Shown: positions 1 to 64,000 of the stretch, one piece after another
How positions within the stretch are numbered: the first letter of the stretch is position 1
Layout: each line of letters starts with the position of its first letter
NCBI RefSeq assembly: GCF_007483665.1
Contig: NZ_VIQO01000001.1
Coordinates: 372,001-436,000, forward strand
Origin: Catellatospora sichuanensis
GTDB taxonomy: Bacteria > Actinomycetota > Actinomycetes > Mycobacteriales > Micromonosporaceae
Direction of reading: 5' to 3'
DNA: 64,000 nt
The notes under the pieces: generated by a model
What the model saw: the letters and a program-made list of their open reading frames with translations, nothing else
What the model was told of the DNA's origin: nothing
The model's database searches: none
Made by a program: the position numbers and the translations under genes

Positions 1-3000
1 CCTCGACCTCGCCGACCGGGCCGAGGTCCACCAGCTCCCGGTTGACCAGCAGCGGGTCCAGGTCGAGCACGAACGCCGCGCCACCGGACATGCCCGCGGC
101 GAAGTTGCGCCCGGTCGGGCCGAGCACCACCACGGTGCCGCCGGTCATGTACTCGCAGCCGTGGTCGCCCACGCCCTCGACCACCGCGGTCGCGCCGGAG
201 TTGCGCACCGCGAAGCGCTGGCCGACCCGGCCGCGCAGGTACACCTCACCCGAGGTCGCCCCGTAGAGCAGAGTGTTGCCTGCGATGATCTGGTCCTCGG
301 CGGCGAACTGGCTGCGCGCGTCCGGGCGCACGATCAGCCGCCCACCGGACAGGCCCTTGCCCGCATAGTCGTTGGCGTCGCCCAGCAGCCGCAGCGTCAC
401 GCCGCGCGGCACGAACGCGCCGAACGACTGCCCGGCCGTGCCGTGCAGGGTCACGTCGATGGTGCCGTCGGGCAGGCCCGCCCCTCCCGCGCGCCGCACG
501 ACCTCACCGCCCAGCATCGCGCCCACACTGCGGTGCTCGTTGCGCACCGACACGTCGAACCGCACCGGCGCGCCGGTCAGCAGCGCCGGCTCGGCGTGCC
601 GCAGCAGCATGTTGTCCAGCGAATTCTCCAGACCGTGGTCCTGGTCGCGCACCTTGCGGGGCGCGTCACCGTAGGGCGAGCTCGGCACGGTCAGCACCGG
701 CGACAGGTCCAGCCCGTGCGCCTTCCAGTGCTCGGTCGCCGGGGCCAGGTCGAGCAGGTCGGCGCGGCCCACGGCCTCGTCGATGCTGCGCAGGCCCAGC
801 GCCGCCAGCTGCTCGCGCACCTGCTCGGCGAGGAACCAGAAGAAGTTCTCCACGAACTCCGGCTTGCCGGTGAAACGCTCGCGCAGCACCGGGTTCTGGG
901 TGGCGATGCCGACCGGGCAGGTGTCCAAGTGGCAGACCCGCATCATGATGCAGCCCTCGACGATCAGCGGGGCGGTGGCGAAGCCGAACTCCTCCGCGCC
1001 CAGCAGCGCCGCCACGATCACGTCGCGGCCGGTCTTGAGCTGGCCGTCGACCTGCACGGTGACCCGGTCGCGCAGCCCGTTGAGCAGCAGTGTCTGCTGC
1101 GTCTCGGCCAGGCCCAGCTCCCACGGGGTGCCCGCGTGCTTGAGCGAGTTCAGCGGGGACGCGCCGGTGCCGCCGTCGTGCCCGGAGATCAGGATGACGT
1201 CGGCCTTCAGCTTGGCCACACCCGCCGCCACCGTGCCGACGCCGACCTCGCTGACCAGCTTGACGTGCACCCGCGCGCCCGGGTTGACGCACTTGACGTC
1301 GAACACCAGCTGCGCCAGGTCCTCGATCGAGTAGATGTCGTGGTGCGGCGGCGGCGAGATCAGGCCGACGCCCGGCGTGGCGTGCCGGGTCTTGGCGATC
1401 CACGGCCACACCTTGTTGCCGGGCAGCTGGCCGCCCTCGCCGGGCTTCGCGCCCTGCGCCATCTTGATCTGGATGTCGTCGGCGTGCACCAGGTATTCGG
1501 TGGTCACGCCGAAGCGGCCGGAGGCCACCTGCTTGACCGCCGAGCGCCGCGCCGGGTCGTAGAGCCGGTCGACGTCCTCGCCGCCCTCGCCGGTGTTCGA
1601 CTTGCCGCCGATGCGGTTCATCGCGATGGCGAGGGTCTCGTGCGCCTCGGCCGAGATCGAGCCGTACGACATCGCGCCGGTGGCGAACCGCTTGACGATC
1701 TCCGTCGCGGGCTCGACCTCCTCGAGCGGGATCGGCGTGGTCTCGGCGAACCGGAACAGCCCGCGCAGCGAGCCCGCCTGCGCGGCCAGCCCGTCGACCT
1801 TCTCGGTGTACCGCTGGAACACGTCGTACTGGCCGGAGCGGGTGGCGTGCTGGAGCAGGAAGACCGTCTCCGGGTTGAACAGGTGCACCTCGCCCTCGCG
1901 GCGCCACTGGTACTCGCCGCCGACCTCCAGCCGCCGGTGCGACTGCTCCGCCGGGTTGGTCGGGTACGCCACCGCGTGCCGCGCGGCGACCTCGGCGTGG
2001 ATCTCGGCCAGGCCGATGCCCTGGATGCGGCTGGGCGTGCCGGTGAAGTAACGCTCCACCAGATCCGACGACAGGCCGACCGCCTCGAACACCTGCGCGC
2101 CGCAGTACGACGACACCGTCGAGATGCCCATCTTGGACATGATCTTCTGGATGCCCTTGCCCAGCGCCTTGACGACGTTGCGCACGGCCTTCTCGGGCGC
2201 GATGTTCGGCAGGATGCCGGTGGTGATCAGGTCCTCGACGCTCTCGAAGGCCAGGTACGGGTTGATCGCGGCCGCGCCGTAGCCGACGAGCACGGCGGCG
2301 TGGTGCACCTCGCGGCAGTCGCCGGACTCGACGATCAGCGCGACCTGGGTGCGCGTCTGCTCCCGCACCAGGTGCTGGTGCACCGCCGCGGTGAGCAGCA
2401 GCGACGGGATCGGCGCCAGGTCGGCCGTGGAGTCGCGGTCCGACAGCACCAGGATGCGCACGCCGTCCTCGATCGCCTCGGACACGTGCCGGCAGATCTC
2501 GGTCAGCCGGGCCCGCAGGCCCGTCGCGCCGTCGCGCAGCGGGTACAGGCCGGAGACCCGCACCGCCTTGAAGCCGGGCAGGTTGCCGTCCTCGTCGATG
2601 GAGAGGATCTTCGCCAGCTCGTCGTTGTCGATGATCGGGTGCGGCAGCACGATCTGCCGGCAGCTGGTCGGACCCGGGTCCAGCAGGTTGCCCTCCGGGC
2701 CGATGGTCGACGCCAGGCTGGTGACCATCTCCTCCCGGATCGCGTCCAGCGGCGGGTTGGTGACCTGCGCGAAGATCTGGTGGAAGTAGTCGTAGAGCAG
2801 GCGCGGCCGGCTCGACAGCGGCGAGATCGGCGTGTCGGTGCCCATCGAGCCCAGCGGTTCCGCGCCGACCCGCGCCATCGGCGCGAGCAGGATCTTCAGC
2901 TCCTCCTCGGAGTAGCCGAAGGTCTGCTGGCGGCGCTGCACCGAGTCGTGGGTGTAGACGATGTGCTCGCGCTCGGGCAGACCCTCCAGGTGCATCAGCC

Positions 3001-4438
3001 CGCTGTGCAGCCACTCCGTGTACGGCTCCGACGCGGCGAGGTCGCTCTTGAGCTCCTCGTCGGAGATGACCCGGCCCTGCTCGGTGTCGACCAGGAACAT
3101 GCGGCCCGGCTCCAGCCGGCCCTTGGCCACCACGGTCGCCGGGTCGAGGTCGAGCATGCCCGCCTCGCTGCCCAGCACGACCAGGCCATCCTCGGTGCGC
3201 CACCAGCGCCCCGGGCGCAGGCCGTTGCGGTCCAGCACCGCGCCGACGACCGTGCCGTCGGTGAACGCGACGCTGGCCGGGCCGTCCCACGGCTCCATCA
3301 GGCTGGCGTGGAACTGGTAGAACGCCCGCTTCGCGGGGTCCATCACCGGGTCGTTCTCCCACGCCTCGGGGATCATCATCAGCACCGCGTGCGGCAGGCT
3401 GCGCCCGGTCAGGTGCAGCAGCTCCAGCACCTCGTCGAAGTTCGCCGAGTCGGACGCCTCCGGCGTGCAGATCGGGAACAGCCGGCGCAGGTTGCCCGGC
3501 ACCAGCGGGCTGGACAGCAGCGCCTCGCGGGCCTGCATCCAGTTCTTGTTGCCGCGGATCGTGTTGATCTCGCCGTTGTGCGCGATGAAGCGGTACGGGT
3601 GGGCCAGCGGCCAGCTCGGGAAGGTGTTCGTGGAGAACCGCGAGTGCACCAGCGCGATCGCGCTGACCACGCGCTCGTCGGACAGGTCCGGGAAGAAGCT
3701 CGCCAGCTGGTCGGGCGTCAGCATGCCCTTGTAGGTGATGGTCCGCCCGGACAGCGACGGGAAGTACAGCGGCACGCCGCGTTCGCGGGTCTCCCGCTCG
3801 GTCTGCTTGCGCACGCAGTAGGCCACGCGCTCCAGCTCCAGGCCGACCAGCGGCTCGCCGTAGCGGTGCGCGGTGATGCTGTGCGCGCTGAGGAACACCT
3901 GGCGGATGCGCGGCCGCGCGGCGTCGGCCGTCGCGCCCAGCCCTTCGGCATCCACCGGCACGTCCCGCCAGCCGAGGATCTGCGCGCCCTCCACCAGGGC
4001 GTACTTCTCCAGCACGGTGAGCGCGCGGGCCTCGTCGGCGCCGTTGACCGGCAGGAAGACCAGACCGGTCGCGTACTGGCCGGCGGGCGGCAGCGGGAAG
4101 TCGACCACCTCGCGCAGGAAGGCGTCCGGGACCTGCAGCAGGATGCCCGCGCCGTCGCCGGTGGTCGTCTCGGCGCCACGGGCGCCGCGGTGGTCCAGGC
4201 GGCACAGCGCGGACAGGCCGCGGGCCACCACGTCATGGCTGCGGCGGCCGTGCACGTCGGCGACGAAGGCCACGCCACAGGAGTCGTGCTCGAAGGCAGG
4301 ATCGTAGAGGCCGACCGCGGCCGGCGCGGCCGAGATGCCGGGCCGCGTCACGGCCGGCTCGGCCGTCTTGCCAGGCTGCATCGCGGCCGGAACGGCCGAG
4401 TTACCAGGCTGCAGGGGGTGCGGGTACGGCGATGCCAC
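1..4438 (-). CDS. gltB: Glutamate synthase large subunit (3' end cut by window edge)
   Basis: Makes two glutamates from glutamine and 2-oxoglutarate in the cytoplasm, together with the small subunit GltD, which would lie beyond the window edge. About 1479 codons are visible against a usual 1500-1550, so only the end of the C-terminal beta-helix domain is missing. The N-terminal class II amidotransferase domain is clear: after a roughly 53-residue propeptide comes [20 protein letters not shown], whose Cys54 should become the catalytic N-terminus after processing. The GTG start at 4438 is chosen because AGGAGG lies five to six bases upstream; an ATG at 4469 is out of frame. The long open frames on the opposite strand are shadows of this gene. 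The call is very secure. Confidence 0.97.
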
Positions 4439-5100
4439 CGGGCCTCCTGTCGTCACGGGGAATGAACATCGGTATCGGCCACGAACGGGGTGGGATGCCT
4501 GGATGCCGCGACAGCGATGGCGCGGGGGGCTATGCCGGGTTCGTTAGCGGTGCCTATCCGAGCGGGACGACGTCGGCCCTGAGTGAACCCGAAGGTTCAT
4601 CGGTGCACGGACTCCCTCGCGCGGTCGCACGAGTATGGGGACGAGTCTGTGAATGTTGAGTCTACGTTAAACGCCCTGGGTGTCCACCAGACACAGATTG
4701 ATCACACGTCCACATGTTGAGAAGCTACTTCCCAGTTAGTAAGTACGCGGGAATCCGGCAGGCGTGCTGCCCGGCCCCCGTTCACGGCCGTGGCGAGCAT
4801 GTTTCCCGCGCGTGTCGGGCGCGTCGCCTACGTTAACGCCGCGCCGCCGGATCGGCCCCGCTGCCCCGCCCGCCGCGTCGGTCCATCGACGCCGGCCATA
4901 CCCGCCATCGACGCCCGCCTCTCGACCGGGCGATCCGGGCGGAGCTGTTCGACATTTCAGCTGATCAGCGCCGTTATCGGGCTTAGTCTGCGGCTGGAAG
5001 GTCCGCTTCAGCGGGCCGCTCACGCGGGGCACGGGCCCTCGTCCATCGAAGGTTGCGGGGCGAGCACGACCGGCTCCGCACAGGCGGAAGGTGGACGACC
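4439..5100. other. Divergent intergenic region gltB / TM-helix gene
   Basis: These 662 bases hold no convincing gene. The half next to gltB carries a promoter-like pair (listed separately) and an unusually AT-rich stretch around 4650-4745. The half next to 5101 is GC-rich with several short ORFs that have neither ribosome site nor family features. No known riboswitch fold was recognised, though the implied gltB leader is long. Confidence 0.6.
4659..4686 (-). promoter_or_regulatory. Candidate sigma-70-type promoter of gltB
   Basis: On the minus strand TGGACA (4686-4681) is followed after 16 bases by TAGACT (4664-4659), close to the actinobacterial housekeeping consensus TTGACA-N17-TANNNT. It would give a leader of about 210 bases before the gltB GTG. 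This is a motif match only. Confidence 0.4.
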
Positions 5101-5955
5101 GTGAACCCGACCGTGCAGGTTCTGCTCAGCGCGCTGGCGTACATCGCCCTCAAGGTGCTCGCCTGCGCCGCCATCCTGGTCATCGGCTGGATCATCGCCA
5201 AGGCGATCGGCAGCCTGGTCGACAAGGGTCTGGCCAAGGCCAGGTTCAACCACCTGGCCCAACGCACCGGGATGGACCGGTGGACCGGCCGCTACACGCC
5301 CAGCGGGCTGGTGGGCAAGCTCGTCTACTACGCGCTGCTGCTGTTCACGTTCCAGCTCGCGTTCAGCGTGTTCGGGCCCAATCCGATCAGCAACCTGATC
5401 GACACAGTGATCAGCTGGCTGCCGCGGCTGATCGTGGCCTGCGTGATCCTGGTGGTCGCGGTCGCCATCGCCAACGCCGTGTTCGACGTCATCACCAACG
5501 CGCTGTCGCACTTCTCGTACGGCCGCACCATCGGGCGCATCGCCCAGGTCGTGATCATCGCGTTCGGCGTGATCGCCGCCCTCAACCAGATCGGCGTGGC
5601 CACCACCATCACCATGCCGGTGCTGGTCGCGATCCTCGCCACCATCGCCGGCATCCTCATCGTCGGCGTCGGCGGCGGCCTGATCGCCCCCATGCGCGAG
5701 CGGTGGGAGCGGGCGCTGAACAAGGTCGAGGAGGAGAGCTCCCGGGTCTCCGAGCACCTCAAGACCCGCGCCGCCGAGCAGCGCGCCGCCGAGGCCGTCG
5801 GCCTGACCAAGGACCGCGGCGACACCATGGTCCAGGCCAAGTACCCCGGCGAGGCGCCCTCGGACGTCAAGCCGTCCGCCAAGGAATCCGCCGACAAACT
5901 CGCCGAGAAGGCCGCCGCCCTCCGCAACGACATGAAACCCGGCCCGGAACTCTGA
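5101..5955 (+). CDS. Conserved-TM-helix membrane protein, MscS-related
   Basis: A 284-residue membrane protein with hydrophobic segments near residues 6-38, 78-98, 107-135 and 150-200. The repeated pattern (LVIGWIIAKAIG, VILVVAVAIANAVFDV, ILATIAGILIVGVGGGLI) is typical of the TM_helix repeat proteins related to mechanosensitive channels. The C-terminal 85 residues are charged, alanine- and lysine-rich and probably cytoplasmic. It lacks the beta-domain of a full MscS channel, so channel function is inferred only. GTG at 5101 is preferred because GGAAGGTGG lies about seven bases upstream; an in-frame ATG at 5053 would add 16 residues without a good ribosome site. It stands alone and divergent from gltB. 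Confidence 0.75.
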   Translation: MNPTVQVLLSALAYIALKVLACAAILVIGWIIAKAIGSLVDKGLAKARFNHLAQRTGMDRWTGRYTPSGLVGKLVYYALLLFTFQLAFSVFGPNPISNLIDTVISWLPRLIVACVILVVAVAIANAVFDVITNALSHFSYGRTIGRIAQVVIIAFGVIAALNQIGVATTITMPVLVAILATIAGILIVGVGGGLIAPMRERWERALNKVEEESSRVSEHLKTRAAEQRAAEAVGLTKDRGDTMVQAKYPGEAPSDVKPSAKESADKLAEKAAALRNDMKPGPEL

Positions 5956-5969
5956 CCCGGCAACCTCTA

Positions 5970-6119
5970 CGGGTTGATCATGAACCTATGGCACGGGTCG
6001 ACGGCATGTCGAAGACTCAACCTCTTGATCGATTCCGGCCTGCCGCCGCTGAGCGAATGATCATGAAGTTGTGGGCGTGACACGCCGGTGAGCCGTGCCG
6101 TAAGTTCATGATCAACCCG
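5970..6119. repeat. Palindromic intergenic element, family A
   Basis: Arms at 5970-5985 and 6104-6119 form a perfect 16-bp inverted repeat containing GTTGATCATGAAC, and the match continues inward for about 11 more bases with two mismatches. A further TGATCATGAAGTTGTGG lies inside at about 6059. The same core recurs at 8636-8780. It lies between two convergent genes, so it could act as a two-way terminator. Confidence 0.7.
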
Positions 6120-6151
6120 GCGCGGCGCGGGGCGGGGCGGGGCGGGGTTGG

Positions 6152-7354
6152 TCAGGCGGAGGGAGGCTGCCAGTCGGCTGCGACGGTGGCGGCGCGGTCC
6201 AGGACGCGGGGGGCCAGCGCGCCGAAGGCGCGGTCGCGGGCCCGGGTGACCAGGTTGCCGCGCGGGGCCAGCACCGCGCCGACGCGCTGCGTCTGGCGGA
6301 CCACCTGCGCGGCGCGGGCCCGGCGGGCGGCCGAGTACGCGGCGAGCGCGGCGTTGCAGGCCGGCCCGGGGATCGCCGGCAGCAGCAGGGAGCGCAGCGT
6401 GGCCGCGTCCTCCAAAGCCAGCCCGGCACCCTGGGCCAGGTGGTGCGGCATCGCGTGGGCGGCGTCGCCGACCAGCGCGAACCCGCCCGTGCCGACCGGG
6501 AAGGCCAGCTCGTTGGGCAGCGGGCGCAACTGGCGGCCGTCCTGCTGCACCAGATCGTCGGGCTCGGTCGCCGCCAGCAGGTCCGCGATCGGCGCGTGCC
6601 AGCCCGCGAACCAGCGCTTGAGCAGCGTCAGCTGGGTCGCCTTCGACTCCGGCCGGGCCGCGCCCGCGACGGTGGCGGTCCAGTAGATGCCGCCCCGGCT
6701 GGACGCACCGGAGCTGCCCCGGTCACCGAGCGAGGCGGCCAGGAAGCGGTAGCCGCCGCCCAGCGTCTCACCTGCCAGCACCAGGTCGTCGGGCAGCTTC
6801 GGGGCGCGGTACCAGGGGATGACCGCGCGCCAGGCGGCGTAGCCGGAGCTGACCGCGATCGACTGCGGCGCGAGCCGGGCCCGCAGCGTGCTGTCGGCGC
6901 CGTCGGCGGCGATGATGACGTCGGCTTCCCAGGTGTGCCGGCCGTCGCCGACCGCGGGCCGGTCACCGGCCCGCGCGTGCATGCTGCGCACCGTGATCCC
7001 GGTGCGGATCTCGATGTGGTCGCCGAGCCCGGCGATGAACGTGTCGTGCAGGTCCTCGGCGTGCACCACGACCGGCGCGGCCAGGGCCGCGGTCGGCGAG
7101 GGCTGGGCCAGCCACTGGCCGTCGGCGCGGCGCAGGCCGCCCATCGGCACCTTGGTCCCGATGGCGGTCAGGCCCGCGCCGAGTCCCAGCGAGCGCAGCG
7201 CGGCGACGGCGTTGGGCCACAGCAGCAGCGCGGCGGGGTCGGCACGCAGCCGGTCCGCCCGCTCCAGCAGGGTGACCCGCCAGCCGGTGCGCGCGAGCGC
7301 GCCCGCCGTGGCGAGGCCGCCGACGCCCGCACCGACCACCACCGCGCTGCGCAT
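6152..7354 (-). CDS. FAD-dependent monooxygenase (PHBH fold)
   Basis: A 400-residue flavoprotein of the aromatic-ring hydroxylase type. The N-terminal Rossmann motif VVVGAGVGGLATAGALARTG binds the FAD ADP part, LLERADRLRADPAALLLWPNA follows the usual pattern, and GDAAHAMPHHLAQGAGLALED near residue 285 is the second FAD motif. The substrate cannot be read from sequence. ATG at 7354 is four bases after the lgt stop, with GAAGGA inside the end of lgt as ribosome site, so it is co-translated with lgt. A 40-residue upstream in-frame extension is lgt sequence read in another frame and is rejected. Nothing ties it functionally to lgt. Confidence 0.85.
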   Translation of the reverse strand: MRSAVVVGAGVGGLATAGALARTGWRVTLLERADRLRADPAALLLWPNAVAALRSLGLGAGLTAIGTKVPMGGLRRADGQWLAQPSPTAALAAPVVVHAEDLHDTFIAGLGDHIEIRTGITVRSMHARAGDRPAVGDGRHTWEADVIIAADGADSTLRARLAPQSIAVSSGYAAWRAVIPWYRAPKLPDDLVLAGETLGGGYRFLAASLGDRGSSGASSRGGIYWTATVAGAARPESKATQLTLLKRWFAGWHAPIADLLAATEPDDLVQQDGRQLRPLPNELAFPVGTGGFALVGDAAHAMPHHLAQGAGLALEDAATLRSLLLPAIPGPACNAALAAYSAARRARAAQVVRQTQRVGAVLAPRGNLVTRARDRAFGALAPRVLDRAATVAADWQPPSA

Positions 7355-7358
7355 CGCC

Positions 7359-8420
7359 TCAGTCCTTCGTCGAGGAGGTCTTCTGCGCGGACAGGTCCGA
7401 ACCCTCGCCGGCGGGGTCGTCGAACTCGTCCGACGACGCGCTGGGCGTGTCGTCGGTGTCGGTGTCGCCGTCACCGTCGGAGGCGGCGTCCGGGCGGGTG
7501 CCGTCGGCCAGGAAGGCCTGGTACTGCGCCTCGGTGACGGTGCGGAAGCCCTTGGCGGGCTCGCCGTCGCCGTCGACGTTGGGGATCAGGAACTCCTGCG
7601 CGCCCTTGCGGAGGAAGAAGAACGCCGCCGCGCCCAGGAAGACGATGATCGAGGTCCAGACGTTGAGGCGCATGCCGCCGATCATGGTGGCGGTGTCGGT
7701 GCGCATCGCCTCGATCCAGCCGCGGCCCAGCGTGTACAGCATCACGTAGAGGGCGAAGGCGCGGCCGCGACCGAACTTGAAGCGCTTGTCCAGCGCGTAC
7801 ACCACACCGGCGACGCCGAGGTTCCACAGCAGCTCGTAGAGGAACGTCGGGTGGTAGAGACCCTCGTGCAGCTCCGGCTCGCCGTCCGCGCCGAGCATGG
7901 CCTGGCCGGGCTGGGTGTCGGACATGACGTGGACCTGCAAGCCCCACGGCAGGTCGGTCTTGCCGCCGTACAGCTCGTTGTTGAACCAGTTGCCGAGCCG
8001 GCCCACGGCCTGCGCCAGCGGCAGGCCGACGGCTATGCAGTCGGCCACGAAGCTGAACGACATGCCCAGCTGGCGACAGGCCAGCCAGGCGCCGACCGCG
8101 CCACCCGCGACGCCGCCCCAGATGCCGAGGCCGCCCTCCCAGATGTAGAGCGCCTTGACCAGGTCACCGCCCTCGCCGAAGTAGGCGCTGGGCGAGCTGA
8201 GCACGTGGTAGATGCGGGCGCCGACGATGCCGAACGGCACCGCCCACACCGCGATGTCGAGCACGGCCCACGGCGGGGCTCCCCGGCTGCGCATCCGCCG
8301 GTCGGTGACGATGCAGGCAAGCACGATGCCCGCGATGATGCACAGCGCGTACGCCCGCAGCGGCACGGGTCCGAGTTGCCAGACCGCCGTGGACGGGGAC
8401 GGGATGGAGGCGAGGTTCAC
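7359..8420 (-). CDS. lgt: Prolipoprotein diacylglyceryl transferase
   Basis: Integral membrane enzyme that transfers diacylglycerol from phosphatidylglycerol to the lipobox cysteine of prolipoproteins. The signature is clear: about seven membrane segments, the motif YHVLSSPSAYF, and the catalytic arginine region AQAVGRLGNWFNNELYG, followed by HPTFLYE. The C-terminus carries an acidic, serine-rich tail of about 65 residues that is typical of actinobacterial Lgt and not needed for catalysis. GTG at 8420 (VNLASIPSP) is chosen; an upstream in-frame ATG at 8459 would add 13 atypical residues. It lies downstream of the trp genes but is separated from trpA by 372 bases of palindromes. Confidence 0.95.
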   Translation of the reverse strand: MNLASIPSPSTAVWQLGPVPLRAYALCIIAGIVLACIVTDRRMRSRGAPPWAVLDIAVWAVPFGIVGARIYHVLSSPSAYFGEGGDLVKALYIWEGGLGIWGGVAGGAVGAWLACRQLGMSFSFVADCIAVGLPLAQAVGRLGNWFNNELYGGKTDLPWGLQVHVMSDTQPGQAMLGADGEPELHEGLYHPTFLYELLWNLGVAGVVYALDKRFKFGRGRAFALYVMLYTLGRGWIEAMRTDTATMIGGMRLNVWTSIIVFLGAAAFFFLRKGAQEFLIPNVDGDGEPAKGFRTVTEAQYQAFLADGTRPDAASDGDGDTDTDDTPSASSDEFDDPAGEGSDLSAQKTSSTKD

Positions 8421-8792
8421 GGGCCAGAACACTACCGCCCCCACCCCCCAACACCACACCCCCGCCCGCCTCGGATTTCCTGTTGATCACGAACTTCTCG
8501 ACGCGATGGGCGAGGTGTCCCACCCTGACCACGTGATCACCCACTGAAACCGAGCCGAAACCACCCGTGGCGACGCCGGACGAACGACCCGTCAAGCCAG
8601 GAGTCCTACGGCTGCCACCACCCCGCCTCCCCCAACGTCGATCATGAACTTGTGGACGTGCTCGACGAAGCGTCGCCACCCTGCCGCCGTAATCACTTCG
8701 CACGACGCTCGCCGCGGAAGATGATCACGCGCTGGGGTGCGGACAAGCCGGTGAACACGTCCACAAGTTCATGATCGACGCTGGCAGGAGGG
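8421..8792. other. Intergenic region trpA / lgt, palindrome-rich
   Basis: These 372 bases hold no gene. They contain the large inverted repeat listed at 8636-8780 and a weaker related sequence (GTTGATCACGAACTTCTCGACG) near 8482. A promoter for lgt should lie here, but no convincing motif was seen. Confidence 0.6.
8636..8780. repeat. Palindromic intergenic element, family A, 25-bp arms
   Basis: Arms 8636-8660 and 8756-8780 are perfect reverse complements over 25 bases (core GATCATGAACTTGTGGACG) with about 95 bases between. The core matches the element at 5970-6119. It follows trpA directly and may end the trp transcript. Confidence 0.8.
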
Positions 8793-9568
8793 TCAGGGGG
8801 TGAGGCCGGAGCGGAGGTCCTGGGTGAGGGTGCGCAGGGCGGGGAGGCCGCCGTCGGCGAGGGCGGAGACGAGGGCGCTGCCCACGATGACGCCGTCGGC
8901 GTAGGCGCCGACCTCGGCAGCCTGGGCGCCGCTGCGTACGCCGAGGCCGACGCCGACGGGCAGGTTGCCCGCGGCCGCCTTGACCCGGGCGACCAGCGTC
9001 GGCGCGGCGCTGGAGGTGCTGTCGCGGGCGCCGGTTACACCCATGACCGCGGTGGCGTACACGAAGCCGCGGCAGTGCGCCACGGTCATCGCGATGCGCT
9101 CGTCCGTCGACGACGGCGAGACCAGGAAGACCCGGTCCAGCTTGTGCGCGTCGGAGGCGGCCAGCCACTCCTCCGCCTCGTCCGGGATCAGGTCCGGGGT
9201 GATCAGACCGGCGCCGCCGGCCGCGGCCAGGTCCCGGGCGAACGCGTCCACGCCGTACTTCTCGACGGGGTTCCAGTAGCTCATGATCAGCACCGGGACG
9301 CCCGCGCCGGCGACCGCCTCGACGGTGTGCAGCACGTCGCGGGTGCGTACGCCACCGGCCAGCGCCTGCTCGGTGGCCCGCTGGATGACCGGGCCGTCCA
9401 TGACCGGGTCGGAGTACGGCAGGCCGATCTCCACCAGGTCGACCCCGGACTCGATCATGGCCTTGACCGCGGCGATGCCCTCGGCCACCGACGGGAACCC
9501 GGCAGGCAGGTAACCGACCAGCGCCGCCCGCCCTTCGGCCCGCGCCTTCTCGAAAGCGACGCTCACCG

Positions 9569-9572
<4 letters not shown>
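8793..9572 (-). CDS. trpA: Tryptophan synthase alpha chain
   Basis: Cleaves indole-3-glycerol phosphate to indole and glyceraldehyde 3-phosphate and channels indole to TrpB. It is 259 residues, normal for the family. The catalytic acids are visible in [16 protein letters not shown] as Glu48 and Asp59, and the phosphate-binding loops [14 protein letters not shown] and GVGLGVRSG are present. ATG at 9572 overlaps the trpB stop as ATGA, so the two chains are translationally coupled. It is the last gene of the trp run. Confidence 0.98.
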
Positions 9573-10786
<1,214 letters not shown>

Positions 10787-10807
10787 GTGCCCCTCCTTCG
10801 GCATAAG

Positions 10808-10827
10808 CCGCCCTCAGGCGAGGGCGG
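10808..10827 (-). promoter_or_regulatory. Hairpin in the trpC-trpB gap
   Basis: Perfect 8-bp stem CCGCCCTC / GAGGGCGG with a four-base loop, lying between the trpC stop and the trpB ribosome site. There is no T tract, so it is more likely an mRNA processing or stability element, or a weak attenuator, than a full terminator. Confidence 0.5.
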
Positions 10828-10845
10828 TCCAGCGCGGGGGAAGCG

Positions 10846-11727
10846 TCAGCGGGTCGGCCGCGGCGTTGCGGGGTGGTTGCCGGCGTTGACGAGTTCGGCG
10901 ACGGCGTCGCGCGGGCTCTTCTGGGTCACCAGACCCTCACCGACGAGCACCGCGTCGGCGCCCGCCGAGGCGTACTTGATCAGGTCGAGCGGCCCCCGCA
11001 CACCCGACTCGGCGATCTTGAGGACGCTGTTCGGCAGGCCGGGCGCGATCCGCTCGAACACCGACCGGTCCACCTCAAGTGTGCGCAGGTTGCGGGCGTT
11101 CACGCCGATGACGCGGGCGCCGGCCTCCAGGGCACGGTCGGCCTCCTCCTCGGTGTGCACCTCGACCAGCGGGGTCATGCCCAGCGACTCGATGCGGTCG
11201 AGCAGGCCCGTCAGCACCTTCTGCTCCAGCGCCGCGACGATCAGCAGCACCAGGTCCGCGCCGTACGCGCGCGCCTCGTGCACCTGATACGCCGAGCACA
11301 CGAAGTCCTTGCGCAGCACCGGAATGCCGATCCGGGCGCGCACCGCGGCCAGGTCGTCCAGCGAGCCGCCGAACCAGCGGCCCTCGGTCAGCACGCTGAC
11401 CGCACGGGCGCCGCCGGCCTCGTACTCCGCGGCCAGCTCGGCCGGGTCCGGGATCTCCGCCAGCGCGCCCTTGGAGGGCGACGAGCGCTTCACCTCGGCG
11501 ATCACACCGACGCCGGAGCGGCGCAACGCCGCATACGCGTCCAGGGGTGGCGCAGCCGCCGCCGCGCGCTTCTTGATCTCGTCCATGGAGACCTGGTTCT
11601 GGCGCGCCTCGACGTCCTCACGGACCCCCGCGATGATCTCGTCGAGCACGCTGCCGCCGCTGTCTCGCATCGATGCGCTCGGGGCCGGCTCGCCAGGCTC
11701 CGTGCTGCTCAGCTCGTCGGGTGCCAT
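10846..11727 (-). CDS. trpC: Indole-3-glycerol phosphate synthase
   Basis: Closes the indole ring, converting CdRP to indole-3-glycerol phosphate. The TIM-barrel motifs are complete: [50 protein letters not shown] and IAESGVRG. It is 293 residues from the ATG at 11727, about 25 longer than many relatives, because of a Ser/Glu/Pro-rich N-terminus before [17 protein letters not shown]. No ribosome site precedes this ATG, but TAGAGT lies six bases upstream, which would fit a leaderless transcript; an in-frame ATG at 11670 is the alternative. It is cut off from the preceding gene by two strong palindromes. Confidence 0.96.
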
Positions 11728-11817
11728 GGCCAGACTCTAGGCACTGCCCCGCCGCGCAAGGTGAACGGGGTATGGCGTGCCTCACCTGATGGGCTAGTGC
11801 ATAATGCTCTGCTTCTG

Positions 11818-11930
11818 GCGTCCGCCTCCGGCGGACGCGGCGATCGGCCTCTCAGCCGGTCGCACCCGCGCGTCGCTACATCGCTGCGCGATGCCACGCT
11901 CCTTTACGGGTGCGACCGGCGGCCGATCGC
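11818..11930. repeat. Nested inverted repeats upstream of trpC
   Basis: A small hairpin (GCGTCCGCC / GGCGGACGC, 11818-11838) is followed by a larger inverted repeat whose arms, 11840-11868 and 11907-11930, share GCGATCGGCC and CCGGTCGCACCCG with a few unpaired bases. Its function is unknown; a termination or attenuation role ahead of trpC is possible. Confidence 0.6.
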
Positions 11931-11997
11931 AGGGCGGTGGGTGGGGTCACTTCCGCGAGGCCGCGCCGTGCCTGCGCGATCATGTGCGACTCAGGGT

Positions 11998-12061
11998 CTG
12001 CGGTTTCGGGGAAACTGCGGGAATGTCGTACGGGATTCGCGCAGTTTCCCCGAAACCGCAG
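11998..12061. terminator. Strong 22-bp hairpin after the spermidine-synthase-like gene
   Basis: Arms 11998-12019 and 12040-12061 are perfect reverse complements (core GCGGTTTCGGGGAAACTGCG) with a 20-base loop, five bases past the stop at 12067. There is no T tract, as is usual for actinobacterial terminators. It probably separates transcription of trpE and its partners from trpCBA. Confidence 0.65.
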
Positions 12062-12066
12062 ATCCG

Positions 12067-12864
12067 CTACTCGTCTCGCTTGGGCTGGGCGGTGCGGATG
12101 AAGTCCGCCAGGCGAGGGCCGTGTTCTACGCGGGCGCGGGTGGGGTCGGCGGCGATGCGGCGGGTGAGTTTGCGGATGCCTTCGGGGTCGTCGCCGGCCA
12201 CCATGAGCAGGTTGCCGGTGCCGCGGCCGCGCAACAGGGCCGCGTCGGCGACCACGGCGACCTGGCTGAAGGCCTCGCGCAGGGTGGCGGCCTGGCGGCG
12301 GGCGACGGTCAGCGGGGCCACGTCCATGATGTTGGCGAGGTACCAGCCGCCGGGGCGGAGTGCGCGGTGTGCGGCCTGGGCGAACTCGACCGTGCTGACG
12401 TGCGGGGGAACTTTCGCGCCGGTGAAGATATCGGCGACGATCACGTCGGCGGAGGCGGGCTCGGCGTCCTCCAGGGCGGCGCGGGCGTCGGCGACGATCA
12501 GTTCGATGTCCTCGTCGTCGAGCGGGAGCCGGGTGGTGACCAGCTCGGCGAGCGCACGGTCGAGTTCGACGACCCGCTGGCCGCTGCCGGGGCGCATCAC
12601 GGACAGGCAGCGCGGCAGGGTCATCGCTCCCCCGCCGAGGTGCAGCACGTCCAGTGCGCCGGGTGGGCAGACCGCGTCGATGACGTCGGCGAAGCGGCGG
12701 ATGTAGTCGAACGCGATCAGTGTCGGATCGTTGAGGTTGACGTGCGACTGGGCGGTGCCGTTGAGGCGCAGCAGCCAGGCGTCGGGCAGGTCCGGGTCGG
12801 GGATCAGCTCGGCGGTGCCGGTGTCGACGCGGACGATCAGCGCCCGGTCAGACACGCGTTTCAT
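12067..12864 (-). CDS. Spermidine-synthase-fold SAM-dependent protein
   Basis: A 265-residue protein of the spermine/spermidine synthase-like branch of Rossmann methyltransferases. It shows the cofactor loop VLHLGGGAMTLPRCL, the acidic strand end RVVELDRALAELV and SADVIVADIFTGAKVP. The canonical GGGDG and catalytic Asp patterns of true spermidine synthases are not kept, and no AdoMet decarboxylase is nearby, so aminopropyl transfer is not assured. ATG at 12864 overlaps the preceding gene by 17 bases. Similar genes occur beside trp genes or alone in actinobacteria; its role here is unknown. Confidence 0.8.
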   Translation of the reverse strand: MKRVSDRALIVRVDTGTAELIPDPDLPDAWLLRLNGTAQSHVNLNDPTLIAFDYIRRFADVIDAVCPPGALDVLHLGGGAMTLPRCLSVMRPGSGQRVVELDRALAELVTTRLPLDDEDIELIVADARAALEDAEPASADVIVADIFTGAKVPPHVSTVEFAQAAHRALRPGGWYLANIMDVAPLTVARRQAATLREAFSQVAVVADAALLRGRGTGNLLMVAGDDPEGIRKLTRRIAADPTRARVEHGPRLADFIRTAQPKRDE

Positions 12865-13261
12865 CGGTGAGGTCCTCGCCCCGGTCGAGTGCGTCCCACA
12901 CGTCGCGGGTGTTCTCGGCGCGCGGCGCCGCCGGTGCGGTACGCCGGGCGTGGCTTCCGGAACGCCGCCAGTACCAGACCGCGACCACGCCCGCGGCGAG
13001 CGCGAGCAGCGCGGGACGCACCCACGACACCGCACCGCCGGGCACGAACCACAGCACCGCCAGCGCCGCGAGCACCCCGATCACGATCATTCGGGTACGC
13101 CGCGTGCGGGCGCGCCGCACGTCGTCGGCGGCGGCGGGTGCGGGCGCTTCGGAAGTCGGGCCGCCGGTCGTGGTGGAGCCCGCCTGCGGATCCACGGTCA
13201 CTGTGCCGTCTTCGGCCGTGCCGGGCTCCGCCTGCCGGGCCGTGCCGTCGGGCGCGCTCAT
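12848..13261 (-). CDS. Small two-helix membrane protein in the trp cluster
   Basis: A 137-residue protein with a Thr/Pro/Ala-rich, probably disordered N-terminal half, a basic RRARTRRTR patch, and two close membrane segments near residues 58-75 and 80-97. The C-terminal ENTRDVWDALDRGEDLTDE resembles, from memory, the tail of the actinobacterial Trp-biosynthesis-associated membrane proteins that sit between trpE and trpC. Those usually have four segments and about 200 residues, so this could be a shortened member or an analogue. Its ATG overlaps the trpE stop as ATGA, and it runs 17 bases into the next gene. Function unknown. Confidence 0.75.
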   Translation of the reverse strand: MSAPDGTARQAEPGTAEDGTVTVDPQAGSTTTGGPTSEAPAPAAADDVRRARTRRTRMIVIGVLAALAVLWFVPGGAVSWVRPALLALAAGVVAVWYWRRSGSHARRTAPAAPRAENTRDVWDALDRGEDLTDETRV

Positions 13262-14814
13262 CGGGCGGCCTGCAGGGTCTGCGCGGTGGCGATCGCGGCG
13301 AGCACGGCCATCGCCTTGTTCTGCGTCTCCAGCTCCTCGAGCGCCGGGTCCGAGTCGGCCACCACCCCGGCCCCGGCCTGCACGTACGCGACGCCGTCGC
13401 GCAGCAGCGCGGTGCGGATCGCGATCGCCATGTCCAGGTCGCCGCCGAAGCCGAAGTAGCCGACCGTGCCGCCGTACAGGCCGCGCCGGGTCGGTTCCAG
13501 CTCCTCGATGATCTCCATGGCGCGTACCTTCGGCGCCCCGGACAGCGTGCCCGCCGGGAACGTGGCGGCCAGCGCGTCCAGCGGCGAGGTGCCCTCGCGC
13601 AGCTCGCCGACGACGGTCGAGACGATATGCATGACGTGGCTGTAGCGCTCGACCATGGCGAACTCCGGCACCTCGACGGTGCCCGCGCGCGACACCCGGC
13701 CCAGGTCGTTGCGCCCCAGGTCGACGAGCATGACGTGCTCGGAGCGCTCCTTCGGGTCCGCGATCAGCTCCGCGGCCAGCGCGGCGTCGGCCTCCGGGGA
13801 CTCGCCGCGCGGCCGGGTGCCCGCGATCGGGTGCAGCAGCGCACGGCGTACGCCGTCGTCGCCCTTGGTGATCTTCACGTGCGCCTCGGGGGACGATCCG
13901 ACGATGTCGAAGTCGTCGAAGCGCAGCAGGTACATGTACGGGCTGGGGTTGGTGGCCCGCAGCACCCGGTAGATGTCGAGCGGGTCGGCCTCGGTGCGCG
14001 TCTCGAAGCGCTGCGACACCACGATCTGGAAGCAGTCGCCGGCCCGGATCGCCTCCTTGGCCACCTCCACCGCCTTGCCGAACTCCCCGGACGGCGTGCG
14101 CGACACCAGCTCCGCGGGACGCACCGCGGTCACCGTCGAGATCATCGGCGGGGTGGGCCGGGACAGCGCCGTCGTCATCGCGTCCAGGCGGCCGATCGCG
14201 TGGTGGTAGGCCGCCGCGATCTGCTCGTCGTCGGCCTGCTCGGGCAGCACCGCGTTGGCGACCACGATCGCCTGGCCCAGGTAGTGGTCCAGCACCACCA
14301 GGTCGGTGGCTAGGAACAGGCCCAGCTCAGGCACGTGCAGGTCGTCGTCGGCCAGTTGCGGCAGCCGCTCGAACCGGCGCACCAGGTCGTACGCCAGGAA
14401 GCCGACCAGGCCGCCGGTCAGCGGCGGCAGGCCCTCGTCCTCGTCGTCCGGGCCGGTCAGCGCGGCGACCGTGGCCCGCAGCACGGCGACCGGATCGCCT
14501 TTGACCGGCACCCCGTCGGGCGGGCTGCCCAGCCAGTGCGCCTGCCCGCCGCGCTCGGTCAGCGTCGCCAGGCTGCGCACCCCGATGAAGGAGTAGCGCG
14601 ACCAGGCCGTGCCCGCCGCGCCCGCGCCCTGCTCGGCCGACTCCAGCAGGAAGGTCCCCGGGCCGCCGGCCACCTTGCGGTACACGCCGACCGGCGTCTC
14701 CGCGTCGGCCAGCAGCCGGCGGGTCACCGGCACCACCCGGCGGGCGGCCGCGCGGGCCCGGAACCCGGCCAGGTCGGGGCTGACCGCCCCGCTGCTCGCA
14801 GCGCTGCTGCTCAT
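13258..14814 (-). CDS. trpE: Anthranilate synthase component I
   Basis: Converts chorismate to anthranilate with ammonia from the TrpG subunit, which is not in this window. It is 518 residues. The N-terminal tryptophan-binding region (LLESAEQGAGAAGTAWSRYS) suggests feedback inhibition. The catalytic domain shows FQIVVSQRFE, NPSPYMYLLRF, LLHPIAGTRPRG, MLVDLGRNDLGRV, GTLSGAPKVRAMEI and YVQAGAGVVADSDP. ATG at 14814 has GCGAGGAG five to six bases upstream, supplied by the linker mini-ORF that joins it to hisI. Confidence 0.98.
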   Translation of the reverse strand: MSSSAASSGAVSPDLAGFRARAAARRVVPVTRRLLADAETPVGVYRKVAGGPGTFLLESAEQGAGAAGTAWSRYSFIGVRSLATLTERGGQAHWLGSPPDGVPVKGDPVAVLRATVAALTGPDDEDEGLPPLTGGLVGFLAYDLVRRFERLPQLADDDLHVPELGLFLATDLVVLDHYLGQAIVVANAVLPEQADDEQIAAAYHHAIGRLDAMTTALSRPTPPMISTVTAVRPAELVSRTPSGEFGKAVEVAKEAIRAGDCFQIVVSQRFETRTEADPLDIYRVLRATNPSPYMYLLRFDDFDIVGSSPEAHVKITKGDDGVRRALLHPIAGTRPRGESPEADAALAAELIADPKERSEHVMLVDLGRNDLGRVSRAGTVEVPEFAMVERYSHVMHIVSTVVGELREGTSPLDALAATFPAGTLSGAPKVRAMEIIEELEPTRRGLYGGTVGYFGFGGDLDMAIAIRTALLRDGVAYVQAGAGVVADSDPALEELETQNKAMAVLAAIATAQTLQAAR

Positions 14815-14879
14815 GCCATCTCCTCGCGGCGCTTGCCGGCGGCGTGGATCGTGCCGCCGTCCATGACCGGCCCGCTCAC
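14811..14879 (-). CDS. Coupling mini-ORF between hisI and trpE (22 codons)
   Basis: It starts with GTG overlapping the hisI stop (GTGA) and stops with TGA overlapping the trpE start (ATGA), so it fills the gap exactly. The peptide runs MSGPVMDGG then [13 protein letters not shown], whose end matches the HAADERSEEKA pattern of the other linkers. Its 3' end GCGAGGAGATGGC is the trpE ribosome site. Expression as a peptide is inferred; passage of the ribosome may be all that matters. Confidence 0.5.
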
Positions 14880-15256
14880 CGGTGCGACTCCTGGAACAGT
14901 TCGCCGGTCTGCACCGGCAGCTCGTCGGTGAAGCAGGTGCGGGTGCCGGTGTGGCACGCCGGGCCGACCTGGTCGACGCTGATCAGCAGCGCGTCGCCGT
15001 CGCAGTCCAGCGCCACGGACTTGACGAACTGGTGGTGGCCCGAGGTCGCGCCCTTCACCCAGTACTCCCCGCGGCTGCGCGACCAGTAGGTGGCCCGGCC
15101 GGTGGACAGCGTGCGGCGCAGCGCCTCGTCGTCCATCCAGGCCAGCATCAGCACCTCACCGGTGTCGTGCTGGCGCACCACGGCGGCGACGAGCCCGTCG
15201 CGGTCACGCTTCAAGCGGGCGGCGATCCCCGGATCCAGCTGCTCGGTCCCTGACAC
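14876..15256 (-). CDS. hisI: Phosphoribosyl-AMP cyclohydrolase
   Basis: Third step of histidine synthesis: opens the adenine ring of phosphoribosyl-AMP, using zinc and magnesium. It is 126 residues. The metal sites are visible as [21 protein letters not shown] and TCF, and [18 protein letters not shown] is the family core. GTG at 15256 is chosen for GAGGGAGA about eight bases upstream and the normal family length; the longer frame to 15307 adds 17 atypical residues. It heads the trp run, a known actinobacterial arrangement. Confidence 0.96.
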
Positions 15257-15344
15257 ACCGAAATTCTCCCTCACCGCCGAGCACACCGCCGCGCCGGTGC
15301 GGCCCACGTCTCACCTGCTGCCGTCGGCCGCCGCCCTCACCCAA

Positions 15345-15419
15345 GATCGTCCGACGTGCCAGGCATCCGTGCGTATCTTGATCCGCCATACCCGCGACTG
15401 CCTGGCAAGTCGGACGATC
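15345..15419. repeat. Palindromic intergenic element, family C
   Basis: Arms GATCGTCCGACGTGCCAGGCA (15345-15365) and its reverse complement at 15399-15419 match at 20 of 21 positions. The loop contains GTGCGTATCTTGA, which recurs in the related element near 30388. It lies between divergent genes, so a terminator role is not obvious. Confidence 0.7.
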
Positions 15420-15547
15420 GAGGTGGCCCCGGTCACAGGTATGGACGCTGGTATGACGCGAGAACGGGCAGCCCGGCGGTAACTTGACGGGCATCTGCGC
15501 GCAGCGCCCGCGGGCGCTCTCCCCCACCGCGAGAGCCGAGGAATCGC

Positions 15548-17089
15548 ATGACCAACCCCCACTTCGCGCCGCTCCCGGCGCACATCCCGACCTTCATCCC
15601 GCCGGCGCAGCAGCCGGCCCCCGAGGCCGAGGCCGCCGACGAGCTCGAGCCCACCCTGCAGCTGAGTCCGCACGAGCAGGCCGCACTGCTGGAACACACC
15701 AGCGAGCTGCCCACCCTCGCCACCCCGCAGGCCGACGGGGACGCAGACGACGCGGACGACCCCGAAGCCACTGACGACACTCCGGACGCGCAGGCCGACG
15801 CGGACGAGTCGCCGGAAGCGGAAGCCGACGCCGACGAGACGCCCGACGCGGAAGCCGACGCGGACGAGACGCCGGACGCGGAAGCCGACGCCGACGAGAC
15901 GCTCGAGGCGGAAGCCGACGCCGACGAGACGCCGGACGCGGAAGCCGACGCCGACGAGACGCCCGAGGCGGAAGCCGACGCCGACGAATCACCCGAAGCC
16001 GAGGCGGACACCGCCGAAGCCGCGGCTGAAGCGGACACCGACGGTGAGCCCGCGGACCAGGCCGACGAGGCGGACGACGACATCGACGCCGAAGCCGACG
16101 AGACGCCCGAGGCGGAGGCCGACCAGACGCCTGAGGCGGAAGCCGACGAGACGCCCGAGGTGCAGACCGAGGACGACGAGTCCGACGATGTGGACGACGC
16201 GGCGATCGACGGGCAGGCCGACACCGAGGAGTCCGCGGAGACGAGCCTGGACGAGGCTGCCGAGACCGCCGAGATTGACGCGGAGGACGCGGAGGACGCG
16301 GTCGAGGCGGCGGCCGACGAGACGGCCGAGGCTGGGGACACCGAGGCCGAGGAGCCTGAAGCGGAGGCCGACGCGCAGGTGGACGCGGGTGCCGTGGTCG
16401 AGGAGTCCGACGGGGCAGTGGATGCCCCGGAGGCGGAAGCCGACGAGTCCGGGCCGGACGCCGAGGCGGATCCGACCCCCGACGACGAAACCGCGACCGA
16501 GGTCGAGGCGGTGGCCGAGATCGAGCAGGACGAGCCGGAGGCGGATGTCGTCGACGCCGAGATGGAGGCCGTCGGCGAGCAGGCCGGGGAGGTGGCGGAG
16601 GCAGACGTCGAGGGGGCGCCTGCCGCCGATTCCGCGGACGCGCCGGAGGCGGAGATCATCGACGCGGCGGACGCGGCCGAGGTCGCCGACGAGGCGGAGG
16701 AGGTGGCGCCGGTCGGGGGGATCGACGCCGCGGCCGACGCAGACGAGGTGGACGACGAGGAGCTGGACGTGGAGCAGGTGGCACCGACCGCGACCGCGCT
16801 GCGGCCGGGCGACGTGGCCGAGACGCCGATCGCCGTATGGGAGGCGGAGCAGGCGCAGCGCTTCCGCGACGCGTGGCGGGAGGTGCAGACCCGGTTCGTG
16901 GACGAGCCGGAGTCGGCGCTGAACGACGCGCAGGCGCTGGTCAGCGAAGCGGTGTCGGCCCTGGCCGCGCAACTGCTGGCCGAGCAGGGCGACCTGGATC
17001 CGCGCCAGGGCGCCGCGCCGGACACCGAGGCCATGCGCATCGCCATGCGCGGTTACAAGAACTTCCTCGACCGGGTGCTGGCTCTCTGA
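15548..17089 (+). CDS. Highly acidic repeat protein with conserved C-terminal domain
   Basis: A 513-residue protein with no cysteine. After a proline-rich N-terminus, residues about 60-415 are almost entirely Ala, Asp, Glu, Thr and Pro, with a decapeptide repeat (AEADADETPD and variants) at residues 82-151. The last 85 residues (AVWEAEQAQRFRDAWREVQ, then ...RFVDEPESALNDAQALV..., ending YKNFLDRVLAL) form a helical domain that recurs, from memory, at the C-terminus of many actinobacterial proteins of unknown role. There is no signal peptide, so it is probably cytoplasmic. ATG has GAGGAA six bases upstream. It could be a counter-ion-like or scaffold protein; no function is assigned. Confidence 0.85.
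   Translation: MTNPHFAPLPAHIPTFIPPAQQPAPEAEAADELEPTLQLSPHEQAALLEHTSELPTLATPQADGDADDADDPEATDDTPDAQADADESPEAEADADETPDAEADADETPDAEADADETLEAEADADETPDAEADADETPEAEADADESPEAEADTAEAAAEADTDGEPADQADEADDDIDAEADETPEAEADQTPEAEADETPEVQTEDDESDDVDDAAIDGQADTEESAETSLDEAAETAEIDAEDAEDAVEAAADETAEAGDTEAEEPEAEADAQVDAGAVVEESDGAVDAPEAEADESGPDAEADPTPDDETATEVEAVAEIEQDEPEADVVDAEMEAVGEQAGEVAEADVEGAPAADSADAPEAEIIDAADAAEVADEAEEVAPVGGIDAAADADEVDDEELDVEQVAPTATALRPGDVAETPIAVWEAEQAQRFRDAWREVQTRFVDEPESALNDAQALVSEAVSALAAQLLAEQGDLDPRQGAAPDTEAMRIAMRGYKNFLDRVLAL
15791..16000 (+). repeat. Seven tandem 30-bp coding repeats
   Basis: Seven in-frame units of 30 bases begin at 15791, 15821, 15851, 15881, 15911, 15941 and 15971, most starting GAAGCCGACG. 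Near-identity of units suggests recent expansion by slippage, so copy number probably varies between strains. Confidence 0.85.
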
Positions 17090-17174
17090 TCCATTTCCTG
17101 GTGCCGGGGGCCGCCCTCCCGGCACCAGGATCCATTCAGGCGCATTGCCAGGCGCACACAATTCACCTACCGTT

Positions 17175-17196
17175 GAGTTCAACGAGTGTTGAATTC
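17175..17196. promoter_or_regulatory. Candidate TetR operator before the ABC exporter
   Basis: The 22-bp dyad GAGTTCAACGAGTGTTGAAT (extended by TC) has a perfect core TTCAAC-N4-GTTGAA. It ends 15 bases before the ATPase start, right over the expected transcription start, and the TetR gene lies downstream in the same run. Autoregulation by that TetR is inferred. Confidence 0.6.
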
Positions 17197-17211
17197 CTAC
17201 GGAGGACCCCC

Positions 17212-17973
17212 ATGACATCCGCGATCGAGGTCGCCGACCTCGTCGTACACCGGGGAGCCAGGCCTGTGCTGCACGGCCTGAGCTGCACCATCCCGGAAGG
17301 CAGCGTGACCGGCCTGCTCGGCCCGTCCGGCAGCGGCAAGACCACGCTGATGCGCGCGATCGTGGGCGTCCAGGTGGTGCGCTCGGGCACGGTCACCGTG
17401 CTGGGCCGCCCGGCGGGCGATGCGAAACTGCGCAAGGAGATCGGTTACCTCACGCAGGCCCCCAGCGTGTACGCCGACCTGACGGTGCGCGAGAACGCCC
17501 GCTACTTCGCCGCGCTCTACGGGCTCGGCCAGGCCGAGGCCGATGCCGCGGTGCGTGACGTCGGCCTGGCCGAGGCCGCGTCGCAGCTGGTCGGCAACCT
17601 GTCCGGCGGGCAGCGCAGCCGGGCCTCGCTGGCCTGCGCCGTCGTCAGCAAGCCGAAGGTGCTGATCCTCGACGAGCCGACCGTCGGGCAGGACCCGGTG
17701 CTGCGCGACGAGCTGTGGGCGCAGTTCCGGGGGCTCGCCGAGAGCGGCTCGACCCTGGTCGTGTCCAGCCACGTGATGGACGAGGCCAACCGCTGCGACC
17801 GGCTGCTGCTCATCCGCGAGGGTCTGCTGATCGCCGACGACACCCCGGCCGCGGTCAAGGCGTCCGCCGGCACGGACGATCTCGACCAGGCCTTCCTCAC
17901 CCTGATCCGGCGCCAGGGGACCGGCGTCCCCGCCCCGCGCGCCACCGGCGAGACGAGCGAGGTCCCGTCATGA
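17212..17973 (+). CDS. ABC exporter ATP-binding protein
   Basis: A 253-residue ATPase that powers the permease encoded next. Walker A is GPSGSGKTT, the signature is LSGGQRSR, Walker B is VLILDEPT and the switch histidine lies in VVSSHVMDEA. The family is the drug/antibiotic exporter type, with YADLTVRENARYFAALYG before the signature. ATG at 17212 has GGAGGACCCC upstream and lies 15 bases past the operator-like dyad. The gene ends in an ATGA overlap with the permease. Confidence 0.93.
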   Translation: MTSAIEVADLVVHRGARPVLHGLSCTIPEGSVTGLLGPSGSGKTTLMRAIVGVQVVRSGTVTVLGRPAGDAKLRKEIGYLTQAPSVYADLTVRENARYFAALYGLGQAEADAAVRDVGLAEAASQLVGNLSGGQRSRASLACAVVSKPKVLILDEPTVGQDPVLRDELWAQFRGLAESGSTLVVSSHVMDEANRCDRLLLIREGLLIADDTPAAVKASAGTDDLDQAFLTLIRRQGTGVPAPRATGETSEVPS

Positions 17974-18698
17974 TCCTGCTGCACACCACCGGTCGCATCC
18001 TGCGCCAGCTGCGCCACGACCGCCGCACCGTGGCGATGCTGGTGGCCGTGCCGACGCTGCTGCTTACGCTGCTCTACTTCATGTACGACAGCCAGCCCGG
18101 CGTCTTCGACCACATCGCACTGATCATGCTGGGCGTCTTCCCCTTCATCATCATGTTCCTGATCACCAGCATCGCCATGCTCCGCGAGCGCACCACCGGC
18201 ACGCTGGAGCGACTGCTCACCACCCCGCTGCGCAAGACCGATCTGCTCTTCGGGTACGGCCTCGCCTTCGGGCTGGCCGCGGCGGTGCAGGCGGGCTTCG
18301 CCAGCGCGCTGGCCTACCTGCTGCTCGACCTGGACACCCAGGGCGCCGCCGGCTACGTCGTCATGATCGCCGTGGCGAACGCCGTACTGGGCATGGCGCT
18401 CGGCCTGCTGGCCAGCGCGTTCGCCAAAACGGAGTTCCAGGCGGTGCAGTTCATGCCGGTGCTGGCGGTGCCGCAGCTGCTGCTGTGCGGGCTGTTCGTG
18501 CCGCGCGACCTGATGGCGGGCTGGCTGCAGGCGATCAGCGACGTGCTGCCGCTGACCTACGCCGTCGAGGCGTTGCAGGAGGTCGGCGCGCATGCCGAGC
18601 CGACCGGCACCATGTGGCGCGACTTCGGCATCGTCGCCGGCGCGGTGGTGGTGGCGCTGGTCGCCGCGGCGGGCACGTTGCGCCGCCGCACCCCCTGA
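17970..18698 (+). CDS. ABC-2 type permease
   Basis: A 242-residue membrane protein with six hydrophobic segments. It shows the typical RERTTGTLERLLTTPLRKTDLLFGYGLAF motif after the second segment and VLPLTYAVEALQEV near the end, both hallmarks of ABC-2 (DrrB-like) permeases. It starts within the ATPase stop (ATGA). The substrate is unknown; the adjacent TetR suggests induction by the exported compound. Confidence 0.93.
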   Translation: MILLHTTGRILRQLRHDRRTVAMLVAVPTLLLTLLYFMYDSQPGVFDHIALIMLGVFPFIIMFLITSIAMLRERTTGTLERLLTTPLRKTDLLFGYGLAFGLAAAVQAGFASALAYLLLDLDTQGAAGYVVMIAVANAVLGMALGLLASAFAKTEFQAVQFMPVLAVPQLLLCGLFVPRDLMAGWLQAISDVLPLTYAVEALQEVGAHAEPTGTMWRDFGIVAGAVVVALVAAAGTLRRRTP

Positions 18699-18731
18699 CC
18701 GCAACGCCCGGCCCCGTCCGGGAGAATCGTC

Positions 18732-18821
18732 ATGGACCGACGAGCACGGACGTCCCCGGCACGCCGCCGTAGCGGCAGCGCGCCGGGGACGCGCCGCGCG
18801 TACCGAGGAAGGGCCAGATGA
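18732..18821 (+). CDS. Possible Arg-rich mini-ORF coupled to tetR
   Basis: A 29-codon frame beginning MDRRARTSPARRRSG and ending with a TGA that overlaps the tetR ATG. GGGAG lies seven bases upstream of its start. A strong hairpin (CGTCCCCGG / CCGGGGACG, about 18750-18792) lies inside it. It may be a leader that couples tetR translation to ribosome passage, or chance; conservation would decide. Confidence 0.35.
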   Translation: MDRRARTSPARRRSGSAPGTRRAYRGRAR

Positions 18822-19471
18822 AGCGCAGCCGCACCGGGCGCCGGCCGGGCAATCCCGACACCCGCGAGGCCATCCTGGCCGCGGCACGGGAGCTGTTCGC
18901 GGAGAAGGGCTTCGACGCCGCGACCATGCGCGCCATCGCCGCCGCGGCCGAGGTCGACCCTGCCCTGGTGCACCACTACTTCGGCACCAAGGAGCAGCTC
19001 TTCATCGCCGCCATGCAGTTCCCGATGGACCCCCGGGAGCTGATCGAGGACGTGGTGGCAGGCGGGCCGGAGGAGGCGGGCGTACGCCTGGCGCGCATCT
19101 TCGTGACGGTGTGGGACTCGCCGATCGGCACGATCGGCGTCTCCATGTTCCGCTCCGCGATGAGCAACGAGTGGACCATGCGCCTGTTCCGCGAGTTCCT
19201 GGCCACCCAGATCCTGCGCCGGGTCCAGGCCGAGCTGAAACTGGACGCGGCGGAGGCCTCGCTGCGCGCGTCGCTGGTCGCCAGCCAGATCGGCGGCCTG
19301 GTCATGATCCGCTACATCATGAAACTCGAACCGCTCGCCTCGTTACCCGCCGACCAGGTCGTCGCCGCGGTCGCACCGAACCTGCAGCGTTATCTCACCG
19401 GCGACCTCGGGTCCCTCACCGACTCCGCCACGCCGGAGGCGACCGGCGCGGGCGACCCCGGCCGGGGATAG
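18818..19471 (+). CDS. TetR family regulator
   Basis: A 217-residue repressor. The N-terminal helix-turn-helix reads TREAILAAARELFAEKGFDAATMRAIAAAAEVDPALVHHYFGTKEQL, split by normal TetR spacing, followed by a TetR_C-type ligand domain (LVASQIGGLVMIRYIMKLEPLASLP). It lies in the same run as the exporter, 119 bases after the permease, and probably binds the dyad at 17175-17196. ATG at 18818 has GAGGAAGGGCC upstream. Confidence 0.93.
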   Translation: MKRSRTGRRPGNPDTREAILAAARELFAEKGFDAATMRAIAAAAEVDPALVHHYFGTKEQLFIAAMQFPMDPRELIEDVVAGGPEEAGVRLARIFVTVWDSPIGTIGVSMFRSAMSNEWTMRLFREFLATQILRRVQAELKLDAAEASLRASLVASQIGGLVMIRYIMKLEPLASLPADQVVAAVAPNLQRYLTGDLGSLTDSATPEATGAGDPGRG

Positions 19472-19522
19472 GTCGGTCACCCCCGGCCGCGCGGCGAGCT
19501 CGCCGGTCACGCAGTCGTGCCG

Positions 19523-19984
19523 TCAGGCCACCGACGCCGCGGGCTCGGCCGCCGCGTAGTCCTCGACGTCGATCTCGGTCAGGTGCCCGGTCGGGCACTC
19601 CAGCCGTACCTCCGCGACGTCCATCCGGTAGAGCCGGAAGCCGCGGTCCACGTCGAGCAGGTCGCTGACCGGGTTCACGGCGGCGAACTCGAGGGCGGCG
19701 GCGCGGGCCTCGATGCCCTGCAGCGCGGCGGCCCAGCCCGACACCCATACCCGCGCCCCGCGGGACTCCCCCACGGCGAGCACGACGGCGGTGTCGTCGC
19801 CCTCCCCGTCCCGCGGGCGCAGCGCGCTGTCGAGCTGCCCGCCCTCCCGGCACAGCAGCAGCGGGCGTCCTTCGTGGTCGGTGGCGTGGCGCACCCGGTA
19901 CGGGCTGGCGTGGAACGGGACCTGCGCCATGCCGGGAAGGCGGCCGGCGGTCAGGGAGCGGGCGATCTCGGCGGGGTGCGGCAC
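19523..19984 (-). CDS. DUF2470-like protein, candidate iron-regulated
   Basis: A 153-residue protein with the order VPHPAEIARSLTAG, RVRHATDHEGRPLLLCREGG, then LLDVDRGFRLYRMDVAEVRL and TEIDVEDYAAAEP. This resembles the DUF2470 domain found with split-barrel proteins such as haem-utilisation HugZ relatives; the match is from memory and the family call is moderate. GTG at 19984 has GGAGG five to six bases upstream. Two iron-box-like sites lie 15-53 bases upstream, shared with the divergent rpsD copy, which fits a role in iron or haem handling. Confidence 0.6.
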   Translation of the reverse strand: MPHPAEIARSLTAGRLPGMAQVPFHASPYRVRHATDHEGRPLLLCREGGQLDSALRPRDGEGDDTAVVLAVGESRGARVWVSGWAAALQGIEARAAALEFAAVNPVSDLLDVDRGFRLYRMDVAEVRLECPTGHLTEIDVEDYAAAEPAASVA

Positions 19985-19998
19985 GGCGGTCCTCCAAC

Positions 19999-20037
19999 AT
20001 CGGTTAGGCTTACCTACGTTAGGCGAGCCTAACCTAT
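19999..20037. promoter_or_regulatory. Two adjacent IdeR/DtxR-like iron boxes
   Basis: Against the 19-bp consensus TTAGGTTAGGCTAACCTAA, the minus-strand reading of 20019-20037 matches at 16 positions and that of 19999-20017 at 14. The pair sits between two divergent starts (19984 and 20064), where a bound iron regulator would block both promoters. Confidence 0.6.
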
Positions 20038-20063
20038 GACATCCGGAAGTTGGAGGCACCCTC

Positions 20064-20672
20064 GTGAACCAAGCGCGGCCCAAGGCGAAGCTGTCCCGGG
20101 CTCTCGGCATCCCGCTGACCCGCAAGTGCGTCAAGTACTTCGAGCGCCGGCCGTTCCCGCCGGGCGTGCACGGGCGGGCCCGCAAGAAGCCCTCCGACTA
20201 CCAGGTCCGCCTGCTGGAGAAGCAGCGCCTGCGCCACCAGTACTTCATCAGCGAGACCCAGCTGCGCAACCAGTTCGACAAGGCCGCCCGCAGCTCGGGC
20301 AAGACCGGCGAAACCCTGCTCGTCGCCCTGGAGTGCCGCCTGGACGCCCTGGTCCTGCGCGCCGGCTTCGCCCGCACCATCTACCAGGCCCGCCAGGCCG
20401 TTGGCCACGGCCACATCGCCGTGGACGGCCACAAGGTAGACCGCCCCTCCTACCGCGTGCAGCCCTGGCAGACCATCACCGTCCGCGAACGCAGCCGCAC
20501 CAAGCCCCCGTTCCAGATCGCCGCCGCCGGCGCCCACCTCGACGGCCCCACCGCCCCATACCTGGAGGTCACCCTGTCCGACCTCCGCGCCACCCTCACC
20601 CGCGAACCCCTCCGCACCGAAATCCCCGTCCTCTGCGACGAGCAACTCGTAGTCGAGTTCTACTCCCGCTGA
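20064..20672 (+). CDS. rpsD: Ribosomal protein S4
   Basis: A 202-residue S4 that nucleates 30S assembly by binding 16S rRNA. It is the cysteine-poor actinobacterial form, starting [20 protein letters not shown], with the S4 RNA-binding domain [20 protein letters not shown] followed by [20 protein letters not shown]. It stands alone, far from other ribosomal genes, and shares iron-box-like sites with a divergent gene. Whether it is the only S4 or a paralogue of one in the alpha operon cannot be seen here. GTG at 20064 has TGGAGG about eight bases upstream. Confidence 0.96.
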
Positions 20673-20679
20673 TCCCACC

Positions 20680-20769
20680 AAGATCGCGACGATCTTGCGC
20701 GAGCTGTTGGGGATACGCCCTGTATGGGCGTGTCGCACCCCACAGTCCACGCAAGATCGTCGCGATCTT
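20680..20769. repeat. Palindromic intergenic element, family B (copy 1)
   Basis: About 90 bases that start AAGATCGCGACGATCTTGCG and end with its near reverse complement, with inner hairpin ATACGCCC / GGGCGTGT. A nearly identical copy is at 31738-31824. Both copies lie between convergent genes, so a two-way terminator is likely. Confidence 0.8.
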
Positions 20770-20772
20770 CGG

Positions 20773-22572
20773 TTAGCGGGTTTGTTCGAGCCAGGAGGCG
20801 TAGAGCTTGGCGTAGGTGGAGTCGGGGGCGGTGAGGAGTTGGTCGTGGGGGCCTCGTTGGATTACCACGCCCTTGTCTACGACGATGACTTCGTCGGCGG
20901 ATTGGGCGGTGGAGAGGCGGTGGGCGATGGCGACCGTGGTGCGGCCCCGGGTCACGGCGTCGAGGGTGCGCTGGAGGCGGACCTCGGTGGCGGGGTCCAC
21001 GGCGCTGGTGGCTTCGTCGAGGACGAGTAGGTCGGGGTCGGCTACGTAGGCTCGGGCCAGGGCGACGAGTTGGCGTTCGCCGACGCTGAGGGCCTCGCCG
21101 CGCTCGCCTACGGGAGTGTCCAGGCCGTGGGCCAGGCCCTGGACCCAGTCGAGCAGGCCCAGGTCGGTGAAGGCCTGTTCCAGTTCGACGTCGGTGAGGT
21201 CGGGGCGGGCGAAGCGCACGTTCTCGGCGACCGTGGCGTCGAACAGGAAACCGTCCTGGGGGACCATCACCACCCGGCTGCGCAGTGAGGCGAAACGTAC
21301 GTCGGTCAGCGGGGTGCCCGAGAGCAGCACCCGGCCCTCGCTCGGGTCCATCAGGCGGGTGAGCAGCTTGGCGAACGTGGTCTTGCCGCTGCCGGTCTCG
21401 CCGACGACCGCGACCCGGGTCTTCGCGGGGATGTCCAGGTGCACCTCGTGCAGCACGCGGGGGCCGGGCTCGCCGTCGACCGGGTAGCTGAAGCTGACCC
21501 GCTCGAAGCTGATGTCCAGCGGGCCGTCCGGCAGGTGCACGCCGTTCTCGGCGGGGTCGGCCACGTCGGGCTTGAGGTCGACGACGTCGAGCAGCCGGCG
21601 CCAGCCCGCGACCGCGTTCTGCGCCTCGTTGAGGACTTCGGTGGCGATCTGGACAGGCTGGATGAACAGCGTGACCAGGAACAGGAACGCGGTCATCTCG
21701 CCGAGCGTGATCTGGCCCGCGATACCGAGCCGCACCCCGACCAGGACCACCGACGCCAGCGCCAGCGCGGCCGCGATCTCGCCGGTGGAGAAGCTGGTCA
21801 CGCTGATGCGCATGGCGCGGCGCTGGGCCTGCTGGTAGTCGTCGATGGTCTCGGACAGCTTCGCGCCGCTGCGCTGCGAGACGCCGTACGCCCGGATCAC
21901 CGACGCGCCCACGACCGACTCCGAGATGGCGCCGAGCATGACGCCGATCCGGCGGCGGTTCTCGGCGTACGCCCCGGACAGGCGTTTCTGGAACGCCCGG
22001 ATGACGATCACCGCGGGCAGGAACGCGGCCAGCACCACCAGCGTGAGCTGCCACGAGTAGAACGCCATCACGATCGTGGTGACCACCAGCTGGCCGCCGT
22101 TGACCATGAGGATCACGCCGCCCCACTGGATGAACTGCGTGATCGAGTCGACGTCGCTGGTCACCCGGGACACCATGGTGCCGCGGCGCTCGGACTGCTG
22201 GTGCAGCATCGACAGATCGTGGATGTGCCGGAAGGTGCGCACCCGGATGTTGGCCAGCGCGGTCTCGCTGACCGTGAACAGCCGCCGCATCATGAAGTAG
22301 CCGCAGGCCGTGGTGACCACCAGGATCAGCGCGGTGATGCCGACGATGGTCGCGATCACGCCCATGTCCGGGCCGTTCTGCCCGCCCAGCCCGCGGTCGA
22401 TGCCCTGCTGCACCGCGACCGGCACCGCCGCGCGGCCGATCATGGCGATGAGCGCCAGCCCCAGCGTGCCGGCCAGCCCCGCCTTGAGCTCGGGTGACAG
22501 CGACACGCCCCGCCGGAAGGTCGCCCAAGCCGACTCGGACCGGCCGGTATCGGTGACAGCCGACGCGCTCAC
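20773..22572 (-). CDS. ABC exporter half-transporter, catalytic subunit of a heterodimer
   Basis: A 599-residue type IV exporter half: six-helix membrane domain (residues about 25-310), then a nucleotide-binding domain with Walker A GETGSGKTT, Walker B LLVLDEATSAVD and switch histidine AIAHRLST, all intact. Its signature is altered to LSVGERQ. The partner encoded just upstream has a normal signature but altered Walker B and H-loop, so the pair should form one intact and one degenerate ATP site. GTG at 22572 has GAGGAGAAGG, provided by a linker mini-ORF. The substrate is unknown (lipid, peptide or drug). Confidence 0.93.
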   Translation of the reverse strand: MSASAVTDTGRSESAWATFRRGVSLSPELKAGLAGTLGLALIAMIGRAAVPVAVQQGIDRGLGGQNGPDMGVIATIVGITALILVVTTACGYFMMRRLFTVSETALANIRVRTFRHIHDLSMLHQQSERRGTMVSRVTSDVDSITQFIQWGGVILMVNGGQLVVTTIVMAFYSWQLTLVVLAAFLPAVIVIRAFQKRLSGAYAENRRRIGVMLGAISESVVGASVIRAYGVSQRSGAKLSETIDDYQQAQRRAMRISVTSFSTGEIAAALALASVVLVGVRLGIAGQITLGEMTAFLFLVTLFIQPVQIATEVLNEAQNAVAGWRRLLDVVDLKPDVADPAENGVHLPDGPLDISFERVSFSYPVDGEPGPRVLHEVHLDIPAKTRVAVVGETGSGKTTFAKLLTRLMDPSEGRVLLSGTPLTDVRFASLRSRVVMVPQDGFLFDATVAENVRFARPDLTDVELEQAFTDLGLLDWVQGLAHGLDTPVGERGEALSVGERQLVALARAYVADPDLLVLDEATSAVDPATEVRLQRTLDAVTRGRTTVAIAHRLSTAQSADEVIVVDKGVVIQRGPHDQLLTAPDSTYAKLYASWLEQTR

Positions 22573-22643
22573 GCCTTCTCCTCGCTGCGCTCGTCGACAG
22601 CGTGCGAAAACTGCGACATGGTTCGCTCGCTCCGCTCGCTCAC
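22569..22643 (-). CDS. Coupling mini-ORF, second tandem copy between ABC genes (24 codons)
   Basis: The peptide runs MSERSERTMSQFS then HAVDERSEEKA. Its GTG overlaps the stop of the first copy and its TGA overlaps the GTG of the downstream ABC gene (GTGA at both ends). GAGGAGAAGGC at its 3' end is the ribosome site for that gene. Repeat-derived; peptide function, if any, is unknown. Confidence 0.5.
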   Translation of the reverse strand: MSERSERTMSQFSHAVDERSEEKA

Positions 22644-22714
22644 GCCATCTCCTCGCTGCGCTCGTCGACAGCGTGAGAAAACTGCGACTCGCTCCGCTCG
22701 CTCCGCTCGCTCAC
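22640..22714 (-). CDS. Coupling mini-ORF, first tandem copy between ABC genes (24 codons)
   Basis: The peptide runs MSERSERSESQFS then HAVDERSEEMA. Its GTG overlaps the stop of the 623-residue ABC gene, and its TGA overlaps the start of the second copy. Both copies are exactly 75 bases and nearly identical, so one arose by tandem duplication that kept the couplings intact. Confidence 0.5.
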   Translation of the reverse strand: MSERSERSESQFSHAVDERSEEMA

Positions 22715-24582
22715 GCGGCGACCTCCTCTTCCTCTGCGGCGACGGCGGCGTCGGCGTCGTAGACGCGCTCGCGTTCGCGCTCCTCCTCGGCCTTTTCGTA
22801 CGCGGTGACCAGGTCTGCGTACCCGCTGACGGTGGCCAGCAGGCGCTCGTGCGTGCCGGTCGCGACCACGCGGCCGGACTCGATGTAGACGACCTCGTCA
22901 GCCAGCGCGATGGTGGCCCGGCGGTAGGCGACGACGAGGATCGTCGTGGTCTGCACGGACCCGCGCAGCGAGGCGAGGATGCGGGCCTCCACGCGGGGGT
23001 CGACGGCGCTGGTCGCGTCGTCGAGCACGAGCAGCCGCGGCTGCCCGGCCAGCGCCCGGGCCAGGGTGAGCCGCTGGCGCTGCCCGCCCGACAGCGACGT
23101 GCCGCGCTCGCCGAGCTGGGTGTCCAGGTGCTCCGGCAGCCGCGCGACGAACGTGTCGGCCTGCGCCGTGGCCAGCGCGTCGTGCACCCGGTCGTCGTCG
23201 ACGCCGGGCCGGTCCAGCGCGACGTTGCCGCGCACCGTGTCGTCGAAGACGAAGGCGATCTGCGGCACCAGCGCAGCGGTCGCGGCCAGCGAGGCCGAGC
23301 TCAGCCCGCGCACGTCGGCGCCGTCGAGGGCCACCTGGCCCTGGTCGGGGTCGAGCAGCCGGGCCGCGAGGGTGGCGATGGTCGACTTGCCGGAGCCGGT
23401 CGGGCCCACCAGCGCGACGGTGCGCCCGGCGGGCACGGTGAAGGTGACGTCGTGCAGCACCGGCTGCGCCGGCTCGTACGCGAAGTCCACGTTGCGGAAG
23501 CTCAGCTCGGCCGCGCCGGACCCGGGCAGGGCCGCCGTGCCGTAGGGCATCTGCCCGGTCGCCTGCAGCACGTGCTCGACCCGGTCCCAGCCCGCGACCG
23601 AGCGCGGCAGGTCGCCGAGCACCCAGCCGATGGCGCGCACCGGGAACGCCAGCACCGTGAACAGGAAGGTCACCTGCACCAGCTGCTCGAATTCGATCGC
23701 GCCCTGTTTCATTCGCCACGCGCCCACCAGCAGCGCCAGCAGCGTGCCGAGGAACGGCAGCGACTCCATGAGCGGGTCGAACAGGCCGCGCAGCCGGCCG
23801 ACGCTGATCAGCGCGTCGCGCAGCTCACCGGCCCGCTGGGCGAAGCGGCGGGTCTCCAGGTCCTCGCGGCCCATCGTCTTGACCACGAGCGCGCCGTCGA
23901 AGCTCTCGTGCGCGATCGCGGCGACCTCGGCCCGCATGTGCTGGGCGTGGGCCTGGCGTGGGGCCATCCGGCGGGAGAAGACCACGTTCATCACGAACAG
24001 CACCGGGAAGACCACGAGGCCGACCAGCGCCAGCGCCCAGTCCACTGCGAACAGCACCGTCACCGACACGATCAGCATGAACACGGTGCCGACCGCGAAC
24101 GGCAGCGGCGCGACGGGGAACCAGGCGGCCTCGACGTCGGAGTTGGCGTTGGACAGCAGCGTGCCGGTGGCGTGGCGCTGGTGCCAGGAGACCGGTAGCT
24201 GCAGGTAGCGGCGGGTCACCTCGTGGCGGTACTTCGCCTGCAGGGCGAACTGCATGAAGCCCGCGCCCAGCCGGCGGCCGAAGATGGCCAGGACCCGGCC
24301 CAGGCCCATCGCGATCAGCACCGAGGCGCCGAGCACCATCACCCCGGCGGTGACGTCACCGCCGGTGGTGGAGGGCACCACGAGAGCCTCGACCAGCCAG
24401 CCGATCACCTTCGCCTGCCCGATGACCAGCGCGCCGAACAGGCAGCTGCCCACGACGGCGACGGCGAACAGACGTGGCTCGTCCCGGATGCCGCGCCACA
24501 TCACCCGCGCTCCGCGCGCGAGCACATCGCGCCCGGTGATCTCCGGTTTCGTCGGCTCGGTGCCGGCTGTCTCCCCTGCCAC
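22711..24582 (-). CDS. ABC exporter half-transporter, degenerate-site subunit
   Basis: A 623-residue exporter half with a six-helix membrane domain and nucleotide-binding domain. Walker A (GPTGSGKST) and signature (LSGGQRQRL) are normal. The catalytic Glu after Walker B is Asp (LLVLDDATSAVD) and the switch His is Tyr (VVAYRRAT), as in degenerate sites of heterodimeric exporters such as TM287/288 or BmrCD. The C-terminus is a Glu-rich tail. GTG at 24582 has only a weak GGGG ribosome site. The partner gene follows after two linker mini-ORFs. Confidence 0.93.
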   Translation of the reverse strand: MAGETAGTEPTKPEITGRDVLARGARVMWRGIRDEPRLFAVAVVGSCLFGALVIGQAKVIGWLVEALVVPSTTGGDVTAGVMVLGASVLIAMGLGRVLAIFGRRLGAGFMQFALQAKYRHEVTRRYLQLPVSWHQRHATGTLLSNANSDVEAAWFPVAPLPFAVGTVFMLIVSVTVLFAVDWALALVGLVVFPVLFVMNVVFSRRMAPRQAHAQHMRAEVAAIAHESFDGALVVKTMGREDLETRRFAQRAGELRDALISVGRLRGLFDPLMESLPFLGTLLALLVGAWRMKQGAIEFEQLVQVTFLFTVLAFPVRAIGWVLGDLPRSVAGWDRVEHVLQATGQMPYGTAALPGSGAAELSFRNVDFAYEPAQPVLHDVTFTVPAGRTVALVGPTGSGKSTIATLAARLLDPDQGQVALDGADVRGLSSASLAATAALVPQIAFVFDDTVRGNVALDRPGVDDDRVHDALATAQADTFVARLPEHLDTQLGERGTSLSGGQRQRLTLARALAGQPRLLVLDDATSAVDPRVEARILASLRGSVQTTTILVVAYRRATIALADEVVYIESGRVVATGTHERLLATVSGYADLVTAYEKAEEERERERVYDADAAVAAEEEEVAA

Positions 24583-24600
24583 TCGTATCCCCGTCGTCAG

Positions 24601-24639
24601 GTCGGTAAGTATTTAGCTTGGCTTCCTATCCTTACCGAC
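24601..24639. promoter_or_regulatory. Inverted repeat upstream of the ABC exporter
   Basis: GTCGGTAAG (24601-24609) and CTTACCGAC (24631-24639) are perfect 9-bp arms around an AT-rich 21-base centre, in the promoter region of the ABC genes and 18 bases from the 24582 start. It could be an operator; no regulator gene is adjacent. Confidence 0.45.
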
Positions 24640-24713
24640 GCCGCACCTCCAGGCGAGCGGATATGGCCTGTGCCGGGCGTCACACCGCTCTCAGGGTACG
24701 TAGGATCGCCGGC

Positions 24714-25346
24714 ATGACCCGGTACGCCTTCGCTGAAAGGCTAGCTCTGGCCGACCTGATGGCCGAGGTCGGACCAGACGCCCCCACCCTCTGCGGGGAC
24801 TGGACCGTGCGCGATCTCCTGGCGCACCTGCTGCTGCGGGAACGGCGTCCCGACGCGGCCGCGGGCATCCTGATCAAGCGCCTGGCCGGGCGCGCTGCGA
24901 CCGTGCAGCAGCAGATCGCCGCCCGCGACTTCGACACCCTGCTCACCGAACTGCGGCACCCGCCGCGATGGAGCCCCGCGGGGCTCGGGCCACTGGATGA
25001 GCTGGTCAACCTGGCCGAGATGTTCATCCATCACGAGGACATCCGTCGGGCGGTCGCGGACTGGACGCCTCGCAAGCTGAAGCCGGGGCTGTCCGAGGCG
25101 CTGTGGGGGCAGGCCCGGCGGCGTGCGTCGCTGGCGCTGCGGCGCTACCCGGTGCAGGTACGGGTGATCTCTCCGGGCCATGGCACGGTGACCACGGGGC
25201 GGCCCGGCACCCAGCCGCTCAACCTCACCGGCACTCCCAGTGAGCTGCTGATTTTCCTGTCCGGCCGGCAGGGGCGCGCGCGAGCCAGCGTGGACGGCCC
25301 GCCCGAGCAGGCGAACCGGTTGCGCCACGCGCGGCTGGGCGTCTGA
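24714..25346 (+). CDS. TIGR03085-type metal-binding protein (DinB/MDMPI-like)
   Basis: A 210-residue protein of the actinobacterial TIGR03085 family, related to mycothiol-dependent maleylpyruvate isomerase. It begins with the typical RLALADLMAEVGPDAPTLCGDWTVRDLLAHLLLRERRPDAA, split by normal spacing, and contains the histidine motif EMFIHHEDIRRA; histidines in LLAHLL and FIHHED are likely metal ligands. The C-terminal half matches the SCP-like extension PLNLTGTPSELLIFLSGRQG. TAGGAT lies seven bases before the ATG, so the mRNA may be leaderless. The substrate is unknown. Confidence 0.8.
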   Translation: MTRYAFAERLALADLMAEVGPDAPTLCGDWTVRDLLAHLLLRERRPDAAAGILIKRLAGRAATVQQQIAARDFDTLLTELRHPPRWSPAGLGPLDELVNLAEMFIHHEDIRRAVADWTPRKLKPGLSEALWGQARRRASLALRRYPVQVRVISPGHGTVTTGRPGTQPLNLTGTPSELLIFLSGRQGRARASVDGPPEQANRLRHARLGV

Positions 25347-25510
25347 ATGCGGCCGCCTGCGACTGACCGATGGGCCGGTGGCGGCCCCGGTGACCCCTGG
25401 ATAAAGATCTTCCCGAGGGGTTCCGCAAGCCCGTGCGCAGCATTACCCTTCGGTAACACCAAGTTAACGTGTCCCCCGTCACTCTTGCCTACCAGAGGCG
25501 GCCCCGACTC

Positions 25511-27334
25511 ATGACCATTGACGTGCCCTACCGGTCTATTCCGGACATGTTCCTGCAGCGAGTCGCGGCGTCCCCCGACGCCCGCGCCTTCGGCGGCCCG
25601 GACGCGGACAACGCGCCGGTCTGGTACACCTGGGCCCAGATCGCGGAGCGCGCCAAGGCGATCGCCGCCGGTCTGACCACGCTCGGCATCGGCAAGGAGG
25701 ACCGCGTCGCGATCCTCGCCAACACCCGGCTCGACTGGATCGTCGCCGACCTCGGCATCATGTGCTCCAGCGCCGCGACGACCACGGTCTACCCGACCAC
25801 CGAGCCGGAGGAGGCCTGCTTCATCGTCGCCGACTCCGGGTCCAAGGTGCTGATCGCGGAGAACCCGGCGCAGGCCGCCAAGATGAGCCGGGACGCAGTG
25901 CCCGCGCTCACCCACATCGTGCTGATCGACGGCGCGGCCGACCCGGCCTCCGCGTTCCCCCAGCTCACGCTCGCCGACCTGGAGCGCCGCGGCGCCGAGG
26001 CCCTGGCCGCCAACCCGTCGCTGGTCGACGACCTGATCGCCGGCATCGGTCCGGACAACCTGGCCACCCTCATCTACACCTCCGGCACCACCGGCCGCCC
26101 CAAGGGCGTCGAGCTGCTGCACCGCGGCTGGACCTGGGAGGGCGTGGCGCAGTCGGACGTCGGCGTGCTGCTCCCCACCGACGTGCAGTTCCTCTGGCTG
26201 CCGCTGTCGCACTCGTTCGGCAAGACGCTGATCTGCGGCATCATCCACGTCGGCGTGCCGACGTACGTGGACGGCCGGGTCGACAAGATCATCGACAACC
26301 TGGGCCTGATCAAGCCGACGCTGATGTGCGCCGCGCCGCGCATCTTCGAGAAGGTCTACAACCGGGTCGTCGGCCAGGCCACCGAGGCCGGCGGGCTCAA
26401 GGCGAAGATCTTCGGCTGGGCGGTGCGGGTCGGCCGCGAGCGCGTCGCGCTGGAGCAGGCAGGCAAGCCGGTCCCCGGCGGCCTGATGCGCAAGTACGGC
26501 ATCGCGCACAAGCTGGTCTTCAGCAAGCTGCACGCCCGGCTGGGCGGCAACATCCGCTACATGGTGTCCGGCTCGGCCGCGCTGTCGGTGCCGATCGCGG
26601 AGTTCTTCGCCGCCGCGGGCCTGCCCATCAGCGAGGGCTACGGCCTCACCGAGAACTGCGCGGGCGCGTTCGTCAACCGCCCCGGCGCGCTGAAGATCGG
26701 CACCGTCGGCCAGCCGCTCGGCGACCTCGAGATTCGGATCGACGCCGACGGCGAGATCCTGCTGCGCGGCGCGCCGATCATGCGCGGGTACCACAACCTG
26801 CCCGCGGAGACCGCCGCCGTGTTCACCGAGGACGGCTTCTTCCGCACCGGCGACATCGGCGAGCTGGACGGCGACGGCTTCCTGAAGATCACGGACCGCA
26901 AGAAGGACCTGGTCAAGACCTCAGGCGGCAAGTACATCGCGCCGAGCCACATCGAGGGCCTGTTCAAGGCGCTGTGCACGTACACCTCGCAGGTGCTCGT
27001 GATCGGCAACTCGCGCAACTACTGCTCGATGCTGGTGACCCTCGACCCCGAGGCGATCACCGGCTGGGCCGCCGGCACCCCGCTGGAGGGCAGGTCCTAC
27101 GAGGAGATCGTCACCTCGGACGAGGCCAAGGCCATGGTCGCGGGCCACATCGACGAGCTGAACGCGAAGCTCAACCGCTGGGAGACCATCAAGAAGTTCA
27201 CCATTCTGCCGCGCGACCTGACCATCGAGCACGGAGAGATCACCCCCTCGATGAAGCTGAAGCGACGCACGGTGGAGACCAATTTCGCGTCGGATATCGA
27301 GAAAATGTACGAGGGTTCCCTCGTCGAAATCTGA
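25511..27334 (+). CDS. Long-chain acyl-CoA synthetase (AMP-binding)
   Basis: A 607-residue enzyme that activates fatty acids to acyl-CoA through an acyl-AMP. The AMP-binding motif LATLIYTSGTTGRPKGVEL, the gate region, EGYGLTENCAG, YHNLPAETAAVFTEDGFFRTGDIGE, KITDRKKDLVKTSGGKYIAP and the C-terminal catalytic lysine region GEITPSMKLKRR are all present. The order fits the FadD15-like long-chain branch. ATG at 25511 is preferred over GTG at 25469 by family start. A perfect TTACC-CTTC-GGTAA hairpin lies at 25443-25456. The gene ends at a classic terminator. Confidence 0.93.
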   Translation: MTIDVPYRSIPDMFLQRVAASPDARAFGGPDADNAPVWYTWAQIAERAKAIAAGLTTLGIGKEDRVAILANTRLDWIVADLGIMCSSAATTTVYPTTEPEEACFIVADSGSKVLIAENPAQAAKMSRDAVPALTHIVLIDGAADPASAFPQLTLADLERRGAEALAANPSLVDDLIAGIGPDNLATLIYTSGTTGRPKGVELLHRGWTWEGVAQSDVGVLLPTDVQFLWLPLSHSFGKTLICGIIHVGVPTYVDGRVDKIIDNLGLIKPTLMCAAPRIFEKVYNRVVGQATEAGGLKAKIFGWAVRVGRERVALEQAGKPVPGGLMRKYGIAHKLVFSKLHARLGGNIRYMVSGSAALSVPIAEFFAAAGLPISEGYGLTENCAGAFVNRPGALKIGTVGQPLGDLEIRIDADGEILLRGAPIMRGYHNLPAETAAVFTEDGFFRTGDIGELDGDGFLKITDRKKDLVKTSGGKYIAPSHIEGLFKALCTYTSQVLVIGNSRNYCSMLVTLDPEAITGWAAGTPLEGRSYEEIVTSDEAKAMVAGHIDELNAKLNRWETIKKFTILPRDLTIEHGEITPSMKLKRRTVETNFASDIEKMYEGSLVEI

Positions 27335-27367
27335 CCGGCGCGGGGGCTCTTTCCCACGCAGTGAGGT

Positions 27368-27402
27368 ACGTAGGGGCGGCCACAAGCCGCCCCTACGTTT
27401 TT
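27368..27402 (+). terminator. Intrinsic terminator after the acyl-CoA synthetase gene
   Basis: Perfect 13-bp GC-rich stem (ACGTAGGGGCGGC with its complement) around a CACAA loop, followed by TTTTT. It is the clearest rho-independent terminator in the window. Confidence 0.9.
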
Positions 27403-27409
27403 GCCCAGG

Positions 27410-28012
27410 TCAGCTGCCGTCGCGCAGGTCGGACAGGCGGGTGGCGGTCAGGCGGGCGCGGTCGAAGACGACGGTGCAGCCCGCGCCGACCGGGGACTGC
27501 GCCTCGACGCCGATCATCGGCGGGCCCGCGTCGGGACCGAGGCCGAAGTAGCGGACCAGCTGCCATACCTGGCCGTCGGGGCTGCTGTGGAAGGCCCAGG
27601 CCGGGCCGACCCGGGAGGCACGCAACCACACCGTGTCCCCGGCGACCGGCCACGCGTTGGCGTCGTCGGAGTCGCCGCGAGTGATCACCGTGACGATGGT
27701 GTTCTCACCGGCCGGGGAGCGCTCGAAGCACAGCTTGGCCCAGTGCCGCTCACCGGCCCAGACGAGCAGGACCCCGGCGTCGTACCTGTCGCCGAAGTCC
27801 ACCCGCGCCCGCACCGTGAACTGCAGGTCGCCCTCGGGCGCGGGGGCGAGCGCGCGCGGCGCGTTGAGCACCGGCGTCGCATCCGGGTCGCCCGGGTCGA
27901 CGAACATGTCGGTCTGCGGCCCAGCCGCGACGGAGAGCACGCCGCCCGCGAGGTGCCAGGAGGCGGGTTCCGGTTGCCAGCGCAGGTTCAGCCCGCCGAG
28001 GTTCACGTCCAT
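27410..28012 (-). CDS. DUF1349 beta-sandwich protein
   Basis: A 200-residue protein of the DUF1349 family, a concanavalin-like beta-sandwich. The pattern LRWQPEPASWHLAGGVLSVAAGPQTDMFVDP, split normally, then FTVRARVDFGDRYDAGVLLVW, HWAKLCFERSP and VWLRASRVGPAWAFHSSPDGQVW is diagnostic. There is no signal peptide. The molecular role of the family is not established. It follows the MocR gene on the same strand after a 36-base gap, so the two may be co-transcribed. Confidence 0.88.
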   Translation of the reverse strand: MDVNLGGLNLRWQPEPASWHLAGGVLSVAAGPQTDMFVDPGDPDATPVLNAPRALAPAPEGDLQFTVRARVDFGDRYDAGVLLVWAGERHWAKLCFERSPAGENTIVTVITRGDSDDANAWPVAGDTVWLRASRVGPAWAFHSSPDGQVWQLVRYFGLGPDAGPPMIGVEAQSPVGAGCTVVFDRARLTATRLSDLRDGS

Positions 28013-28048
28013 CGGCGCATTCTGCCACGGCGCGGAGATGCGGGTGGC

Positions 28049-29500
28049 TCACGCGATCAGCGCAGGCTCGCTCCACCGCGGACGGCCGGTGCGGTCGAGG
28101 TCGTAGCGGGCCGCGGCGATCCGGCGCACGCCGTCGACCAGCTCGGGTACGGGCTGGGTGAAGGGCAGCCGGATGAAGCGCTCCAGCGTGCCGTCGACGC
28201 CGAACCGGGGGCCGGGCGCGAGGCGTACGCCCAGCGGCTCCACCGCGCGCGCCAGCGCGCTGGACACCGGCCCGTCCAGCTCGGCCCACAGGGTGACCCC
28301 GCCCGACGGCACGGTCACCCGCCAGCTGGGCAGGTGCTCGCGGACCGCGGCGACCAGCGCGTCGCGCTGCGCGGCCAGCTGCGCCCGGCGCTGCGGGATG
28401 ACCTCGGCCGCGCGGCTCAGCAGGCGGACCGCGACGAGCTGGTCCAGCACCGGCCCGGCGGTGTCCACGCCGACCCGGACCGCGGCCAGCCGCTGCACGA
28501 TCGGCGCGGAGGCGCGGATCCAGCCGACGCGCAGGCCGCCCCAGAACGGCTTGCTCATGCCGCCGATGGTGAGCACCCGGCCGTGCCGGTCGAAGGAGGC
28601 CACCGCAGGCGGCATCGGCTGGCCGTCCAGCGGCAGGTCCACGAAGGACTCGTCGATCACCAGGTCGGTGCCGGTGCGCTGGGCGGTGGCGACGAGCTGC
28701 TCGCGCAGCGCGGCGGACATGACGTGGCCGGTCGGGTTGTGGAACTCCGGGATCAGGTACGCCAGGCTCGGCCGGGTCTGGCGCAGCGCGCCGAGCAGCA
28801 GCTCGGCGTCCCAGCCGCCCTCGTCGAGGCCGTGTGTGCTGATCCGGGCCCGGCGGCCCGCCAACGCGGCCAGCGCGTTCGGGTAGGTCGGTGACTCCAC
28901 CAGCACGGACGCGCCCACCGGCACCTGCAGCCGCAGGATCAGGTCGAGCGCGTGCAGCACCCCGTTCGTGATCATGATCTGCTCGGGGCTGGTCGGCAGG
29001 CCGCGCTCGGTGTACCGGTCGGCCACGGCCTCGCGCAGCTCGGTGATGCCGCTCGGGTGGTAGCCCGCGCCGCCCAGGTAGTGCGGCAGCTCCTCGACCG
29101 CCTCGCGGGCCGCCGCCATCAGCGGCTCGGGGGCGGGCAGCGCGGCGCAGCTCAGGTCGATCAGGTCGAGTTCGTCGTCGGGCATCCACAGGCCGCTGCT
29201 CGCGACCCGGTGCCCGCTGGGCAGGGTGGTCCAGCTGCCCGCGCCGCGGCGGCTGGTCAGGTGGCCCGAGTCCCGCAGCTCCCGGTAGGCCGCGCTGACC
29301 GTGGTGCGGGAGATCTCCAGGGCCTCGGCGAGTTCGCGCTCGGCGGGCAGGCGCACGCCGAGCGCGAGCCGCCCGTCGGCGAGCAGGCCGCGCACGGACG
29401 AGGCGAGAGCCGCGTAGTCCGGGCTGCGCCGCCGGGCGGGCAGCGCGTGCCAGCGCCCGAGCAGCCGGGCCAGCTGCACACCGCGCACGGAGACGGTCAT
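28049..29500 (-). CDS. MocR-type regulator (GntR HTH + aminotransferase fold)
   Basis: A 483-residue fusion of a GntR winged helix (residues about 25-95: YAALASSVRGLLADGRLALG, RLPAERELAEALEISRTTVS) with a type I aminotransferase domain that binds PLP through the lysine in IGGMSKPFWGGLRVGW. It is divergent from a YczE-type membrane protein gene, an association known for the YczR group of MocR regulators. It probably binds the GATTGGCC direct repeats at 29539-29568 and controls the divergent gene. ATG at 29500 has GGAGTG upstream. Confidence 0.9.
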   Translation of the reverse strand: MTVSVRGVQLARLLGRWHALPARRRSPDYAALASSVRGLLADGRLALGVRLPAERELAEALEISRTTVSAAYRELRDSGHLTSRRGAGSWTTLPSGHRVASSGLWMPDDELDLIDLSCAALPAPEPLMAAAREAVEELPHYLGGAGYHPSGITELREAVADRYTERGLPTSPEQIMITNGVLHALDLILRLQVPVGASVLVESPTYPNALAALAGRRARISTHGLDEGGWDAELLLGALRQTRPSLAYLIPEFHNPTGHVMSAALREQLVATAQRTGTDLVIDESFVDLPLDGQPMPPAVASFDRHGRVLTIGGMSKPFWGGLRVGWIRASAPIVQRLAAVRVGVDTAGPVLDQLVAVRLLSRAAEVIPQRRAQLAAQRDALVAAVREHLPSWRVTVPSGGVTLWAELDGPVSSALARAVEPLGVRLAPGPRFGVDGTLERFIRLPFTQPVPELVDGVRRIAAARYDLDRTGRPRWSEPALIA

Positions 29501-29538
29501 CGCAGGCACTCCCTCGGCCGGAAGAGCCAGTCCCCGTG

Positions 29539-29568
29539 GATTGGCCCTTTCTGGCTTATCGATTGGCC
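29539..29568. promoter_or_regulatory. Direct repeats GATTGGCC, candidate MocR operator
   Basis: GATTGGCC occurs at 29539-29546 and 29561-29568, exactly 22 bases apart (two helical turns), in the 83-base gap between the MocR and YczE genes. Direct repeats are the usual binding form for MocR regulators. A further CCAGTC / GACTGG pair flanks them. Confidence 0.6.
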
Positions 29569-29583
29569 TCCAGACTGGCAGAC

Positions 29584-30324
29584 ATGACAGGCGCACGCAA
29601 GCCACTGACCATGCCACTCCGGACGACCCAGCGCCGGGCGTCCACCGCCGCCCCGACCACCCCCCGCCCCGCTCCCATGCCGCTGCGCGAGCGCCTGCCC
29701 CGCCGACTGTTCCAGCTGCTCGCCGGCCTGATCGGGTACGGCGTGAGCATCAGCCTGATGCTGCGTGCGCACCTCGGCAACCAGCCCTGGGACGTGCTCC
29801 ACCAGGGCCTCGCCCTGCGGACCGGACTCAGCGTCGGCACCGTGCTGATCATCGTCGGCGCGGCCGTGCTGCTCTGCTGGATCCCGCTGCGCCAGCGCCC
29901 CGGCATCGGCACGGTCGCCAACATCGTGGTCATCGGCCTGGTCGTGGACGCGGCGAACCAGCTGCTGCCCGAGCCCTCGCACCTGCTCGCGCGCTGGGCC
30001 TTCATGATCGGTGGCATCGTGCTGTGCGGCTTCGCCAGTGGCCTCTACATCGGAGCCAATCTGGGGCCCGGCCCGCGCGACGGGCTGATGACCGGACTGG
30101 CCGCCCGCACCTGGTCGCTGCGCGGCTGGCGCACCGTACTGGAGATCGGCGTGGTCGCCGTGGGCTTCCTGCTCGGCGGCAAGGCCGGGCTCGGCACCAT
30201 CCTGTACGCCCTGGCGATCGGCCCGCTGGCCCAGTTCTTCCTGCCGATGCTCACCATCCGCAGCCGCACCGCCGCCACCGCCCAGGCCGCTCCCGCCCCG
30301 GTCACCGAACCGGCCCCCTGCTGA
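29584..30324 (+). CDS. YczE-family membrane protein
   Basis: A 246-residue inner-membrane protein with about five hydrophobic segments. It shows YGVSISLMLRAHLGNQPWDVLHQGLA, split normally, and the strongly conserved GANLGPGPRDGLMTGLA of the YczE/YitT-related family, then TILYALAIGPLAQFFLPML. Function in the family is unknown; the Bacillus relative is tied to surfactin production. No good ribosome site precedes the ATG, so the start may be leaderless or one of the Met codons 9-31 residues later. It is probably controlled by the divergent MocR protein. Confidence 0.87.
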   Translation: MTGARKPLTMPLRTTQRRASTAAPTTPRPAPMPLRERLPRRLFQLLAGLIGYGVSISLMLRAHLGNQPWDVLHQGLALRTGLSVGTVLIIVGAAVLLCWIPLRQRPGIGTVANIVVIGLVVDAANQLLPEPSHLLARWAFMIGGIVLCGFASGLYIGANLGPGPRDGLMTGLAARTWSLRGWRTVLEIGVVAVGFLLGGKAGLGTILYALAIGPLAQFFLPMLTIRSRTAATAQAAPAPVTEPAPC

Positions 30325-30360
30325 CACCCGCGCCCGCCAGCGGCCGTCGCCACCACGACG

Positions 30361-30450
30361 CTTGATCCACCCGCCTGCCCGGCACCCGTGCGTATCTTGA
30401 GCACCCTTTCGCGCAGGTGCCGGGCAAATTCGACGATCTTGGTGGGGGCG
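30361..30450. repeat. Palindromic intergenic element, family C (copy 2)
   Basis: Shares GTGCGTATCTTGA and the flank GGCAAATTCGACGATCTTGG with the element at 15345-15419. Arms CCTGCCCGGCAC and GTGCCGGGCA pair. It lies between two genes on the plus strand, after the YczE gene. Confidence 0.6.
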
Positions 30451-30565
30451 GCGAACAGGAGCCGCGCGAGTTGGCACAGCGTGGCGGGCGCGTCACGCAG
30501 GGTAAATGGGGCGATATGGGTTTTATTGGTACGGACACCTGACCCTGCCCGCCGGAGGCAACTTC

Positions 30566-31714
30566 GTGTTCGTATCCATGAAACGGCTGGCCATCGCGTC
30601 GGCCGTGATCCTGTCCGCCGTCGCCCAGGGCGCACCCGCCGCCGCAGCGCCGGACGTGACCGTCCTCTACACCGGGCTGAGCAACCCGCGTGGCCTCGCC
30701 TTCGATCGCGACGGCACCCTCTACGTCACCGAGGCCGGGCGGGGCGCCGACGGCGCCGCCAACCCGACCTGCCTGCCGAGGCCGCAGGGCATCGGCTGCC
30801 TGGGCGCCACCGGCGCACTGGCCCGCCTCAACCGCGACGGCACGCTGACCCGCGTGCTGACGGGCCTGCCCTCGCTGGCCGGTCCCGACGGCACCGAGGC
30901 GATCGGACCCGACGACATCGCGTTCGACCGCTACCACCCCGCCCTGCTCACCGTCGGCCTGAGCGAGGCCCCGGCGACCCGGGACGGGCTGCCCGAGCCG
31001 GGCGCGCAGATGGGCCGGCTGCTGTCGGTGCGCCGCGACCGGTCCGGCGACTGGTCCTCGCCGAAGCTGGCCACCCAGCGCCTCGCCGACATCGCCGGCC
31101 ACGAGGCCGCGAACAACTCCGACGGCGGTGAGCTGGACTCCAACGCGCAGTCGGTGGCATTCGGGCCGGGCGGGGCCGCGGTCGTCGACGCCGGCGCGAA
31201 CGCGCTGCTGTTCGTCACGCCGGCGGGCCAGGTGAGCACCCTCGCCGTGTTCCCCGAGCGGCAGATGCCCGCGCCGCCCGAGTTCAACATGCCGGCGGGC
31301 ACCATGCTGCCGATGCAGTCGGTGCCGATGGGCGTGGTCTACCGCGACGGCGCCTACTACGTCGCCGAGCTGACCGGGCGCCCGTTCACCACCGGGTCGG
31401 CCCGCATCTTCAAGGTCGTGCCGGGCCAGGAGCCCACGGTGTACGCCGAGGGCCTGACCACGGTCGTCGACATCGCGTTCGGGCCGGACGGCTCGCTGTA
31501 CGCGCTGGAGTTCACGCACACCTCGATGTTCGGCCCGAGCCGCGGCGTCGGCGCCCTCATGCGCATCCGCGGCGAAGGCAAGGCCCCCGAGCTGGTCCTC
31601 GACAAGGTCGACCACCCCGGCGGCATCGCCATCCGCAACCGCAGCGCCTACATCACCACCTGCTCCGTCTGCGCCACCACGGGAGCCGTCATGAAACTCC
31701 GCCTCCCCGCCTGA
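30566..31714 (+). CDS. Secreted ScyD/ScyE-like beta-propeller protein
   Basis: A 382-residue exported protein. A signal peptide (MKRLAIASAVILSAVAQGAP, ending AAAA) precedes a propeller of NHL-like repeats such as GLSNPRGLAFDRDGTLYVTEAG, IGPDDIAFD, DIAFGPDGSLYALEF and DHPGGIAIRN. This is the ScyD/ScyE family, common as secreted proteins of unknown role in actinobacteria. GTG at 30566 is chosen because GGAGG lies nine bases upstream; ATG at 30578 would leave that site 18 bases away. Two cysteines (TTCSVC) near the end may form a disulfide. Confidence 0.85.
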   Translation: MFVSMKRLAIASAVILSAVAQGAPAAAAPDVTVLYTGLSNPRGLAFDRDGTLYVTEAGRGADGAANPTCLPRPQGIGCLGATGALARLNRDGTLTRVLTGLPSLAGPDGTEAIGPDDIAFDRYHPALLTVGLSEAPATRDGLPEPGAQMGRLLSVRRDRSGDWSSPKLATQRLADIAGHEAANNSDGGELDSNAQSVAFGPGGAAVVDAGANALLFVTPAGQVSTLAVFPERQMPAPPEFNMPAGTMLPMQSVPMGVVYRDGAYYVAELTGRPFTTGSARIFKVVPGQEPTVYAEGLTTVVDIAFGPDGSLYALEFTHTSMFGPSRGVGALMRIRGEGKAPELVLDKVDHPGGIAIRNRSAYITTCSVCATTGAVMKLRLPA

Positions 31715-31737
31715 CGCTCCTCTCCCGGACACCGGGC

Positions 31738-31824
31738 AAGATCGCGACGATCTTGCGCGAACTGTTGGGGATACGCCCGGAAAGGGCGTGTCGCACCCAC
31801 AGTCCGCGCAAGATCGTCGCTTTT
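31738..31824. repeat. Palindromic intergenic element, family B (copy 2)
   Basis: Nearly identical to 20680-20769, beginning AAGATCGCGACGATCTTGCG and ending AAGATCGTCGC followed by TTTT. It fills the convergent gap between the ScyD-like gene and the polyketide operon, so it probably stops transcription from both sides. Confidence 0.8.
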
Positions 31825-32288
31825 CAGTTGGCGGCGGGTGGGGCTGCGTCGGGGGTTACGTGGCGGGATTGGACCAGCCAGCCTTCGGGTTCGGCGGGGG
31901 CCGGGATGAGGGTGTCTTCGCAGAGGCAGTGGCGGTGTAGGCGGGGGGTGCCGTCGGCGGTGACGGCGATGACCATGCCGTAGCAGCGGACGTGGGCGCG
32001 GCCGTCGGCGGCGGGGGTCACCCAGACCATGCCGTGCCAGTGGCGGTGGGTTTCGCCGGTGGCGGCCAGGCGCGCGTGGGTCTGCTCGACGGCGGCGGCG
32101 AGGGCTTCACGGCCGCGTACCGGGGCGTCCAGGCCGGGGGCGGTGAAGGTGCCGTCGGGGGCGAAGGTGTCGGCCCACTCGCGGGCGCGGCCGGAGTCGA
32201 GCAGATGCATGTGCCGGGCATAGAACTGCTGGACGGACAGGTACATCGCCGAGGTGTCAGTGATCTCGGGCAGGGCGGTCATCGCCAT
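31824..32288 (-). CDS. SnoaL-like (NTF2 fold) protein, last gene of the PKS operon
   Basis: A 154-residue small alpha-beta barrel protein: YLSVQQFYARHMHLLDSGRAREWADTFAPDGTF, split normally, then THRHWHGMVWVTP and HVRCYGMVIAVT. This matches SnoaL-like proteins, which in aromatic polyketide pathways act as ring cyclases or cofactor-free hydroxylases. Which of these applies cannot be told. ATG at 32288 has GAAGGAG seven bases upstream; a second in-frame ATG follows two codons later. It follows the cyclase gene by 89 bases. Confidence 0.8.
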   Translation of the reverse strand: MAMTALPEITDTSAMYLSVQQFYARHMHLLDSGRAREWADTFAPDGTFTAPGLDAPVRGREALAAAVEQTHARLAATGETHRHWHGMVWVTPAADGRAHVRCYGMVIAVTADGTPRLHRHCLCEDTLIPAPAEPEGWLVQSRHVTPDAAPPAAN

Positions 32289-32377
32289 GGTCGGTCTCCT
32301 TCAGGTCTCTGGGAAAGGGTCGGGAAGTCGCGTGAACGGGCCGGGGGCGCCACCCGGGCGGCCGCGGGCCGGGCGGA

Positions 32378-33145
32378 TCAGAGGATGGCGACGGCGCGGG
32401 TCCAGCCGGCGCCGGCTCCCTTGATCTTGATTGGCAGGCAGGACACGGTGAAGCCGTACGGCTCGGGTAGTGCGTCGAGGTTGGCCAGTCGCTCGATCTG
32501 GCAGAACTCGCGGTCGCGGCCGGTGAAGTGGGCGGGCCACAGCACGCCGCGGTCGCCGGTCTCGTTGAACCGCTTGAGCATCGCGCCGAACGGGGCGTCC
32601 AGGCTGAACGCGTCCGTGCCGATGACCCGGATCCCCTTGTCCAGCAGGAAGTTCGTGGCGCCGGCGTCCAGGCCGGTGAACTCGGTGAAGTAGCGGGGCG
32701 TGCCCGCCCAGGCCGACGCGCCCGTGTGCAGCAGCACGATGTCCAGCGGTTGCGGCTGGTAGCCGATGCGGGCCAGCTCCTTGTCGAGGAAGTCCGCATC
32801 GACGGTCGGCCCCGTCGCCGAGCGCAGGTCCAGGCAGAACGCGGGCCGGTGGAACCAGTCCAGCGGCATCTCGTCGATGTGCCGCGGCACCCCGTAGCTG
32901 GCCTTGCTGCCGTAGTGCGACGGCGCGTCGATGTGCGTGCCGGTGTGCGTGGTGAGCTTGAGCGTGTCGACCGACAGCAGCTCGCCGTCGGGCAGCACGG
33001 ACGGGTCGAAGTCGACGCCGAAATGCAGCGCCATCTCCTCCGCCATGTGCACCGCGCCCTGCGCCGGCGTCATGACGTCGTGGATGACCGGCTCGGGTTC
33101 CCAGGCCGCGGCGTCCACGGCCGTGGACAGGTCGATGATGGGCAT
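32378..33145 (-). CDS. Cyclase family protein (PF04199 type)
   Basis: A 255-residue metal-dependent protein of the cyclase/kynurenine-formamidase-like family. The diagnostic HTGTHIDAPSH motif carries the metal ligands, with LLHTGASAW and DAFSLDAPFGA downstream. Family members in antibiotic clusters are thought to help ring formation in aromatic polyketides, though biochemical proof is scarce. ATG at 33145 has AAGGAG seven bases upstream. It lies in the PKS operon between the FAD hydroxylase and the SnoaL-like gene. Confidence 0.85.
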   Translation of the reverse strand: MPIIDLSTAVDAAAWEPEPVIHDVMTPAQGAVHMAEEMALHFGVDFDPSVLPDGELLSVDTLKLTTHTGTHIDAPSHYGSKASYGVPRHIDEMPLDWFHRPAFCLDLRSATGPTVDADFLDKELARIGYQPQPLDIVLLHTGASAWAGTPRYFTEFTGLDAGATNFLLDKGIRVIGTDAFSLDAPFGAMLKRFNETGDRGVLWPAHFTGRDREFCQIERLANLDALPEPYGFTVSCLPIKIKGAGAGWTRAVAIL

Positions 33146-33266
33146 GATCAGTCTCCTTGCTGGAAAGGGCGGATCGGAACGGCCGGGCAGCACGCGCGCA
33201 GGAACCTCGGTGACCTCCGACCAGGTGGCAGCCCGCCGAGGCGAGCGATGCCGGTCGCGGTGGCGG

Positions 33267-34535
33267 TCAGCCCGGCGGCGCGGGGCTGGTGCCGGTCGCG
33301 GTGGCGTACAGGTCGGTGCGCACCCGGCAGCGCGGGTTGCCGAAGGCGACCATCCGGGTGAGCTTGTGACCGATCGGGGTGCGGTGCACGATCGAGGCGA
33401 CCGCCTGCCGGCCCACCTCCAGCGCCCGGCTGCGGCTGCCGAGCATCCCCTTGGCCTGCAGGTGCTGGAACTTCAGCACCTTGTTGATGTCGGCGTTACG
33501 CGCGGTGGTGTAACCCGACAGCGCCGCCGCATCCACCGGGCCGGTCTTGCGCAGCGCCGCGACCAGCGCCGGATGGGCCAGCACCGCGTCCTGCAGGGCC
33601 AGGTTGAGGCCCTGCGCGCCGAGCGGGCTGTGCGTGTGCGCCGCATCGCCGATCAGCAGCAGCCCGTCCCGCGCCCACTCGCGGGCGGTCCCCGCGAACA
33701 CGTCCAGCAGGCTGAGGTCGGCCAGGCCGCGCACCTTCTCGTACACCCGCCCGGCGTACTCCGGCACCGCCCGGCACAGCTCGTCCCGGAACTCGGTGAA
33801 CGGCCGCGCAGCGAACTGCCGGTAGCCGCCGTGCGGCAGCGCCCAGCCCAGCTGGATGCCCTCCGGGAAGCTGCGGTAGCTCAGCAGCATGCGTCCGCCG
33901 CCGCCGCGGATGGTCACGTCGCGCACCGACTCGCCCGCCGCGGGCAGCTTGAACCACAGCAGGTCGAAGGTGAACACGTCGCGGCGGTCGTACGGGATGC
34001 CGGACAGCTGCCGCGTCTTGGAGTACCGCCCGTCCGCGCCGACCACGCAACGCGACCGGATCGTGCGCTGGCCGCGCGGACCGGAGACGACCGCGCCGCG
34101 CACCGCGCCGCCGTCGCGCACCAGGTCGGTGATCCGGGTCCCGGCGAGGTAGCGGAAGGTCGGCTCCCGGCGGCAGGCCGCCAGCAACTCCTCCAGGATG
34201 TACTGCTGCGGCACGCTGAGCATGTAGTTGTACGGCCCCGGCAGGTCCCGGTAGTCCACCCCGAGCACCGCCTTGCCCTTGTTGACCAGCTGGAAGCGAT
34301 CGTGCACGTGGCTGCCGCGGTTGCGGGCCGCGGCCAGCACACCCAGCTCCGCCAGCACCGCCAGCCCGCCGGGCTGCAGGATCTCCCCGCGATACGCCCG
34401 CTCGAAGCTGGACGACTTCTCCACCACCGTGACGTCGACCCCGGATCGGGCCAGCAGCAGCGCGAGCGCCAACCCGGCCGGCCCGCCGCCGATCACGCAG
34501 ACATCGGTGAGGACGTCACTGTCCCTGTCAGCCAA
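33267..34535 (-). CDS. FAD-dependent hydroxylase of the PKS cluster
   Basis: A 422-residue PHBH-fold flavoprotein with VCVIGGGPAGLALALLLARS for FAD, the DG motif CVVGADGRYSKTR and GDAAHTHSPLGAQGLNLALQD. These enzymes hydroxylate aromatic rings in type II polyketide and geranylgeranyl-type pathways; here a tailoring hydroxylation of the polyketide is inferred. The start is TTG at 34535, chosen because GAGGAGG lies six bases upstream; it overlaps the accC end by 8 bases. Confidence 0.87.
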   Translation of the reverse strand: MADRDSDVLTDVCVIGGGPAGLALALLLARSGVDVTVVEKSSSFERAYRGEILQPGGLAVLAELGVLAAARNRGSHVHDRFQLVNKGKAVLGVDYRDLPGPYNYMLSVPQQYILEELLAACRREPTFRYLAGTRITDLVRDGGAVRGAVVSGPRGQRTIRSRCVVGADGRYSKTRQLSGIPYDRRDVFTFDLLWFKLPAAGESVRDVTIRGGGGRMLLSYRSFPEGIQLGWALPHGGYRQFAARPFTEFRDELCRAVPEYAGRVYEKVRGLADLSLLDVFAGTAREWARDGLLLIGDAAHTHSPLGAQGLNLALQDAVLAHPALVAALRKTGPVDAAALSGYTTARNADINKVLKFQHLQAKGMLGSRSRALEVGRQAVASIVHRTPIGHKLTRMVAFGNPRCRVRTDLYATATGTSPAPPG

Positions 34536-35913
34536 TGGATGCCTCCTCGGTCAGACCCCGCGCCCCGTGGCACTTGATGCCGGCGACCAGCGAGGTGTCG
34601 TGGGTTCCCTCGATGAACTGCGGATGGTCGAGCACCGCGAGCAGGAAGTCGCGGTTGGTGGCCAGGCCCGGCCCGGCGGCGTGGAACTCGGCCAGCGCCC
34701 GCCGCATGCGCAGCAGCGCCTGCGGCCGGTCCGGCGCCCACACCACGACCTTCGCCAGCAGCGGGTCGTATGCCGGCGACACCCGGCCGCCCGGATAGGC
34801 GTCGGTGTCGACGCGGACGAACGGGCCCGCGGGCAGCCGCAGCTCGACCAGCCGCCCTGGTGCGGGCACGAAGTCGCGGGACGGGTCCTCGGCGTTGATC
34901 CGGCACTCCATCGCCGCGCCGCGGGGCACCAGATCCTCCTGGCGCAGGGTCAGCCGCTCCCCCGCGGCGATCAGCAGCTGCTCGCGTACCAGGTCGATGC
35001 CGTGGGTCAACTCGGTGACCGGATGCTCGACCTGGATGCGGCAGTTGACCTCCATGAAGTGGAAGCCGCCGTCGTGGTCGACCAGGAACTCGAAGGTGCC
35101 CGCGCCGACGTAGCCGGTGGCCAGCGCCCCGCGCAGCGCCGCCTCGCCCATCTGCCTGGCCAGCTCGGCGGGCAGGCCCGGCGCGGGGGTCTCCTCAATG
35201 ATCTTTTGTCGCCGCCGCTGCGCCGAACAGTCGCGCAGGCCCAGGTAGACGCCGTTGCCGTACTGGTCGCAGAGGATCTGCACCTCGACGTGGCGCGCGG
35301 CGGGCAGGTAGCGCTCCAGGTAGAGCCGGTCGTCGCCGAACAGCGACTGCGCCGCCGACTTCACCTCCCGGAACTGCCGGACCAGGTCCGACGGCTCACG
35401 TACGACCTGCATGCCGCGCCCGCCGCCCCCGGCCACCGCCTTGACGATGACCGGGTAGCCGATCCGGGACGCGACCCCGGCCGCGAGGTCCGGGCACTGC
35501 ACCGGCCCGTCGCTGCCGGGCAGCATGGGCAGCCCGGCAGCGGCCATCGCGGCCCGGGCGGCGGCCTTGTCGCCCAACCGCTCGATCACCGTCGCCGGCG
35601 GGCCGACGAAGGTGATGCCGCAGGCCTCGCAGGCCTCCGCGAAGTCCGGCACCTCGGAGAGGAAGCCGTAGCCGGGATGGACCGCGTCCGCGCCGGTGCG
35701 CCGGGCCGCCTCCAGGATCGCGGACATGTTCAGGTAGCTGGCGCGCGCCGGGCCGGGGCCGATGCAGACGGCCTCGTCCGCGAGGTCCACCACGGCGGCG
35801 TCGCGGTCCTCGGTGGAGTAGACGGATACCACGCGCAACCCCAGCTCGCGGCAGGTGCGGGCGACGCGCAGGGCGATCTCGCCCCGGTTGGCGATGAGCA
35901 CGGTGGTGAACAC
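34528..35913 (-). CDS. accC: Biotin carboxylase subunit of acetyl-CoA carboxylase
   Basis: Carboxylates biotin on AccB with ATP and bicarbonate. It is 461 residues with the ATP-grasp features GGGGRGMQVVREPSD, EYLERYLPAARHVEVQI-like spacing, DCSAQRRRQKIIEETPAPG, EVNCRIQVEHPVTE and the biotin carboxylase C-domain. It sits in the PKS operon after accB by nine bases, so it should supply malonyl-CoA for polyketide extension, as in jadomycin-type clusters. GTG start. Confidence 0.95.
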   Translation of the reverse strand: MFTTVLIANRGEIALRVARTCRELGLRVVSVYSTEDRDAAVVDLADEAVCIGPGPARASYLNMSAILEAARRTGADAVHPGYGFLSEVPDFAEACEACGITFVGPPATVIERLGDKAAARAAMAAAGLPMLPGSDGPVQCPDLAAGVASRIGYPVIVKAVAGGGGRGMQVVREPSDLVRQFREVKSAAQSLFGDDRLYLERYLPAARHVEVQILCDQYGNGVYLGLRDCSAQRRRQKIIEETPAPGLPAELARQMGEAALRGALATGYVGAGTFEFLVDHDGGFHFMEVNCRIQVEHPVTELTHGIDLVREQLLIAAGERLTLRQEDLVPRGAAMECRINAEDPSRDFVPAPGRLVELRLPAGPFVRVDTDAYPGGRVSPAYDPLLAKVVVWAPDRPQALLRMRRALAEFHAAGPGLATNRDFLLAVLDHPQFIEGTHDTSLVAGIKCHGARGLTEEASIG

Positions 35914-35922
35914 GGCGGCCCC

Positions 35923-36522
35923 CTAGTGCCCGGTCGCCGGGGCGATGGTGAGCAGCCGGTCGCCGTACTCCACCGACGTGCCGTCCGTGACGTGCACGGC
36001 GACGACCTGTCCGTCGCGTTCGGCCTCGACCGGGATCATCAGCTTCATCACCTCGATGATCGCGACCTGCTGGCCGCGCCGGACGTGGTCGCCCTCGCTG
36101 ACGAACGGGGCCGTGCCCGGCTCCGCGGCGCGGTAGAACGTGCCCACCGTGCCGGCGCAGATGTCGACGTGGCCGTCCCCTGCCTGAGCGGGCGCGGGGG
36201 CCGGCGCGGGAGCCGCGGTGGCGACCGCGACCGCCGATCCCGCCCGCACGGCCGCCGCCGCGACCGGCGCGGGCTCGGCCGGCAGTACGGCGTTCTCGTC
36301 GGCCCACTCCAGTTCGACGAGCACGTCGCCGGCCCGGATGCGCAGCGCGCTGGGCTGCCGGTCCACCCCGGACAGCAGTTGTTGGGCGCTGCGGCGCACG
36401 TCGTCGAGGTCGTCGGCGACGGTACGGGCGGTGTCGGGCAGCGAGCCGTGCATCGAGCAGACGTCGGCGGTGTCCACCGGAACGGGTGGCACGCGCAGGG
36501 AAGGATCCAGCAGACCGGTCAC
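35923..36522 (-). CDS. accB: Biotin carboxyl carrier protein
   Basis: A 199-residue carrier. The last 75 residues form the biotinyl domain, with the modified lysine in [11 protein letters not shown]; the usual alanine of the AMKLM motif is valine here. Before it lies an Ala/Pro-rich linker ([12 protein letters not shown]) and an acidic N-terminal region. The second of two adjacent GTG codons, 36522, is chosen because AAGGAGG is six bases upstream and it overlaps the accDA stop as GTGA; GTG at 36525 is the alternative. Confidence 0.93.
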
Positions 36523-38258
36523 CACGAACCTCCTTCGGTCGGGATCAGTACGGCCTCATCGGGCCGGCGCGAGCTGCCGAAGCGCCGGAAGCGGGCACGC
36601 CGCTGCGCGACGAGGCGGGTCTGGTCGAGCCCCGCGAGATCGGCCAGCTCGGCATGGACGGCGGCGCGCAGCGCGGCGGCCGCGGCGACGTGGTCGGCCT
36701 CGGCGCCACCGGGCGGTTCCGGGATGACCCCTTCCACCACGCCGAGTTCGAGCAGGGATCGGGCGTCCACCCGCAGCGCCTGGGCGGCGGCGGGGGCGGC
36801 AGCGGCGTCGCGCCACAGGATCGCCGCGCAGCCCTCGGGGCTGATGACGGTGTAGAACGCGTTCTCCATGATCAGTACGCGGTCCGCGACGGCGATGCCG
36901 AGCGCGCCGCCGCTGCACCCCTCACCGGTGATCACCGAGACCACCGGCACGGGCAGCGAGCCCATCAGGCGCAGGTTCTCGGCGATCGCGGTGGCCTGGC
37001 CCTGCTCCTCGGCCTCCACCCCCGGGTGCGCCCCGGGCGTGTCCACCAGCGTGACCACGGGCAGCCCCCACTTGGCGGCCAGCCGCAGCAGCCGGGCGGC
37101 CTTGCGGTAGCCCGCCGGTCCCGGCATGCCGTAGTTGCGCAGGGCCAGCTCGCGGGTCGTGTGTCCCTTCTGGTGGCCGACCACGACCAGCGGCGTGCCG
37201 CCGAGCCGGCCGACCCCGCCGATGATCGCCGGGCAGTCGCCGCCGACCCGGTCGCCGTGCAGCTCCTCGAAGTCGTCGAGGATCATGCTGAGATAGTCGG
37301 AGGTGGTGGGCCGGGCCACGTTGCGTGCCCGGCGGACCGCCTCCCAGGCCCGCCGCTCGGCCAGCAGCGAGGGATCGCGGACCACGGTGTGCGCGCCGCC
37401 TTCGACCGGCGCGGGCGGCACCGCGTCGCGGCGGGTGCCGATCGCCAGCAGCCGGCCGATGCGGTGACGCAGCGCCGGGCGCGGGCAGATCAGATCGAGG
37501 AAGCCGCGGTCCAGCAGGAACTCCGCCGTCTGGAAGCCGGGCGGCAGCTCCTGTTTGATGGTCTGGGCGATGACCCGGGGCCCGGCGAAGCCGAGCCGCG
37601 CGCCGGGTTCGGCGACCACGACGTCGCCGAGCATCGCGAAGGAGGCGGCCACACCGCCGTAGGTCGGGTCGGTGACCAGGCAGACCGTGGGCAGCCCGGC
37701 CTCGTCGAGCTGGTGCAGCGCCTGCGCGGTCTTCGCCATCTGCATCAGGCCGATGACGCCCTCCTGCATCCGCACCCCGCCGGACGCGGTGACCAGCAGC
37801 AGCGGCAGCCGTTGCGCCAGCGCCGTCTCCGCGGCGCAGGTGATCAGCTCGCCCACCGCGCCGGACAGGCTGCCGCCCATGAAGCGGAAGTCCATCACCG
37901 CGGCGATCGCGGGCGTGCCGGCCATCCGCAGCCGGCAGCACACCACCGCCTCGGCCAGCCCGGTCGCACGCCGGGCGTCGGCGATGCGCTGCGGATACGG
38001 CTTGTCGTCGACGAAGCGCAGCGGATCCGCGGCGTCGGCAGCGAGGTCGAGCGGCTCGACCGAGCCAGGGTCGGCCAGCAGGGCGATCCGATCCCAGGCG
38101 GCCAGCGGGCGGCAGTGCCCGCACTGTGGACAGATGCCGCTGCTGCGGGCCAGCCGCTTGCCGTAGACGACGGCTCGGCAGCGGCCGCAGGACACCCAGG
38201 ACGCGGCCGGGCCGGCCGGGCCGGGCGCAATGCCCGGTCCGGCCACATCCCCGGTCAC
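36519..38258 (-). CDS. Fused carboxyltransferase beta-alpha (AccD-AccA)
   Basis: Transfers CO2 from carboxybiotin to acetyl-CoA to make malonyl-CoA. It is 579 residues. The N-terminal half is AccD-like with a zinc ribbon (Cys about 24, 27, 43 and 46) and [26 protein letters not shown]; the C-terminal half is AccA-like with [29 protein letters not shown] and [18 protein letters not shown] at 38258 is chosen because it overlaps the linker mini-ORF stop (GTGA), as in the other linkers; GTG at 38267 would add three residues. Fused AccDA is typical of polyketide clusters. Confidence 0.93.
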
Positions 38259-38329
38259 GACGCACACTCGCTTCGCGAGCGAGCGCCGTGGCGCACTGTC
38301 CGCATGATTCGCTCGCTACGCTCGCTCAT
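38255..38329 (-). CDS. Coupling mini-ORF between ACP and accDA (24 codons)
   Basis: Its ATG overlaps the ACP stop (ATGA) and its TGA overlaps the accDA start (GTGA). It is exactly 75 bases, like the his and ABC linkers. The peptide begins [16 protein letters not shown] and ends RSRSECAS, a drifted form of HAADERSEEKA. Its ribosome-site end is correspondingly degenerate (GCGAAGCGAG). Confidence 0.45.
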
Positions 38330-38586
38330 GACAATGCCCCTGACCGGGTCGAGCTGACCAGGTCGATCAGCTGTCCAGGCGTGCTCACCGCCAGCACCGC
38401 GTCGTCGGGCAGCCGGATGCTGAGGTCACGCTGCAGCCGCGCGGTGGTCTCCAGCAGCGCCAGGGAGTCATACCCCAGGTCGGCGAAGCTGGTGTCGGCG
38501 ATGTCCCCGTCCAGGTCCACTCTCTCGTCCGCCCCTGCGACATCGCGCAGGATGCGCCGCACGTCCTCGATGGTGAAGTCGTTCAT
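38326..38586 (-). CDS. Acyl carrier protein of the PKS
   Basis: An 86-residue ACP that holds the growing polyketide. Ser41 in LGYDSLALLE is the phosphopantetheine site. The protein is acidic and four-helical in pattern. ATG at 38586 has GGAAGGGAG seven bases upstream. It is in the operon divergent from KS-alpha and CLF rather than directly after them, an uncommon order for a minimal PKS. Confidence 0.94.
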   Translation of the reverse strand: MNDFTIEDVRRILRDVAGADERVDLDGDIADTSFADLGYDSLALLETTARLQRDLSIRLPDDAVLAVSTPGQLIDLVSSTRSGALS

Positions 38587-38622
38587 GACGCGCTCCCTTC
38601 CGTTTCGGCATCGGCATACGAC

Positions 38623-38925
38623 TCAGCGAGCGGCGAGTGGGGCGTGCTCGCCGACCGCGTCGTACAGGTCGTGCTCCGGGACGGCCAGCCCGGCCAGCTT
38701 CATGACCTGCTCCCGGAAGCCCGGGGTCTGCACCGCCTTGGCGTGCGCCGCCGCGTCGGCCCACTGCGCGGTCTCGATGAAGACCTCGGGCTGGCGGCGC
38801 GAGCGGTAGAGCTGGCGGCCGATGAAGCCCGGCTGGGCGCTCATGTACGCCGAGATCTCGTCGAGCACCTGCTCGAACTGCGCGACGTCGCCGTTGACGG
38901 TGATCTTGTTGATGAACGTGACCAT
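38623..38925 (-). CDS. Possible separately translated ABM monooxygenase
   Basis: Internal start, same frame as the ligase. GAAGGAG lies eight bases before ATG 38925, and the 100-residue product (MVTFINKITVNG to the stop) is a complete ABM-type dimeric alpha-beta barrel of normal size. Members such as ActVA-Orf6 act as cofactor-free quinone-forming monooxygenases. Whether the cell uses this start, the fusion, or both is not decided by sequence. Confidence 0.55.
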   Translation of the reverse strand: MVTFINKITVNGDVAQFEQVLDEISAYMSAQPGFIGRQLYRSRRQPEVFIETAQWADAAAHAKAVQTPGFREQVMKLAGLAVPEHDLYDAVGEHAPLAAR

Positions 38926-40554
38926 GTGGTCGCTCCTTCGGGTTTGGGCGGCACCGTGCCGCTCGTGTACGTGGGTGCGCACGTCCCGGCGGCGGGCTTT
39001 GCCGTTGGGCGAGCGCGGGATCTCCTGCACCAGCTCGATGCCGTGCAGGTGCTGGTATTCGGGCAGGCCCGCGTTGACGAACGCGATGACCTGGGCCGGG
39101 TCGGCGTCCTCGTCGTCGGTGACGACCAGGGCGTACGCGACCGCGCCGCGGTACTCGTGCGGCATGTCGACGACCATGCAGTCGGTCACCGCCGGATGGC
39201 GCATGATCACCCGCTCCAGCTCCACGGGTGAGACCAGCCAGTTGTCGCATTTGAAGACGTCCTTGAGCCGGTCGACCAGGAACAGCGTGCCCTCGTCGTC
39301 GAGGCGGCCCACGTCTCCGGTGTCGAACCAGCCCTCGGCGTCGAACGGGCGCTGCACCCCGTCCGGGGTCAGGTAGCCCGCCATCAGCTGCGGCCCGCGC
39401 ACCTGCACCTCGCCGGGTGTGCCGACGGGCAGCGGCTGCCGGGTGTCCAGGTCGACGACCCGGCACTCGGTGCCGGCGACCGGCCTGCCCACCGAACCCG
39501 CCGACGGCCGGTCGATCCGGTCGCAGTGGGTCAGCGGCGCGGTCTCGGCCAGGCCGTACCCCTGGATGACCGGGATCCCCAGCCCGGCGCAGAGCCGGGC
39601 TGCCGCGGCCGGGGCCAGCGCGGACCCTCCGGAGAGGATGGCCCGCACCCCTGGCATGCGCCAGGTGGGCAGCCGCGGGTCGGCGGCCATCCGGGCCAGC
39701 CGCACCGGCAGGCTGTAGAAGTGCGTCGCGCCGGTGCGGGCCGCCGTCGCGACGGCCTGCGTCGGGTCGGCGTCCGGGCACAGCACCTGGGTGGCCCCGG
39801 CGCAGACCGCCGAGTTCAGGTGCATCGGGTGGTACGTCGGCAGGTGGTTGAGCGTGACCGTGTCCGGCCCGAGTCCGTGCACCCCCGCCACCTGGGCCGC
39901 GTTGTAGACCAGGTTGCGATGGGAGAGCAGCACGGCCTTGGGCCGCCCCGTGGTGCCGCTGGTGAACTGCAGCACCGCCACCGCGTCCGGGTCGGCGACC
40001 GGCGAGTCGAACCGGGCCGAGCGGCCCGCCGGGGCGCCCGCGGCCGGCACGCAGTGCTCCCCCGGACGGTCCAGGTAGAACACGTGCGCCAGGCGCGGCA
40101 GGTCGAGCCGGATGCGCTGCAGCTTGTCGGCCATGTCGGCGACCCCGACGAGCACCTGCACCCCGGCCGACTCCAGCGCGTACGCCAGCTCCTCCTCGCC
40201 CTGCAGCGGGTTGATCACGGCGCACACGTGGCCCGCCCGCACCGTGCCGTAGTAGGCGACCGCGAAGGCCGGGTGCAGCGCGGCGGCGACGCCGACGACG
40301 CCGCCCGGCAGGCCCGGCCGCGACGGCGCGGCGTCCCGCGGGAGCAGCCCGGTGAGCTTGGCGGCGAAGCCGTCGGCGGCCGCGTCGAGCTCCGCGAACG
40401 TCATCGCCCGCGACCCGGTCTGCACCGCGATCCGGTGCGGGGCGCTCACCGCCGCCCGGCGCAGCAGCCCGTCGAGGGTGCCGCCGGAGCGGGCCAGCAT
40501 GTCGGCCAGTGCCCGCTCGGCGGCGACGGCGTCGGCGTCGGTGCTACTGGGCAC
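38623..40554 (-). CDS. Acyl-CoA ligase continued in frame into an ABM monooxygenase domain
   Basis: A 643-residue open frame. Residues 1 to about 520 are an AMP-forming acyl-CoA/acyl-ACP ligase: AVLQFTSGTTGRPKAVLLSH, GYGLAETAPLTH, GWFDTGDVGRLDDEGTLFLV, DRLKDVFKCDNWLVSP and IPRSPNGKARRRDV. It could activate a starter acid. With no stop codon, the frame continues into a 100-residue antibiotic biosynthesis monooxygenase domain (MVTFINKITVNGDVAQFEQ...) of the type that oxidises anthrones to quinones. A good internal ribosome site lies before that Met, so a separate ABM protein may also be made. GTG at 40554 overlaps the aromatase gene by 11 bases. Confidence 0.88.
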   Translation of the reverse strand: MPSSTDADAVAAERALADMLARSGGTLDGLLRRAAVSAPHRIAVQTGSRAMTFAELDAAADGFAAKLTGLLPRDAAPSRPGLPGGVVGVAAALHPAFAVAYYGTVRAGHVCAVINPLQGEEELAYALESAGVQVLVGVADMADKLQRIRLDLPRLAHVFYLDRPGEHCVPAAGAPAGRSARFDSPVADPDAVAVLQFTSGTTGRPKAVLLSHRNLVYNAAQVAGVHGLGPDTVTLNHLPTYHPMHLNSAVCAGATQVLCPDADPTQAVATAARTGATHFYSLPVRLARMAADPRLPTWRMPGVRAILSGGSALAPAAAARLCAGLGIPVIQGYGLAETAPLTHCDRIDRPSAGSVGRPVAGTECRVVDLDTRQPLPVGTPGEVQVRGPQLMAGYLTPDGVQRPFDAEGWFDTGDVGRLDDEGTLFLVDRLKDVFKCDNWLVSPVELERVIMRHPAVTDCMVVDMPHEYRGAVAYALVVTDDEDADPAQVIAFVNAGLPEYQHLHGIELVQEIPRSPNGKARRRDVRTHVHERHGAAQTRRSDHMVTFINKITVNGDVAQFEQVLDEISAYMSAQPGFIGRQLYRSRRQPEVFIETAQWADAAAHAKAVQTPGFREQVMKLAGLAVPEHDLYDAVGEHAPLAAR

Positions 40555-41476
40555 GGGCCGGCTCCTCGGCGTACGCCTGCGCGTGGCGCAGCGTCTGCAG
40601 CGAGTTGGTGCTGAGCACCCGGCGCAGGTAGCGACGGGCGTCGGCGACCGTGGTGTCCTCGCCGAGCAGGTTCAGCGCCGACGGCTTGATGGTGGCCGTG
40701 TGCCGGGCGTGCACGGTGACACCCTCGGGCGTCTCCACGAAGTGCCAGTGCCCGGTGTGCGCGTCCAGCAGCTTGGGCAGGCCGATCTGCTTGTAGATGA
40801 TTTTGTGGGGCAGGCAGACGCGCACCGAGCGGGTGGTGTGCGCGCGGCCCTCCGGGGTGACCGTGTCCATGTCGAAGAACTGCACGCCGGGCTGGTCCTC
40901 GGTCATCGACAGGGCGGTGACGTGCGGGACCCGCTCGGGCCACTTGTCGGCCGCGTACAGGAACTCGTAGACCTGCTGCGGCTGCCCGGCGATGAACAGC
41001 GGGTCCTCGAAGGAGATGACGAGCTGCGCCAGCTCGTCCCAGCGCTCGGCCAGGCCCTTGACCCGGGCGACGATCTCCTGCGCGCCTTCGAGTTGCGCGG
41101 CGGCGGCGTCCGCGCCCTCGGCGCCCGGCGCGGCGGTCACCGTCACCGTCAGCTCGGCCTCGCAGGCCTGCTCGCCCTGCGGCGCGAACGTCCACTCGGT
41201 GCGCACCGACACCAGGGGCGCGGCGCAGGCGGCCTGCTCGGTGACGACCCGCAGGCCGGCCCGGTCGACCGTGCGGGTGGTGCTCCACTGGCGTACGGCG
41301 TCACCGTCCAGCGCCCACCAGCGCACGTTCGCGCCGTCGGCGTCCGGCTCGGCGTGCACGCCGTCCGGGAAGAACTGCGGCCAGTGGCGCAGGTCGTTGA
41401 TGATCTCGAAGGCGACCGCGGCCGGCGCGGCGACCTCCGCGCGCTGGGTCTCGGTGTACACCTTGTTCTTGGACAT
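40544..41476 (-). CDS. Didomain polyketide aromatase/cyclase
   Basis: A 310-residue protein made of two START-like (Bet v1-like) domains, each beginning with the family pattern: VAAPAAVAFEIINDLRHWPQFFPDGVH at residues 15-41 and FIAGQPQQVYEFLYAADKWPERVPHV at about 160. Didomain ARO/CYCs fold and aromatise the first ring of the poly-beta-ketone. They are usual with a C9 ketoreductase, which is absent here. ATG at 41476 has GAGGAG six bases upstream. It is the first gene of the nine-gene operon and has SARP-like boxes upstream. Confidence 0.93.
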   Translation of the reverse strand: MSKNKVYTETQRAEVAAPAAVAFEIINDLRHWPQFFPDGVHAEPDADGANVRWWALDGDAVRQWSTTRTVDRAGLRVVTEQAACAAPLVSVRTEWTFAPQGEQACEAELTVTVTAAPGAEGADAAAAQLEGAQEIVARVKGLAERWDELAQLVISFEDPLFIAGQPQQVYEFLYAADKWPERVPHVTALSMTEDQPGVQFFDMDTVTPEGRAHTTRSVRVCLPHKIIYKQIGLPKLLDAHTGHWHFVETPEGVTVHARHTATIKPSALNLLGEDTTVADARRYLRRVLSTNSLQTLRHAQAYAEEPARAQ

Positions 41477-41782
41477 CGGCGCTCCTCTACGGGCCGGGAT
41501 GGGGATTTCGGCCGCACGCGGTCATCCGCGGCGAACCGGTCTGCCATGAACCGTCGCAGCCGGCCACTTGAGGACCGGTGGAAGTCGGCTTGAATGGCCA
41601 GGTCAAGCCACCACGCCGCGATCACCGCGGGTCGTCGCACCGGGTCACGGGCGCCTCGACGGCCAGGCCAGAAAGATCGTCACCAGTTCCGGCGAATGGG
41701 ACAGATCGTCCCTCGCGAGCACTAATAGTGGTGGAGGCGGCTTTCGCACATTGCGAGCGCGACGAGCCATTCGGGGGTGGAC
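41477..41782. promoter_or_regulatory. Divergent promoter region ARO/CYC - SARP with TCAAG heptamers
   Basis: On the minus strand, TCAAGCC (41593-41587) and TCAAGTG (41571-41565) are direct repeats exactly 22 bases apart, with a weak TCCACCG half way. On plus, TCAAGCC occurs at 41603-41609. SARP activators bind heptamer direct repeats spaced by 11 or 22 bases, so these are likely operators for the aromatase operon. The rest of the 306 bases shows no gene. Confidence 0.6.
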
Positions 41783-42640
41783 ATGCAATGTCGAGTACTC
41801 GGCCCGCTGGACCTACGCTGCGGCGGGGTGTCGGGTGACCTGACCGCACCCAAGCCGCGCAAGGTGCTGGCGCTGCTGCTGATCCACGCCGACCGGGTGG
41901 TGCCGATCGATCTGCTCACCACCGAGCTCTGGGACGACGAGCCGCCCGCGAGCGCGCTGACCACGCTGCAGACCTACATCCTGCAGATCCGGCGGATGCT
42001 GGCCCGCACCTGCGCCATGGACCCGGCCCGGGTGGCCCGCGAGCTGCTGGTCACCCACGCCGACGGCTACCAGCTGCACCTGCACGACGCGACGCTGGAT
42101 CTGCACGAGTACGAGCGCCTCGCCGACCAGGGCCGGCTGGCCCAGCTCTGCGGCGACCACGCGCACGCCTCGCGCCTGCTCGGCGCGGCACTGAACGTAT
42201 GGCGCGGCTCGGCGCTGGTCGACGTGCGGCTGGGCCCCGTGCTGCGGGTCGAGGCGCTGCGCCTGGAGGAGGCCCGGCTGGCCACCTGGAAACAGCGCAT
42301 CGACGCCGACCTGGAGCTGGGCCGCCACCGCGAGATCCTGGGCGAGCTGGGCTGCCTGGCCGCCCGCCACCCGTTGCACGAGGACCTGCAGGCCCAGTTC
42401 ATGATCGCGCTGTACCGGGCGGGCCGGCGCACCGACGCCCTGGACGCCTTCCGCCGCCTGCGCGAGGTGCTCATCGGCGAGCTGGGCCTGGAGCCCTCCC
42501 GGCGCATCCAGCGCGTGCAGCACGCCATCCTCACCGCAGACCCGGTGCTGGATACGGCATCCGCTCTGGACACCGCCTGGACCTGGGAGTCCGCCTCGGC
42601 CGGGGCCGAACTGGTCTCCGCGGGCCGCGGCCTGTCCTGA
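41783..42640 (+). CDS. SARP family pathway activator
   Basis: A 285-residue activator of the AfsR/SARP type. Residues 1-95 form the OmpR-like winged helix (CRVLGPLDLR, APKPRKVLALLLIHADRVVP, ALTTLQTYILQIRRML) and the rest is the bacterial transcriptional activation domain (HPLHEDLQAQFMIALYRAGR, DALDAFRRLREVLIGELGLEPS). ATG at 41783 is preferred over GTG at 41777 because MQCRVLGPL matches the family start. It lies between the two arms of the PKS cluster and probably switches on both. Confidence 0.94.
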   Translation: MQCRVLGPLDLRCGGVSGDLTAPKPRKVLALLLIHADRVVPIDLLTTELWDDEPPASALTTLQTYILQIRRMLARTCAMDPARVARELLVTHADGYQLHLHDATLDLHEYERLADQGRLAQLCGDHAHASRLLGAALNVWRGSALVDVRLGPVLRVEALRLEEARLATWKQRIDADLELGRHREILGELGCLAARHPLHEDLQAQFMIALYRAGRRTDALDAFRRLREVLIGELGLEPSRRIQRVQHAILTADPVLDTASALDTAWTWESASAGAELVSAGRGLS

Positions 42641-42688
42641 CCACGGTTCACCGGCGCCTCAGCCCGCCGGCGGACATGTTCGCTCCGG

Positions 42689-42734
42689 TGCGTGCTCGTT
42701 TCGGGACGCGAAAGCGTCCCGAAACGAGCACGCA
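42689..42734 (+). terminator. 21-bp perfect hairpin after the SARP gene
   Basis: TGCGTGCTCGTTTCGGGACG plus C pairs with its exact complement across a GAAA loop. It lies 49 bases past the SARP stop and before the KS-alpha promoter boxes, so it probably isolates the two transcripts. Confidence 0.75.
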
Positions 42735-42792
42735 TCAGCTGTATACCCATCTCTGCGCCGTGCCCGCGGCGAGGCGACCACCGCGAGATTTC

Positions 42793-42810
42793 TCAAGCGG
42801 GGCTCAAGTG
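42793..42810 (+). promoter_or_regulatory. SARP-type heptamer repeats before KS-alpha
   Basis: TCAAGCG (42793-42799) and TCAAGTG (42804-42810) are direct repeats with 11-base periodicity, 50 bases before the KS-alpha ATG. The same heptamer recurs at 22-base spacing in the divergent aromatase promoter, which supports shared control by the local SARP. Confidence 0.65.
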
Positions 42811-42859
42811 GACGCGGAGCACGCTCGACGAAGGTCCACCGACCCCGCAGGAGGCGTCC

Positions 42860-44128
42860 ATGCATCGACGTGTCGTCATTACCGGGTTGGGCGTGGTGGC
42901 GCCGGGCGGCATCGGCGCCAAGGCGTTCTGGGAGCTGTTGACCTCAGGACGCACCGCGACCCGCACCATCAGCTTCTTCGACCCCTCGCCGTTCCGGTCC
43001 CAGGTCGCCGCCGAGTGCGACTTCGACCCGGCCGCGCACGGCCTCACCCCCGCGCAGACCCTCCGGATGGACCGGGCGGCCCAGTTCGCCGTCGTGGCCG
43101 CCGCCGAGGCCGTCGAGGATGCCGGCCTGGAGCTCGCCGAGCTGGACCCGTACCGGGTCGGCACGGTGGTGGGCAGCGCGGTCGGCGCGACCATGAGCCT
43201 GGAGCGCGAGTACGTCATCGCCTCCGACCGGGGGCGGCGCTGGCTGGTCGACGACGCCCACACCTCGCCGCACCTGTACGACTACTACGTGCCCGGCTCG
43301 TTCGCGGCCGAGGTCGCCTGGTCGATCGGCGCGGAGGGCCCGGCCGCGGTGGTCTCCACCGGCTGCACGTCCGGGTTGGACGCGGTGGCGTACGCGGCCG
43401 AGCTGATCCGCGAGGGCAGCGCCGACGTGGTGGTCGGTGGGGCCAGCGACGCCCCCATCTCCCCGATCACGGTGGCCTGCTTCGACGCGATCAAGGCGAC
43501 CACGCCGCGCAACGACGACCCCGCGCACGCCTCCCGGCCGTTCGACAACAGCCGCAACGGTTTCGTGCTCGGCGAGGGCTCGGCCATGTTCGTGCTGGAG
43601 GACCTGGAACGGGCCCGCCGCCGCGGCGCGCCGGTGTACGCCGAGATCGTCGGCTTCGCCTCGCGCTGCAACGCCTTCCACATGACCGGGCTGCGCCCCG
43701 ACGGCCGCGAGATGGCCGAGGCGATCCGCAACGCCCTGGACACGGCCCGGATGGACCCGACCGCGATCGGCTACGTCAACGCGCACGGCTCGGGCACCAA
43801 GCAGAACGACCGCCACGAGACGGCCGCGGTGAAGCTGGCCCTGCGCGAGCACGCGTACGCCACCCCGATGAGCTCGATCAAGTCGATGGTCGGGCACTCG
43901 CTCGGCGCCATCGGTGCGATCGAGGTAGCCGCCTGCGCGCTGGCCATCACCAACGGCGTGGTGCCGCCCACGGCCAACCTGCACGAGCCCGACCCCGAGT
44001 GCGACCTGGACTACGTGCCGCTGGAAGCCCGTGACCGGCGGCTGGATGCGGTGCTGTCCGTGGGCAGCGGGTTCGGCGGTTTCCAGAGCGCGATGCTGCT
44101 GGCCCGCCCGGAAGGAGACGCCCGATGA
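42860..44128 (+). CDS. Type II PKS ketosynthase alpha
   Basis: A 422-residue condensing enzyme. Cys169 in [13 protein letters not shown] is the catalytic nucleophile, with histidines in [14 protein letters not shown] and [12 protein letters not shown]. The sequence closely follows TcmK/ActI-type KS-alpha throughout. Together with CLF and the ACP it builds the poly-beta-ketone chain. ATG at 42860 has AGGAGG six bases upstream. It is coupled by ATGA to CLF. No malonyl transferase is present in the window; that of fatty acid synthesis usually serves. Confidence 0.97.
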
Positions 44129-45411
44129 GCGAGCGCAGCGAGCGGATCAGGCGCACCGGACATGCCGCCGACGGGCGAGGTGAGGAGAAGGCCGCCGACG
44201 CACCCGTCGTCACCGGCCTCGGCGTCGTCGCCGCGATCGGGCTGGACGCCGAGACGTACTGGAAGGCCGTCCTGGACGGGCGCGGCGGCATCGGCCGCAT
44301 CGCCCGCTTCGACCCGGCGCAGTACCCGTCCCGGCTGGCCGGCGAGATCCGCGACTTCGACCCCGCCGCCCACCTGCCCGACCGGCTGCTGGCGCAGACC
44401 GACCACGTCACCCGGTTCTCGCTGACCGCCGCCGCGCAGGCCCTTGCCGACGCGGCGGTCGACCCGGCGGCGCTGGGCGACTACGACATGGGCGTGGTGA
44501 CGGCGAGCTCCGCGGGGGGTTTCGAGTTCGGGCAGAAGGAGCTGGAGAAGCTGTGGTCCAAGGGCGGTGACCACGTCAGCGCGTACCAGTCGTTCGCCTG
44601 GTTCTACGCGGTCAACACGGGGCAGATCTCCATCCGGCACGGCCTGCGCGGTCCCAGCGGAGTGCTGGTCACCGACCAGGCAGGCGGACTCGACGCGATC
44701 GGGCAGGCCCGTCGCCATCTGCGCGCGGGCACCGCGCTGGCGATCACCGGCGGCGTCGACGGCTCGCTGTGCCCGTGGGGCTGGATCGGGCAGCTCGCCA
44801 CCGGCCGGATCAGCGAGTCCGACGACCCGGCGCGGGCATACCTGCCGTTCGACCGGGACGCGAACGGGTTCGTGCCCGGCGAGGGCGGCGCGATCCTCGT
44901 CGTCGAGCAGCGCGAGGCCGCCCGACGCCGGGCCGCGCCGCGGGTGTACGGCGAGATCAGCGGCTACGCCGCCACCTTCGACCCGGCCCCGGACCGCAAC
45001 CGCCCGCCGGGCCTGCGCCGCGCGATCGAACTGGCCCTGGCCGACGCGGGTTGCCCCGCGACGGAGATCGACGTCGTCTTCGCCGACGCGGCCGGAGTGC
45101 CCGAACTGGACCTCGCCGAGGCCAAGGCCCTGGTCGGGGTGTTCGGCGCAGGCCGGGTGCCGGTAACCGCGCCCAAGACGATGACCGGGCGGCTCGCGGC
45201 CGGAGCGGGTGGGCTCGACGTCGCCACCGCCCTGCTGTCCCTGCGTGACCAGGTCATCCCGCCGACCATCAACGTCGGCACGCTCGCCGACGGCTGCGCC
45301 GACCTCGACCTGGTGGTCGACGCCGCCCGCCCCGCACCGCTGCGCCGCGCCCTGGTGCTGGCCCGCGGCATCGGCGGCTTCAACGCCGCCGTGGTCGTGA
45401 CCGCCCCGTAG
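44125..45411 (+). CDS. Type II PKS chain length factor (ketosynthase beta)
   Basis: A 428-residue partner of KS-alpha that sets chain length. The nucleophile position is glutamine (Gln185 in [13 protein letters not shown]), the hallmark of a CLF. The first 23 residues ([12 protein letters not shown], then [11 protein letters not shown]) are not CLF sequence: they match the linker mini-ORFs found between other operon genes, with the stop lost so that the linker is translated as an extension before [13 protein letters not shown]. The start overlaps the KS-alpha stop as ATGA. Confidence 0.96.
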
Positions 45412-45490
45412 CGGCCGCAGGGCCGTCCCGCGGCCTCGCCGCACCGCCACCCGCCACCGCCATAGCCATCGCCATCGCCATCGCCACCAT

Positions 45491-45551
45491 GATCGCCGTT
45501 TCGGGTCAGAACCTTCGGTCCCACCCCAGGTTCTGACCCGAATCGGCGATC
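45491..45551 (+). terminator. 24-bp hairpin after CLF
   Basis: Arms 45491-45514 and 45528-45551 (core TCGGGTCAGAACCT) pair at 23 of 24 positions around a 13-base loop, 80 bases past the CLF stop. It probably ends the KS-alpha/CLF transcript before the oxidase gene. Confidence 0.75.
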
Positions 45552-45752
45552 TTCGCGTGCCGGCCAGGCGCGGCGCGGAAGGCGGAGGGCGGGGCGGGCG
45601 GGATCCGGGGGGCGGGTGTGCGGTGAGCCTGTTTGGCCTGGTGGGTGTCGGTGGTTAGGGTGGCGGAGTTCCTGGCAATTCGGACAAATTGGTTTCACCA
45701 GGACCTTAAGCCGGTCGCCAGGTCTTCCGACATCGCGACCGAAGGGCGACCG

Positions 45753-47696
45753 ATGCCTTCCCGACGACAACTTCTCACCACCGGCGTACTGTCCGGCGCG
45801 GCCATGCTGATCCCGGCTCCAGCGAGCGCAGCGCGCGCCGCGGCCGCGGCGATGGCCGCCGGCAGGCTCGACGCCTCGAAGATCCACAAGTACAAGGCGC
45901 GGCTGCCGATCCCGGCCGCCATGCCCGCGTTCTCCACCAAGGGCACCGCCGACCGGTACGCCGTGGAGGTGCGCCAGTTCCGTCAGCAGGTCCTGCCGCC
46001 CGGCATGCCGCAGACCACGGTCTGGGGGTACGGCTCCGCGGCGCACCCGAAGACGTTCGGCTACCCCGCGCGCACCATCGAGGCCACCGCCGACCGCCCG
46101 GTCGAGGTCACCTGGATCAACGGTCTGATCGACGCCAGGGGCCGGGCCCGGCCGCACCTGCTGCCGGTGGACCCGACCCTGCACTGGGCCAACCCGGCCG
46201 GCGGCGCCGGGCACCAGGACATGCCCGCCCACTTCACCGGCCCGCCGGCGCGCTACACCGGTCCGGTGCCGATCGTGACGCACGTGCACGGCGCGCACGC
46301 GGCCGAGGAAGCCGACGGTTACCCGACGGCCTGGTACCTGCCCGACGCCCCGCTGCCGCGCGGCTTCGCCGCCACCGGCTCGGACTTCGCCGCGATGCGG
46401 GAGAAGGCGGAGAGCTACGGCCCGCGCTGGAAGCCCGGCCAGGCCGTGTTCCGCTACGACAACGACCAGGCCCCGGGCACGCTGTGGTATCACGACCACG
46501 CGCTGGGCATCACCCGGCTCAACGTGTACGCCGGTCCGGTCGGCTTCTACCTGATCCGTGGCGGCGACCAGGACCTGCCCGCGGGCACGCTGCCCGGCCC
46601 GGCGCCCGGCCCCGACGACCCGGAGAACACCCGGTACTACGAGATCCCGCTGGTCATCCAGGACCGCTCGTTCCGCACCGACGGCTCGCTGTACTACCCG
46701 GACAGCCGCAGCGAGTTCCACGACGCGTTCGCCGGGCCGTACGTGCCGGCCAGCGACATCGCCCCGATCTGGAACCCGGCGTACCTCGGCGACACCATCG
46801 TGGTGAACGGCCGCACCTGGCCGCAGCTGACCGTCGAACCCCGCCGCTACCGGCTGCGGCTGCTCAACGGCAGCAACTCCCGGTCCCTGATCCTGAAGAT
46901 CGCGTCCAGCGCGACCGCGCCGCGCCCGGCCGCCGCGGTGGTGCCGTTCTGGCAGATCGGCTCCGACGGCGGCTGGCTGCGCGAGCCGGTGCGGCTGGAG
47001 CAGCTGCTGATCGGACCGGGCGAGCGGGCCGACGTGATCGTCGACCTGACCGGGCTGGCCGAGGGCACCGAACTGTTCGTGATCAACGAGGCGCCGGACG
47101 TGCCGTACGCCGCGGGCGTGCTCGGCACCGACTACCAGCCGGCGAACATCGCCACCACGGGCCAGGTGATGAAGCTGCTGGTGATCCCGTTGCGGGGCAC
47201 GGACACCAGCGTGCCGCCGGAGCACCTGACCCTGCCCGCCGCGCCGAAGCTGCCCGACTCGGCGGCGAGCTGGCGGGTGCTGCTCGACGACCTGCCCTCG
47301 GCGACGCTGACCGGGGTGAACCACCGCGTCGCGACGCTGGGCACGGTCGCACCGGACCGCACCCAGACCCCGCTGCGCTGGCACGACGCGCCGACCGAGA
47401 AGCCGGTGCTGGGCCGCAGCGAGACCTGGGAGATCCTCAACTTCACCGACCACTCGCACACCGTGCACCTGCACCAGGTGCAGTTCGAGGTGGTCAGCCG
47501 CCAGCCCTTCGGCATCCCGCCGAAGCCCCGCCCGGCCGAGTCGTGGGAGTCCGGCCGCAAGGACACCGTGCTCGTCCACTCCGGCGAGGTGACCCGCGTC
47601 AAGGCGGTCTTCGACCGCCCCGGCCGCTTCGTCTGGCACTGCCACATGCTGGAACACGAGGACAACGAGATGATGCGTCCCATCCTCGTCGCCTGA
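45753..47696 (+). CDS. Tat-exported multicopper oxidase (CotA/phenoxazinone-synthase-like)
   Basis: A 647-residue laccase-type enzyme that oxidises phenols with oxygen. The N-terminus SRRQLLTTGVLSGAAMLIPA is a twin-arginine-like signal. Copper ligands are seen in THVHGAH, WYHDHALG, HTVHLHQVQFEV and WHCHMLEHEDNEMM, with a type 1 copper Met at the end. The length and the long insert after the first domain resemble CotA, bilirubin oxidase and phenoxazinone synthase. It follows the PKS genes and may couple or oxidise the aromatic product outside the cell. ATG at 45753 has GAAGGG upstream. Confidence 0.92.
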   Translation: MPSRRQLLTTGVLSGAAMLIPAPASAARAAAAAMAAGRLDASKIHKYKARLPIPAAMPAFSTKGTADRYAVEVRQFRQQVLPPGMPQTTVWGYGSAAHPKTFGYPARTIEATADRPVEVTWINGLIDARGRARPHLLPVDPTLHWANPAGGAGHQDMPAHFTGPPARYTGPVPIVTHVHGAHAAEEADGYPTAWYLPDAPLPRGFAATGSDFAAMREKAESYGPRWKPGQAVFRYDNDQAPGTLWYHDHALGITRLNVYAGPVGFYLIRGGDQDLPAGTLPGPAPGPDDPENTRYYEIPLVIQDRSFRTDGSLYYPDSRSEFHDAFAGPYVPASDIAPIWNPAYLGDTIVVNGRTWPQLTVEPRRYRLRLLNGSNSRSLILKIASSATAPRPAAAVVPFWQIGSDGGWLREPVRLEQLLIGPGERADVIVDLTGLAEGTELFVINEAPDVPYAAGVLGTDYQPANIATTGQVMKLLVIPLRGTDTSVPPEHLTLPAAPKLPDSAASWRVLLDDLPSATLTGVNHRVATLGTVAPDRTQTPLRWHDAPTEKPVLGRSETWEILNFTDHSHTVHLHQVQFEVVSRQPFGIPPKPRPAESWESGRKDTVLVHSGEVTRVKAVFDRPGRFVWHCHMLEHEDNEMMRPILVA

Positions 47697-47702
47697 ACCG
47701 AA

Positions 47703-47750
47703 AGGAAGGGCACCTTCACATCGCTCCGCGATGCAGAAGGTGCCCTTCTT
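47703..47750. terminator. GAAGGGCACCTTC hairpin between convergent genes
   Basis: AGGAAGGGCACCTTC pairs with GAAGGTGCCCTTCTT, and a second stem CATCGC/GCGATG nests in the loop. It lies in the 90-base gap between the oxidase and the convergent hydrolase. The sequence type recurs at 57219-57267. Confidence 0.8.
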
Positions 47751-47786
47751 GACGCGCCACACCCGCTTAGCTGCGGCGCGGCGGTG

Positions 47787-49070
47787 TCAGAGCGGGGTCT
47801 TCGTCACCTTGCCGCCGTGGTCGACGTACCAGCGCTCGCTGGTCAGCGGCACCCCGCGCAAGCGGTCGGCGAGCCAGTCCGCGGCCAGTGTCGGCGCGAA
47901 CGGGCCCAGGTTCGCGGCGGGCACGCCGCCGATGGAGTGCCGCGAGTCCTGGTACACCACCAGCTGCTTCGGCCCGGCGACGCTGTTCAGCAACGCCTCG
48001 GTGCACTCCAGCGGGCTCAGCTCGTCGCGGTCCCCGGCCAGCACCAGGTACGGCATGGACAGCTGCTCGGCGTGGCCCTCCCAGGTCAGCGTCCGGGCGA
48101 AGTCGTCGAACGCTTCCTCGTCGGTGTGCCCCGACATGTACATGAAGCGCATCTTGTACGTCGGCCAGGCCTGCTCGAAGGCCGCCGACCAGCCCGGCTG
48201 GTGGCAGGTGTTCATCACCGCGCAGGCCTTGAGCCGTGGCTCGTGCGCGGCGGCGATGGTCCCGGCGAACGAGCCGAAGCTGATGCCGCTGAGCACGATC
48301 CGCTGCGCGTCGACCTCTTCCCGCTTGGACAGCCAGTCCACGCACGCGGTGCCGGTACGCGCCCAGGCGGGCACGGTGGTGTGGATGCCCATCATGGCCG
48401 CCTCGTACTGCCCCGGCCCTTCGATCGCGAGCACCGCGAAGCCACGTGCCAGGAAGCGGTCGCCGTGCAGCGCGACGGTGGCCTCCTTGAAGCTGTCCAT
48501 GCCGGGCACCGCGATGACCGTCGGCACGCGCCCGCCGTGGTAGCCGGGCGGCAGGTGGAACCAGGCCGGCAGCGACCCGCCCGCGAACGGGATGGTGACC
48601 GCCTCGATGCGGTGGTCGGCCAGGTCGGCGTAGTGCGCGAAGCAGGCCCGCTTGCGACGGTGGTAGAAGCGGTTGACCTCGTCGTCGCTGTGGATGGGCC
48701 ACTGCGCCGCGCCCCAGTGCACGGCCGCCATGTAGTAGTTGTCCCGCGCGGTGATCTGGTGACCGTCCGCGGCGGCCGCCTCGGCGCGTGCCTCGCGGCG
48801 GCGGGCGACCGCTTCGAAGGTGGGCGCGAAGTCGGCGTACCGGCGCACCCGGGCACGCACCGTGGCGAAGTCGGCACCCGCCTCCACGCCGCAGGCGGCG
48901 TTCCAGTAGATGGAGCGGGGCTGGTCGAAGTCGACGCCCGTCTCGGCGATCGCCGCCTCCAGCCGGTCGCGCTCGGCGACCCAGCGCCGGGTGCTCCGGA
49001 CGGGGCGATCGACGTCCGGCGGCGCGGCGGCGGTCGGCCGGGTGTCCGCATGAGACTTGAGCTGGTCCAT
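47787..49070 (-). CDS. FrsA/Ayg1-like alpha/beta hydrolase
   Basis: A 427-residue serine hydrolase with a helical N-terminal cap of about 150 residues. The nucleophile is the serine in VLSGISFGSFAGT, with acid and base in LAGDRDELSP and QDSRHSIGG. The shape (long cap, VPTVIAVPGMDSFKE) fits the FrsA/DUF1100 group, which includes 2,6-dihydropseudooxynicotine hydrolase and the fungal pigment enzyme Ayg1 that trims a polyketide. A role in shortening or releasing the neighbouring polyketide is an inference from context. ATG at 49070 has AAAGGAG six bases upstream. Confidence 0.82.
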   Translation of the reverse strand: MDQLKSHADTRPTAAAPPDVDRPVRSTRRWVAERDRLEAAIAETGVDFDQPRSIYWNAACGVEAGADFATVRARVRRYADFAPTFEAVARRREARAEAAAADGHQITARDNYYMAAVHWGAAQWPIHSDDEVNRFYHRRKRACFAHYADLADHRIEAVTIPFAGGSLPAWFHLPPGYHGGRVPTVIAVPGMDSFKEATVALHGDRFLARGFAVLAIEGPGQYEAAMMGIHTTVPAWARTGTACVDWLSKREEVDAQRIVLSGISFGSFAGTIAAAHEPRLKACAVMNTCHQPGWSAAFEQAWPTYKMRFMYMSGHTDEEAFDDFARTLTWEGHAEQLSMPYLVLAGDRDELSPLECTEALLNSVAGPKQLVVYQDSRHSIGGVPAANLGPFAPTLAADWLADRLRGVPLTSERWYVDHGGKVTKTPL

Positions 49071-49252
49071 GTCGATCTCCTTTGTCGCGCGACACCGTCG
49101 CCGGCCGGCGCCCACCGCGCCGGCACACCGTCCCGATGGCGCGCAGCGGCGCCGTAGGGCTGCTGAACGGTCTCCGCCGTGAGCCCAGGCGGCACCGTCC
49201 CCGTAAGCACCCTGGCACACCGCGGAGCTCCGTGAGACCGAATCAGTCCAGG

Positions 49253-49927
49253 TCAGACGTTCACCCGAGGGCGTGAGGCGGCACGCCGACGGTCGTGCAC
49301 CACCGCGGTGGCCACGACGACGGCCAGCCAGCACGCGCCAAGGGCGTACCCGGCGAGCACGTCGGTGAGCCAGTGCACGCCGAGGTACAGGCGGGAGAAG
49401 CCGACCAGCAGCGCCATCGCGGTGGCCGCCAGCCAGACCAGCGGCTTGACCCCGCGCCCGACCCGCAGGCTGATCAGCAGCGCGAGCACCCCGTACGCGG
49501 CGGCGGCCTGCGCGCTGTGGCCGGACGGGAACGCATAACCGGTGGCCGTGGTCAGCACCTCGCCGACGACGGGCCGGGGCCGCACCGTGAGCAGCTTGCC
49601 GACGGTGACCAGCAGCGCGCTGCCCATCGATACGACCAGCACCAGGGCCAGGGTGCGCCTGCGGTCGCGCCACAGCGGCAGCCACAGGGCCGCGGACACC
49701 AGCAGGGGCACGGTGACCCAGCCGCTGCCCAGCCAGGTGACCGCCTGCATAAACCGGGTCAGCCAGGGCGTGCGGTGCTCCGCCAACCAGCTCGCGACCG
49801 GCGGATCACCACTGGTCAGCTCCTCGTGCGCGACCACGTCGTCGGTGATGCCGGCGAACACCCACACCGCGACGATCGTGACCACCGCACCGAAGGCCAG
49901 CCAGCCTCTCACCACCCGGTCCGGCAC
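49253..49927 (-). CDS. PAP2-family membrane phosphatase
   Basis: A 224-residue membrane protein with six hydrophobic segments. The three PAP2 active-site motifs are visible: KLLTVRPRP, the PSGH of YAFPSGHSAQAAA, and SRLYLGVHWLTD. Family members remove phosphate from lipid phosphates such as phosphatidate or undecaprenyl pyrophosphate; the substrate here is unknown. GTG at 49927 has AGGGGGA upstream. It follows the RND genes on the same strand by 86 bases and could be co-transcribed. Confidence 0.9.
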   Translation of the reverse strand: MPDRVVRGWLAFGAVVTIVAVWVFAGITDDVVAHEELTSGDPPVASWLAEHRTPWLTRFMQAVTWLGSGWVTVPLLVSAALWLPLWRDRRRTLALVLVVSMGSALLVTVGKLLTVRPRPVVGEVLTTATGYAFPSGHSAQAAAAYGVLALLISLRVGRGVKPLVWLAATAMALLVGFSRLYLGVHWLTDVLAGYALGACWLAVVVATAVVHDRRRAASRPRVNV

Positions 49928-50013
49928 TACCCGATCCCCCTTGCCCTGTCACCACGGCAGCTGTATCCCCGACGCCCGCCCTGCGTCCCGTGGCCGCCCT
50001 GCGGCACCCCGCG

Positions 50014-53000
50014 TCATCCGCCGGGTGCCGGCTCCGGCGTGGCGGGCATGGCGTGGCGCGCCCGCCTGCTCTTGGCGAAACGCAGGTACAGCGAGGGCAC
50101 CACGAACAGATTGAGCAGGGTGGCGGTGATCAGACCACCGATGATCACCACAGCCATCGGGTGCTCGATCTCCTGACCGGGGATCGATCCTGTGACCAGC
50201 AGCGGGATGAGCGCCAGTCCGGTGGTCAGCACCGTCATGAGGATCGGCACCAGCCGCTCCTTCGCGGCGCGCATCACCAGCTGCGGCCCGAACGGCTCGC
50301 CCTCCTCCTGTTCGAGGTACTGGCAGTGGCTGATCAGCATGATGCCGTTGCGGGCCACGATGCCCAGCACGGTGAGGAAGCCGACCAGCGAGCCCAGCGA
50401 GACGATCCCTCCGCCGAGGAAGGCGGCGATGACCCCGCCGACCAGCGCGATCGGCAGGGCGAGGAAGGACAGCACGGCCAGCCGCCAGCTGCGGAACGCG
50501 AGCTGCAGCAGCAGCAGGATGCCGATGCCCGCGAGGATCGCGGCCAGCAGCAGCCGCTGCTGGGCGGCCTGGCGTTCGGTGTACTCGCCGAGCATCTCGG
50601 CCCGGAACTCCAGCGGCCACTCCACCTTGTCGAGGCGGGACTCGATGTCACGCGCCACCGCCCCGAGGTCCCGGGTGCCGTCGAGGCTCGCCCCGACGTC
50701 GATGTTGCGCAGCAGGTCCTCGTGGTGCACGACGTTCGGCACCGCGACGATGCTCACGTCGGCCACCTCGTCGAGCCGCACCGTGCCGCCGCCGGGCTTG
50801 TCGATGGGCAGATTGCGCAGGTCGCTCACGGTCTGCCGGCTCGCCGCCGGGCTCCACAGGCGTACGTCCTGGACCCGGCCGTTGAAGTAAACGTCGCCGG
50901 CCTCCTCGCTGCCCATCAGCCAGGCCGCCGCGCGGCGCACGTCGCCCGGCTTGACCCCGTGCTGCTTGGCCCTGGCCAGGTCGACCTCGACCTTGAGCTG
51001 GGGGATGTTGTCCTGGAAGTCCACATAGTGCTCGCCGACGCCGGGCGTCTCGTCGAGGATCTTGTTGACCTCCTCGGCCTTGGCGCGCAACTGGTTCAGG
51101 TCCTGCCCGTAGATACGGATCGTGATCGGCTCGCTGGTGCCGGTGAGCACCTCCCTGATCCGTTCCCGCAGGTAGGTCAGCACGTCGCGGTAGATGCCGG
51201 GATAGCCGTCGACCACGTCCTTGACGCTGTCCAGGGTCTTGTCGTAGTCGGCCTCGCGGTCGATGCTGATCCAGTTCTCCCCGAAGTAGACGCCGTAGGG
51301 CTCGTCGCCCTGCAGCGCGTTGCCGATGTGCGAGCCCGCGTTGCGTACGCCCGGGATCGTCAGCAGCTCGCCGTTGACCAGCCTGGTGGTGCGCACCTCC
51401 TCCTGCAGCGACGTGTCGGGCTTGGTCAGCCAGTGCATCAGGAAGTCGCGCTCCTTGAAGTTGGGCAGCAGCGACTGGCCGAGCAGGGGCAGCAGCGCCA
51501 CGCCGATGACCGTGGCCAGCGCGACCGTGGCGTAGACCGGCTTCGGCCGGCGGAGGATCCGGCTGAGCAGCCACTCGTAGCCCCGCTTGAGCGGCGGGAC
51601 CAGCGGCGACTCGCGCTGTTCCAGCGACTTCGGGCCGCGGAACATGATCAGACTCAGCGCCGGGGTGACGGTGAGCGCGACGACCATGGACGCGAGCAGC
51701 GCCAGCGCGTACGACAAAGCCAGCGGCCGGAAGAACGAGCCGGACAGGCCGGCCAGCATGAAGATCGGCAGGATGGCGACCACCTCGATGATCGTCGCGT
51801 AGACGATCGCGCCGCGGACCTCCATCGAGGCGTCCAGGATGACGCGCGCCGTCGATTTCGTGCTGCCTTCCGCGCGGGCCTGGCGCAGCCGTCTGACGAC
51901 GTTCTCGATGTCCACGATCGCATCATCGACAATGTCGCCCAAGGCGATGACGAACCCCGCCAGCACCATCGTATTGATGGTCGTCCCGCGCCAGTGCAGG
52001 ATCAAAATTGCGGTCAGCAGCGACAGCGGAATCGCCACCACGCTGATCACCGCGGTCCGCCACGAGTACAGGAACAGGCACAGCATGACGACCATGAGGA
52101 TGGCGCCGAGGACCAGCGCCTTGGTCAGGTTGCTGATCGCGTCCTCGATGAACGTGGCCGGGCGGAAGATCTGCGGGTCGACGGCGATGCCGGTGAGGCC
52201 CGGCCCCAGCTCCTTGAGCGCCTCCTCGACGCCCTGGGTGACGTCGAGGGTGTTCGCCCAGGGCAGCTTCTCGACGATGAGCATGACGCCTTCGCCCTCG
52301 TTGACGACCGCATCGCCGATCAGCGGCTGGTGGTCGCGTACCAGGTCCGCCACGTCGCCGAGCTTGACGGTGCGCCCGTCCTGGGTCTTGATCGGCAGGT
52401 TCGCCAGGTCCTCGGCCGAGACGATCGGCGGCACGTACTGGACGGCGACGCGCTGCCCGTCGCTCTCCACCCAGCCGCCCCGCCCGATGTAGTGGCCGGG
52501 GGTGTACTGCTGCAGGCCCGCGTCGACCGCGTCGGCGGTCGCCGTCATGACCTCCTCCAAGGTCACCTTCTGTGCGACCAGCCGCGCGGGGTCGGCCCGC
52601 ACCTGCAGCATCTCCTTGCGCTCGCCCCAGATCGGCACGTTGGCCACACCCGGCACCCGCAGCAACCGCGTCCGGATCTTCCAGTACGCGGTCATCGACA
52701 GGTCGATCATGTCGATTTTCGGATCCGTGCTGGTCAGGCCGATCTTGAGGACGCGGCTGGTCGCCGAGAGGGGTTGCAGCATGACCGGCGGCGCCGCCCA
52801 GCTCGGCAGCGTCGGGGTGACCAGGGCGATGCGTTCGCCCACCAACTGCCTGGCCTCGAGCAGATCGGTGCCCGGCTCGAACAGCAGCACGATCTGCGAC
52901 AGCTGCTCGACCGAGCGCGACCGGATCGTCTTCACCCCCGGGATGCCGTTGAACGACTGCTCCAGCGGCACGGTGATCAGCTGTTCCACCTCGGTCGGCG

Positions 53001-53166
53001 CGAGGCCGATCGCGACCGTGTGGATCTCCACCTTGGGCGGCGCGAACTCGGGGAAGACGTCCACCTTCATGCCGCCCAGCTGCTGCGCGCCGAAGAACAT
53101 CAGGAACGCCATGAGGGCCACGACGAGGTAGCGGAACTTCAGGCTCCATCCGACGATCCAGCGCAT
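50014..53166 (-). CDS. HME-type RND efflux pump (CusA/CzcA-like)
   Basis: A 1050-residue proton-driven pump of the heavy-metal branch of RND transporters, with twelve membrane segments and two large external loops. The N-terminus (LMFFGAQQLGGMKVDVFPEF) and PPKVEIHTVAIGLAPTEVEQ follow CzcA. Membrane helix 4 carries the acidic relay GDIVDDAIVDIENVVRRLR. Actinobacteria have no classical outer membrane, so it must work without a TolC-type channel. It lies 30 bases after the second pump gene and is probably co-transcribed. A metal substrate is assumed from the family only. Confidence 0.92.
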   Translation of the reverse strand: MRWIVGWSLKFRYLVVALMAFLMFFGAQQLGGMKVDVFPEFAPPKVEIHTVAIGLAPTEVEQLITVPLEQSFNGIPGVKTIRSRSVEQLSQIVLLFEPGTDLLEARQLVGERIALVTPTLPSWAAPPVMLQPLSATSRVLKIGLTSTDPKIDMIDLSMTAYWKIRTRLLRVPGVANVPIWGERKEMLQVRADPARLVAQKVTLEEVMTATADAVDAGLQQYTPGHYIGRGGWVESDGQRVAVQYVPPIVSAEDLANLPIKTQDGRTVKLGDVADLVRDHQPLIGDAVVNEGEGVMLIVEKLPWANTLDVTQGVEEALKELGPGLTGIAVDPQIFRPATFIEDAISNLTKALVLGAILMVVMLCLFLYSWRTAVISVVAIPLSLLTAILILHWRGTTINTMVLAGFVIALGDIVDDAIVDIENVVRRLRQARAEGSTKSTARVILDASMEVRGAIVYATIIEVVAILPIFMLAGLSGSFFRPLALSYALALLASMVVALTVTPALSLIMFRGPKSLEQRESPLVPPLKRGYEWLLSRILRRPKPVYATVALATVIGVALLPLLGQSLLPNFKERDFLMHWLTKPDTSLQEEVRTTRLVNGELLTIPGVRNAGSHIGNALQGDEPYGVYFGENWISIDREADYDKTLDSVKDVVDGYPGIYRDVLTYLRERIREVLTGTSEPITIRIYGQDLNQLRAKAEEVNKILDETPGVGEHYVDFQDNIPQLKVEVDLARAKQHGVKPGDVRRAAAWLMGSEEAGDVYFNGRVQDVRLWSPAASRQTVSDLRNLPIDKPGGGTVRLDEVADVSIVAVPNVVHHEDLLRNIDVGASLDGTRDLGAVARDIESRLDKVEWPLEFRAEMLGEYTERQAAQQRLLLAAILAGIGILLLLQLAFRSWRLAVLSFLALPIALVGGVIAAFLGGGIVSLGSLVGFLTVLGIVARNGIMLISHCQYLEQEEGEPFGPQLVMRAAKERLVPILMTVLTTGLALIPLLVTGSIPGQEIEHPMAVVIIGGLITATLLNLFVVPSLYLRFAKSRRARHAMPATPEPAPGG

Positions 53167-53196
53167 GAGCGGCAGCCTCTCTCCCGTGCCCGGCCG

Positions 53197-56100
53197 TCAA
53201 TGGCCGATCTCGTCCTCGATGCCGGCCAGCACCTGCACACCGACGGTCACCACCCTGGTGCCGGGCGCAGGGCCGAGCGACAGGTGCGTGACCGTGCCGG
53301 ACTCCTGCTTGACGACGACCCGGTGGCGCTCGAACACGAGCGGCGCCGGGTTGGTGTAGACCGACCATTCGCCCTCGTCGACGTCGTCCTTGTCCTCCTC
53401 TTCGTCGTCGTCCGCGTCGACGAACACGGCGGCGGACGGCACGGTGAGGCCCTGCGCGGTGGCGACGACCGGTGTGGTCTGAATCGCCAGCCGTTGCGCG
53501 GCCTGCTCGGTCAGGGTGATCCGGACGTGGTCGCTGCCCTCGATCTCCTCCACCGTCGCCGGCTCGCCTTCGATCTTGTACTTGTCCTCGATCACGCCAC
53601 CGCACGAGGCCAGCGCCAATGCGCACACGACCGGGACGGTGACGAGTGCCGACCGGATGCGGCGCGCCAGCCCGGCCTGCTCCTCGGGGTGCGCCGGACC
53701 GGCCGCCGGAGCCTCGTCGAACAGGTGGTCGGCCGCGGTGTCGCGATCGCCGGCCCGCCCGAGACGCAGGTAGAGCACCGGCACCAGGAGCAGCACGACC
53801 AGCAGCAGGGTGACCAGGCCGCCCAGCACCACGACGGACATCGGTTGCAGGATCTCCACGCCGGAGAGTGCGCCGAACAGGGCCAACGGCAGCAGCATGG
53901 CCGCGATCGCCAACGTGGACACCACCGTGCCTGCGGCATTCTCCCTGGTGCCGCGTACCACCAGGTCGTGCCCGAACGCCAGCCCTTCGTCGAGTTCGAG
54001 CTGCTGGAAGCGCCGGATGAGCAGCACGACGGCGCGGGCCGCGAGCCCGAGCACGCCGATGAGCCCGGCGACCGCGCCCAGGGTCAGCCCGCCGGTCGCC
54101 AGCGCCGCCAGCACGCCGCCGACCATGGACAGCGCCAGCGCCACCAGCGACAGCAGCGCCAGCCGCCAGCTGCGGAACGCGGCCTGCAGCAGCAGGAAGA
54201 TCGTGATCACGGCGGCGGCGCCGACCCAGAGCACCCGGACGTCCGCGGCCTGGCGCTCGTCGTACGCGCCGAGCACCTCGGCATGGTGCTCCAGCGGGAA
54301 CTGCACCTGCTTGATCCGCTCGCTGACGTCATCGGCCACCGCACCGACGTCGCGGTCGGACACGTTCGCGGTGACGTCCAGGTAGGGGGAGACCGACTCG
54401 TGCGAAATCACCACCGGGTGGGGCGCCACCCGCACGTCGGCGACGTCGCCGATGCGGACCTGCTTCCCATTCGGGGCGTCCACCAGCAGGTTCTCGACGT
54501 CCGCCGCGTTCTGCCGGATCTTCGGGTCGCCCCAGACGACGACGTCGAACACCTTCTGCTGCTCGAACAGGTTTCCCACGGTGAGGCCGCCGACGAGCGT
54601 GGCCGCGGCGCGCCGGACGTCGCCCGGCTTGACCCCGGCCGCCTGTGCCTTGGCGAGGTCGATACTCACCTCGACGGTGGGCTCGTCCAGTGGACGTACG
54701 ACGTTGACGCTGGTCACGCCCTCGACGCCGGAGATCATCGCCTTGATCTCGTCGGCTTTGGCATTGCGCACGTCCCGGTTCTCGCCGTAGATGCGCACCT
54801 CGACGTCCTCACGGTCTCCGCCGAGGATGTCGGCGACCCGCTCCTGCGAATACGTGGACACGTCGGCTGAGACGCCCGGGTAGTCCTGCACGGTCCGGCG
54901 TACGGCGGCGACGGTGTCGCCATAGTCGGCGCCCGGCGCGACCTTGACCCAGACCTTGCCGTCGTTGACGTTGACGATCTGGTCGGACATCACCGCCCGT
55001 CCGACGTGCCCACCGGCTCCGGCCACCCCGGGCAGGGCGCTGACATCGGCGACCGCCTTCTGCGTGATCTCCGCCATCCGTGGCAGCGAGGTGCCCGGCG
55101 CCGCCGCCAGGTGGACGAGAACGTCGCGTTCCAGGAACGACGGCCGCAGCGCCGTGTGCAGGAACGGCAGCGCCAGGAGGCCGGCCAGCGCCAGCACGGC
55201 GGCCACCGCGATCGCGGGAGCGGCGCGGCCGACCAGCCGCGGCGCGACCCGGTCGTAGCCGCCGCGCAGACGGCGGGCCGCCGGCGAGGCCAGTTGCGGC
55301 AGCGGGGCCTTGCCCAGCAGCAGCAGGCTCAGCGCCGGCGTGACCGTCAGCGCGACCGCCATCGACGCGACGACGGCGAGCAGGTACGACAGCACGATGG
55401 GGGCCAGGAACGCCTTGCCCGCACCGGTGAGGAAGAAGATCGGAAGGGTGCCCACGGCCACGATGAGGATCGCGTAGACGATCGAGGCACGCGCCTCGGC
55501 CGCGGCTTGCACGATCACCGGCCAGGCGGAGTCCGCGGAGCCGCCCCTCAGCCGGTACTCCCGGACGCGGCGGGCGGTCTGCTGGGTGTCGGTGACGACG
55601 TCGTGGATGACCGCGGTGAGCCCGAGGACCAGCCCGGCCACGATCATCGGATTGACCGTCGTGTGCCGCAGGTAGAGCACCACCATCGCCACCGACGCCG
55701 CGAGCGGGACCGCCACCGCGATGATCACGAGTTTGCGCCAGCTCCACAGCAGCAGCCCGGCCACCAGCAGCATCAGCGCCAGGCCGGCGAGCAGCAGCCA
55801 GGACACGTGCCGGACCGACGACTCGATGAACGACGCCGGCCGGTACAGCGAGGTGTCGACGTCGACGCCGGTCAGTCCGGGCCGCATCGTGTTCATCGCG
55901 GCCTCGACGCCACGGGTCACCTCTACCGCGTTGGCCTCGGGGAACTTCTCCACGACCAGGTAGAGGCACTGCTCGCCGCCGGCGCAGACCGCGTCGCCGA
56001 TCAGCGGCTGGTGGTCCTCCACCACCGTGGCGACATCGCCGAGAGTCTTCGGCGTTCCCGTGGCCGGCGGCGCCCCCGGGACAGCCTCCAGCGGCACCTG

Positions 56101-56868
56101 CGCGAGGTCCTGGGGTGTCTTGATGGCCTGCTCGTGGAAGATGTTCAGCCGCTGGTTGACGGTGTCGATGAAGCCGCCCGTGCCCGGACTCGACGCCTCC
56201 AGGAAGGTCAGCGGCGACACCTCCAGCGCGTTGCCGGCCGTCGCGATCACCTGGTCCAGCGTCGTGCCGTTGGCCCGCAGCCGCGCCGGGTCCACCAGCA
56301 CCTGCAACTGCTTGTCCCGGAAGCCCCACACGGTCACATTGGCCACGCCGGGCACGCCCATCAGACGCGGGCTGATCACCCAGCGGGCGAGCACCGACAC
56401 GTCGATCGGGGTGAGCGTGTCCGAACTGAGCTTGATCATCGCGGCCCGCCGGTAGGACGAGACCGGCTGGATCATCTGCGGCAGCTTCGCCACCTGCGGC
56501 AGGCCGGCCACCCCCAGCGCCTGCGTCAGCCGCTCCTGCACCACCTGCCGGGCATCGAGCATGTCCGTACCCGGCTCGAACGTCATCACCACCGACGACA
56601 GGCCCGGCAGCGATGCGGATTCGATCTCGTCCAGGAAGGGCACGCCGACCAGCAGGTTCTGCTCCAGCGGGACGGTGATGAGCTGCTCGACCTCCTCAGC
56701 GGACAGGCCGAGCGCCTCGGTCTGCACCTCCACCGTCGTCGGCGTGAACTCCGGCAGCACGTCGACCGGCATCTTGTGCAGCTGCATCGCACCGAACACC
56801 AGCAGTGCCGCGGCCAGCGGAAGAATGACGAGCCGGAACCGCAGGCTCGATTCGATGATCCAGCGCAT
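53197..56868 (-). CDS. RND pump fused to a lipobox-bearing adaptor-like domain
   Basis: A 1223-residue open frame. Residues 1 to about 1035 are an HME-type RND pump. The helix 4 relay is altered: GLVLGLTAVIHDVVTDTQQ replaces the usual GD..DDA..D pattern. After a short polar stretch, the frame continues into RIRSALVTVPVVCALALASC, a lipoprotein-type signal with lipobox Cys1089, then 134 residues resembling the end of CzcB/CusB-type adaptors (LTEQAAQRLAIQTTPV, VYTNPAPLVFERHRVVV). No start codon for a separate lipoprotein is seen in frame. ATG at 56868 follows an AGGGGG ribosome site; GTG 56871 is the alternative. Confidence 0.87.
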   Translation of the reverse strand: MRWIIESSLRFRLVILPLAAALLVFGAMQLHKMPVDVLPEFTPTTVEVQTEALGLSAEEVEQLITVPLEQNLLVGVPFLDEIESASLPGLSSVVMTFEPGTDMLDARQVVQERLTQALGVAGLPQVAKLPQMIQPVSSYRRAAMIKLSSDTLTPIDVSVLARWVISPRLMGVPGVANVTVWGFRDKQLQVLVDPARLRANGTTLDQVIATAGNALEVSPLTFLEASSPGTGGFIDTVNQRLNIFHEQAIKTPQDLAQVPLEAVPGAPPATGTPKTLGDVATVVEDHQPLIGDAVCAGGEQCLYLVVEKFPEANAVEVTRGVEAAMNTMRPGLTGVDVDTSLYRPASFIESSVRHVSWLLLAGLALMLLVAGLLLWSWRKLVIIAVAVPLAASVAMVVLYLRHTTVNPMIVAGLVLGLTAVIHDVVTDTQQTARRVREYRLRGGSADSAWPVIVQAAAEARASIVYAILIVAVGTLPIFFLTGAGKAFLAPIVLSYLLAVVASMAVALTVTPALSLLLLGKAPLPQLASPAARRLRGGYDRVAPRLVGRAAPAIAVAAVLALAGLLALPFLHTALRPSFLERDVLVHLAAAPGTSLPRMAEITQKAVADVSALPGVAGAGGHVGRAVMSDQIVNVNDGKVWVKVAPGADYGDTVAAVRRTVQDYPGVSADVSTYSQERVADILGGDREDVEVRIYGENRDVRNAKADEIKAMISGVEGVTSVNVVRPLDEPTVEVSIDLAKAQAAGVKPGDVRRAAATLVGGLTVGNLFEQQKVFDVVVWGDPKIRQNAADVENLLVDAPNGKQVRIGDVADVRVAPHPVVISHESVSPYLDVTANVSDRDVGAVADDVSERIKQVQFPLEHHAEVLGAYDERQAADVRVLWVGAAAVITIFLLLQAAFRSWRLALLSLVALALSMVGGVLAALATGGLTLGAVAGLIGVLGLAARAVVLLIRRFQQLELDEGLAFGHDLVVRGTRENAAGTVVSTLAIAAMLLPLALFGALSGVEILQPMSVVVLGGLVTLLLVVLLLVPVLYLRLGRAGDRDTAADHLFDEAPAAGPAHPEEQAGLARRIRSALVTVPVVCALALASCGGVIEDKYKIEGEPATVEEIEGSDHVRITLTEQAAQRLAIQTTPVVATAQGLTVPSAAVFVDADDDEEEDKDDVDEGEWSVYTNPAPLVFERHRVVVKQESGTVTHLSLGPAPGTRVVTVGVQVLAGIEDEIGH

Positions 56869-57348
56869 CACGACCCCCTGAAGGCCTTGACCCGGGTATC
56901 CGCCTGAAGGCGGTTCCGCTGAGGGCTCGCTATGGCGTCTTCGCCCTTGGCATCTTGTCCCATTTAGTAGGACTTCCTCAGGCTATTACGGTCCGAAGTA
57001 GGAAGGATCCAAAAAGCGCAAAGAAGGGCAACTCAGCGAATACCCAGGCCGTTCACAGCCGCTCGGCACCTTGGGCACCCGCATGCGCGCCATCCCACCG
57101 GACTCCGGCTTTCCCACCGTCCGGCCCGCGCGTCCGGTTGAGAATGAAACCGCAGGCACCCGCAGCGGAAGAGGACAATCTGATCTTCCTCTACCGGCAT
57201 ATCCTCCGCGGCCACAGAAAGGAAGGGCACCTTCTTAACGGTTTTCGTAGTAGAAGGTGCCCTTGTTAACGCTCCACCGGGCTGACCTGAGGCGGTGTGG
57301 CGGAATGGGACGACCGGCATGAGGCCGCCGGCCGACGAAAAGCCGGCG
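56869..57348. other. Intergenic region hisF / RND operon
   Basis: These 480 bases hold no supported gene. They contain the hairpin at 57219-57267 after hisF and, nearer the RND start, an AT-richer stretch (56945-57010) with CTTCCT and AGGAAG half-sites 27 bases apart, which is the likely promoter and operator zone for the pumps. Short ORFs here lack ribosome sites. Confidence 0.55.
57219..57267. terminator. GAAGGGCACCTTCT hairpin after hisF
   Basis: AAGGAAGGGCACCTTCT pairs with AGAAGGTGCCCTTGT across a loop containing TTTTCG, and both flanks carry TTAACG. It lies about 80 bases past the hisF stop and matches the element at 47703-47750. Confidence 0.75.
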
Positions 57349-58107
57349 TCAGCGGACGGGGTGGCCGGCGACGCGCAGGGCGGTCTTGACCTCGCTGATG
57401 GCGACCTCGCCGAAGTGGAAGACGCTCGCCGCCAGCACGGCGTCGGCCCCGGCGTCGACGGCCGGCGGGAAGTCCGCGGCCTTGCCCGCGCCGCCGGAGG
57501 CGATCACCGGGATGTCGACCACGGCCCGGACCTCCTTGATCAGTTCGAGGTCGAAGCCCTCCTTGGTGCCGTCGGCGTCCATGGAGTTCAGCAGGATCTC
57601 CCCCGCGCCCAGGTCGGCGACGCGGCGGGCCCACTCGATCGCATCCAGCCCGGCCGACTTGCGGCCGCCGTGCGTGGTCACCTCGAACCCGCTGCCGTCC
57701 TTGAGCCGCCGCACGTCGAGCGACAGCACCAGCACCTGGTTGCCGAAGCGGCGGGCGATCTCGGTGATCAGTTCGGGGCGGTGGATCGCCGCGGTGTTGA
57801 CGCCGACCTTGTCCGCCCCCGCGCGCAGCAGCACGTCCACGTCCTCGACCGAACGCACCCCACCGCCCACGGTCAGCGGGATGAAGACCGTCTCGGCGGT
57901 GCGCCGCACCACCTCGAGCATCGTGCCGCGCCCCTCGACGGAGGCGGACACGTCGAGGAAGGTGATCTCGTCGGCCCCGGCCGCGTCGTACGCCGCCGCC
58001 AGCTCCACCGGGTCCCCGGCGTCGCGCAGGTCGACGAAGTTGACCCCCTTCACCACCCGTCCGGCGTCCACGTCCAGACAGGGGATGACCCGCACCGCGA
58101 CACTCAT
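57349..58107 (-). CDS. hisF: Imidazole glycerol phosphate synthase cyclase subunit
   Basis: With HisH it turns PRFAR and glutamine-derived ammonia into imidazole glycerol phosphate and AICAR. It is a 252-residue TIM barrel with catalytic Asp12 ([17 protein letters not shown]) and Asp131 (VLSLDVRR). ATG at 58107 overlaps the stop of the upstream transporter gene as ATGA, so its translation is coupled to a gene unrelated to histidine. It is separated from priA by that gene and a divergent lysR, which is unusual. Confidence 0.98.
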
Positions 58108-59060
58108 GCGCCCGACGCTACCCGGCAGCCCGCCACGACGAGGCGCTGGTCCGGCTCGTGGGACGCGGCGTGGCGCGCCGGTTCGCCGACCGCCGGGGCC
58201 GCGGCCCGGCCGCCGCCGCTCGCCCCGAGCAGCACTCCCCCGATCACCAGGGCCCCGGCGATCACGTCCCCCGCCTGCAACGGCTCGCCCAGGAACAGGG
58301 CTGCCGAACTCATCCCGAAGAACGGGACGAGCATCGAGAACGGGGCCACCGTCGCCGCGCCGTACCGCTTGATCAGCACGCCCCATCCGGCAAACCCGGC
58401 CAGCGTCGAGATGCCCGCGATGTAGGCCAGTGCGCCCAGCCCCGACAGGTCCAGTCCGGACAGTGCCGCACCGACCCGGGTCGGCCCCTCGACCAGCAGT
58501 GACAGCGCGAACAGCGGCAGCGTGGCCACGGCCGACACCCAGACCATGAAGCGCAGCATGTCGGGCGGGGCGGCCCGGCGCATCATGATGTTCGAGACGC
58601 TCCATGCCACCGCCGCGGCCAGCACCAGCACGAAGCCCTCGACCGGGCGGTCCGCGCCGAGCCGGGAGGCGACCAGCCCGACGCCCAGCACGGCGACCGC
58701 GAGCCCGGCCCACTGGCGCAGCCCCGGCCGCTCGCGCAGCAGCGCGACCGCGAAAACCGTCGTGAATATCGCCTGACTCTGCAACAGCAGCGACGACAGC
58801 CCGGCCGGCAGTCCGGCGGCCATGCCCGCGAACAGCAGCGAGAACTTGACCACGCCCAGCACCAGTCCGATCCCGAGGACCCACCGCCAGGGCGTACGCG
58901 GACCGCCGATCAGCAGCACCGCCGGGAACGCGGCCAGCGCGAAGCGCGACGCGCCGAACAGCAGCGGCGGCATCCGGTCGAGGCCGACCTCGATCGCCAC
59001 GAAGTTGCAGCCCCACGCGGCGGCGACGGCCACGGCCAGCATGATGTCCCTGGGTTTCAT
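58104..59060 (-). CDS. EamA/DMT family transporter
   Basis: A 318-residue membrane protein with ten hydrophobic segments in two EamA repeats ([18 protein letters not shown] near the start, [15 protein letters not shown] in the middle), like YddG or RhaT-type amino acid or metabolite exporters. The last 40 residues are a polar tail that ends in the ATGA overlap with hisF. It is divergent from a LysR gene, a pairing common for inducible exporters. The substrate is unknown; its coupling to hisF makes export of an amino acid worth testing. Confidence 0.88.
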
Positions 59061-59131
59061 GCTCCGAGCATCGACCGGACAACCGTGCAGCACCAGCGAA
59101 TAGTTCTTCAGCATTCGTTTAGAATCGCTAC

Positions 59132-60040
59132 ATGCTCGACATGGGGCGCCTGCGCGCCATCGACGCCCTCTCCCGCCACGGCACCGTGCACGCCGCCGCG
59201 GCCGCCCTGCACTGCACCCCGTCCGCGGTGTCACAGCAGCTGGCGAAGCTGGAACGGGAGACCGGCACCGTGCTGTGCCACAAGGACGGCCGCGGGCTGC
59301 GGCTGTCCGACGCCGGACGCCTGCTGGCCGAACACGCCGCGCTGGTGCTCGCCGCCGCCGACACCGCCTCGGCCGCGCTGGACGCCTACCGCGGCGAAGT
59401 CGCCGGTGAGGTCACCGTTGCCTGCTTCGCCACCGCCTGCCGCGGCCTGCTGCCACCCGCCCTGTCCGCACTGACCGCGTCATATCCGCGGCTGCGGCCC
59501 CGGCTCGTCGAGACCAACCCGTACGAGGCACTGCACGAACTCGACCGCGGCCGCGTCGACGTCGCCGTGATCGACGACTGGCGCGAGGTGCGCCTGCACC
59601 TGCCCGCGGGCGTCTCGTCGACCGTGCTCGGCGAGGACACCGCCGACCTGGTCGTGCCCGCCGACCACCCGCTCGCGACGGCCGGTCCCGGGCCGCTCGA
59701 CCGGGCCGCGAACGAGCGCTGGATCGCCTCGCCCGAGGGCACCATCTGCCACGACTGGCTGATCCGCGCACTGCCCGGGCTGCGCCCGGCATACCTGGTG
59801 GGCGAGTTCGAAACCCAGCAGGCGCTGGTCGCCGCAGGTCTGGGCGTCGCCCTGCTCCCCCGCCTGGCCCGCCTGTCCACCGCCCCCGGCACCGTGGTGG
59901 TCCCCGTCGACCCGGTCCCCACCCGCCGCGTCAGCGTCACCTGGCGTACCCCGCACTACCAGCGCCCCGCCGTCAAAGCCGTCATCGACGCCATCACCAA
60001 CGCCTGGTCCACCCGCACCACCGCCCGCGCCGGCTCCTGA
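59132..60040 (+). CDS. LysR family regulator
   Basis: A 302-residue regulator. The helix-turn-helix is RLRAIDALSRHGTVHAAAAALHCTPSAVSQQLAKLE, split normally, followed by a substrate-binding domain (VTVACFATACRGLLPPALSAL, VALLPRLARLS). It probably controls the divergent EamA gene, 71 bases away, and through coupling also hisF. TAGAAT lies six bases before the ATG, suggesting a leaderless mRNA. The effector is unknown. Confidence 0.93.
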   Translation: MLDMGRLRAIDALSRHGTVHAAAAALHCTPSAVSQQLAKLERETGTVLCHKDGRGLRLSDAGRLLAEHAALVLAAADTASAALDAYRGEVAGEVTVACFATACRGLLPPALSALTASYPRLRPRLVETNPYEALHELDRGRVDVAVIDDWREVRLHLPAGVSSTVLGEDTADLVVPADHPLATAGPGPLDRAANERWIASPEGTICHDWLIRALPGLRPAYLVGEFETQQALVAAGLGVALLPRLARLSTAPGTVVVPVDPVPTRRVSVTWRTPHYQRPAVKAVIDAITNAWSTRTTARAGS

Positions 60041-60115
60041 CGCCCGACATTCTCACCCGAGCAGGACCATTCACCCCGGTGCGCGCCGGTTCCCGCCCCG
60101 ATTTTCATAGACGCC

Positions 60116-60162
60116 GGCCCATTACATCGACGATTTGGCGATCAAACTCGATGTAATAGGCC
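60116..60162. terminator. Hairpin between convergent lysR and priA
   Basis: GGCCCATTACATCGA (60116-60130) pairs with TCGATGTAATAGGCC (60148-60162) at 14 of 15 positions. It is AT-richer than its surroundings and lies in a convergent gap, consistent with a two-way terminator. Confidence 0.7.
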
Positions 60163-60191
60163 AACGTCGATGGAAAGCCGGGCGAGGTCGG

Positions 60192-60914
60192 TCAGGCGGC
60201 GAGGGCGGCGAGGGCTTCGGGGATGGTGAAGGCGCCGGAGTAGACCGCTTTGCCGGTGATGACGCCTTCGACGCCGATCGGCTCGAGAGTGGCCAGGGCG
60301 CGGAGGTCGTCGAGGGTGGACACGCCCCCGGACGCGATGACAGGGGCGGACGTGGCGGCGCAGACGTCGCGCAGCAGCTGCAGGTTCGGGCCCTGGAGCA
60401 TGCCGTCCTTGAGGATGTCGGTGACCACGTACCGGGAGCAGCCGGCCTTGTCGAGGCGCTCCAGCACCTCGAACAGGTCACCGCCGTCCCGGGTCCAGCC
60501 GCGCGCGGACAGCACCCGCCCGCGCACGTCGAGGCCGACCGCGACCCGGTCGCCGTACTCGCCGACGACCCGGTCGCACCACTCCGGGTCCTCCAGCGCC
60601 GCGGTGCCGATGTTGACCCGGGCCGCGCCGGTGGCCAGCGCCGCGGCCAGTGAGGCGTCGTCCCGGATGCCGCCGGACAGCTCCACGTTCACGTCCACCC
60701 GGGCGACCAGCTCGGCCAGCAGCGCCGCGTTGGAGCCCCGGCCGAAGGCGGCGTCGAGGTCGACGACGTGGATCCACTGCGCCCCCGCCGACTGGAAGTC
60801 CAGCGCCGCGGCCAGCGGGTCGCCGTACGACGTCTCGCTGCCGGCGGCGCCCTGCACCAGGCGCACCGCCTGGCCTCCGACGACGTCCACGGCGGGCAGC
60901 AGATCCAGGGCCAT
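60192..60914 (-). CDS. priA: Phosphoribosyl isomerase A (HisA and TrpF activity)
   Basis: A 240-residue TIM barrel that isomerises ProFAR for histidine and, in actinobacteria, also phosphoribosyl anthranilate for tryptophan. Catalytic acids are Asp10 ([15 protein letters not shown]) and Asp129 (AVGLDVRGR); Arg18, Arg138 and Trp140 in [10 protein letters not shown] match the residues that give PriA its dual specificity. The trp cluster here has no trpF, which supports the dual role. The start overlaps the stop of the preceding gene by one base (TGATG). Confidence 0.96.
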
Positions 60915-61246
60915 CAGGAACTCCTTCGATCGAATGCGACGATCACGAACACGGGCAGGGTCAGCGCCAGCAGCAGTGACAGCGCCAGGGCCAGCGCCGT
61001 CGACGGCACCAGCGTCCAGATCACGAACAGCGCCAGCGCCGCCACGATGGCGACCCCGGCCCGCTCGGCCGCGCTGCGCCGCGCCGACAACCGTCCGGTA
61101 CGACGTATGCGCAGTTCATACAGGCTGATTCGGCGCCACCAGGCGCGACGCGCCAGGCGGCGGGCAGCGCGGCGCTCCTCGACCGCCACGGCCTTGCGCG
61201 CCGCCGCCTCCCGCGCCTCCCGGCGCAGCTTGCGTTCCTTGCTCAT
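60914..61246 (-). CDS. Small basic membrane protein in the his operon
   Basis: A 110-residue protein. The first 60 residues are strongly basic ([35 protein letters not shown]) and the rest forms two membrane helices ([19 protein letters not shown] and [20 protein letters not shown]). Similar small membrane proteins occur between hisH and priA in related actinobacteria. Function is unknown. Its ATG overlaps the stop of a mini-ORF that links it to hisH. Confidence 0.75.
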
Positions 61247-61299
61247 GTGACCACTCCATCGCCCTCGACGTCGGGGGCGAGCCTAACGAGCGGGCTCAC
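61243..61299 (-). CDS. Coupling mini-ORF between hisH and the membrane protein (18 codons)
   Basis: GTG overlaps the hisH stop (GTGA) and TGA overlaps the next ATG (ATGA). The peptide [18 protein letters not shown] lacks the DERSEEKA ending, so it is built like the other linkers but not clearly of the same sequence family. Confidence 0.4.
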   Translation of the reverse strand: MSPLVRLAPDVEGDGVVT

Positions 61300-61919
61300 A
61301 ACGTGGCGATCCAGTTCCGCAGCACGCGCGCGCCGACCGCGCCGGACTTCTCCGGGTGGAACTGGGCGACCGCCAGCGGCCCCCGTTCCGCGGCGGCGAC
61401 GAACGTCGCGTGCTCGTGGGTCGACGTGGTGACCAGTGCGACCGCGTCCAGTTCGGCGTTGGGCAGCGCGGCGTACGAGTGCACGAAGTAGCAGCGCGCA
61501 TCGGCCTCGACGCCGGTGAACAGCGTCGAGCCGGAGGGCGCGTCGAGCAGGTTCCAGCCCATGTGCGGCACCCGGCGCGCGGCCAGCCGGGTCACCGCGC
61601 CGGGCAGCAGGCCCAGGCCCTTGGTGACCACGCCGTGCTCGTCGCCCGAGTCGAACATGATCTGCGCGCCGACGCAGATGCCCAGCACCGGCCGGCCGGC
61701 CATGACCCGGTCGGCGATCACCGGCCCGGCCTGCGCCGCCTCGATGCCCGCCATGCACGCGGCGAACGCGCCCACACCCGGCACCACCAGTCCGTCGGCC
61801 CGCTCGGCGGCGGACAGGTCGGTAGTGACGACCACCTCGGCGCCCGCCGCCTCCAGCGCCCGCTGCGCCGAGCGCAGGTTGCCCGACCCGTAGTCGAGCA
61901 CCGTCACCTTCGGGCTCAT
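61296..61919 (-). CDS. hisH: Imidazole glycerol phosphate synthase amidotransferase subunit
   Basis: A 207-residue class I glutaminase that feeds ammonia to HisF. The catalytic cysteine is in LGICVGAQIMF, and the His/Glu pair is in AQFHPEKSG. The oxyanion region VPGVGAF is present. ATG at 61919 has GAGGAGAAGGC directly upstream, which is the end of the linker mini-ORF joining it to hisB. Its partner hisF lies 3 kb further on, after lysR and eamA. Confidence 0.97.
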   Translation of the reverse strand: MSPKVTVLDYGSGNLRSAQRALEAAGAEVVVTTDLSAAERADGLVVPGVGAFAACMAGIEAAQAGPVIADRVMAGRPVLGICVGAQIMFDSGDEHGVVTKGLGLLPGAVTRLAARRVPHMGWNLLDAPSGSTLFTGVEADARCYFVHSYAALPNAELDAVALVTTSTHEHATFVAAAERGPLAVAQFHPEKSGAVGARVLRNWIATL

Positions 61920-61990
61920 GCCTTCTCCTCGCTGCGCTCGTCGGCGGCGTGAATCCATGCCCGTCCGATGAGCTCGCTGCGCTCGCTCAT
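61916..61990 (-). CDS. Coupling mini-ORF between hisB and hisH (24 codons)
   Basis: The clearest member of the family: MSERSELIGRAWI then HAADERSEEKA. ATG overlaps the hisB stop and TGA overlaps the hisH start (ATGA at both ends); length is 75 bases. GAGGAGAAGGC at the end is the hisH ribosome site. Confidence 0.55.
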   Translation of the reverse strand: MSERSELIGRAWIHAADERSEEKA

Positions 61991-62613
61991 AGCACGCCCT
62001 TCGTGCTCGGGACCGCACCGGCGCTGCGGGGGTCGATCTCCACGGCGGTACGCAGCGCGCGGGCCAGCGCCTTGAACTGCCCCTCGATGACGTGGTGCGC
62101 GTCGGGCTTCTGCCCCGGGCGGGACGCCCGCAGCACCGACACGTGCAGCGTGATCCGCGCGGTCTGCCCGAAGGACTCGAAGATGTGCCGTGTCATCGAG
62201 GTCGGGTAGACGGGCCCGCTGCCCGGGTTGATGTAGTCGGCGATGTCCGTCGGCTCGTCGTGCACCACGTACGGCCGGCCCGACAGGTCGACCGCGGCCT
62301 GCACGAGCACCTCGTCCATCGGCACCACCGCGTCGCCGTAGCGGCGGATGCCCGCCTTGTCGCCGAGCGCCTGGGCGAACGCCTCGCCCAGGGCGAGCGC
62401 GGTGTCCTCCATGGTGTGGTGCGCGTCGATCTCGAGGTCGCCCTCGGTGCGCACGGTCAGGTCGAAGCCGCCGTGCCGGGCGATCTGGTTGAGCATGTGG
62501 TCGAAGAAGCCGACCCCGGTGCTGATCTCGCCCCGGCCCGTGCCGTCGAGGTCGATCTCGACGAGGACCTTGGTCTCCTTGGTGACCCGCTCCACGCGTC
62601 CGGTCCTGGTCAT
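61987..62613 (-). CDS. hisB: Imidazoleglycerol-phosphate dehydratase
   Basis: Removes water from imidazole glycerol phosphate; manganese enzyme. It is 208 residues, the single-function form. The two metal motifs are DAHHTMEDTALALGEAF and DAHHVIEGQFKALARALR, and GFFDHMLNQIARHGGFD is present. ATG at 62613 overlaps the stop of the hisC-hisB linker mini-ORF, and GAGGCAAGGGC is the ribosome site. Confidence 0.98.
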   Translation of the reverse strand: MTRTGRVERVTKETKVLVEIDLDGTGRGEISTGVGFFDHMLNQIARHGGFDLTVRTEGDLEIDAHHTMEDTALALGEAFAQALGDKAGIRRYGDAVVPMDEVLVQAAVDLSGRPYVVHDEPTDIADYINPGSGPVYPTSMTRHIFESFGQTARITLHVSVLRASRPGQKPDAHHVIEGQFKALARALRTAVEIDPRSAGAVPSTKGVL

Positions 62614-62678
62614 GCCCTTGCCTCGCTTCGCTCGTCCCCGGCCTGCGCGCGGGGGTTGCCGGTCGGCCGCGCGCTCAT
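62610..62678 (-). CDS. Coupling mini-ORF between hisC and hisB (22 codons)
   Basis: Starts [12 protein letters not shown] and ends [10 protein letters not shown], the shared DERSE ending with a different front. ATG overlaps the hisC stop and TGA overlaps the hisB start (both ATGA). Confidence 0.5.
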
Positions 62679-63751
62679 GGCCGCAGCTCCTTCATCGCGT
62701 TCAGGAACGCGGTCGTCTCCTGCTCGGTCCCCGCGGTGACGCGCAGCCATCCGGGCAGGCCCACGTCGCGGACCAGCACGCCCTGGTCGAGCAGAGTCTG
62801 CCAGGCCGCCTTCTGGTCGGCGAACCGTCCGAACAGGACGAAGTTGGCGTCCGAGTCGGCCACCGTCCAGCCGCCCCCGCGCAGGTCCGCGACGATGCGG
62901 TCGCGCTGCGCCTTGATCGCTTCCACGGTGCCCAGCAGCACGTCCGCGTGCGCCAGCGCGGCGCGGGCGGCGGCCTGGGTGAGCGCGGAGAGGTGGTACG
63001 GCAGGCGCACCAGCTGCACCGCCTCCACGACCGCCGGGTGCGCGGCGAGGTAGCCGACCCGGGCCCCGGCGAAGGCGAACGCCTTGCTCATGGTGCGGCT
63101 GACCACCAGCCGCGGGTGCTTGTCGAGCAGCTCCAGCGCGCTCGGCGTGCCGGGGCGGCGGAACTCGGCATACGCCTCGTCCACCACGACCAGGCCGCTC
63201 GTCTCGGCCAGCACCGCCTCGATCACGGCGAAGTCCAGCGCGGTGCCGGTCGGGTTGTTCGGCGAGCACAGCAGCGTCAGCGCGGGCCGGTGCTCCCGGA
63301 CCTGCTCGACCGCGTGCTCGACGGTCAGCCCGAAGTCCGCGTCGCGACGGCCGTCCGCCCAGGTGGTGGCGGTGCCGACGGCCAGCAGCGGATGCATCGA
63401 GTACGCCGGGCCGAAGCCCAGCACGATGCGTCCCGGCCCGGCGAACGCCTGGAACAGCTGCTGCTGCACCTCGTTGGAGCCGTTGGCGGCCCACAGCTGC
63501 TCCGCGGTCAGCCCGTGTCCGCAGTAGGCGGCCAGGTCGGCGCGCAGCTTCACGGCGTCCCGGTCGGGGTAGCGGTTCAGGTCCGCGATCTCCCCGGTGA
63601 TCGCCCGGCTCACCGCCCGCACCACCTCGTCGGGCAGCGGGTACGAGTTCTCGTTCGTGTTCAGCCGCACCGGCACGTCCAGCTGCGGCGCACCGTACGC
63701 GCTGAGCCCGCGCAGATCCTCCCGCAGCAGCTCCTGCACCCACTCGCTCAT
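62675..63751 (-). CDS. hisC: Histidinol-phosphate aminotransferase
   Basis: A 358-residue PLP enzyme that makes histidinol phosphate. The cofactor lysine is in [48 protein letters not shown] and the C-terminal arginine region [11 protein letters not shown] are present. ATG at 63751 overlaps the hisD stop as ATGA. The stop overlaps a linker mini-ORF leading into hisB. Confidence 0.97.
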
Positions 63752-64000
63752 GCCGCGCTCCCGTTCTCGAAGCGGGCCGTGACGGCCTCGCCGTGCGCGG
63801 GCAGGTCCTCGGCGTTGGCCAGGGCCACGACGTGGTGTGCCACGTCGCGCAGCGCGTCCTGTGTGTACTCCACGACGTGGATGCCGCGCAGGAACGACTG
63901 CACCGACAGGCCCGAGCTGTGCCGGGCGCAGCCCGCGGTGGGCAGCACGTGGTTGGAGCCGGCGCAGTAGTCGCCCAGCGACACCGGCGCATACGCCCCC
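63748..64000 (-). CDS. hisD: Histidinol dehydrogenase (only the C-terminus is in the window)
   Basis: About 84 C-terminal codons are visible. The stretch [20 protein letters not shown] followed by [20 protein letters not shown] is diagnostic of HisD, which oxidises histidinol to histidine with a zinc site. The rest lies beyond the window edge. The stop overlaps the hisC start (ATGA). Confidence 0.96.

Follow-up and report, generated by a model that had tools for sequence, protein, structure and literature searches.

Results

Short coupled linkers in the his operon and elsewhere in the window

In the 64-kb stretch of DNA that we analyzed (the window), a hisC-like aminotransferase gene (62675-63751, Pfam PF00155), hisB, which encodes imidazoleglycerol-phosphate dehydratase (61987-62613, Pfam PF00475), and a hisH-like glutamine amidotransferase gene (61296-61919, Pfam PF00117, matched with a query that began one codon upstream, at 61922) follow one another on the minus strand, and a short open reading frame (mini-ORF) on the same strand fills each of the two gaps between them. 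The hisC/hisB element (62610-62678) is diverged, with a 22-codon mini-ORF and a recognizable right half, GACGAGCGAAGCGAGG; one ATGA (62675-62678) holds the upstream stop and another (62610-62613) the downstream start. The hisB/hisH element (61916-61990) has a 24-codon mini-ORF that encodes the peptide MSERSELIGRAWIHAADERSEEKA, and it runs from the ATGA of the hisB stop (61987-61990) to the ATGA of the hisH start (61916-61919). A sequence-only reading of the window had described frames of 22 and 24 codons with an ATGA overlap at each end in these two gaps, and our analysis confirms them.

The same reading named four further places with this design, and we found the element at all four. At 14811-14879 (minus strand), a GTGA...ATGA copy with a 22-codon frame lies upstream of a TrpE-like gene (13258-14814). 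At 22569-22714 (minus strand), two tandem units (22640-22714 and 22569-22643) with a common GTGA lie between two ABC-transporter genes. The copy at 38255-38329 (minus strand), upstream of a carboxyltransferase gene, has a 24-codon ATGA...GTGA frame, the usual left hairpin (see below) and a changed, palindromic right end. The copy at 44125-44193 (plus strand) lacks the final stop, and its frame continues into a ketosynthase-like gene (44125-45411). The protein from this gene carries an N-terminal extension of about 22 residues that comes from the stopless mini-ORF; among relatives, the extension is either absent or present as another in-frame version.

The linkers are copies of one dispersed repeat

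When we searched the 9.45-Mb genome from which the window comes (G000), we found 116 matches to the 3' (right) end of the element at up to 3 mismatches (47 forward, 69 reverse) and none to the reversed right-end pattern used as a control. The left end gave 105 matches at up to 2 mismatches, as compared to 9 for its control. Thus, the linkers are copies of one dispersed repeat of about 70 bases that is present far above chance.

The copies were analyzed in 100 stretches that add up to about 2.0 Mb and of which 86 are centered on listed matches. They contain 123 right ends (up to 4 mismatches) that close with RTGA (ATGA or GTGA); for 104 of them, a recognizable left end lies 40-99 nt upstream, and the other 19 were excluded from frame counts. 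These 104 copies group into 81 arrays, of which 67 are single, 8 double, 3 triple and 3 quadruple, so that 14 are tandem.

At up to 2 mismatches, the right-end consensus is found in 75 of the 200 family genomes that were searched and the reversed control in none of them, and the number of copies per genome ranges from 1 to 117 across 11 members of the genus. In a class-wide sample, the consensus was found in 5 of 296 genomes, namely all 3 of the same family (including the window genome) and 2 of 293 others. The consensus therefore appears nearly confined to the family of the window genome among the genomes sampled, in a search that would miss more diverged relatives. Genomes G331 and G449, both of another family (f20), have one two-mismatch right-end match each (loci L308 and L307). 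Carriage on phages or plasmids was considered and rejected: the exact right-end pattern occurs in 0 viral contigs, and blastn with one copy (query offset by 3 nt from the element) gave no match to plasmids. The his junction region matched plasmid records at 60-80% identity only.

Copies keep a reading frame and mostly sit on gene overlaps

The distance from the first to the last RTGA ranges from 47 to 74 nt, and the in-frame lengths are spaced in steps of three. Of the 104 copies, 100 have start and stop in the same frame, as do 63 of the 67 singletons (p=1e-25); ties between left ends were settled here by nearness to 71 nt, itself an in-frame length. With a random, neutral choice of left end, the frame is kept in 99 of 104 copies (3 ambiguous), and with the nearest RTGA at up to 2 mismatches as the left end, it is kept in 95 of 100. 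In relatives, 121 right ends (25 without a left end) yield 96 copies, of which 90 are in frame; this count excludes loci L310 and L311 and counts the same site in several relatives separately. All four out-of-frame singletons lie outside double-coupled junctions (in frame at 43/43 such junctions vs 20/24 elsewhere, p=0.014). Locus L079 (G000:C20:71267), a 69-nt copy, is an exception to the frame rule, and it is likewise out of frame in L340 (G129). Conservation of the frame could stem in part from descent from a few in-frame master copies.

To place the copies with respect to genes, we judged coding starts and stops from codon usage, with a score that had been trained on 203 long ORFs, rather than from annotation. 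Of the 81 arrays, 76 overlap a downstream start, and 56 of the 81 have an RTGA overlap on each side, with an upstream stop and with a downstream start; among the other 25, 20 overlap the downstream start only, 4 the upstream stop only and 1 neither. In controls, double overlap was found at 54 of 4000 random RTGA sites, at 20 of 4000 RTGA pairs with a 71-bp gap, and at 0 of 81 real sites shifted by 1 or 2 nt. Exact double overlaps are therefore enriched over chance, which answers a test that the earlier reading had set for itself, and its claim that an insertion leaves the coupling geometry intact on both sides agrees with these 56 arrays. The targets of the element would be RTGA tetranucleotides that serve as start codons, in most cases at places where the RTG start of a downstream gene overlaps the TGA stop of the gene before it.

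Orthologous junctions are empty in some relatives

To see what the junctions look like elsewhere, we compared the six window sites with their counterparts in the genus. In 11 genus genomes, the hisB/hisH junction carries a full 71-nt element in three (G000, G087 and G100), a shortened in-frame linker in three more (a 26-nt remnant in G129 and G109, 38 nt in G118) and a plain GTGA overlap in five (G133, G051, G071, G016 and G125). The hisC/hisB junction has the element in G000, G087 and G129 and is empty, with a plain ATGA overlap, in the other 8 of 11. At the 22569 array, G051, G016 and G133 have an empty GTGA overlap, G100 has a double array and G071 has a single, different unit. G100 has an element at the 14811 site, and G071, in which the upstream gene is diverged at its end, has none; the 38255 site is empty in all three relatives compared (G071, G051 and G100); and the 44125 site is empty in G051 and in G071 and G100 holds another in-frame version. 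At both his junctions and at the four other sites, the empty counterpart is a direct 4-bp RTGA overlap of the two genes. Copies, placement and empty sites agree with the earlier proposal of one family of mobile-looking elements inserted at coupled start/stop overlaps, and we infer that the element as such is mobile.

Both ends covary as hairpins that include RTGA

A mutual-information scan over 77 dereplicated in-frame elements proposed that the ends would form two imperfect hairpins on the coding strand, with stems that hold both RTGA sequences. The left stem consists of R1-Y23, T2-A22, G3.A21, A4.G20, G5-C19, C6-G18, G7.A17, A8.G16, G9-C15 and C10-G14, around a three-base loop that is GNA in 25 of 51. 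The right stem, TCAYGCC...GGCRTGA, surrounds the core GACGAGC-GNA-GCGAGGAG (GNA in 67 of 77). Each stem includes the RTGA of its own end, and both have many G.A pairs. In the hisB/hisH element, the left hairpin lies at 61968-61990 and the right one at 61916-61952 (minus strand), and the left one has G-C and A-T in place of the outer G.A and A.G pairs (the GAGCTCATC form); such joint replacement of G.A and A.G by G-C and A-T is found in 3 of 40 distinct left ends.

When we scored the standard pairs of the left stem over 40 distinct sequences, 224 of 240 cells were paired, as compared to at most 98 of 240 when the arms were slid; a separate count that admits G.A pairs does not prefer this register (146/160 as proposed, 152/160 when slid by -2). 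The loop is the most variable part of the hairpin, with an entropy of 1.39-1.47 bits vs at most 0.81 elsewhere in the hairpin. We found no excess folding stability over shuffles in the three elements that we folded with a nearest-neighbor model (z from -0.03 to 1.64); what backs the hairpin ends on one strand is the covariation together with the slid controls rather than the folding energy. Exceptional stability has been described for mini-hairpins of DNA such as d(GCGAAGC) (PMC10527192).

The first base of the element, R, is linked to the Y 22 nt away: in the window genome, we counted A-T 52, G-C 11, A-C 2, G-T 2 and G-G 2 (p=4e-9, with the two G-G excluded from the test and 12 of 81 unscorable), and in relatives A-T 47, G-C 10, A-C 5 and G-T 3 (p=4e-6, with 6 that have other letters and 15 unscored). 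The last R behaves similarly with its facing base, with A-T 33, G-C 4, G-T 3 and A-C 2 (p=0.004; 0.0003 in relatives), while the facing base is G in 5 and 34 of 81 are not in context. In thirteen further copies, whose right ends differ in sequence, the terminal stem has a mean of 7.8 pairs vs 5.1 when shuffled; two of them have stems of 10 and 13 bp that include the RTGA bases (0/300 shuffles each), three belong to one tandem array and four have no excess over shuffles. In 95 ordinary copies, the mean is 5.9 pairs vs 4.5 in shuffles.

The bases of the left loop often differ between orthologous sites while the stem is kept, for example TCC/AAC in L037/L357, or AGT/GCA and AGT/AGC in L080 as compared to L281 and L341, where stem pairs are unchanged. 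Either the loop is locally hypervariable or one copy has been replaced by another. The strongest covariation in the scan joins positions 9 and 29 of the right hairpin (columns 58 and 78) in mostly non-Watson-Crick combinations (C with A, G with C, A with G, T with C or A).

Ribosome site, peptide and mRNA fold

To ask what the insertion does to the downstream start, we compared predicted Shine-Dalgarno pairing before and after the element. The medians are about equal (-9.3 vs -8.9 kcal/mol, with -3.1 at random positions), and pairing is stronger with the element in 31 of 56 junctions (2 ties, p=0.25). The ribosome site that had been reported at the end of each unit is present, and it is predicted to be about as strong as the one it displaced; the suggestion that it strengthens the downstream start is not supported by these values. 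As the upstream stop would overlap the mini-ORF start and the mini-ORF stop the downstream start, a terminating ribosome could re-initiate twice, and the Shine-Dalgarno site at the end of the element would help it to do so. We infer that the mini-ORF is translated, with re-initiation at both overlaps, and that selection probably acts on the frame and on both ends rather than on the peptide.

The conserved frame and the look-alike peptide ends could also be read as conserved micro-genes that encode a functional DERSEEKA peptide and were never inserted. This reading is scarcely tenable: it is contradicted by the empty orthologous sites, mini-ORF peptides differ between orthologous sites, and within the copies the loop bases vary and alter amino acids while third-codon positions in the stem are conserved. 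Because loops alter amino acids and orthologous copies differ, the peptide sequence seems not to be under selection. A role of the hairpins chiefly in mRNA control, in which the downstream start and ribosome site stay masked by the right hairpin until reading of the mini-ORF opens it, so that coupling becomes obligatory, would account for the position of the ribosome site and RTG on the 3' arm of that hairpin, and RNA folding placed the start codon within the stem of a right hairpin for two of three elements (not for the hisB/hisH copy). However, the ribosome-site hexamer is predicted to be less paired in 43 single double-coupled elements than in the joined empty junctions (0.41 vs 0.66, p=1e-7), not more as a hidden site would be, and the start codon does not differ significantly (0.61 vs 0.51, p=0.23), with a folding model that may undervalue tandem G.A pairs. 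We therefore rejected a ribosome site hidden in the mRNA. A site that is as good as the displaced one and unhidden in the predicted fold argues against an mRNA switch, which we regard as unlikely, and makes it more likely that the hairpins act in single-stranded DNA.

The linkage of R and Y could, alternatively, mark two inherited subfamilies (ATGA/AATC and GTGA/AACC) instead of base pairing. Across 28 pairs of orthologous occupied sites, no switch from A-T to G-C is seen at the first R-Y pair, and the copies of relatives and those of the window genome do not count as independent. In contrast, the link was scored over full left ends and left ends shortened by 9 nt and also holds in relatives, stem pair 9-15 shows a compensatory difference in place between orthologues (A-T in L042, G-C in L351), and two right ends of other sequence retain the 10-bp and 13-bp stems with the RTGA bases. 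On this evidence we hold the subfamily reading to be doubtful, although a real contender. The R-Y covariation is compatible with the choice of a target by an internal guide, among other readings.

A search for what moves the element

IS200/IS605 elements have hairpin ends, insert at a tetranucleotide target and show a base-pair-like linkage of the target to an internal base. Our element shares hairpin ends on one strand with these and with REP/RAYT elements, along with a short target by one end and a target base that covaries with an internal base; it differs in that it has no linked Y1 transposase, a conserved mini-ORF and RTGA at both ends. These resemblances would suit mobilization by a host Y1 transposase, and within the genus, a Y1 match is present in 6 of the 7 genomes that have 16 or more copies, as compared to 0 of the 4 that have at most 7. 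However, three of these six (G129, G118 and G087) have interrupted or partial matches only, and the one Y1 match in the window genome belongs to an ordinary IS605-like tnpA/tnpB pair with ends unlike those of the element. Over 200 family genomes, 21 have both element and Y1, 54 the element only, 31 Y1 only and 94 neither, which is no association (p=0.62). What was suggestive in 11 genus genomes is thus lost over the family, and we consider a Y1 transposase quite improbable as the mover of the element. The sole Y1 match of the window genome (L109, G000:C22:41173-41535) lies beside a tnpB-like gene and has GGCCCTGAAGGGCC-type ends.

We also looked for a parent element with a gene between left and right ends and saw none in the 100 stretches. 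In these stretches, 16 of 83 full-form left ends have no standard right end within 110 nt; for 3 of the 16, a right end follows 110-6000 nt further on, and of these L019 and L073 begin complete short frames and in L074 the right end is at 149 nt. No mobilizing enzyme for the element was found.

Comparison with mycobacterial MIRUs

According to a 2025 review in J Bacteriol (PMC12548453, which cites Supply 1997), MIRUs of mycobacteria insert at start codons and carry an ORF coupled at -4 spacing, and the senX3/regX3 interval is reported to contain 77- and 53-bp MIRUs (PMC4213456). The sequence-only reading had stated that no described element behaves in this way; this was wrong, as MIRUs with such behavior are described in the review (PMC12548453). 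It had also overlooked the two hairpins, the link of their covariation to RTGA and the empty sites.

Using a MIRU core as the query, we found it in at least 115 stretches, and 77 of the 80 matches listed are from Mycobacterium or Mycolicibacterium. The matches listed also include metagenome bins, at L124 and L134 (Actinomycetota) and L189 (Rhodothermales), and the core in these non-Mycobacterium bins could reflect real spread or binning error. Several MIRU loci among the matches listed have tandem copies about 46-54 bp apart. With the three loci from other bins left out, DTGA flanks 97 of 134 MIRU copies on both sides, and 68 of these are in frame. When we examined the MIRU outer stem over 72 distinct arm pairs, we found 28 double-sided compensatory cells vs a shuffled mean of 9.5 (0/1000), and 333 of 432 cells paired (77%) vs at most 44% when slid.

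The mean similarity of 100 elements to the MIRU unit is 25.2 vs at most 18.6 in 200 shuffles, with a best single value of 37 vs 41 in shuffles; the MIRU core occurs at 0 places in the window genome at up to 1 mismatch, and the right-end consensus of the element occurs in 0 of 115 MIRU loci. Like MIRUs, the element is a short interspersed repeat partly in tandem (116 copies; 67 single and 14 tandem arrays) that sits at start codons (76/81) with an internal ORF coupled at -4 (56/81; frame 100/104), has RTGA at both ends and is apparently mobile, as judged from empty sites; the core, GAGCGNAGCGA...GAGGAG with a GNA loop and a covarying stem, is also similar. In contrast, the RTGA-to-RTGA spacing is 47-74 nt in the element and mostly 50-54 in MIRUs, the extra left hairpin is found in the element and not in MIRUs, and RTGA is inside the stems in the element and just outside the stem, as drawn here, in MIRUs.

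Other small repeats share parts of this design. Rickettsia palindromic elements and enterobacterial RU elements are described as small mobile repeats with a frame compatible with neighboring genes and fused into proteins (PMC2229807). The copy at 44125-44193 is such an in-frame fusion, whereas most elements here are intergenic with their own start and stop. Stem-loop repeat families, among them Myt-11, which "contains MIRU repeats", are likewise repeated, folding sequences, and their description in the sections of PMC2267715 consulted links them neither to RTGA covariation nor to coupling.

Discussion

Taken together, these data make it highly probable that the linkers are a small, non-autonomous MIRU-type repeat, with coupled re-initiation and with hairpin stems that hold the RTGA sequences. 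The coupling behavior is already known from MIRUs, and the element resembles a two-hairpin version of these. What seems to be new is that there is a second hairpin, that both hairpins covary with RTGA, that the MIRU stem shows compensatory changes and that copy numbers contrast among close relatives. In the parts consulted of the open literature on MIRUs, coupling and stem-loop repeats, we found no account of these features.

The hairpins presumably serve mobility, and their folds suggest how MIRU-like repeats may recognize landing sites. Recognition of RTGA on single-stranded DNA fits the hairpin covariation. If RTGA were read by pairing at the foot of the hairpin, the target would by construction be a start codon or a stop/start overlap. 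We tentatively extend this to a broader proposal, which we think rather more apt to fail than to hold: MIRU-type repeats may be single-stranded-DNA elements with G.A/GNA hairpin ends whose foot reads RTGA (R with the internal Y), a non-Y1 enzyme may move them across actinomycetes, and the mini-ORF may be the price of landing.

MIRUs underlie MIRU-VNTR, a standard typing method for tuberculosis, and we found no account of how they spread in those parts of the literature that were searched. With a two-hairpin relative that reaches 117 copies per genome and leaves clean empty sites, their insertion chemistry and the cost of a coupled insertion can be tested directly outside pathogens. MSERSER-type N-termini in gene calls may be derived from the element, and the gene at 44125 is one such case. 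The element shows that mobile DNA can occupy housekeeping operons without breaking them.
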